Origin: Thermoproteota archaeon
GTDB taxonomy: Archaea > Thermoproteota > Thermoprotei_A > Sulfolobales > Pyrodictiaceae
Assembly (NCBI GenBank): GCA_013153145.1
Contig: JAADEY010000047.1
Coordinates: 1-32,342 of the forward strand
Direction of reading: 5' to 3'
Length of the DNA stretch: 32,342 bases
Numbering within the stretch: position 1 is the first letter of the stretch; each line of letters starts with the position of its first letter. Below are positions 1 through 32,342 of the stretch, one piece after another. The notes below the pieces were generated by a model. That model made no database searches. It was not told where the DNA came from and saw only the letters and a list, made by a program, of their open reading frames with translations. Position numbers and translations under genes: made by a program.

Positions 1-501
1 GGTGGTAGGGCTGGGTGGATGCCTGCAAGAGCCTACGAGGAACCAGTACACAGCATCAAAGACCTAATAAAACAAAGAAGAAGATGGTACTATGCTGCGC
101 TCATGAACAGTTTCTACGGGCCTGGCGGGCTTGCACGTAAGGGCCTGTTTATCTTCACGACCATCCTGTGGAGCCTTGCGCCGCTGGGGCTCATTCCACC
201 AGTACTATTGCTGCTCGTCACCGGCACTATTCCCCCGGAGCCTCTTGCAGCTGGCGTGGGGTGTATGGCGCTCGGTATTGCTGCTGGGCTTTACATGCTT
301 GCAGCGTGGAGGGTTGTTAGTGTCCATGCACACGTCAGTCGTGGGATGAGGCTCCTCTTCCTGTTATCAACGCTTGCCTTCCTGCCATTTGTAATCCTGC
401 TTGAATGCATCGCGGTTGCGTATACTTGGCTTAGGCCTCCCAGGGGGTTTGAGAGGGCTGAGAAGTGGGTGGGCCCGGGTGGTGGGCCCGCGGGGATTTG
501 A
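1..501 (+). CDS. Membrane glycosyltransferase, C-terminal part (5' end outside window)
   Basis: This reading frame is open from the first base, so the gene begins upstream and only the last ~166 residues are present. The motif QRRRW (bases ~76-90) matches the Q(Q/R)xRW signature of processive family 2 glycosyltransferases, which bind the acceptor sugar at the membrane. Three hydrophobic segments follow (roughly bases 145-230, 235-310 and 345-435), as expected for the C-terminal membrane region of such enzymes. The substrate cannot be told, because the GT-A catalytic domain is missing. The stop codon (499-501) lies inside the tRNA gene on the opposite strand, so the last seven codons are antisense to tRNA sequence. 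Family assignment is fairly safe; specificity is unknown. Confidence 0.75.
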   Translation, partial: GGRAGWMPARAYEEPVHSIKDLIKQRRRWYYAALMNSFYGPGGLARKGLFIFTTILWSLAPLGLIPPVLLLLVTGTIPPEPLAAGVGCMALGIAAGLYMLAAWRVVSVHAHVSRGMRLLFLLSTLAFLPFVILLECIAVAYTWLRPPRGFERAEKWVGPGGGPAGI

Positions 502-556
502 ACCCCGGACCACCCGGTTATGAGCCGGGCGCTCTACCGGGCTGAGCTACGGGCCC
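480..556 (-). tRNA. tRNA with CAU anticodon (elongator Met or Ile2), CCA encoded
   Basis: The reverse complement folds into a full cloverleaf of 74 nt plus an encoded CCA (480-482). The acceptor stem is GGGCCCG/CGGGCCC, the D-arm GCTC/GAGC, the anticodon stem CCCGG/CCGGG with loop CTCATAA, and the T-arm CGGGG/CCCCG with loop TTCAAAT. The anticodon is CAU and there is no intron. The G1-C72 pair and the lack of the initiator GGG:CCC anticodon stem argue against initiator tRNA. A GGGCCCG acceptor end resembles archaeal tRNA-Ile2, whose wobble C is converted to agmatidine by TiaS, but elongator Met cannot be excluded from the sequence alone. Confidence 0.93.
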
Positions 557-646
557 TCCTCTATGGGAGGAGTCTCCGTGAGTCTTCTCGCAGTGCTGTG
601 GGGGTTTATGTCTTTTCCTTCTAGGGTGCTGGGTAGGCGTCTCTGG

Positions 647-654
647 CTATATTA
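647..654 (+). promoter_or_regulatory. TATA box for the RHH/coiled-coil gene
   Basis: CTATATTA lies about 43 bases before the GTG start at 694. Archaeal initiation ~26 bases downstream would give a short leader of about 18 bases. No strong Shine-Dalgarno sequence is seen. Confidence 0.5.
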
Positions 655-693
655 GTGGAGTAGTGTATCTAGTTAGCTGTATGGGTATGAATT

Positions 694-1509
694 GTGCCTA
701 GGATAGTTGCCGTCAAGCTTCCGGATGACGTTTACCGGGAGCTTGAGAAGAGGGCTAGGGAGGAGGGCTTCGTGCTTGTAAGCGACTATGTTAAGGAGAT
801 TATAATGCGTGAGCTTGGAAAGGGTGGTGTCAGCCTCAGGGGTGTCGAGGAGAGGCTGAGCAGGCTTGAGGAGGGCGTGCTCCCGACTAAGCTGTATGAG
901 CGGATAGTTGAGATTGTCCGGTCTGCTTTCGCTGAGCTGCTTCAATCAGGCTCTGAGCCTACGAGTATCGATGAGGCAAAGATAATGTCTCGTATCGAGC
1001 GCAGGGTGCAGGATCTCGTCAATCCATTCACTGCTAAGGTTGACGCGCTGGCTAGTAGGATTGCAAACCTTGTCGAGAAGCTGGAGGATGTCGAGGAGAG
1101 GCTGAGCAGGCTTGAGGAGGAGGTCAAGGAGCTGAGGAAGGCCGCCAAGGAGCATGCAGAGAGGGGGTATCCAAGGCGCCACCGGATGAGCGCTATCGAG
1201 AGGTTGAAGAAGGAGGGGGTTGTGTTTGAGTCCGAGCTTGGCTGGCTTAGGAACAAGACTGCGTTCTTTGATAGGCTTAGGCGGGAGGGTGCTAAGGTTA
1301 TTGAGGCTGGGGGTGAGAGGATTGCGGTTGACCCGGAGTTTTGGCAGGCCTTTGTCGAGAAGTTGTCGAGTATTAAGACGAGTAGTGTTGATGAGATAAA
1401 GACTATGCTTAATGATAAGGAGTTTAGGCTCTTCATGAGGCTGAGGGAGGATGGCTTGATATACTTCGACTCTACCACTGGCGCATGGAGGCTCTTGAAG
1501 GAGTTCTAG
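694..1509 (+). CDS. Ribbon-helix-helix DNA-binding protein with central coiled coil and winged-helix-like C-terminus
   Basis: The protein has 271 residues. Residues 1-45 have the CopG/MetJ ribbon-helix-helix pattern: a short strand (RIVAVKLPDDVYREL) followed by two helices, the usual way such proteins read the DNA major groove as dimers. Residues ~50-155 are rich in Glu, Arg, Lys and Leu with heptads, including two copies of VEERLSRLEE, and should form a coiled coil. Residues ~165-220 (SAIERLKKEGVVFESEL and following) look like a small helical DNA- or protein-binding domain. The start is GTG 694, the first codon that gives a complete RHH strand. Two in-gene 32-base stretches are identical (843-874 and 1089-1120). 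It is probably a chromosomal regulator or chromatin protein; its target is unknown. Confidence 0.7.
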   Translation: MPRIVAVKLPDDVYRELEKRAREEGFVLVSDYVKEIIMRELGKGGVSLRGVEERLSRLEEGVLPTKLYERIVEIVRSAFAELLQSGSEPTSIDEAKIMSRIERRVQDLVNPFTAKVDALASRIANLVEKLEDVEERLSRLEEEVKELRKAAKEHAERGYPRRHRMSAIERLKKEGVVFESELGWLRNKTAFFDRLRREGAKVIEAGGERIAVDPEFWQAFVEKLSSIKTSSVDEIKTMLNDKEFRLFMRLREDGLIYFDSTTGAWRLLKEF

Positions 1510-1555
1510 GAAGAGTAACTCTTTCACCCCTTCCGGCTCCTCTAACACTATCTAA

Positions 1556-2008
1556 GTGGTGCGTTTTGTGGCTGGCTCTGAGAGGCAGTCCAGCCTCGGC
1601 AGGATATCTACTCTCATGCAGATATACTTGGAGTTCGTGCTACTGATAATTATCGCCCTCGTAGTTGGATCGGGCATCGTTGTGGTTGTCATACAGCTCA
1701 TAGAGTCGCTTACCTTGCATAGTTTCGGCGTCAACATTAGGGCAATTACGCTCAACCTCGTTAGTGTGCTTGATAACATACTCTTGTTGATAATAGCAGT
1801 TGACATAATGAGGACGATAGTGGTAAGCATTGATGAGCGTAGATTGTATGTACAGGCTGCCGTCGAGGCTGCAGCACTGGCGATAATTAGGGGTATTATA
1901 GGTTCCGAGCTGAGGCACTTGGAGCCGATGGGTATACTGATATACTGTATCGCGCTGGCGGTTGTAGTCGCGTCTATGATAGCCATGGGTAAGCTGTATA
2001 AAGGATGA
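1556..2008 (+). CDS. Small membrane protein, PsiE-like
   Basis: This 150-residue protein has four hydrophobic segments (about residues 24-48, 66-85, 98-112 and 122-143). Short charged loops separate them, including DIMRTIV and a conserved-looking EAAALAIIRGII. Length and layout resemble the PsiE (phosphate-starvation-inducible) family of inner-membrane proteins, whose biochemical role is not known. It lies 46 bases after the RHH gene on the same strand and may be co-transcribed. Tandem GTG codons at 1556 and 1559 are both possible starts. The family call rests on pattern only. Confidence 0.6.
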   Translation: MVRFVAGSERQSSLGRISTLMQIYLEFVLLIIIALVVGSGIVVVVIQLIESLTLHSFGVNIRAITLNLVSVLDNILLLIIAVDIMRTIVVSIDERRLYVQAAVEAAALAIIRGIIGSELRHLEPMGILIYCIALAVVVASMIAMGKLYKG

Positions 2009-2084
2009 GTTAGGCGCGTGTCAGGAGGGGCGAAATTCTTCACGGATCCGCTCGGCTTTGGAACTCATCATCCATTCACAGCGC

Positions 2085-3338
2085 TTAGACTTGCCAGCTC
2101 TCTAGGTATTTCTTCTGCTCGGGTGTGAGCTTGTCTATCTCTATTCCCATTGCCTTGAGTTTTAGCTCGGCTACCTTTGAGTCAATCTCTGGTGGTACTG
2201 AGTATAGCGCTGGTTTCAGTTTGCCACGGTTCTTGACTAGGTATTCTACTGATAATGCCTGGTTCGCGAAGCTCATGTCCATTACCTCGCTTGGGTGACC
2301 CTCTGCAGCTACTAGGTTGACTAGCCTTCCCTCTGCTAGTAGGTAGATTCTGCGGCCGTCGCGTAGCTTGTACTCCGTTACGTGAGGCCTTATCTTGCGC
2401 TTGCTGACGGCCAGTGCTTCGAGGTCGGGTATCCATATCTCTACGTTGAAGTGGCCCGCATTGGCTAGTATCGCGCCGTCCTTCATTCTCTCTATATGCT
2501 CCTTTCTTATCACTGCCTTGTCCCCTGTGGCTGTTATGAATATGTCTCCTACCTCAGCGGCCTTTATCATTGGCATTACGTCGTAGCCGTCCATGACTGC
2601 CTCGAGTGCTCTAAGCGGATCTACCTCTGTTACTATGACTCTCCTTGCTCCCATGCCTTTTGCCCTCATGGCTATGCCTCTGCCGACCCAGCCGTAGCCT
2701 GCGACGACTACCACTTTGCCCGCTATGAGTATGTTTGTTGCCCTTATGACGCCGTCTATCGCGCTCTGTCCGGTGCCGTAGCGGTTGTCGAACATCATCT
2801 TCGTCTTTGCATTGTTGACTGCGATTGCCGGGTATTTGAGTACGCCTTGTTTCTCCATAGCTCTTAGCCTTATGACTCCCGTTGTTGTCTCCTCCGTGCC
2901 TCCCCACACCTTCTCGGCTACCTCGGGTCTCTTCTCGTGTAGATGCGCGTGTAGGTCTCCTCCGTCATCCATTACTATGTTTGGCTCGAAGGAAGCCACC
3001 CAGTCTATGCACTTGTTGTATTCCTCGTCGCTCATTCCCCTCCACGCACAGACCTCTATGCCGTCCTCCACGAGGGCTGCCGCCACGTCATCCTGTGTGC
3101 TGAGCGGGTTGCTTGCTGCAAGCCTTACTCTCGCTCCAGCCATTTTCAGTGTTCTCATTAGTGCCGCTGTCTCCTTGGTGACATGCAGGACTGCTCCTAT
3201 CTTGATGCCCTGGAGAGGCTTCTCCTTGACCATCCTTTCCCTTATTAGCTTCGCCACGAGGGGCATGTGCATTTCCGCCCACTCTATCTGCAGGCGGCCC
3301 TGGGGAGCTAGCTTGATGTCTTTTATCCGGTACTCCAT
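2085..3338 (-). CDS. ahcY: S-adenosylhomocysteine hydrolase (adenosylhomocysteinase)
   Basis: The enzyme reversibly cleaves S-adenosylhomocysteine to adenosine and homocysteine, removing the inhibitory product of methyltransferases; it is a cytosolic NAD-dependent tetramer. The 417-residue protein shows the family motifs: DDGGD (124-128), EETTTG (149-154), NNAKTK (175-180), the NAD-binding GYGWVGRG (214-221) and NAGHFNVE (293-300). It is slightly shorter than bacterial forms, as is usual in archaea. Two ATGs are available. The second (3338) sits 6 bases after a strong GGAGGAGG ribosome binding site, while the first (3344) directly abuts it, so 3338 is chosen. A TATA box lies at 3379-3388. The gene converges on the PsiE-like gene with a 76-base gap. 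Confidence 0.97.
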
Positions 3339-3378
3339 CTTCATCCTCCTCCGTCGAAGCCCCGTAGGTGCCTAGACG

Positions 3379-3388
3379 CTATATTTCC
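3379..3388 (-). promoter_or_regulatory. TATA box for ahcY
   Basis: The minus strand reads GGAAATATAG here. Initiation ~26 bases downstream would fall near 3357, giving a leader of about 18 bases that contains the GGAGGAGG ribosome binding site. Confidence 0.55.
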
Positions 3389-3476
3389 GTATTCTCCCTG
3401 GAGGCCTCCCTGATGCCTAGCTTAGTTTCGGTTCACCGGCTGTGTATGGTCTTCCTTTCCATTGAGCCTTGTTTTC

Positions 3477-5804
3477 ATGGGCTATGGTGTGGGCGTCCAT
3501 GGTGTTCCATGGTTCCGGCTTATCAGCGGCAGGGTTGCTGCCACCGCTTATAGGGATGGAGTTCTAAGCGTGTATGTGAGGAGGAGGGATGGCTGTTTCT
3601 TCGTTGATGCCGGAGCTGGTGGCGTAAGTGTTTCGAATGCTGAATGCCTTGATGTTGATGGCCTGGGGTGGGCCAGGGATGACGGGGTCTTGTTTAATGT
3701 CTTTACTGGTGCTTCGGTGCGTTGCACGGGTAGGGTTACTGCTCTTGGGCGGTCATTGGCTGTGTGTGAGGATGGGGGTAGGCTGCGTAGAAGGGTAAAG
3801 ATTGTATCGTCTGATGGCGTCCTTGCCGAAGGATATGGTAGGCTTCTCGGCTACTCGGCTGATTACCGTGGTGCATCCATAGCTGCTTGTCTTAGGGATC
3901 ATGGGTGCCTGGCTATTCTTGATCTTGATGGAGGTGTTGTAGTTGAGAAGATTCGTTCAAACCCTCACAGCGTCATATGTAGACCTGGCATGATTATTCT
4001 AGGTGATAATACTATTGTCAGGCTCGTCGGCAGATGGGGTGTCTACGAGGCCCCTTTGAGCCCCTCCATCCTCGGCGACATGCTCTGCAGCCTGGACGGC
4101 AGCGTGTGCCTCGTGTGTAGGAAGGGAGGCGATGCTTGCCTGCTTGCCTCGAGCAATGGTATAATGAGCGTGAGGGTGCCTGGAGGGCTTGAGCGATACC
4201 TGCCGCTTGCTAGTGAATCCGGGATTCTGCTAGTACCGCGTATAGCTGGTACCTCCTGTATCCTCGTCGACAGGGATGGTGCTCGTGAGGCGGAGTGCGC
4301 TGGGCTCGTATTTGCAGAACTTGTAGATGGGTTGTTCATGGCTGCTTTTCATGGTGGTGGCTTGCTTCGAGTTGAAGGCGTTGACTCGATGGCGGCCCTC
4401 TATCCATGGATACTGCTTGTGAGAAGCAATGGGGGTGTGTTGTCGAATTTCTCGTGGAGGATAGATTCATTGATCCGCATGGAGGATGGTAATAGGGTAA
4501 AAATAATCATCAATGATCCCGGGCCCTGCAACGAGGTTCTGCTAGCTCCGCGGAAGTTCCGTGTATCAGTATGTAGTATGGAGGGGGGTGGCTGTGTTGT
4601 CAGTGATGGTCAGGTCTCATCAGCTGTAGAGCTGACCCTGCCGCCAGAACACTTCCCGAGATCACTTGTCAGGGTGTTCTTGGAGCCCCTGGGAGACGTT
4701 GCGGCTGTTGTGAGAGAGGAGGTGGTGGCTCATAGAGGCGTGAACGTTGTTGTGAAGAGACATAGCGTAAGATGCTTGAGGCTTAACTGGTGCGACACCG
4801 GTAAACTCTATGTACATGTTCTGGACCTAGTCGAATCAAATCCCTACCATGGACTAGAGATACGATACACTGTTCCCGACGACACTGTGTACAGCAAGGT
4901 GCTGAGGAGAGGGCGGAGGGTACGCATTATAGCATTGACGAGAACCCCAAGACTATCATTAACCGCAAGCCTTAGGGGGATACGGGTTCAGCTTGTCGGC
5001 CTCAATAAGGCCGATTACCTGGGGACGGTAGATGTTGATTTCAAGGTCGAGAATGCACAGCTCCTAGGACCACGGCTAGTTGCCTTCACGTACTCGTCGA
5101 GGAGAATCGTCGGCGTTAGATGCGTATCCGGCTGCAGGCTGAGGGGGCGCAGGCTTGTATGCGGGCCTGGATGTCACGTACAGTTATCCATAGCGGTTGA
5201 CAATGTCTACGTCCGGGTTCCCGTCTGCCTAGACAAGATCGTCAATACATTGCTTGAGGAGCTATCCGGCGACTTCGACGTAGTAGACGTCGATGTAGTT
5301 GATCCCTGTATCCTCATAGAGGCTACTAAGGATGGAGGGTTAATCCTCGAGAAGGGAGCAGAGCGGCTGGTTGTCAGGGTTAGGCGTGGCGATAGGATTA
5401 GATTATGCAGGCCCGACGTTGATGCACTGCTGACGCCGAGGGGAGAGCTGCTGCAACTGCCAAGCACTGTAAAGCCGTCGCCGAGACTATGGCTTGACTC
5501 GGGAGCCGTCACAGTCTCCGCTCCAGGCTGCCTACTCATTGCACTGAAGGAGAGAAGCTACACACTGTACAATAATACCGCTGTGCTTAACCCCCTTGAC
5601 GCCCTACGTGGCGTTAGGCTGAAAATATACTACCCTGGAGGCGTTGAACACGTCAACATAGACGCTGGCATTGTCTTAATGCTCGCTGCAAAGGCGGCAT
5701 ACATCGTCTCCGAGCATCTTAAGCTGCTTAAGCACATAGGCGCGGATCTCCTCGACGCTGGGGAGCTCGGTGACAATCCTACCCCCGTCGATATAGAGGC
5801 GTAG
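3477..5804 (+). CDS. Large cysteine-rich beta-strand protein of unknown function
   Basis: I do not recognise this protein of about 775 residues. It has no signal peptide and no convincing membrane helix. It is dominated by short hydrophobic strands separated by Gly/Asp turns. The first ~330 residues look like repeated beta-propeller blades, and the rest resembles beta-sandwich modules. There are about 26 cysteines, several in close sets (the CxxC pair in SVCLVC, and CVSGC...CGPGC near residues 545-565). In hyperthermophilic crenarchaea this could mean structural disulfides or metal sites. The first in-frame start is TTG 3462; ATG 3477 is preferred, although neither has a clear ribosome binding site. 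The last 43 codons overlap the 3' end of pncB on the other strand. Confidence 0.7.
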
Positions 5805-6884
5805 CAGTTCCTCGGGTTCACAGCCCTCGCCACATGAAGGGGTAACGCCTGCAGGCACAACTATGTGGTTCAGCGGTCTACAACACCTATAGAGCTTCTT
5901 GAAGCCCGGCAGCTTACCGCGCTTCGATGTGGGTATCCAGCGGCCATCCCTATACACCTCGACTATATCCATGCTAAAGTCTATATTCGGGGGAGACGCA
6001 ATACTCGTCCCTACACCGAAGGCGTCAGCGACATCACGAAGCCTACAGACTCCACACTCATCCAGGCCACCACTCACAACTATCTTAACATCCTTTCCAC
6101 CTTCAAGATCAAGAGCCCACCGAACCTCCTCAACAATGGCTCTCATGTCACCCCTTCTACTACTCGGAGTATCCAGGCGCACACCATAGAGCCTCGAGCC
6201 GAGCGCCCGATAGGCTTGTATCGACTCAAACCTCTCATCACAGAATGTATCTACAAGTGCTATGCGTGGGATGCCTGGATCCATTGACTCGTCGAACGCC
6301 TTCCAGGCTTTAACTGGGTCACCGAAGATTATTATCATCGCGTGCGGCATAGTGCCTACAGGCTTTACACCGATATACTTCTCCGAGTGAAGCCCCGCGA
6401 CCCCATCAACACCGCCGATGTACGCCGCCCTATCAGCCATCGGCGCGATTGCAGGGTGGAGAGCCCTCAACCCGAAGAACAATACGCTCCTATCACCAGC
6501 AGCGAGCTTAATCCTCGCAGCCTTCGTGGCTATGCTCGACTCATGCCTCAGTATGCCTAACAATGCCGTCTCAAAGACTGCAAACTCGCAGTAATCTCCT
6601 TCAATAACCATTACAGGGTCGCGGGGCCGGAAGAGAGTCCCCTCGGGCACGGCGTAGACTCTTACATTAAGCCCCTCAAGAAGCCATAACGCTTCCTCAA
6701 GACCTGCGAAGACCCCCCACTCATACCCTCTAGGCAGCTTATAGGAGTGAATCTCAGCCCTAACCTTGACGCCGCAGAGGCCGTGGTCGCGGAGTACCTT
6801 GACTGTCCTCTTGAAGTATACATCCGTTACAACTCCCTTCTTGATGTCCTCAAGACTAGCCATGTAGAGCCTCGGCCTAGCCAT
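5676..6884 (-). CDS. pncB: Nicotinate phosphoribosyltransferase (archaeal type)
   Basis: The enzyme joins nicotinate to phosphoribosyl pyrophosphate to make nicotinate mononucleotide, the entry step of NAD salvage. The ~402-residue protein has the compact archaeal architecture: N-terminal [13 protein letters not shown] (substrate-binding face), [33 protein letters not shown], the barrel segment [10 protein letters not shown] and the phosphate-binding SGGLDECG. The C-terminal [17 protein letters not shown] is also typical, so the reading frame is real through the overlap with the opposite gene. An upstream ATG at 6944 would overlap the YjbQ gene. ATG 6884 is chosen because AGGTGGAGG precedes it by about four bases and the family start MARPRLY fits. 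Four Cys near the C-terminus (CCRP, CGEGC) may bind a metal. Confidence 0.93.
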
Positions 6885-6894
6885 AAACCTCCAC

Positions 6895-7308
6895 CTACTC
6901 ACCCATGACCTCGACGACAACCCTCCTATAGCTGCGCGGGCCATCCATCTCTATGAACAATACGTTCTGCCACGTACCCCTGACGAGCTCTCCATCCCTT
7001 ACCGGGATTATCCTCGTTGACCCTATAACGGCTGAGGCGAGATGGGCATGTGCGTTATCATCGATGATGTTATGCCTCCAGTCCCCACCAGGCCTGAACA
7101 ACTCCTTTATGAAGCGTATAATGTCGTGAAGGAGTCCGGTCTCATGCTCGTTCAGCACTATCGCGGCAGTAGCATGCGGTGCATGTACCACACAGACCCC
7201 ATTACGCACACCACTCTCCCTCACAACGCGCTCCACCTGGCTAGTCAAGTCAACTATCTCAAACCTACTACTAGTCGAGAACACTATCTCCTTGAAGAAA
7301 ACCCTCAC
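6895..7308 (-). CDS. YjbQ/UPF0047 family protein
   Basis: The 137-residue protein carries the family's defining blocks: [15 protein letters not shown] (about residues 44-58), [15 protein letters not shown] and [15 protein letters not shown] near the end, with the His and Glu residues thought to line the active site. Members form trimers, and some have been reported to have weak thiamine-phosphate synthase activity; the physiological role is not settled. The start is GTG 7308. Its stop lies 10 bases before the pncB start, so the two genes form a likely operon, which hints at a cofactor-related role. A TATA-like CCATATCATAGG (7323-7334, minus strand) is close enough for a leaderless transcript. 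Confidence 0.92.
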
Positions 7309-7455
7309 ACCTACACACCCCTACCTATGATATGGACTTAGTGCTCCGGCCAGGATCCAAAAAGCATAATCATACACCCGGCAAGAACGGTGACCCGAAA
7401 GAGGGGGATGAAGAATACGGACACCCTTACCGAGGAGTAGCGCTGAGGAGAGAGG

Positions 7456-8298
7456 ATGGCGCGGACCCCCACACTGAGCTTCAAATCAAAGCCCGTCATA
7501 GGAGTTGTACACCTACCCCCACTACCAGGCTCGCCCAGGGGAGGCAACATAGACGGGCTAACAGGCTACGCTGTCAATGAGGCCGCAAAACTCGTCGACA
7601 AGGGCGTCGACGCCGTGATAATAGAGAACTACGGCGACAAGCCGTTCACCATCCGCGTCAAAAACCCCGCAACCCTTGCAGCAATGGCCATAATCGTGCA
7701 CGAGGTTGCAAAAAGCCTCAACTACCGCGTCCCAGTAGGCGTAAGCCTACTACGCAACTCCGGCCCCGAAGCCATAGCAATAGCATATACCTCCGGCGCA
7801 TCATTCGTAAGAATCAACGCATACTGCGAACCCCGCGTAGCACCCGAAGGCCTCCTAGAACCAGTCATGAGGGAAGTAGAGGAGATGAAACACCGGCTGG
7901 GCGCCGACACAATACAAGTCTTAGCCGATATAGACTGCAAGCACAGCAAACCCCTAACCCCAGGATACGACCCACGCGAAGCCGCAAGAGAATGCATAGA
8001 GAGAGGATCACCCACAGCAATAATCGTGACGGGGCCGAGGACGGGCGAGCCCCCGCATCCAGGCTACGTAGCTGCAATAACTAGAGCCGTAGATATACCA
8101 ATCATAGTCGGCAGCGGGGTAAACCCGGAAAACATAAGGATATACTGGCCCATAGCGTCGGGATTCATAGTAGGCACATACTTCAAGACAGATGGAAAAA
8201 CAACAAACCCCGTAGACCCCAAGAGAGTCGAATCACTAATGAGCATCGTGCACACCCTTAGATCAACGGAGAAGAGAAGCCAACAAAGCAAACACTAA
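7456..8298 (+). CDS. BtpA/SgcQ family TIM-barrel protein
   Basis: The 280-residue protein begins with the family hallmark VIGVVHLPPLPGSP (residues 14-27). Barrel strands follow: DAVIIENYGD, VGVSLLRN, FVRINAY, QVLADIDCKHS, AIIVTGPRTG and the phosphate-binding end IIVGSGVNPENI. BtpA was linked to photosystem I assembly in cyanobacteria, and SgcQ sits in sugar-metabolism gene sets. The function in archaea is unknown, and the phosphate-binding loop suggests a small-molecule enzyme. The start ATG 7456 follows GAGGAGAGAGG. Codon usage towards the 3' end is richer in A than in neighbouring genes. The gene is divergent from yjbQ with a 147-base gap. Confidence 0.9.
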   Translation: MARTPTLSFKSKPVIGVVHLPPLPGSPRGGNIDGLTGYAVNEAAKLVDKGVDAVIIENYGDKPFTIRVKNPATLAAMAIIVHEVAKSLNYRVPVGVSLLRNSGPEAIAIAYTSGASFVRINAYCEPRVAPEGLLEPVMREVEEMKHRLGADTIQVLADIDCKHSKPLTPGYDPREAARECIERGSPTAIIVTGPRTGEPPHPGYVAAITRAVDIPIIVGSGVNPENIRIYWPIASGFIVGTYFKTDGKTTNPVDPKRVESLMSIVHTLRSTEKRSQQSKH

Positions 8299-8327
8299 AA
8301 CAAGTCCATACACAGACACCGAGAATG

Positions 8328-8517
8328 GGCGGGCGGCCCGCCCCCGCGACAACCCGGCGTCACCGGGGAGCGAATGAACGGGGGCTCCGTCGGGCGGCGT
8401 TCAAAAACCCAATACATTCCGACAGAGGACTAAGCCAGGCCACACGGAGCAAGTCATTGAGCCGAGAAGAGGGGTTCTGCATGCCCACCGCGCGAGTGGA
8501 GCGGTGGGGCATGCTGC
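8328..8517. ncRNA. Candidate structured non-coding RNA (GC-rich, several hairpins)
   Basis: The gap between two real genes is markedly GC-rich and folds locally. GGGCGGG pairs with CCCGCCC across CGG (8328-8344). CCCGG pairs with CCGGG, and GGAGC pairs with GCTCC, in the following ~55 bases. A strong 13-pair stem with one bulged base and a nine-base loop occupies 8479-8514. Stable GC stems in an otherwise moderate-GC intergenic region are the usual mark of RNA genes in hyperthermophiles. I could not match it to tRNA, 5S, SRP RNA (no GGAA...AGCAG helix 8) or the RNase P core. Strand is uncertain: a weak CTAAAA element (8295-8300) would place a plus-strand start near 8325. The frame across it does not look like protein. 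Confidence 0.45.
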
Positions 8518-8523
8518 CAAAGG

Positions 8524-8536
8524 TTAAAAAATAACT
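8524..8536 (-). terminator. T-run terminator of the gene ending at 8555
   Basis: On the minus strand TTATTTTTTAAC (six T's at 8526-8531) lies about 25 bases past the stop codon of the 8555-9565 gene, the usual place and form of an archaeal poly-T terminator. The same A/T block could alternatively act as a TATA box for minus-strand transcription into the hairpin region. Confidence 0.45.
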
Positions 8537-8554
8537 GTCTTCAACGCCTCCCCG

Positions 8555-9565
8555 TTACTTCGACATGCCGAAGGTTAGGTTGAAGAGGCTGTCTAGCTCC
8601 TTCTTTATCTCCTCGCGCTTCTCCTTGACCGCCTTGACTACGGACTCGAGCACTAGGTATGCCCTGCTCGGTATCTTACCCTTGAACCATGTAGTATCCT
8701 TAGCCATTCCTACTCCTAGCTTCTCGTAGGGTATGCCGGTCAGCGGATCCTCCTCACGCTCGTTTATCAGTCTGTCAAGCTCTAGTACTAGCGTGCCTCT
8801 GGGTAGCATGTAGTCGCCGTAGGGGTCGACTAGCTTCAGCACCTGCTTCTTTATCTTGCTCAGTGCCCTTATGCCTAGTATCTTCTCTGGTGTAGGCCTT
8901 ATCTTGGCTGACTGGAGGGCTCCCAGGAGCGCTATTATGCCGCTTAGATCGCTGAAGGGCTCGTACCACGGCCTGCCCTTGCCGACGGCTGGCATAGCCT
9001 CCGCGGCCGCCCTCATTAGGGTCTGGCCGCTTAGTGCCAGGTTGTAGCCGCAGGCCTTCCTGAACCTCTCGTCCAGCGCTATGTCTATGATGCTCTCTGA
9101 CTCGCTACCGACGAAGAGTGCGTGCCTCGCAGGAGTGTCAAACACTATGCCCATGTAGAAGCTGAACATCACGGATGCCTCGGGGCTCTTGGCGGCGTTT
9201 ATCACGGTGTCGCTCAGCAGCGTCCTCGATAGAGCTATGTCGCTCAGCCTCCTGGGGGTCTCGGTGAGCGATACTATCCTAGCAACGCCGAACGCCTGCA
9301 GCATCCTCAGGTAGTAGAGGAGGTCGCTCATGCCGAAGTTCTTGAGCGCTATGTACTTCTCGCCGAGCATCTCAACCCTCACAACGCCGCCAACTATCTC
9401 GCTGACGCGCTTAGGCTTCTCGCCGGGGGCGGCAGCACCCATCAACATGTCCTTATAAAACTCTATTAGTCCTACTATCCCTCCTAGCTTCCCCTGCGCA
9501 GCCGCTGCCAGCTCCTTAAATCTCCTGGGAACCCTGGCTTCCAAGGTTAGAGGAGGTAGCAACAT
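8555..9565 (-). CDS. Conserved-looking hypothetical protein, mostly helical
   Basis: I do not recognise this protein of about 336 residues. It is predicted to be largely alpha-helical, with a Lys/Glu-rich C-terminal helix (KAVKEKREEIKKELDSLF) and no signal peptide. A moderately hydrophobic centre (ASVMFSFYMGIVFD) is not long enough for a safe membrane call. An upstream ATG exists at 9595, but a TATA-like TTTATCTC (minus, 9604-9611) would start transcription near 9582, inside that extension. The internal ATG 9565 is preceded by GGTGGGAG, so it is chosen. The gene stands alone, divergent from the MBL-fold gene and ending at a T-run. Confidence 0.65.
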   Translation of the reverse strand: MLLPPLTLEARVPRRFKELAAAAQGKLGGIVGLIEFYKDMLMGAAAPGEKPKRVSEIVGGVVRVEMLGEKYIALKNFGMSDLLYYLRMLQAFGVARIVSLTETPRRLSDIALSRTLLSDTVINAAKSPEASVMFSFYMGIVFDTPARHALFVGSESESIIDIALDERFRKACGYNLALSGQTLMRAAAEAMPAVGKGRPWYEPFSDLSGIIALLGALQSAKIRPTPEKILGIRALSKIKKQVLKLVDPYGDYMLPRGTLVLELDRLINEREEDPLTGIPYEKLGVGMAKDTTWFKGKIPSRAYLVLESVVKAVKEKREEIKKELDSLFNLTFGMSK

Positions 9566-9603
9566 GCTCCCACCGCTCCAAGAACGAGTATACATACTCG
9601 CTG

Positions 9604-9611
9604 GAGATAAA
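9604..9611 (-). promoter_or_regulatory. TATA box deciding the start of the 8555-9565 gene
   Basis: The minus strand reads AACC followed by TTTATCTC, a plausible BRE plus TATA element. The expected initiation point (~9582) is downstream of the first possible ATG (9595) and upstream of ATG 9565. Confidence 0.45.
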
Positions 9612-9775
9612 GGTTGCCCCTAGGGGGAGCATGCGGGCATAATCGCTAGGCTAAGGCTAGCCCTCCTCCATTTTAATTCAAGGATCCGTATTATGCATCT
9701 CAGAGAGTATTACAGCCTAAGAGGGGAGGGTATTTCACTTCTTACCGGTAGGAATACCCGGCACGGTCGGCACGC

Positions 9776-10798
9776 TTGCTCACAGAAATACTGAGGCTTA
9801 TGAGGAAGGCTAGGGTCACCGCCCGCGGCGCCGTCCTGCTGGGGGAGACCAGCACCATCGATGGACATGAGCAGGGTAGGACAATAAGGGTCGTCACCCA
9901 CATACACAGCGACCACGTCCTGGATCTTAGGAGGAGTATTAGGGAGTGCGGCATGGTAGTCGCGACACCGATAACGCACGAGATGCTGAGGGTTCTAGGC
10001 TACCGCATACCACCATTCAAATCCGTGCCCGTGGAGTACGGCAATACATTGAACATTGATGGCGAGAAGCTAACACTGCTAAGGTCAAACCATATACCCG
10101 GCACCGCGCAGGTACTCGTAGAGACAGCCGAAGGGGATCGACTCCTATACACCAGCGACTTCAAGCTGCCAGGGACGCCGATAGTAAGAGACGCGGACGT
10201 CGTAGTAGTAGACGCTACGTACGGCTATACAGAGTGGATGAGGCCATGGCAGGAGGAGGTCGAGGGACTCCTAGTAGACATAGTTAAGGATGCACTAGCG
10301 CTTGGCCCCGTCGGGATCTTCGGCTACCACGGCAAGCTCCAGGAGGTCATGCTGATACTTCGAAGCTACGGTATCGACGCACCATTCATAGCGCCTAGGA
10401 GGGTCTACCAGCTAACCATGGTCTTAAAGAAGCATGGGTATGCAATAGGGGACATACTGCTTCACGGCACGAGAGAAGCAAGGGAGGCGATGAGAGACGG
10501 CTGGTACATCTACTTCGCCCATATGAGGGCCAAGAACCACGCACCCTGCAAGACAAAACTCATACTATCCGGCTGGGAGTTTAGGGAGCCGTTCCGCAGG
10601 ATAGGCGCTGGCGAGTGGCTCGTAGCCTTCAGCGACCATGCAGACTTCCGTCAACTCGTAAACTACATCGACGAGGCGAGGCCGAAGCTGGTGATCGTGG
10701 ACGGGTATAGAGGAGGTAGGGCCGCCGTGGAGTTCGCGAAATATGTTAGAAGGAGGCTCGGAATACCAGCCATTACCTCGCCCGCCCCGAGCCTATAA
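9776..10798 (+). CDS. Metallo-beta-lactamase fold nuclease-like protein
   Basis: The 340-residue protein has the metal-binding HxHxDH motif (THIHSDH, residues 41-47), a later His (SNHIPGTA), the Asp-bearing TSDFKLPG and the VVDATYG segment. A C-terminal FSDHADF matches the SDHAD signature of the beta-CASP/SNM1-like nucleases. Such enzymes use two zinc ions to cut RNA or DNA; in archaea, relatives act in RNA 3'-end processing or as exonucleases linked to DNA repair. The exact substrate is not shown by the sequence. The start is TTG 9776, or possibly ATG 9800, which follows GAGG. Its last 26 bases overlap the 3' end of lysK on the other strand. Confidence 0.85.
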   Translation: MLTEILRLMRKARVTARGAVLLGETSTIDGHEQGRTIRVVTHIHSDHVLDLRRSIRECGMVVATPITHEMLRVLGYRIPPFKSVPVEYGNTLNIDGEKLTLLRSNHIPGTAQVLVETAEGDRLLYTSDFKLPGTPIVRDADVVVVDATYGYTEWMRPWQEEVEGLLVDIVKDALALGPVGIFGYHGKLQEVMLILRSYGIDAPFIAPRRVYQLTMVLKKHGYAIGDILLHGTREAREAMRDGWYIYFAHMRAKNHAPCKTKLILSGWEFREPFRRIGAGEWLVAFSDHADFRQLVNYIDEARPKLVIVDGYRGGRAAVEFAKYVRRRLGIPAITSPAPSL

Positions 10799-11846
10799 GC
10801 TCGATAAACGCGTCCGCCTCAACACCGGAAGACCATAACAGCTCCTCCACATCAATATACTCAACAGCGCTATGGGATAACCTTGGATCCCCCGGACCAT
10901 AGGCGGCCATATCACGCGAAACCCTTCCATACAGCAGGTTCATGTCACTCGTACCCATCTTGACCGTCAGCCTCGGCCTAACACCCCGGCGCAGGAGGGC
11001 GCGCATAAGGGATCGCGGGACGGGCATCTGCGGTTTCACGCGGACGGGTGGAGTATATTCCTTATACTCTGTTATACATGCTGCAGGGAGAGCGTTATCG
11101 ATACACGACCTAACCGCCTCCGGCTTAATGCCTGGAGCGATCCTCGTGTCAACCCAGGCCCACGCCTCCATGGGCACCATGTTTGGATACTCCCCCGCTC
11201 TGGCCAGCGTGACGTTCATTGATACACCATTCCCCCTACACTTCTTCTTCACCGTAAGCCATGCCCTCAGCAGGGCCTCGAAGGCCGAGTCGTCATCCGA
11301 TGCACTGGCGGCATGCCCCCCATTACTCCTACAAGTTATCCTGTAATGCATAGAGCCCCTGTACCCGATGGCTATGCTCCTACCCCCGGTGGGCTCCGAT
11401 ATGAATACATGCTCCGCCGTAACCCCCTTCTCTATGAGGTGTATTGCTCCACGACTATCAGCCTCCTCGCCGACAAGACCGGCTACGCATAGCCTTGGCC
11501 CGGCGGCTTCACCTACGAGGCCTGCAAGGGCGTAGATGTAGGATAGCAGTGGCCCCTTAGCGTCAACCGCCCCTCGGCCATAGACCCTTCCATCAACTAT
11601 ACGTACTTCAAGCATGCCTGGCACAGTGTCTATATGGCCTACGACAAGCACCGATAAACTCCCAGAACCCCTGCAGGCCCAGACGTTCCCGGCTTCATCA
11701 ATCCAGGACTCCAGGCCCAGGCTCGACGATATCTCGACAAGCCTCTCCGCAGCCTCCCTCTCCGAGCCGCTGGGGCTATAGGCTTCAAGGAGCCGCTTGA
11801 GCTGATTAGCCGCCACCACTGGGCTTACTGGAGGCTTCCAATACAC
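10773..11846 (-). CDS. lysK: [LysW]-lysine / [LysW]-ornithine hydrolase
   Basis: This M20-family metallopeptidase releases the finished lysine or ornithine from the C-terminal Glu of the LysW carrier, the last step of both branches. Of 357 residues, visible motifs are GHIDTVP (metal His and the Asp after it), GRGAVDAKGPL (bridging Asp), GEEADSRGA (the catalytic and metal Glu pair) and MGTSDMN near the C-terminus. Length matches archaeal LysK. It overlaps the end of lysJ by 22 bases, so translation is probably coupled. GTG 11846 is the longest start; GTG 11819 or 11816 is also possible. It is the last gene of the leftward operon. No separate ArgE-like hydrolase is visible, which supports dual use. 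Confidence 0.93.
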   Translation of the reverse strand: MYWKPPVSPVVAANQLKRLLEAYSPSGSEREAAERLVEISSSLGLESWIDEAGNVWACRGSGSLSVLVVGHIDTVPGMLEVRIVDGRVYGRGAVDAKGPLLSYIYALAGLVGEAAGPRLCVAGLVGEEADSRGAIHLIEKGVTAEHVFISEPTGGRSIAIGYRGSMHYRITCRSNGGHAASASDDDSAFEALLRAWLTVKKKCRGNGVSMNVTLARAGEYPNMVPMEAWAWVDTRIAPGIKPEAVRSCIDNALPAACITEYKEYTPPVRVKPQMPVPRSLMRALLRRGVRPRLTVKMGTSDMNLLYGRVSRDMAAYGPGDPRLSHSAVEYIDVEELLWSSGVEADAFIELIGSGRAR

Positions 11847-13000
11847 TCCTTCATCACCTTGACAGCCTCCTCCGCATCCTCCTCGGTCACAAGGTATGGT
11901 GGCAGCAGTCTAACCACGGTAGCGCCCGCCTTCAGTGCGAGCACTCCACGCTCCTGCATACACTTAATGACCCTGCCTGGCGGCTTCCTGAGCTCAACAC
12001 CAATCATTAAGCCCACTCCCCTGATATCCCTGACAACCCTATAGCCGTCAAGAAGGTCTGCAAGCAACTCGAGGAACACCCTGCCCATCCTGGCAGCCTT
12101 CTCGACAACATCATCCTCCTTCACAGCCCTTGCAGCCCCAGCCACAGCACTACATGCGAGCGGGTTACCACCATACGTCGACCCATGCAGCCCCTCCCAG
12201 AGCCTCCCATGAACCTCCTCAGTGAAGGCTACGAGGCTGACTGGGAACCCGCCGCCAATAGCCTTACCCGCCACGAGGATGTCGGGCCTCACACCCGCCC
12301 TGCTATGAGCCCACAATACCCCGGTACGGCCGAAGCCCGACTGTATCTCGTCAACAACAAGGAGTGCACCGACCTCCCGGCACCTACTCCACAGACTCCT
12401 CAAGAACTCGTTGCTGAGGGGTATTACTCCACCCTCTCCTATCACGGGCTCTACGAAGACCGCCGCCGTCTCCTCATCAATAACCTTGTCAACCGCCGAC
12501 ACATCCTCCGGCCTAAGCCTCTCGACGCGAGGATAGAGGATGTGCTCAAGCCCCTTCCTATACTTAGGCCCCCACGTAAGACTCAACGCGCCAAGAGTCC
12601 TGCCATGAAACGCCCTACTCAATGCAACGAGCTTACCCCTCCCCGTAGCAGCAACAGCCACCTTCAATGCAAGCTCAACAGCCTCAGCACCACTATTCAG
12701 CAGGAAGATCCTCGTAAGACCATCCGGGAGGAGGCCATCCAGCTCCTCAAGCATATGCCGCCTGGCAGGCGTATCAAAGACCGTGTGGACAACCATTATC
12801 CTCTCAAGCTGCCTCTCAAGCTCGGCAACAACGTAGGGGTTCCTATGCCCCAGGAAGGCGGCGCCAAACCCCGTATGTAGATCAAGGTACCTTCTACCAC
12901 TACAATCCCATACGTACTGGGCCTCCCCCCTCTCTATACAAAGGCCCCTACCCCGATAGAACTCAGCAAACCTTATCAAAACCAGGACGCCTCCCTCCAC
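11825..13000 (-). CDS. lysJ: [LysW]-aminoadipate semialdehyde / glutamate semialdehyde aminotransferase
   Basis: This pyridoxal-phosphate class III aminotransferase adds the side-chain amino group to carrier-bound semialdehydes, giving [LysW]-lysine or [LysW]-ornithine. The 391-residue protein shows LNSGAEAVE (101-109), FHGRT (131-135), the cofactor-binding VVDEIQSGFGRTG (215-227) and the Schiff-base lysine K246 in LVAGKAIGGGFP. The start is GTG 13000, just two bases after the lysX stop, with an AGGAGGT ribosome binding site four bases upstream that overlaps the lysX stop. By homology alone it could be called ArgD, but its position between lysX and lysK favours LysJ with dual substrate use. 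Confidence 0.93.
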   Translation of the reverse strand: MEGGVLVLIRFAEFYRGRGLCIERGEAQYVWDCSGRRYLDLHTGFGAAFLGHRNPYVVAELERQLERIMVVHTVFDTPARRHMLEELDGLLPDGLTRIFLLNSGAEAVELALKVAVAATGRGKLVALSRAFHGRTLGALSLTWGPKYRKGLEHILYPRVERLRPEDVSAVDKVIDEETAAVFVEPVIGEGGVIPLSNEFLRSLWSRCREVGALLVVDEIQSGFGRTGVLWAHSRAGVRPDILVAGKAIGGGFPVSLVAFTEEVHGRLWEGLHGSTYGGNPLACSAVAGAARAVKEDDVVEKAARMGRVFLELLADLLDGYRVVRDIRGVGLMIGVELRKPPGRVIKCMQERGVLALKAGATVVRLLPPYLVTEEDAEEAVKVMKECIGSLQ

Positions 13001-13002
13001 GA

Positions 13003-13857
13003 CTACCTCCTAGCAAGCTCCAACAAGTACTCCACGATGTCCCCCGCGAGGTTATACCCGGTCACACGCTCCGTGTTCCTAAAATCAACATTAGCATTCA
13101 CCTCGTTTACCAGATAGCCCCGCTCAGGATCCTCGAAGACATCGACGCCGAGCACGCCTCCACCCACAGCCCTAGCAGCACGTAGACATACATCCTCGAG
13201 CTCGGGGTCGACCCGTGCAGGCTCAGCCACAGCTCCAAGCGCCGTATTAGTCCTCCAAGAAGACTTGTTAACCCTATAGATAGCCGTCGCGACGTGGTCG
13301 CCTACAACGAACACGCGCAAATCCCTATCAGGCTTATTGACGTACTCCTGCATGTAAACAACCCTGTAGAGGCCGCCGCCCAGCATCAATCTATCCTCTA
13401 TGATCCCCTCAAGGGACTCCGGAGTATCGGCCCTCGCGACAAGCCTACCCCAGCTACCGATGACCGGCTTAACCACGACAGGGTATCCCAGCTCGCTGGC
13501 CGCCTTCAAGGCCTCATGCTTATCGAAGACTATAACACTGCGTGGAACAGGAACCCCATGCATATAGAGCATCAGTGTTGTCAGGAACTTGTTGCCGCAC
13601 AACATCTGCGTCTTCGACGAGTTGACTATCCTGCCTCCAAGCGCCTCTACAAAGGCGGTAACTGTTAGGGAACGATACAGGCTTAGGGAGCGCTGCAGGT
13701 AGACGTCCGCATCCGGTACCGCCGCACCATCCCCTAGCCATAGGATGAGACGACCAGTATTCACAAGCTCTACTTCAACACCCCTATCCCTAGCCTCACT
13801 GATTATCCTCTTCTCCTCATACCTAGGATGATCATAGAAGACCACTAACCGGGTCAA
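13003..13857 (-). CDS. lysX: LysW-2-aminoadipate ligase (ATP-grasp)
   Basis: This ATP-grasp ligase joins the amino group of 2-aminoadipate to the C-terminal Glu of LysW, protecting it for lysine synthesis. It has 284 residues: an N-terminal FYDHPRYEEKR, the ATP-binding VVVKPVIGSWGRLV (127-140), MQEYV and DLRVFVVG, and near the end NEVNANVDFRN (251-261). That last block is the specificity region of RimK-like carrier ligases. The EVN-x3-(E/D)F-(K/R)-N form fits characterised aminoadipate ligases and differs from the ArgX paralogue at 21917-22759, which reads NEVNGVPEFKGF. It sits three bases after lysW. The substrate call rests on this motif and on operon position. Confidence 0.92.
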   Translation of the reverse strand: MTRLVVFYDHPRYEEKRIISEARDRGVEVELVNTGRLILWLGDGAAVPDADVYLQRSLSLYRSLTVTAFVEALGGRIVNSSKTQMLCGNKFLTTLMLYMHGVPVPRSVIVFDKHEALKAASELGYPVVVKPVIGSWGRLVARADTPESLEGIIEDRLMLGGGLYRVVYMQEYVNKPDRDLRVFVVGDHVATAIYRVNKSSWRTNTALGAVAEPARVDPELEDVCLRAARAVGGGVLGVDVFEDPERGYLVNEVNANVDFRNTERVTGYNLAGDIVEYLLELARR

Positions 13858-13860
13858 GAG

Positions 13861-14034
13861 CTACTCTCCCCAGTCCTCCTCAACACCCTTAAACTCCTCG
13901 AGTCTCACATCATTACCCTCTACCCTGACGACGAGCATTGCTCCACACTCATGCTCTATTATCTCTCCATCAAGCACGTCGTCGGGAACCTCGACCTTCT
14001 CGCCGCAGACCGGGCACACAGCGGTTCTAGCCAT
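13861..14034 (-). CDS. lysW: LysW amino-group carrier protein
   Basis: The 57-residue acidic protein is the carrier for lysine and, here probably, arginine synthesis. The C-terminal EDWGE is diagnostic: the last Glu receives 2-aminoadipate or glutamate through its side-chain carboxyl. A zinc site is visible as CPVC (residues 7-10) and HEC (about residues 29-31), with His replacing the third Cys as in other crenarchaeal LysW proteins as I recall them. The reading frame extends upstream to 14148, but ATG 14034, preceded by GGTGAG, gives the normal family length. It lies 49 bases after the ACT-domain gene. Acidic patches (EGNDVRLEEFKGVEEDWGE) fit the role of a surface recognised by basic partner enzymes. 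Confidence 0.96.
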   Translation of the reverse strand: MARTAVCPVCGEKVEVPDDVLDGEIIEHECGAMLVVRVEGNDVRLEEFKGVEEDWGE

Positions 14035-14083
14035 AACACTCACCGAGTGTTGGACGGCAAGCCCACTACAGCCTCTAAAAAAT

Positions 14084-14812
14084 CTAATCATGCTGAGAAG
14101 TGCCCTCTCCAGCCCCCCTATGACCGGAAGATGCATAAACACTGGCATAGAGCCGCGCCATCTCTATAGCGCTCGTTAAGAGCTCGAACGCTTGCAACAA
14201 ATCCTTCTTAGAGATAATCAGCACGGTATCGGTATGGCAAGACTCTATCTGAGTTATATTGATACCATTCCTTGCAAGGAGGCTGGAGACATACGCTATG
14301 AAGCCCGGGGTCGACACTATATGCTTAGGACTGACAATAACAAGCGCAGCCTGATCCCTATAGAGGTCAATTATATCGTCATCACTCAACACAGACCTAA
14401 CCATAGGCAAGTGCTCATCATCAACTATCACGGTTACACTTGTGAGGCTCTGCATCATCGCGAAGAACCTAGCGGATCCAAGCAGCTCGCCGACAAGCCC
14501 TGCAAGCTTCCTCAAGGCGCCTATCCGTACAGTCAATACACTAATACCAGTCCTAACCTCGAGCGCGCTCATAGACAGCAAACTCACAATGCTACCCTCA
14601 ATACCCTCCATACTGCTCGCAAGCTTCTCAGCATACCTGATAGCCGCCATCTTGACAGACTCGAAGCTGGGCCTACTACCAGTAAGCCTCTCTATCGCCG
14701 GCAGCAAGCGGCGTGCAAGTTCACTATAATTTATGATCCCCTTCGCCAGGCACTCCCTTAGACATGGATCTGAATCAACGACCCTTCTGACGGCCTCAGC
14801 AACACTAGTCAT
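14084..14812 (-). CDS. ACT-domain regulator-like protein (COG2150-like), first gene of the lys operon
   Basis: The protein has 242 residues. The N-terminal half (KGIINYSELARRLLPAIE, about residues 24-41) has the pattern of archaeal predicted amino-acid-metabolism regulators of the COG2150 type. Residues ~155-215 form an ACT domain (ALVIVSPKHI, then STPGFIAYVSSLLARNGINI, then TVLIISKKDL), a small fold that commonly binds amino acids as allosteric effectors. No DNA-binding or catalytic motif is evident. Being first in the operon suggests it senses lysine, arginine or a precursor; this is inference. The reading frame runs up to 14848, but that ATG lies in the TATA box, so ATG 14812 is chosen. 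Confidence 0.8.
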   Translation of the reverse strand: MTSVAEAVRRVVDSDPCLRECLAKGIINYSELARRLLPAIERLTGSRPSFESVKMAAIRYAEKLASSMEGIEGSIVSLLSMSALEVRTGISVLTVRIGALRKLAGLVGELLGSARFFAMMQSLTSVTVIVDDEHLPMVRSVLSDDDIIDLYRDQAALVIVSPKHIVSTPGFIAYVSSLLARNGINITQIESCHTDTVLIISKKDLLQAFELLTSAIEMARLYASVYASSGHRGAGEGTSQHD

Positions 14813-14844
14813 CGTGACCCCGTCTCCCCGGGAAACACTGTGTT

Positions 14845-14857
14845 CCAAATATAACTA
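14845..14857 (-). promoter_or_regulatory. TATA box of the leftward lys operon
   Basis: The minus strand reads AGTTATATTTGGA. Initiation about 26 bases downstream falls near 14826, some 14 bases before ATG 14812, leaving room for the GGGG-containing ribosome binding site. Confidence 0.6.
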
Positions 14858-14863
14858 TCCTCA

Positions 14864-14872
14864 GGCTATATG
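14864..14872 (+). promoter_or_regulatory. TATA box of the rightward arg operon
   Basis: GGCTATATGA lies some 70 bases before the argG TTG start at 14939. Initiation would fall near 14895, giving a leader of about 45 bases that carries GGGAGAG-type ribosome binding sequence. It is followed at once by two GAAACAC copies. Confidence 0.55.
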
Positions 14873-14938
14873 AAACACTCGAAACACACTCTTCAAAGAC
14901 TTGTTACTGTGGAGATGCGGAGACGGGAGAGATAGGGC

Positions 14939-16138
14939 TTGAAGGTTGTACTCGCGTACTCCGGGGGCCTTGACACCTCCACAATACTGCTCCTGCTCCG
15001 GAAAATGTACAACGCTGAAGTCATAACAGTGACCGTCGACGTTGGCCAAGAGGAGGAGCTTGAAGGCGTGGAGGAGAGAGCGTACAAGCTTGGAGCAGTG
15101 AAACACTACACCATCGACGCTAAGAAGGAGTTCGCGGAGAAGTACATAGCACCAGCCATCAAGGCGAACGGCCTCTACGAGGATGCATACCCGCTCGGCA
15201 CGGCCCTGGCAAGACCACTAATAGCAGCCAAGGTGGCAGAGATAGCCATCAAGGAGGGGGCGGATGCGGTTGCACACGGCTGCACGTCTAAGGGGAATGA
15301 CCAGGTGAGGTTTGAGCTTACATTAAAGGCGCTACTCCCCGAAGACATAGAGATAATTGCCCCGGTAAGGAAGCATATGCTCACAAGGAAGCAGTCCATA
15401 GAGCTGCTACGGAAGTACGGCTACGACGTGCCATCGACGCACTCCAAGTACAGCATCGACGAAAACCTATGGACCAGGAGCATAGAGGGCGGAGTGATAG
15501 ACGACCCGGCAGCCGAGCCGCCAGAGGATGCCTTCGCCTGGACGGTGGATCCCTCCAAGGCCCCTGACACCCCATTGAGCCTCGAGATCGGCTTCGAGAA
15601 GGGAGTCCCCGTCAGCATAAACGGGGAGAAGATGGATCTAGTGAAGCTCATCGAGACGCTGAACAGGCTTGTCGGCTTCCACGGTTATGGCAGGATAGAT
15701 CATATAGAGAATAGGGTTGTTGGCTTGAAGAGCAGGGAGGTCTACGAGGCCCCTGCAGCACTCACCCTGATAGCCGCACACCGCGACCTGGAGAAGATGG
15801 TTCTCACCCCGAGGGAGCTTAGGTTCAAGAGGCTTGCAGACACGGTCTGGACTGACCTGGTCTACTCGGGTCTATGGGTGGAGCCCCTCAGGATACACCT
15901 ACAGAAGTTCATAGACTCTGTTAACGAGTATGTGACCGGAACAGTTAAGCTCAAGGTATACAAGGGCTCGCTCACCATAACAGGTAGGTGGAGCCCGTAT
16001 AGCAGCTACTCTAAGGAGGTCATAGACTATAATGAGGGGTGGTATCCGAGCGACGAGGAGGCCAGAGGCTTCATAACGCTCCACGGCCTCCACTCGCTGG
16101 CCAGCATAAAGGCTAGGGGGCTGTCAAACCTACTATGA
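14939..16138 (+). CDS. argG: Argininosuccinate synthase
   Basis: The enzyme condenses citrulline and aspartate with ATP to give argininosuccinate, the penultimate step of arginine synthesis. The 399-residue protein has the N-terminal PP-loop AYSGGLDTS (6-14), the substrate segments [11 protein letters not shown] and [17 protein letters not shown], and [12 protein letters not shown], all typical. The start is TTG 14939, the only codon that gives the canonical N-terminus. It is the first gene of the rightward operon, and its stop overlaps the argH start (ATGA). The promoter carries the GAAACAC repeats. Confidence 0.97.
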
Positions 16139-17562
16139 TGCGGTACCGGAGGTACCTTGGGAAGGAGGACGAGCTAGCCGCGAGCTATACCTCAAGCCTG
16201 GGCCGCGACGACTGGCTAGCCCCATACATAGTGCAAGTCTTCGCAGCACACGTTGCGGCCCTGGCAGAGAACAATATTGTAGGCCCGGATAGGCTCGCCT
16301 GCGTAGCCGGTACACTACTTGATCTCCTCCAGAGCGGTGACCCCTACGGCAAGGTCGTCGACAGCATCAAGGCGGCCGAGGACTATTTTGAGGCGCTAGA
16401 GGCATATCTGTATAAGAGGTGCGGGGACGAGGCTGGCTTCGTACCGATAGGTAGGAGCCGGAATGACCAGGTAGCGGCTGTCCTCGAGCTGGCCGTGAGG
16501 CACCATCTCTTCCAGATACTGCAGGAAATGATTGAGCTCCGCCGCTCACTCATAGAGAAGGCGAAGGAGTACAGCGACGTCGTCATACCAGTCTACACCC
16601 ACCTACAAGTTGCTCAGGCTACGTGGGCTGCTGACTACCTCCTCTCCTTCGAAGAGGCGTTGGAGGATGCATGGAGGTGGATCGCTGAGGGCATAAGGAT
16701 GCTTGATAAGAGCCCCTTGGGCTCAGGCCCGGCCGCTGGCACCATGGTCGCGTTCAGTGATAGGACGTGGGATAGGCTGCTCTGTTTCAACCAGCATGCG
16801 CTCGAGCCGTATTATGCTACCTCGTCCAGGCTTAACGTGTTGGCTGCATGCTCCATCCTGGCCGTCCTCATGACGGAGCTTTCGAGGCTCGCCGAGGACA
16901 TGGTTATCCAGTCTAGCCAGGGGTTTATGGTAGTGGACTTCTCAGACGAGTTCGTGGCGACCAGCAGCATAATGCCGCATAAAAGGAACCCCGTTGTAGC
17001 GGAGGTTCTGCGCGCCAGGGCTGGCGGCGCTATCGGCGACCTGGCAGCAGCCCTCTCCATGTATAAGGGGCTGCCCTACGGCTACAACTTAGATCTACAA
17101 GAGGTTAATGAAAGGCTGCGCGCCCTGCTAGAATCAACACTTACAAGTGTGAAGGTCCTGGCAAGAATGGTTAGAGGGCTAAGGATATCTAGGGAATCCG
17201 CAGCCAGGCTTTTGCAGGGTTCAGTGTACTGGGGGCAGGAGCTGAGCGAAGCCCTATCACTGAAGACCGGGGCCCCCTTCCGCGAGGCATACTTCTCGAC
17301 AGCCTCCGCGCTCCGGCATGACGGGTGGCGGCAGGGGCCTGAAACAAGGAGGCTTCTCGAGGCGGCAGGCATAGAGCCTTCAAAACCCGAAGAACTAGTA
17401 CGCGCTAGGAGCGGCGACCCTGCAGGGAGGATCACCGAGGCTGAGAAGAGGCTTGAAGAAGACCGTAGGGTGGTTCGGAAACTCCTCGAGGAATTCATGG
17501 AGTGCAGGACTAGGCTCGTAGAGGCCTTGAAGAGCATCGCGTTGAGAGGGGGCGGCGCCTAG
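16135..17562 (+). CDS. argH: Argininosuccinate lyase
   Basis: The enzyme splits argininosuccinate into arginine and fumarate. The 475-residue fumarase/aspartase-superfamily protein has GRSRNDQVA (106-114), THLQVAQ (155-161, which carries the catalytic-region His) and the superfamily signature [11 protein letters not shown] (276-286), with the catalytic Ser in the flexible loop. The usual GSSxMPxKxN pattern is kept, with Thr in place of the first Gly. Start codons at 16135 and 16138 are adjacent. The first overlaps the argG stop by four bases, which suggests translational coupling. Its stop abuts the carA ATG. Confidence 0.96.
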
Positions 17563-18735
17563 ATGCCGGTCCGGGTGTACTCGTTCCCTCACCTCTACTG
17601 CCGCACCGGGATGCGGGCGAGGCTGCTGCTCGAGAACGGTATGGGGTTTGAGGGCTGCGGCTTCGGCGCTAAGGGCGTCAAGGTCGGCGAGGTCGTATTC
17701 TCAACCAGCATGACTGGGTACCCGGAGAGCCTCACAGACCCGAGTTATGAGGGGCAGATACTCGTCTACACGCATCCAATGGTAGGCAATTATGGCGTCC
17801 CCTCGAAGGAGTTTAGGGTTGAGGGCATCCCCGCCTGCTACGAGTCCGATAGGATACATGTTGAGGGGTTTATAATAGGGGAGCTGCCGGAGCCGAGCCA
17901 CTACCTCTCATCGATGAGCCTCTCGGATTGGCTGAGGTCGGAATCGGTGCCCGGAATGTATAGGGTTGACACGAGGATGATTGTAAAGACTATTAGGAGT
18001 AAGGGTGTAATGATGGGGGTAATAGCCGTATACAGTGAAGACGAGGAGCCGCCAGCGTGGAGCAGGATGATGGATATGCTGAGGAGAGCCAAGAGATATG
18101 ACGAGCTGAAGCTCGCCTATCGGGTCTCGCCCCTGGAGCCTATAGAGCATACACCGGTACATGCAGGGTATAACGGGCGCACAGTTGCAGTCCTTGACTG
18201 TGGATTGAAGTATGGTATACTGAGGGAGCTGCTGAAGAGGGGGTTCAGGGTTGTAAGGTATCCCTGCTGGTCCAAGGCAGAGGAGGTCGTCGAGGAGGCT
18301 GACGCAGTACTCCTAAGCAATGGGCCTGGCAACCCCTCCATACTAGATGAGGCTATAAAGGCCGTTCAGGGGATACTGGAGTACCGCCTACCCGTGCTCG
18401 CGATCTGCCTCGGCATGCAGCTCCTATGCGTCGCGAGCGGGGCTAAGACATTCAAGCTCCCCTACGGACACCGTGGCCCAAACAAGCCGGTCGTCGACCT
18501 GGATACGGGGAGGTGCTTTGTCACCACACAGAACCACGGCTACGCCGTTGATGCTGGGAGCCTCGCTGGGACTGGGCTCCGGTTACGCTTCCTAAACCCC
18601 GACGATAAGACTGTTGAAGGCGTCGTCGATGCTGATGGAAGGGTTCTCGCCGTGCAGTTCCATCCCGAGGGCGGCCCAGGCCCCCATGACTCTATGTGGA
18701 TGTTCGACTGGCTTGCAAGGAGGGTTAAGGCTTGA
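17563..18735 (+). CDS. carA: Carbamoyl-phosphate synthase, small (glutaminase) subunit
   Basis: The subunit hydrolyses glutamine and passes ammonia to CarB for carbamoyl phosphate, used for arginine and pyrimidines. An N-terminal CarA domain (TGYPESLTDPSYEGQ, 51-65) is followed by a class I amidotransferase domain with LSNGPGNP (251-258), nucleophile Cys282 in AICLGMQLL and the His-Glu pair of QFHPEG (367-369). After the CLG block, the His common in other CarA proteins is Met here. The catalytic triad is intact. ATG 17563 directly follows the argH stop and has GAGGGGG upstream; ATG 17611 gives a more standard N-terminus and may be the real start. It overlaps carB by four bases. Confidence 0.95.
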   Translation: MPVRVYSFPHLYCRTGMRARLLLENGMGFEGCGFGAKGVKVGEVVFSTSMTGYPESLTDPSYEGQILVYTHPMVGNYGVPSKEFRVEGIPACYESDRIHVEGFIIGELPEPSHYLSSMSLSDWLRSESVPGMYRVDTRMIVKTIRSKGVMMGVIAVYSEDEEPPAWSRMMDMLRRAKRYDELKLAYRVSPLEPIEHTPVHAGYNGRTVAVLDCGLKYGILRELLKRGFRVVRYPCWSKAEEVVEEADAVLLSNGPGNPSILDEAIKAVQGILEYRLPVLAICLGMQLLCVASGAKTFKLPYGHRGPNKPVVDLDTGRCFVTTQNHGYAVDAGSLAGTGLRLRFLNPDDKTVEGVVDADGRVLAVQFHPEGGPGPHDSMWMFDWLARRVKA

Positions 18736-21700
18736 GGGTCGACGTGAGGAAGGTATTGGTTATAGGGTCGGGCTCGATTAAGATAGCTGAGGCTGCCGAG
18801 TTCGATTACAGCGGTAGCCAGGCGTTAAAGGCGCTGCGCGAGGAGGGCATAGAGACCATACTCGTCAACCCCAATATCGCAACTATACAGACCAGCCATA
18901 AGATGAGCGATAAGGTGTACCTCGGGCCGCTTAAGCCATGGTTCGTCGAGAAGGTGATTGAGAGGGAGAGGCCCGATGCAATCCTACTAGGCTTCGGCGG
19001 CCAGACGGCCCTCAGCCTCGGAGTGGCGCTCCACGATAGCGGTATCCTGAAGAAGTATGGCATAAGGGTGCTGGGGACACCCATTGAGGGCATTAGGAGG
19101 GCGCTCTCAAGGGCCCTCTTCAGGGAGACTATGATCAAGTGGGGGCTGCCGGTACCGCCGAGCAGGCCTGCCAGGAGCGTCGAGGAAGCGATGAAGCATG
19201 CCGAGGAGATAGGGCCACCCGTGATAGTGAGGGTGAGCTTCAACCTCGGCGGAGGGGGTAGCTTCGTCGCCTGGAGCACGGAGGAGCTTGAAGACTACCT
19301 CCGGAGGGCGTTCGCACAGTCAGAGATAAGGGAAGTACTGGTCGAGAAATACCTCTACCACTGGAAGGAGATAGAGTTCGAGGTTGTAAGGGACCAGTAC
19401 GGGAGCATGGTGGCAGTCGCCTGCATGGAGAACGCCGACCCCATGGGGGTTCATACCGGCGAGTCAGTCGTAATAGCTCCCTGCCAGACGCTCACAGACT
19501 ACGAGTACCAGCTGCTCAGGGACGCCTCCCTCCGCGTTGCAGAGTCGATAAGCCTCATAGGAGAGGGCAATGTACAGCTAGCCCTCGACCCGAACGACAG
19601 CAACCACTACTACGTCATAGAGACTAACCCGAGGATGTCTAGGAGCAGCGCCCTTGCAAGCAAGGCCACCGGCTACCCGCTTGCATACATCGCGGCCAAG
19701 CTCGCACTAGGCTACCGCCTCCACGAGCTCCTCAATAGAGTTACCTGCAGGACTTGTGCATGCTTCGAGCCGAGCCTGGACTACGTCGTCGTTAAGGTTC
19801 CACGGTGGGACTTGGAGAAGTTCGAGGGCGTGGAGAAGTCGATAGGATCCGAGATGAAGAGCATAGGCGAAGTAATGGCGATAGGGAGGACTTTCATCGA
19901 GGCACTCCAGAAGGCCATAAGGATGCTAGACATAGGCGAGCCGGGGCTGACGGGCGGGCCGACATACAGCTCGGAGTACACGCTCGAGGAGGTAATGGAT
20001 AAGCTTAGGAGGAGGGAGCCGTACTGGCCGCTGTGGGCAGCTAAGGCCTTCCAGCTCGGGGCGAGCGTGAAGGAGGTCGCCGCCGCGACCGGCATAGACC
20101 CCTACTTCCTATACCAGGTGGCAGACGTCGTAAGACTGACGGAGGAGATAAGGAAGACCGGTCTCAACGAGGCTAGGCTGGCGGAGGCGAAGAGGCTCGG
20201 CTTCAGCGATGAACAGCTCGCCGCCATAACCGGCCTCGAGGAGTCAAAGATAAGGGAGTGGAGGAGGCGTATAGGAGCCAGGCCCTTCACCAAGCAGATA
20301 GACACACTCGCCGCGGAGTGGCCTGCCGAGACCAACTACCTGTACATGACGCATAACGCGTCGGAGCACGATATATCTGCCTCGAATAGCCCGCGCACGA
20401 TACTAGTGATAGGTGCAGGCGTCTTCCGTATAGGCGTCAGCGTCGAGTTCGACTGGGCTGTGGTAAACTACGCCGACGCCGCCAAGAAGAGGGGCTACGA
20501 GGTCATAGTGGTCAACTACAACCCCGAAACAGTCTCGACCGACTGGGACATGAATGATAAGCTGTACTTCGAGGAGATCACGCTCGAGCGCATACTAGAC
20601 ATATACGAGTTCGAGAAACCCGGCGGCGTCGTGGCGTTCGCGGGCGGGCAGATAGCAAACAAGCTTGCACGCCCCCTCGAGGAGGCCGGCGTAAAGCTCC
20701 TAGGGACGCCGGGGAGGAGCGTGGATAGGGCGGAGAACCGCGCCCTATTCAGCGAGCTGCTGGACGAGCTGGGCATAAAGCAGCCACCATGGGTGGCAGC
20801 CACAAGTATAGATGATGTACTTGCATTCGCGGAGAAGGTCGGCTACCCCGTCCTCGTAAGGCCCAGCTATGTGCTAAGCGGCTCAGCGATGAACATTGCC
20901 TGGTCGAGGAGGGAGCTCCTCGAGTACCTCAACAAGGCTGCCAGGGTCTCGCCACGCTACCCCGTCGTCGTATCCAAGTTCATTCAGGGTGCCATTGAGG
21001 CTGAGATAGATGCCGTCGGCGACGGCGTATCATCGGTCGGCACGGTCATCGAGCACATAGAGCCCGCGGGGATCCATAGCGGCGACTCGACGATGATAAT
21101 ACCGTACTACAGCCTGCCCAGCAAGGCAGCCGAGAGAATGATGGAGGTGGCGCAGACGCTCAACGAGGTTCTCGGGATAAAGGGCCCGTTCAACATCCAG
21201 TTCCTCTACGACGGCAGGGACGTCTATGTTATAGAGCTAAACCTTCGATCCAGTAGATCAATGCCATTCACCAGCAAGGTGACGGGCTACAACCTCATGG
21301 AGGCGGCGGCAGACGCATCCCTCGATGGCAGGATCAAAGGCCTCAAACACCCCGGCGCCTTCAACTACCTCAGGCCAGCCGCCTGGGGAGTGAAGTCGCC
21401 GCAGTTCTCATGGGCTAGGCTCCGCGGCGCCTACCCACACCTCGGCCCCGAGATGAGGAGCACCGGCGAGGTCGCAGCCCTAGGCGACACCCTCGAGGAG
21501 GCCCTGCTGAAGAGCTGGCTCAGCGTGCACGGTAACGAGCTTCCATCAAAGGATAAGCTAGTCATAGCATACTCGCCGGTGGAGTACGAGAAGGAGTACG
21601 TCATAGCAGCGGCTGAGATACTCTCATCGATAGGATACATAGTCTATACCCTTGAAGGAATGGAGGCCGGGGGCCTCGACGCCATAGGGAAGCGTGAGGC

Positions 21701-21920
21701 ATGCAAACTGATAACAGCCGGCAAGGTCGGCGCCGTCATCACCACCGGCCATGCACCAGAGAAGGACTACTCCGTAAGGAGGCTGGCAGCAGACATGAAC
21801 GTCCCACTCATACTCGATGGAAGACTAGCCTACTACCTCGCGAGGAGCATCCGCTGGCTCCATGAAGGCGGGGAGCTGAAGGCAAAGGAGCTGAGGGAGT
21901 ACTGGGTGAAGGGAAGGTGA
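18732..21920 (+). CDS. carB: Carbamoyl-phosphate synthase, large subunit
   Basis: This 1062-residue protein has the full two-fold architecture. The first ATP-grasp half begins with SGSIKIAEAAEFDYSGSQA and makes carboxyphosphate and carbamate. An oligomerisation region follows, then a second ATP-grasp half (from about residue 550, EFDWAVVN and VRPSYVLSG) that phosphorylates carbamate. A C-terminal allosteric MGS-like domain closes the protein (from about residue 935, VGAVITTG). Length equals the usual 1050-1075. The TTG start overlaps the carA stop (TTGA), and its own stop overlaps the argX start (GTGA). It acts as a complex with CarA and links this operon to pyrimidine as well as arginine synthesis. 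Confidence 0.97.
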   Translation: MRVDVRKVLVIGSGSIKIAEAAEFDYSGSQALKALREEGIETILVNPNIATIQTSHKMSDKVYLGPLKPWFVEKVIERERPDAILLGFGGQTALSLGVALHDSGILKKYGIRVLGTPIEGIRRALSRALFRETMIKWGLPVPPSRPARSVEEAMKHAEEIGPPVIVRVSFNLGGGGSFVAWSTEELEDYLRRAFAQSEIREVLVEKYLYHWKEIEFEVVRDQYGSMVAVACMENADPMGVHTGESVVIAPCQTLTDYEYQLLRDASLRVAESISLIGEGNVQLALDPNDSNHYYVIETNPRMSRSSALASKATGYPLAYIAAKLALGYRLHELLNRVTCRTCACFEPSLDYVVVKVPRWDLEKFEGVEKSIGSEMKSIGEVMAIGRTFIEALQKAIRMLDIGEPGLTGGPTYSSEYTLEEVMDKLRRREPYWPLWAAKAFQLGASVKEVAAATGIDPYFLYQVADVVRLTEEIRKTGLNEARLAEAKRLGFSDEQLAAITGLEESKIREWRRRIGARPFTKQIDTLAAEWPAETNYLYMTHNASEHDISASNSPRTILVIGAGVFRIGVSVEFDWAVVNYADAAKKRGYEVIVVNYNPETVSTDWDMNDKLYFEEITLERILDIYEFEKPGGVVAFAGGQIANKLARPLEEAGVKLLGTPGRSVDRAENRALFSELLDELGIKQPPWVAATSIDDVLAFAEKVGYPVLVRPSYVLSGSAMNIAWSRRELLEYLNKAARVSPRYPVVVSKFIQGAIEAEIDAVGDGVSSVGTVIEHIEPAGIHSGDSTMIIPYYSLPSKAAERMMEVAQTLNEVLGIKGPFNIQFLYDGRDVYVIELNLRSSRSMPFTSKVTGYNLMEAAADASLDGRIKGLKHPGAFNYLRPAAWGVKSPQFSWARLRGAYPHLGPEMRSTGEVAALGDTLEEALLKSWLSVHGNELPSKDKLVIAYSPVEYEKEYVIAAAEILSSIGYIVYTLEGMEAGGLDAIGKREACKLITAGKVGAVITTGHAPEKDYSVRRLAADMNVPLILDGRLAYYLARSIRWLHEGGELKAKELREYWVKGR

Positions 21921-22759
21921 GGGTTCTACTCGTCTACGACTATGCCCGTGAGGAGGAGAAGAGGATAAAGAAGGAGCTGGAGAACAGGGGCGTCAACTGC
22001 ATACCAGTCAACGTGCTGAGGACGTACATCGACCTCAGCAGCGAGGGTGAAGGAGTGGCAGTCATAAGGCCGGTGGCCATGTACACCGCTGCATACAGCG
22101 CAGCCGCCCTCGAGGCGCAGGGCTTCGAGACCATAAACAACAGCTCAACAATAATAACGGCCGGCGATAAGGCTCTCACCTACTCCATCCTGCGGAGGCA
22201 CAAGGTGCCAATCCCACGCACGATACTAGTGCTTGACGCGAGACCCCTCCAGGAGGCTGCACGGCTCCTCGGATACCCCCTCGTCGATAAACCACCGATA
22301 GGGAGCTGGGGGAGGCTTGTAACACTAATCGAGAACACCCATCAGCTGAAAACCATAGCTGAGCACCGCAGCATACTCGGCTCAAAACAGCTCCGCGTCC
22401 ACCTGCTGCAGGAATACATCCCCTCCGGCTCGACGGACATACGCTGCATAGTGGTCGACGACGAGATGATAGGCTGCATGAAGAGGATAGCCGCACGCGG
22501 CGAGTGGAGGAGCAACGTCGCCCTCGGCGCGAGGGTCGAGCGCTATAGGGCCGACGGGGAACTGGAAGACCTAGCCATTAGGGCTGCAAAGGCGCTGGGA
22601 GGCTTTTTCGTCTCACTCGACTTCTTCAACCACCCAGACCGCGGCTACCTCGTAAACGAGGTGAACGGCGTGCCCGAGTTCAAGGGCTTCATGCACGCCA
22701 CGGGGGTAAACGTGGCCGCCGTGCTTGTTGAGAAGATCATAGAGCATTATAAGAGGTGA
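21917..22759 (+). CDS. argX: LysW-glutamate ligase (ATP-grasp)
   Basis: This is a paralogue of the LysX at 13003-13857. It attaches glutamate to the carrier LysW to start carrier-bound ornithine synthesis. The 280-residue protein has VYDYAREEEKR at the N-terminus, VDKPPIGSWGRLV around residue 125 for ATP binding, and the specificity block NEVNGVPEFKGF (247-258). The Gly-Phe form of this block is what separates ArgX from LysX in characterised Sulfolobales enzymes, where LysX has Asn. Location inside the arginine operon, next to carB and argC, agrees. The GTG start overlaps the carB stop by four bases. Confidence 0.93.
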   Translation: MRVLLVYDYAREEEKRIKKELENRGVNCIPVNVLRTYIDLSSEGEGVAVIRPVAMYTAAYSAAALEAQGFETINNSSTIITAGDKALTYSILRRHKVPIPRTILVLDARPLQEAARLLGYPLVDKPPIGSWGRLVTLIENTHQLKTIAEHRSILGSKQLRVHLLQEYIPSGSTDIRCIVVDDEMIGCMKRIAARGEWRSNVALGARVERYRADGELEDLAIRAAKALGGFFVSLDFFNHPDRGYLVNEVNGVPEFKGFMHATGVNVAAVLVEKIIEHYKR

Positions 22760-22766
22760 TGCATCC

Positions 22767-23819
22767 ATGGTCGAAGCCTGCATAGTGGGTGCGTCAGGGT
22801 ATACGGGTGGAGAGCTACTACGCTACCTCGCCCTACACCCCGACGTCGAGGTGGTGCTAGCTACATCAAGGGAGTATGCAGGGCTCCCCGTGAGCTATGT
22901 ACACCTAAACCTGCGAGGATTCTACAGATACCTGCGCTTCACGAAGCTAAACCTCGACGAGGTAACCAGGAAGTGTAGTATAGTCTTCCTCGCAGTCCCC
23001 CACGGAGTCTCGATGAAGCTTGTACCTGAGCTGCTCAGGACGGGGATCAAGGTAATAGACTTAAGCGCCGACTATAGGCTCAAGGACCCCAAGGTGTACG
23101 AGTACTGGTACGGCAGGAGACACGAGTACCCCGAACTCCTACGGGAAGCCGTCTACGGGCTCCCCGAGCTCCATAGAGAAGAGATAAGGAAGGCACAGCT
23201 CGTCGCAGTCCCCGGCTGCAACTCGACCGCAGCAATACTGGCTGCAGCCCCCCTCGTCAAGTACGGCCTCATAGACCTAGACCACATAGCCGTTGACGTC
23301 AAGGCTGGGAGCAGCGAGGCGGGGAGCAAGCCCTACCCCGGAAGCCACCACCCAGAGAGGGAGAACGCGATAAGACCATACGACCCGGCAGGCCATAGGC
23401 ACGTCGCAGAGGTTGAGCAGGAGCTCGGCATGCTGGCGGGGAGGAGCATCAAGGTCGCCTTCACCCCTCACGCCGTCAGCGCCATACGCGGCAGCCTCGC
23501 AACGGTACACGCATGGCTGAAGGAGGGCGTCAGCGAGAGGGATGTGTTACGCGCATATACATCCATGTACCGGGGCGAGCCATTCATAAGGCTCGTACGC
23601 GTCGGCCTCCTGAGATACCCCGACCCCAAATACGTCATAGGCAGCAACTACGCCGACGTCGGCTTCGCCGTGGACGAGCGCGTCGGGAGGATCGCGGCGT
23701 TCGCGGCGATCGACAACCTCGGCAAGGGCGCTGCCGGCCAGGCGGTACAATGCATGAACATAATGCTGGGCTTCGACGAGACCAAGGGACTCCTCATACC
23801 ACCGCTCAAGCCCGCCTAG
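22767..23819 (+). CDS. argC: [LysW]-aminoadipyl/glutamyl phosphate reductase (ArgC/LysY)
   Basis: This NADPH-dependent enzyme reduces carrier-bound acyl phosphate to semialdehyde. The 350-residue protein has the nucleotide-binding GASGYTGGEL (8-17), LAVPHGVS, DLSADYRL and the active-site Cys151 in VPGCNSTA; conventional N-acetyl-type ArgC proteins usually read PGCYPTA. The Asn-Ser form, as I recall, fits the LysW-type (LysY) subgroup. HHPERENAIRPYDPAGHRH is the substrate-side loop. Because only one such gene is seen next to both argX and lysX, it probably serves lysine and arginine. ATG 22767 lies seven bases past argX with GAGGTGA upstream. Confidence 0.95.
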   Translation: MVEACIVGASGYTGGELLRYLALHPDVEVVLATSREYAGLPVSYVHLNLRGFYRYLRFTKLNLDEVTRKCSIVFLAVPHGVSMKLVPELLRTGIKVIDLSADYRLKDPKVYEYWYGRRHEYPELLREAVYGLPELHREEIRKAQLVAVPGCNSTAAILAAAPLVKYGLIDLDHIAVDVKAGSSEAGSKPYPGSHHPERENAIRPYDPAGHRHVAEVEQELGMLAGRSIKVAFTPHAVSAIRGSLATVHAWLKEGVSERDVLRAYTSMYRGEPFIRLVRVGLLRYPDPKYVIGSNYADVGFAVDERVGRIAAFAAIDNLGKGAAGQAVQCMNIMLGFDETKGLLIPPLKPA

Positions 23820-23845
23820 AGGAGGTAGAGGGGTGATCAGCCTCT

Positions 23846-24661
23846 TTGCTTGTAGTGAAGGCTGGGGGTAGAACCCTCCTAGCCAACATGGACACCATAC
23901 TCGATGATATAGCTGCATTAGCAGCTAAGGAGGAGGTCATCCTTGTACATGGGGGAGGCGACCTCGTAACAGAGTACTCCAGGAGGATGGGTATCGAGCC
24001 CCGCTTCGTCACCTCGCCCAGCGGCGTTAGGAGCAGATACACCGATGAGAGGGAGCTCGAGGTCTACACGATGGTCATGGCCGGCCTCATCAACAAGAGG
24101 CTTACAGCAGGCCTCGTAGCTCGGGGCGTCGGAGCCATAGGAGTAAGCGGCGTCGACGCTGCAATCCTCGCCGCTAAGAGGAAGAAGCACATACTCATAA
24201 TCGATGAAAGGGGGAGGAAGAGGCTGATCCCCGGAGGGTACACTGGCAGGATAAAGGATGTGAACTCCGAGGCACTCCGGGAGCTAGTACGGCTAGCGAG
24301 AGTAGTCGTCCTATCACCTCTCGCTATCGAGCCGGAGACGGGCCAGCTCCTAAACACCGACGGGGACCAGGCGGCTGCACGTGTAGCTGCAGCCCTCCGT
24401 GCAGACAAGCTCATCCTGCTGACCGACGTAGACGGGGTAATGCTCGACGGAAAACTCGTAGAGGAGCTAGACCCGCAGAGAGCCAGGGAGCTGGCTAAGC
24501 TCGTGGGCCCAGGGATGAACCGGAAGCTGATACACGCAGCCGAGGCCGTGGAGGCAGGGGTAGGGGAGGCCATAATTGGTAACGGCACAAAGAATGCCCC
24601 GATACAAAGACTATTGAGCGGCGCCAAGGCAACAAGAATACGAGGGAGTGGAGGAGGCTGA
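23846..24661 (+). CDS. argB: [LysW]-aminoadipate/glutamate kinase (ArgB/LysZ)
   Basis: This amino-acid-kinase-fold enzyme phosphorylates the side-chain carboxylate of carrier-bound aminoadipate or glutamate. The 271-residue protein has LVVKAGGRTLLAN (2-14), LVHGGGD (33-39), a substrate loop with RYTDERELEVY (64-74), GYTGRIKDVN and LTDVDGVM. The RYTD block near residue 65 is typical of the LysZ group. TTG 23846 is the only in-frame start consistent with the conserved N-terminus; a GGTGA lies about nine bases upstream and a stronger GGAGG 20 bases upstream. It follows argC by 26 bases. As with argC, a single copy suggests that both branches use it. Confidence 0.93.
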   Translation: MLVVKAGGRTLLANMDTILDDIAALAAKEEVILVHGGGDLVTEYSRRMGIEPRFVTSPSGVRSRYTDERELEVYTMVMAGLINKRLTAGLVARGVGAIGVSGVDAAILAAKRKKHILIIDERGRKRLIPGGYTGRIKDVNSEALRELVRLARVVVLSPLAIEPETGQLLNTDGDQAAARVAAALRADKLILLTDVDGVMLDGKLVEELDPQRARELAKLVGPGMNRKLIHAAEAVEAGVGEAIIGNGTKNAPIQRLLSGAKATRIRGSGGG

Positions 24662-24666
24662 GCACC

Positions 24667-25104
24667 GTGGCCAGGGATAAACAATCAGTCGACGAGAAAG
24701 ACCTCAAGATAATAGAGATACTAAGGGAGAATGCACGTGCGAGCTACGCCGAGATAGCGAGGGAGGTGGGGCTCAGCGAGAGCGCCATCCGGAAGAGGAT
24801 AGCATCCCTCATCAAGCGGGGCATCATAAGGAGGTTCACCATAGACTACAGCATTGCGAGCGAGATAAGGGCCGCAGTCCTCATAAAGGTCAAGCCCCCC
24901 GCGCCCGTGCCCGAGGTCTCCAGGAACATTATAAGGCATGTTAAGGGCGTTGACAGGCTCTACGAGATAACGGGGAACTATGATATCCTCGTGATTCTCA
25001 GGGGGTCCTCGATAAAGGACATCAATGAGAGCATCGACAAGATAAGGAATATAGACGGGGTAGCCGACACTAACACGCTTATAATACTCAAGTCATGGCC
25101 CTAG
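24667..25104 (+). CDS. lysM: Lrp/AsnC family regulator, LysM-like
   Basis: The 145-residue protein combines an N-terminal winged helix-turn-helix (DLKIIEILRENARASYAEIA, then GLSESAIRKRIASL, residues ~11-50) with a C-terminal RAM/AsnC ligand-sensing domain (residues ~65-140, ITGNYDILVILRG). This is the normal Lrp plan and length. In Sulfolobus, LysM, a protein of this family, binds upstream of the lysW operon and responds to lysine; orthology here is inferred from position in the same pathway cluster. Its probable target is the divergent promoter with GAAACAC repeats at 14832-14887. The start is GTG 24667, five bases after argB, with GGAGGAGG upstream. The 3' end overlaps the longer possible gatC frame. 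Confidence 0.85.
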   Translation: MARDKQSVDEKDLKIIEILRENARASYAEIAREVGLSESAIRKRIASLIKRGIIRRFTIDYSIASEIRAAVLIKVKPPAPVPEVSRNIIRHVKGVDRLYEITGNYDILVILRGSSIKDINESIDKIRNIDGVADTNTLIILKSWP

Positions 25105-25121
25105 ACGACGGGAGCACATCC

Positions 25122-25418
25122 ATGGAGGAGAAGCAGCCGAGGATAGATATTGACCATCTAGCCTGGCTTGCGAGGCTCCAGCTGAGTGAGGATGAGAAGG
25201 AGGAGATAAGGAGATCAATAGAGCGCATCATGGAGTTCATAAATAGGCTGCTCGAGGCCCCCGTCGAGGATGTGGAGCCTCTATATCATCCGCTTGACAA
25301 GGAGGGACTACTTAGGCCCGATGAGCCCTCACCCGGCCTGAGCCAGGAGGAGGCCCTAATGAATGCGGCCGCGACGGAGAACGGGTACTTCAAGGCACCC
25401 AGGACGCTCGAGGAGTAG
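25122..25418 (+). CDS. gatC: Glutamyl-tRNA(Gln)/aspartyl-tRNA(Asn) amidotransferase subunit C
   Basis: GatC stabilises the GatA-GatB amidotransferase that makes Asn-tRNA(Asn) or Gln-tRNA(Gln) from mischarged tRNA. The protein is ~98 residues from ATG 25122. It has the family pattern IDIDHLAWLARLQLSEDE near the N-terminus, a helix ending FINRLLEA, the VEDVEPLYHP strand and the C-terminal FKAPRTLEE. ATG 25122 follows GGGAG by seven bases. An in-frame ATG at 25095 would add nine residues and overlap the lysM stop. The partner genes gatA and gatB are not in the window. It is the last gene of the rightward operon, converging with a five-base gap on the MetF-like gene. Confidence 0.9.
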   Translation: MEEKQPRIDIDHLAWLARLQLSEDEKEEIRRSIERIMEFINRLLEAPVEDVEPLYHPLDKEGLLRPDEPSPGLSQEEALMNAAATENGYFKAPRTLEE

Positions 25419-25423
25419 AGAAC

Positions 25424-26149
25424 CTATCCAGCCCTATCCCTCAGCATACTGATTACACGCGCCAGGCACCCGACATCACCAGGCGACGAGACCAGCACGG
25501 CGTCCAACAAGCCGTCAACTATGTCGGCTAGCTCCACCGCCTCCTCAGGCCCTAGCACGGGCTGGCCCTGGAGGAGCCTCCTAAGCCTTTCAAGTCCCTC
25601 GCCGCACCCAACTATTAGGTAGCCTACCAGCTTCTTGCCCTGCTCATGCGCCTCGCCCGCCGCAACCTCTAAGTCTTCCAGGCGGTTGACCCACCTCGTT
25701 ACAAGGAAGAAGTCGAAGGGGCCCCTCACCCTCCCAAGCACCTTCTCGCGGCCGTGCCGTAGGCTCAGCAGCGCCCCGACCCGTACGCCTCTAACCGTCT
25801 CCCTAACCAGCCTCGCAGCCTCCTCACTACTGGTGTTCACCGGCTCACCGTATAGCGGGGGATCGCCCCTCAACACGACGAGCTCCTCGACGCCGCATGC
25901 TCTTAGCCCCTTAGCTATCGAGATCACCGCGTTCAGGTTTACATCCAGTAGCCTGATGTGGGGTATTGTGCGGGCTCCAAGCCTCTCGTGTAATAGGCAT
26001 GCGATTATCGGTGCATACCCCCTCGGTGCTCCCAGGGGGGCCTCTGGTATGTCTAGTGCATTGGCGCCTGCCTCCAAGAGTGCGACCGCCCTCTTACCCA
26101 GCTTCTCCCATTTACTGCTAGGCTCCAGCTCTGCCCAGACCTCCATCAC
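25424..26149 (-). CDS. Methylenetetrahydrofolate reductase-like TIM-barrel protein
   Basis: The 241-residue protein has the layout of MetF-type barrels: AELEP at the N-terminus, ALDIPEAPLGAPRG, IPHIRLLDVNLNAV (a strand that binds substrate in this family), CGVEELVVLRGDPP (flavin/folate-side loop) and the later strands LVGYLIVG and DAVLVSS. It is shorter than bacterial MetF (~290), as with other archaeal members, which may use modified folates or pterins. Several residues that bind FAD in bacterial enzymes cannot be verified by eye, so activity is uncertain. ATG 26149 follows GAGGTGG by seven bases; ATG 26146 is also possible. It stands alone between convergent gatC and a divergent promoter. 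Confidence 0.75.
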   Translation of the reverse strand: MMEVWAELEPSSKWEKLGKRAVALLEAGANALDIPEAPLGAPRGYAPIIACLLHERLGARTIPHIRLLDVNLNAVISIAKGLRACGVEELVVLRGDPPLYGEPVNTSSEEAARLVRETVRGVRVGALLSLRHGREKVLGRVRGPFDFFLVTRWVNRLEDLEVAAGEAHEQGKKLVGYLIVGCGEGLERLRRLLQGQPVLGPEEAVELADIVDGLLDAVLVSSPGDVGCLARVISMLRDRAG

Positions 26150-26233
26150 TGTCCACCTCGTCTAATGCCCGGAGGGTATTGCCTAGGCATATAACTGTGA
26201 TCTTAGCTGTTCATTGCAACGATTAGAGTAATG

Positions 26234-26242
26234 AATATATAT
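26234..26242 (+). promoter_or_regulatory. Strong TATA box of the DUF2795-like gene
   Basis: AATATATAT, the most consensus-like TATA box seen in the window, lies 49 bases before the ATG. It would start transcription near 26264, giving a leader that contains AGGAGGTGAG. Confidence 0.65.
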
Positions 26243-26275
26243 CAGCGGTTTCGACAAGAAAGACACGGAGTTCTC

Positions 26276-26285
26276 AGGAGGTGAG
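26276..26285 (+). promoter_or_regulatory. Near-perfect Shine-Dalgarno sequence
   Basis: AGGAGGTGAG, complementary to the archaeal 16S rRNA 3' end, lies five bases before ATG 26291. With the strong TATA box, it points to high expression. Confidence 0.7.
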
Positions 26286-26290
26286 AAGAG

Positions 26291-26776
26291 ATGCCCTCGG
26301 CAAGGAGAGGCGTAAACTGGGCGGTAGAGGTCCTAAAGAGGCTGAAGGGAGTAGAGTTCCCGGTAAAGAAGGAGGAGCTCAAGGAGAGGCTTAAGGGACT
26401 CTACTGGGCAGGCATGCCGATAGAGAGGATACTAGACGAGGTAGAGAAGGAGGAGTTCAGGAGCCCCGCCGAGCTACTCCACGAGCTAAGCGAGGCCATA
26501 AGGAAGCTCGAGGAGAGGGGCGAGCTACCGATAACCGCCCGCCGCGGCATAAACTGGGCAGTCGAGGTACTGAAGAGGCTAAGGGGCGCAGAGTTCCCGC
26601 TGAAGAAGGAGGAGCTCGCCAAGAGGCTTGAGGGCCTCAAGTGGCATGGCCTCGACATAGAGGCTGTATTGAAGGAGGTCGAGAAGGAGGAGTTCCACAG
26701 CCCAGCTGAGGTACTCCACGAGCTGAGCGAGGCCATAAGGAAGCTGGAAGAGAAGGCGATGCTGCACACCGCCTAG
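26291..26776 (+). CDS. Tandem DUF2795-like domain protein
   Basis: The 161-residue protein is two copies of one ~75-residue domain (about residues 4-78 and 83-157), joined by a four-residue linker and about three-quarters identical by eye. Each copy begins ARRG(V/I)NWAVEVLKRL, continues with EFP-x-KKEEL and ends HELSEAIRKLEE. The pattern (helix, xEFPxxKEEL, helix, E/Y-x-SPAE, helix) resembles the small DUF2795 fold, whose function is unknown. It is highly charged and all-helical. A strong promoter and ribosome binding site suggest an abundant protein. A TTTTT run follows the stop. A nucleic-acid or chromatin-associated role is possible but not shown. Confidence 0.8.
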   Translation: MPSARRGVNWAVEVLKRLKGVEFPVKKEELKERLKGLYWAGMPIERILDEVEKEEFRSPAELLHELSEAIRKLEERGELPITARRGINWAVEVLKRLRGAEFPLKKEELAKRLEGLKWHGLDIEAVLKEVEKEEFHSPAEVLHELSEAIRKLEEKAMLHTA

Positions 26777-26789
26777 GCTCCTAAGCTAG

Positions 26790-26794
26790 TTTTT
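26790..26794 (+). terminator. T-run terminator after the DUF2795-like gene
   Basis: TTTTT lies 13 bases past the stop codon, in the usual archaeal terminator position. Confidence 0.45.
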
Positions 26795-26892
26795 ACCCTA
26801 ACCCTACTCATGGGATTGTCCTCCCGTCCCTGCAGGCCTGGGGGATTAATTATTACCCTTCCACTTCCTCGCCACAAGCAAGGGTAGGGGTA

Positions 26893-28395
26893 TTGGCTAG
26901 GGAAGCATTTTACATAACGACCCCCATCTACTATCCTAATGATAGGCCCCACATAGGCCATGCATACACCACTGTGCTTGCCGATGTGCTTGCAAGGTGG
27001 AATAGGCTGCTCGGGAAGGATGTATTCTTCCTTACAGGCACGGATGAGCATGGCTTGAAGCTGCAGCGCACTGCCGAGAAGCATGGTGTCAGCCCTAAGG
27101 AGTTCGTCGATAAGATGTCAGCTATCTTTAAGAGCTACTGGGAGAAGCTCCAGATAAGCTATAACAGGTTTATCAGGACGACTGACCCAGACCATGTCGA
27201 GACGGTGAAGCTTGCACTTAGCAAGATATACAGTAAGGGCTTGATATACAAGGGCGTGTATAAGGGCTGGTACTGTACGAGCTGCGAGAAGTTCTACAGT
27301 GAGGGCGAGTACATAGAGAAGGACGGGGTTAAGCTCTGCCCACTCCACCTCAAGCCCCTAGAATGGGTCGAGGAGGAGTCATACTTCCTCAAGCTCTCAG
27401 AGTACGAGGACACGGTCGTACGCGCTTTAGAGTCTGGGATCGTGTATCCCCCACAGTACGCCAGGGAGGTTCTTGGCAGGATAAGGAAGGAGGGGTTGAG
27501 GGACGTATCGATTACGAGGCCGAAGGAGAGGGTCTACTGGGGCATCGAGGCACCATGGGATAAGAGTCACACCATCTACGTCTGGGTTGACGCACTACTA
27601 AACTACCTTACAGCCATAGGCTATGGGAGGGATGAGGATAGGTTTAAGCGGTATTGGAGCGTCGTGCACCACGTGATAGGCAAGGATATACTATGGTTCC
27701 ATACAGCCCTATGGTTCGCCATACTCGCAATGCTCGAGCTCCCGCCGCCGAGGAGGCTGCTGGTGCACGGGTTTATACTATGCAGGGGCGTCAAGATGAG
27801 TAAGACTATAGGCAACATAGTCAGTATAGACGACCTCCTAGAGACGTATGGCTCGAGCGACGCTGTCCGCTACCTCCTGGCCAGGTTCTCCACCTTCGAG
27901 AAGGATATGGACTACGACCCGGACTTGTTCCGCAACGCTTACAACGCCGAGCTTGCAGACACCTACGGCAACCTCGTGAGGAGGGTTGGTGTCCTCGTTA
28001 GGAGGAAGCTGGGGGGAGTCCTACGGCGCCGCGAGGTCGACGAGGAGCTTGCCAGGGTCGCTGACGAGGTTAAGCATGACACCATGAAGCTTATGGATAG
28101 GTATAGGGTGAGCGAGGCGCTTGTAAGGATATTCGACCTGCTCCGCGAGGCTAACGCGTACCTTAACCGGAAGGAGCCGTGGAGGGCTGAGGACCCGGAG
28201 CCCATACTCTATAACGCCATGGAGGCTGTGAGGGTTGCAACGAACATGCTTGCCGCATTTATGCCGTCAACCGCTGCAAGGCTCGCGGATGTGTATGGGT
28301 TCAGGCTGCTGGGACTTGAGGAGCTCGTCTTCGGCTCCTGGGAGTCATATAGGGTTAAGGAGGCCCCGATACTCTTCAAGAAGCTGAGGGCCTAG
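26893..28395 (+). CDS. metG: Methionyl-tRNA synthetase, bacterial-type
   Basis: The enzyme charges tRNA-Met with methionine. The 500-residue class I synthetase has the nucleotide-binding signature PHIGHAY (HIGH, near residue 20), the FLTGTDEHG block, a single zinc knuckle starting with Cys128 and Cys131 (CTSCEKFYSEGE, then LCPLHLKP), and KMSKTIGN (near residue 301). These blocks match the bacterial one-knuckle group (Thermus/Thermotoga-like), not the common archaeal type with its ANGPxHLGH-like start and longer zinc insert. There is no C-terminal tRNA-binding or dimerisation domain. The start is TTG 26893 with GTAGGGG just upstream and a TTAATTATTA element at ~26845. The last four bases overlap the convergent epimerase gene. 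Confidence 0.95.
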   Translation: MAREAFYITTPIYYPNDRPHIGHAYTTVLADVLARWNRLLGKDVFFLTGTDEHGLKLQRTAEKHGVSPKEFVDKMSAIFKSYWEKLQISYNRFIRTTDPDHVETVKLALSKIYSKGLIYKGVYKGWYCTSCEKFYSEGEYIEKDGVKLCPLHLKPLEWVEEESYFLKLSEYEDTVVRALESGIVYPPQYAREVLGRIRKEGLRDVSITRPKERVYWGIEAPWDKSHTIYVWVDALLNYLTAIGYGRDEDRFKRYWSVVHHVIGKDILWFHTALWFAILAMLELPPPRRLLVHGFILCRGVKMSKTIGNIVSIDDLLETYGSSDAVRYLLARFSTFEKDMDYDPDLFRNAYNAELADTYGNLVRRVGVLVRRKLGGVLRRREVDEELARVADEVKHDTMKLMDRYRVSEALVRIFDLLREANAYLNRKEPWRAEDPEPILYNAMEAVRVATNMLAAFMPSTAARLADVYGFRLLGLEELVFGSWESYRVKEAPILFKKLRA

Positions 28396-29477
28396 GGGGT
28401 TTTGAGCGGCCTGGCCCCAATACCCTTCCTCCCGCCTCCCGGCAGCCTGAGTAGTCCTCCCTCCCCATACTCTACCCCGCCCTCGACCGGCTCCTCGGCT
28501 AGGAATAGGGGGCTGTCCAGGTCGATGAACCTGGCTGCTTCGGATACGTAGGCCAGCATGGCTGCCGGCGTTATCCCGAGCCTCGTTTCAACCATGCAGC
28601 CCAGCATGGCGTCGATGCCCAGTCTCTCGAGCACCCTTAGTGCTGTCGCCGCCTGCAATGGGCCCCCTATCTTCATCAACTTTATGTTGATTACGTCTAC
28701 TACTCCGCGGGCGGCGAGGCTTACAACCTCCCGCAGCGACTTCGCAGACTCGTCCGCGGCTACCGGTATCCTTGAGTGCCTGGAGACCTCTTCGAGGCAG
28801 TCTATGCACCAGTAGGGGGTTGGCTGCTCGACGAGCTCTACGTCGTACTCCTCGAGCCGTGAAACAGCCTTTACAGCCTCACGCCTGCTCCACGCCTGGT
28901 TCGCATCGACCCGGAGCCTAATGGAGCTCCCGACAGCCTCGCGGACGGCCTCGACACGCCTTATATCCTCCTCGACGGGGCCGCCGAGCTTAAGCTTCAA
29001 CACCCTAAACCCCTTCTCGACAACGCGGCGGGCCTCCTCAGCCATCTCCGACGGTGATGCAAGGCTTATCGTGTAGTCGGTGTAGACCCTTGAACGCATG
29101 GGGCCGCCGAGGTACTCTGCCAGGCTCAGCCCCAGGCTCTTCGAGGCTGCATCTAGGACGGCCATCTCGAGGCCTGCACGCGCCGCCGAGAACCCCTCAA
29201 CGCCATGTATCTTCGCAAGTATTTTCGACAACTCCGAGACCGGGTCAAGCCCCTTAAGGCTATTAGCCACGAGGCCTACATAGCTCAGCACAGAGTCTAT
29301 AGTCTCGCCCGTTACATGAAGGCTTGGACACGCCTCACCATACCCCTCAACGCCATCATCCAGCCTAACCCTGACAAACACTGTATCAGCGTAGGCAGTC
29401 TCAGCGTATGATATGCGGAAAACCGAGCGCAAAGGCACACGGACGCGCCATGCATCAATCCCAGCTATGCGGGGCAA
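28392..29477 (-). CDS. Enolase-superfamily dipeptide epimerase-like protein
   Basis: The 361-residue muconate-lactonising subgroup protein has the two general-base lysine sites, KLKLG (K161/K163) and KLMKIGG (266-272). Metal ligands are at D191 (VDANQAW), E217 (VEQP) and D242 (AADES). The DLD at 319-321 (FIDLDSPLFL) is the motif that in L-Ala-D/L-Glu epimerases holds the amino end of a dipeptide, so a dipeptide epimerase is more likely than a cycloisomerase or o-succinylbenzoate synthase. The real dipeptide in an archaeon without murein is unknown. The start is TTG 29477, after GGGGTGTC. It converges on metG with a four-base overlap. Confidence 0.85.
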   Translation of the reverse strand: MPRIAGIDAWRVRVPLRSVFRISYAETAYADTVFVRVRLDDGVEGYGEACPSLHVTGETIDSVLSYVGLVANSLKGLDPVSELSKILAKIHGVEGFSAARAGLEMAVLDAASKSLGLSLAEYLGGPMRSRVYTDYTISLASPSEMAEEARRVVEKGFRVLKLKLGGPVEEDIRRVEAVREAVGSSIRLRVDANQAWSRREAVKAVSRLEEYDVELVEQPTPYWCIDCLEEVSRHSRIPVAADESAKSLREVVSLAARGVVDVINIKLMKIGGPLQAATALRVLERLGIDAMLGCMVETRLGITPAAMLAYVSEAARFIDLDSPLFLAEEPVEGGVEYGEGGLLRLPGGGRKGIGARPLKTP

Positions 29478-29674
29478 GGAGACACCCCAGGAAGTGCTAC
29501 GCCGGGTTGATTAGGAATAAGACTGCATCCCCCATACAGGGAGGGCTGAGGAGGGGATCACGAGCGGACCAGGGATGGGATGAAGAGATCCTACCAGGCC
29601 GACCAACCCTCCTCGGCGGGTTGCGGTGAAATACCTCTGCACCTCTCCATTCTCCACCCGTGGTGCATGTGGCT

Positions 29675-30025
29675 ATGGCCGGGGAGGATGTTGTTGAGAA
29701 GGTGAGGAGGTTCCTTAAGGAGTTTAGGAGGATTGAGCCTGAGGCGGGGAAGGCTTTCCTACAGCTCGTTAGGGCCACTGGCTCGCTCAGCATAGGTGCT
29801 AAGACCGCTGAGCTGGTCGCTCTAGGTATAGCTATAGCTGCTGGCTGTGAGTATTGTGTGCGTGTGCATGCTAGGAGGGCTCTTGAGGAGGGTGCCTCGT
29901 GTAGGGAGTTGTTCGATGTCGCAGCTGTCGCGATACTGATGCGGGGAGGGCCGGCACTGCAACTTGCGTCTCTCCTGCTCGACTTCTGCGGGGAGGAGGG
30001 GCAAGCCGTTAATACTGGCCAGTAG
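29675..30025 (+). CDS. Carboxymuconolactone decarboxylase/AhpD-like protein
   Basis: The ~116-residue helical protein has the AhpD-type redox motif CEYCVRVH, in which two Cys and the following His form a thiol relay, and a preceding GAKTAELVALGIAIA helix. Members reduce peroxiredoxins or lipoyl groups, or have lost the activity. The frame opens with GTG 29660 and 29663; ATG 29675 is used because it gives the compact family N-terminus. A TATA-like AAATAC lies near 29631, so a leaderless start at 29660 cannot be excluded. It sits 69 bases before a ferredoxin gene on the same strand, which would suit an electron-transfer role; this is inference. Codons are richer in T than in neighbouring genes. 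Confidence 0.85.
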   Translation: MAGEDVVEKVRRFLKEFRRIEPEAGKAFLQLVRATGSLSIGAKTAELVALGIAIAAGCEYCVRVHARRALEEGASCRELFDVAAVAILMRGGPALQLASLLLDFCGEEGQAVNTGQ

Positions 30026-30094
30026 CGACTGTATCGGCGGTGAAGTATCTTAGGCTCCGAAGCACCAGTAATTGGTAAGGATATACTCGGGCGC

Positions 30095-30439
30095 GTGATA
30101 AGAGACTACTCCAAGACAAAGTGGTGGGGCATCGATAGGAGGAAGATACACTGGTACCCAATCATAGACTACGAGAGGTGCGTCGGCTGCGGGATATGCT
30201 TCCTCACATGCAGCGGCAGGGTCGTATACGACTGGGACTTCGAGAGGATGAAGCCCATAGTCGCAAGGCCCTACAACTGCATGGTCGGCTGTGACACATG
30301 TGCAAAGATGTGCCCGAGGGACGCCATACTATTCCCGCCGCTCGGGAGGCTGAGGAGGTGGAGGGATGAGGCGAAGGCGATAGTGAAGGCCAGGAAGAAG
30401 ATCGAGGAGCTGAAGAAAAAGCTCACCTCCTCTCAATAA
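30095..30439 (+). CDS. Two-cluster 4Fe-4S ferredoxin-like protein
   Basis: The 114-residue protein has two cysteine sets: C29, C32, C35, C39 (CVGCGICFLTC) and C62, C66, C69, C73 (CMVGCDTCAKMCP). The first is a standard CxxCxxCxxxC; the second has an extra residue between its first two Cys (CxxxCxxCxxxCP). The N-terminus (WWGIDRRKIHWYPIIDYERC) is long, and the C-terminus is a Lys/Arg-rich helix (KAIVKARKKIEELKKKL) that may dock to a partner. It is probably an electron carrier for an oxidoreductase; the partner is unknown. The start is GTG 30095. Its last 17 bases overlap the convergent gene. Confidence 0.9.
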   Translation: MIRDYSKTKWWGIDRRKIHWYPIIDYERCVGCGICFLTCSGRVVYDWDFERMKPIVARPYNCMVGCDTCAKMCPRDAILFPPLGRLRRWRDEAKAIVKARKKIEELKKKLTSSQ

Positions 30440-30977
30440 CAACTACATAGCCTTTTTCATCCACCCTGTCTATATATACGACATAGCAGTCCTCAGGGCA
30501 ATGTAGAAGCCTCTCATGATTAGCACTCATCAATGCATGTGCTTCAACTCCAAGGGCCCGTAGTATGCCGACTACAATACCCGCCCGCACAGCAGTCAAC
30601 AGCTTCGACTCATAGGCGGCCGAGGCCGGCATTGTGACCCTTACCACTATCTTCTTGTCGCTTGACTCGAGGAGGGAGAGGCGCGCCATCCCCTTCAACT
30701 GGGCAGCTACACAGTTATGGCACTTGACATAGGCCTCCATCTTCTCATGCAATGATGACCCGGTATCTGTCTCCATACCCCCTAGCATACAACACTCCTT
30801 AACGAGGTCCGGGAAGGAGTCCTTCACGGCCCTGGCGGCTATCTCGACCGCATCTATGAAGCCCGCTGAGCCGACGACCTTGTATATTGTGCTGGGCATC
30901 TCGCGGAAGAAGGCGTTGTGGAATAGCCTCCGGTACGTGTCGGCAAGGAGCTCCCACTTCAGTTCGACTTTGTCCAT
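30423..30977 (-). CDS. Hypothetical cysteine-containing protein
   Basis: I do not recognise this 184-residue protein. It is helical in the first half and strand-helix-strand in the second. Possible metal or redox sites are ECC (around residue 62), KCHNC (CxxC, around residues 84-88) and the HCPEDC near the C-terminus. The N-terminus has no signal peptide. ATG 30977 follows AAGGAGCAGGAG, a good ribosome binding site. It converges on the ferredoxin gene with a 17-base overlap, and it follows the V4R-like gene on the same strand after 142 bases. A distant link to V4R-like sensor domains is possible, but I cannot support it by motif. Confidence 0.65.
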   Translation of the reverse strand: MDKVELKWELLADTYRRLFHNAFFREMPSTIYKVVGSAGFIDAVEIAARAVKDSFPDLVKECCMLGGMETDTGSSLHEKMEAYVKCHNCVAAQLKGMARLSLLESSDKKIVVRVTMPASAAYESKLLTAVRAGIVVGILRALGVEAHALMSANHERLLHCPEDCYVVYIDRVDEKGYVVVIERR

Positions 30978-31119
30978 GGCTCCTGCTCCTTATAGGATGC
31001 TTAGCCAATATTGCAGCCATATTAGTGTATCCGTACTCAAACTATACTCAATCTCCACAAGAAAAAACCGGTATACACTCTATACCACTACCCAGCCGAG
31101 CCGAATAGGAAAGAGAGCT

Positions 31120-31560
31120 CTATAGTTTCACCGATAACCTAAACCGACACTTCTCGCCAACACCCCACTTGATGTGCTTATTCACGCTGTGAGGCGGTAT
31201 ACGCACACCATAGTAGCTGCTCAACACTCCTAGGAGGAGGCCTGGGACGGGGCAGGCGGTCCCCTTTATCTCGTAGCCGCCGACACGCTTCGGACACACA
31301 TTACAACCCTCAACAACAACCTCGATTACATCACCATCCCTGGTAACGGTGAAGCGATCAGCCAGGCCAAGCATGTCAGCAGCCTTACGCAACGCATCCT
31401 CCGGGCTAGCAGCGTCCCTTACCAGGCTGCCTACCTCCCTTCCGGCATGATACGCTATGACGTTCATCAACGGCTGCGCGCAGCCAACAACCCTGTATAC
31501 GCCATAAGCAATGCCTATCATTAACGCGGAGACGACCGGGTTCTTGACCTGCTTCTTCAT
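31120..31560 (-). CDS. V4R-like cysteine-motif protein
   Basis: The 146-residue protein resembles the 4-vinyl-reductase (V4R) small-molecule-binding fold. It has a YHAGREVG helix (near residue 40), a long alpha segment to LGLADRF, and then EVVVEGCNVCP (CxxC), GTACPVPGLLLGVLSSYYG and a final GEKCRFRL. That order of Cys-bearing strands and a Gly-rich helix is typical of V4R proteins, which bind small ligands or metals and often act as sensors. The match is by pattern only. The first 25 residues are hydrophobic but short for a membrane anchor. ATG 31560 follows GAGGG. The minus-strand TATA-like CAAATATTAG near 31610 could be its promoter. Confidence 0.6.
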   Translation of the reverse strand: MKKQVKNPVVSALMIGIAYGVYRVVGCAQPLMNVIAYHAGREVGSLVRDAASPEDALRKAADMLGLADRFTVTRDGDVIEVVVEGCNVCPKRVGGYEIKGTACPVPGLLLGVLSSYYGVRIPPHSVNKHIKWGVGEKCRFRLSVKL

Positions 31561-31593
31561 GGAAGCCCTCTGCCTACGGACTAGTTGGGCTTG

Positions 31594-31598
31594 AAAAA
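31594..31598 (-). terminator. Possible T-run terminator of the aIF5A gene
   Basis: The minus strand has TTTTT about 53 bases beyond the aIF5A stop and just upstream of the next gene. It is weak evidence. Confidence 0.3.
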
Positions 31599-31650
31599 TA
31601 GTTTCTCAACTAATATTTGGTGCGGGGTTACCTCTGAGGGGCTGACTCCT

Positions 31651-32067
31651 TCAGTAGTTCCTTGGGGGCCTAACCTTCATTATCATTCTCCTGCCCATGA
31701 CGTTCCAGTACTCGACCTCAACGCCGGGCTCGATCTTGGATGCCAGGTTAGGATCCTTAGGCTTCTCGACCTCGAACGTCTCGAACGTCTCCATATCCAT
31801 TATCTGCAGCGTGTCGCCGGTCACAGCCAGTACCTGGCCTATACGCTTCTCTATTATTGGTACCTCGACGCGTGTATCGACCGGGGCTACTAGCGTCCTC
31901 TTCGAGCCAGTGAACAAGCCTATAGCTACTACATGCGCCTTAGCACTGCCATGCTTGCCCGTCTTAGCCTTACTTATCTCCACAATCCTGCAAGGCTCCC
32001 CATTAATCACTATATAGCTCCCAACCTTCAAGTCACCCAGGGTCGCATAGGTCACGCTCACAGCCAC
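31651..32067 (-). CDS. eif5A: Translation initiation factor aIF5A (hypusine/deoxyhypusine-type)
   Basis: aIF5A binds the ribosomal E site and helps elongation through difficult peptides such as polyproline. The 138-residue protein has the modification loop KTGKHGSAK (around residues 35-43), whose central Lys is changed to deoxyhypusine or hypusine. The flanking SH3-like domain ([21 protein letters not shown]) and the C-terminal OB-fold ([17 protein letters not shown]) are also present. Length and domain order are typical. The start is GTG 32067; the next GTG codons at 32061 and 32055 are close alternatives. TATA-like TTTTATTTGG at 32103-32112 (minus) gives a short leader. The gene is divergent from tRNA-Asp. 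Confidence 0.96.
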
Positions 32068-32136
32068 ACACCCCAGGACATTGAGGCTGGAGCCACTCCT
32101 CCAAATAAAATCAACCCTCCCGCAACAGAGTCACGC

Positions 32137-32142
32137 ATATAA
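32137..32142 (+). promoter_or_regulatory. TATA box of tRNA-Asp
   Basis: ATATAA lies about 30 bases before the tRNA 5' end, the expected distance for an archaeal tRNA promoter. Read on the minus strand, the element (CTTATATG) could also serve the aIF5A gene. Confidence 0.6.
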
Positions 32143-32170
32143 GCCCCTACTAGACATGCGGAGGCATGGT

Positions 32171-32248
32171 GCCGCGGTAGTATAGCCTGGCCTAGTATGC
32201 GGGCCTGTCAAGCCCGTGACCCGGGTTCAAATCCCGGCCGCGGCGCCA
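32171..32248 (+). tRNA. tRNA-Asp (GUC), CCA encoded
   Basis: The cloverleaf has acceptor stem GCCGCGG/CCGCGGC, D-arm GTAT/GTAT with G-T pairs, anticodon stem CGGGC/GCCCG with loop CTGTCAA (anticodon GUC), and T-arm CCGGG/CCCGG with loop TTCAAAT. Discriminator base G73 at 32245, as expected for Asp, is followed by an encoded CCA (32246-32248). There is no intron. Confidence 0.96.
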
Positions 32249-32342
32249 CCCCCTCCAAACACATGCCTACAGCAAAGTTGTACCCGGCTCCCAAGCAGGG
32301 GAAGCTCTCAGTAACGATATGTCTAACTGGCTTCTCATGTTC

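Follow-up and report, generated by a model that had tools for sequence, protein, structure and literature searches.

A probable H/ACA-like small guide RNA family with predicted 16S rRNA targets, encoded beside a BtpA-family gene in a hyperthermophilic archaeon

The rules described for archaeal H/ACA RNAs include a 10-bp GA stem and an ANA box at 14-15 nt (PMC4652768). In the H/ACA-like RNAs of Pyrobaculum the lower stem is missing and the box is often NCA, and such stem-truncated motifs have been described as specific to Pyrobaculum (PMC4652768). Sequence comparison leads us to consider it highly probable that positions 8331-8403 (+ strand) of the window, which is the whole 32,342-nt stretch of DNA that was analysed and a single contig from an archaeal genome that is 79% complete in 47 contigs, encode a small guide RNA of the archaeal H/ACA-like type with a predicted target in 16S rRNA. 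With the Pyrobaculum H/ACA-like sRNAs (sR203-sR210; PyrR205 = RF02803) this RNA has in common a single kink-turn hairpin, a 10-layer GA stem, two free guide strands, a vestigial lower stem and a degenerate box at canonical spacing, which is of NCA type in theirs and NYA in this family (PMC4652768). It differs from them in sequence, in its order, in having no Rfam match and in possessing guides that fit 16S rRNA, not the targets described for theirs in the portion of the literature available to us. The canonical H/ACA sRNAs Pab91 (RF02795) and HgcG/Pab40 (RF00064), which are retrieved alongside this family by one covariance model, share its kink-turn, GA-stem length and guide pocket, but have an 8-9 bp lower stem and an ANA box that this family is without. 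Sso1, a crenarchaeal H/ACA guide of Sulfolobus and also of A. pernix that guides tRNA-Tyr U35 (PMC4652768), would use the same proposed machinery, but differs in its canonical 10/5/9 fold and its tRNA target.

The RNA lies in a non-coding gap of 256 nt (8299-8554) between a BtpA-family gene and an opposite-strand gene whose protein has no Pfam match, an arrangement of the two genes that is kept in the closest syntenic relative (L002). The initial annotation had seen here a GC-rich intergenic gap of about 190 bases; the gap is indeed non-coding, but it is longer than was stated, and its GC-richness is a property of its first third (G+C 72% at 8300-8399). The features of the locus are as follows.

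7456-8298: BtpA-family gene (PF03437, E 3.5e-76).
8331-8403, + strand: conserved core of the putative H/ACA-like guide RNA, about 73 nt, from homologues and covariation; the true ends are perhaps a few nt outside.
8334-8339, + strand: predicted 5′ guide strand CGGCCC (alignment A4, pairing scan, predicted fold).
8340-8349, + strand: 5′ side of the GA stem, ten layers, comprising G8340, C8341-C8347 and the kink-turn G8348 and A8349 (compensatory changes).
8353-8367, + strand: distal (non-canonical) stem CCCGG/CCGGG with loop CGTCA (alignments A1-A4, compensatory changes).
8375-8385, + strand: kink-turn TGA (8375-8377) and 3′ side of the GA stem (8378-8385), from invariance and pair counts.
8386-8396, + strand: predicted 3′ guide strand TCCGTCGGGCG, complementary to 16S rRNA (target scans with permutation controls).
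8401-8403, + strand: degenerate box of ACA type (TCA), lying 15 nt past the GA stem, at the position of the relatives' box.
8479-8514, strand unspecified: 13-pair hairpin of the predicted fold, no part of the guide RNA.
8555-9595, - strand: the unknown gene, encoding a 346-aa protein.

Minimum-energy folding was set aside as evidence for an RNA, because it was not significant either for the whole gap (z -1.65; 13 of 200 shuffles equally good) or for the core (z +0.24). Such unremarkable scores, together with a 13-pair hairpin downstream of a minus-strand gene, would suit a gap that has no RNA gene but only a transcription terminator or the noise of GC-rich intergenic sequence. It is between-species comparison, not folding energy, that establishes the RNA at 8331-8403 as real. 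When 58 relatives were searched at the DNA level, four other genomes proved to contain a piece of some 45-82 nt, with identities of 89% to 77-82%; its neighbours are the same in one of these and different in the others. In L002, where synteny is the same, identity to the conserved part is 89% over 82 nt. A covariance model (R1) built from these five sequences (the window and four relatives) without any H/ACA knowledge had matches with E <= 0.01 in 70 of the 214 genomes searched from the order, and with a second covariance model (R2) the count was about 48 genomes at E <= 2.3e-8, a single one of them from outside the window's order. Among 30 copies aligned to the model, pairing was kept in 96.3% of cells (76.4% when shuffled), double-changed cells numbered 57 as against 14 in shuffles, none of 500 of which was as good, and the covariation score was 0.476 as against 0.111 (0/500), a signal that was lost when the partner was slid by one column. 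Across 36 sequences, compensatory changes occur at all seven pairs of the lower helix. That the sequence is conserved and covaries in distant genomes, where its neighbours differ, thus refutes, at the level of sequence comparison, the noise or terminator explanation for 8331-8403, which on this evidence is a structured RNA. For 8404-8554 that explanation is possible, and as an account of the locus as a whole we give it almost no credence.

These comparisons divide what the initial annotation had proposed, namely a new structured RNA, perhaps a guide or a lineage-specific one, whose stems should covary and be conserved in the syntenic gap. The helices of 8331-8403 do covary strongly, and this part is conserved in L002 and absent from Rfam; it has the anatomy of an H/ACA guide and is confined to one order apart from the single match outside. 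Positions 8404-8517, by contrast, are not conserved. The failure to place the RNA in a known family was borne out by an Rfam search of the gap down to E 10, which returned a single isrB match that we attribute to chance. The 13-pair hairpin that had been described at 8479-8514 exists (13 pairs with one bulge, -26.3 kcal/mol, z -3.2, 0 of 200 shuffles), but L002 contains no counterpart of it, or of the gap outside the conserved part, and as an unconserved element it was dropped as part of the RNA. It is situated downstream of the minus-strand gene and past a run of T (8526-8531, minus-strand reading), and may belong to the 3′ end of that gene.

The architecture common to the 36 sequences is that of ten stacked layers, consisting of a first layer (mostly G·U, G·A or G-C), seven pairs and two G·A layers, in which alignment columns 10-19 are matched with 51-61; the exceptions are one sequence with an extra base and two with a shifted stem. 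The T, G and A of the kink-turn are invariant (36/36), and in every member the strand opposite TGA is RA, with the 7-pair stem below and a short distal stem above. Kink-turn pairs are A·G (A19·G51) in 35, G·A in 22 and A·A in 11 of the 36. An NYA trinucleotide follows the GA stem by 15 nt, its third-position A being present in 17 of the 19 relatives of standard length; conservation does not extend to the first A, and just one of the 19 has an ANA box. In the predicted fold GCCC (8336-8339) is able to pair with GGGC (8392-8395) to form a short lower stem. The canonical lower stem of 7-9 bp is absent, as at most these 4 bp, GCCC/GGGC, are available (f1, f4, f9, f10), and the pairing is weaker in f6. 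Because there is no ANA box and the lower stem does not exceed 4 bp, the RNA is termed H/ACA-like and not canonical. Three sequences (L099, L107, L114) have a distal hairpin arm that is longer by about 15-40 nt, with no change in their guide parts.

None of the H/ACA families of Rfam matches this RNA family, even at E 10. Its own covariance model also retrieves paralogues for which Rfam H/ACA models give matches coinciding in position and strand, with E values of 4.6e-6 to 3.8e-5 for Pab91, 8.6e-5 at best for PyrR205 and a weak 0.071 for HgcG, and the weak model matches separate into distinct families. The window's genome encodes Cbf5 (TIGR00425, E 4.3e-135). That the family is new, Rfam-absent and within the known class of pseudouridine guides is therefore well supported by these comparisons. 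In the mechanism that we propose, L7Ae would bind the kink-turn (GA/UGA) atop the ten-layer stem, and Cbf5-Nop10-Gar1 would contact that stem together with the degenerate NYA box. From each flank of the stem a single strand would pair with 16S rRNA, so that the two bracket a uridine, which Cbf5 would convert to pseudouridine.

An L7Ae-bound kink-turn RNA could instead have some other role, for example in the antisense chaperoning of 16S folding or as an element of the BtpA mRNA 3′-UTR. The complementarity of the 3′ strand to 16S GAACGCGCCCGACGG is unusually long (10-15 nt), and the window's copy, which starts about 33 nt past the BtpA stop, has no obvious TATA box of its own upstream of the core; the BtpA promoter may drive its transcription. 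Against this alternative, the RNA adjoins unrelated genes in other genomes, and in some copies a TATA-like hexamer precedes the core by 25-40 nt. As the geometry and the NYA box also fit H/ACA, and the same model retrieves known H/ACA RNAs, we regard a non-guide role as improbable and favor the H/ACA-like guide.

The window's genome bin is without 16S rRNA, and pairing with 16S was scored on relatives; searches with RF01959 and RF02540 found rRNA in few MAGs, so that some guides were scored on clade proxies. In a two-strand anchored scan of 16S and 23S, the best site was ACGGG-UA-GGGGCC at E. coli 16S U287, where both strands pair in all 23 representative guides and reach 8-9 pairs in some lineages. 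Its mean energy was -25.7 kcal/mol, the runner-up site having -12.9, and 400 column permutations yielded nothing as good, in tests that keep column composition and leave the relatedness of the guides uncorrected. When mismatches and one unpaired guide base were allowed, the best site became GGAACGCGCCCGACGG-UG-AGGGG at about U757 of 16S, with a 3′-strand mean energy of -24.3 (equalled in 1 of 361 such permutations) and a two-strand sum equalled in none of the 361. Here the main lineages attain ten Watson-Crick pairs on the 3′ strand; in the f6 lineages, in which that strand has changed to GCGCGTTC, it is still complementary to GAACGCGC. The two sites have the core CGACGG in common and fit about equally well: the U287 site leaves GGGCGG unexplained, while the ~U757 site does not account for why T8386 is invariant and the 5′ register variable. 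The target uridine is thus most likely, as judged from predicted pairing, the equivalent of E. coli 16S U287, for which canonical two-strand geometry speaks, and/or ~U757, for which the long 3′-strand complementarity does. More tentatively, and with less than even confidence, we suggest that one CGACGG-complementary strand, in a lower-stem-less H/ACA-like guide outside Pyrobaculum, modifies both U287 and ~U757, with lineages drifting to either. Many genomes of the order contain the target sequence and no match to the family. A third 16S site, GGGA-UC-GAGGGC, was dropped, its 3′ duplex having just 3 bp.

An H/ACA-like guide of this kind might alternatively have its true target at the 5′ end of 23S rRNA (E. 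coli U29, in the 5.8S-like region), where a 13-bp duplex, TCCGTCGGGCGGC/GCCGCCCGGUGGA, can be drawn. In four lineages this duplex has 13 contiguous pairs (two of them G·U) next to a U, but shuffled guides give 13-nt matches in 6-8% of cases and the 5′ guide strand is unpaired at the site. Moreover, in G044 and G063 a target U has become G while the guide is the same, and the duplex breaks at position 4. This site, our first candidate, was dropped on the strength of this comparison and because f5 genomes with altered 23S targets have no matching guide, and we judge it very unlikely to be the true target, the 16S sites being preferred. The 23S 5′ region of L127 and L128 (G063 and G044) reads GGGGGATGG, and that of nearly all relatives reads GGTGGATGG.

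Further guide-like RNAs of the order were encountered in the same searches. Divergent relatives of Pab91 occur in L095, L106, L108 and L204 (G108, G109, G116, G119; E 4.6e-6 to 3.8e-5), and divergent relatives of PyrR205 (Pyrobaculum sRNA 205), with the motif ACCCCGG-stem-CGGGTCACTCCCGGC, in L085, L086, L088, L115 and L206, both sets scoring under the Rfam gathering score. The same models also retrieve a kink-turn hairpin family in L197, L199, L203 and L035, GGGCAGCYCA-stem-TCCACnGGGCGGCG, and two others in L082, L091 and L030 and in L093 and L116. An Rfam search with L197, L199, L203, L082 and L093 gave no significant match, and these three families are probably more H/ACA-like guides.

If the H/ACA-like assignment is correct, the family adds a guide RNA absent from Rfam to the repertoire of hyperthermophilic Crenarchaeota and extends the stem-truncated H/ACA-like type beyond Pyrobaculum. 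It predicts specific pseudouridines in 16S rRNA, and the covariance models derived from it retrieve several more H/ACA guide families in the order.
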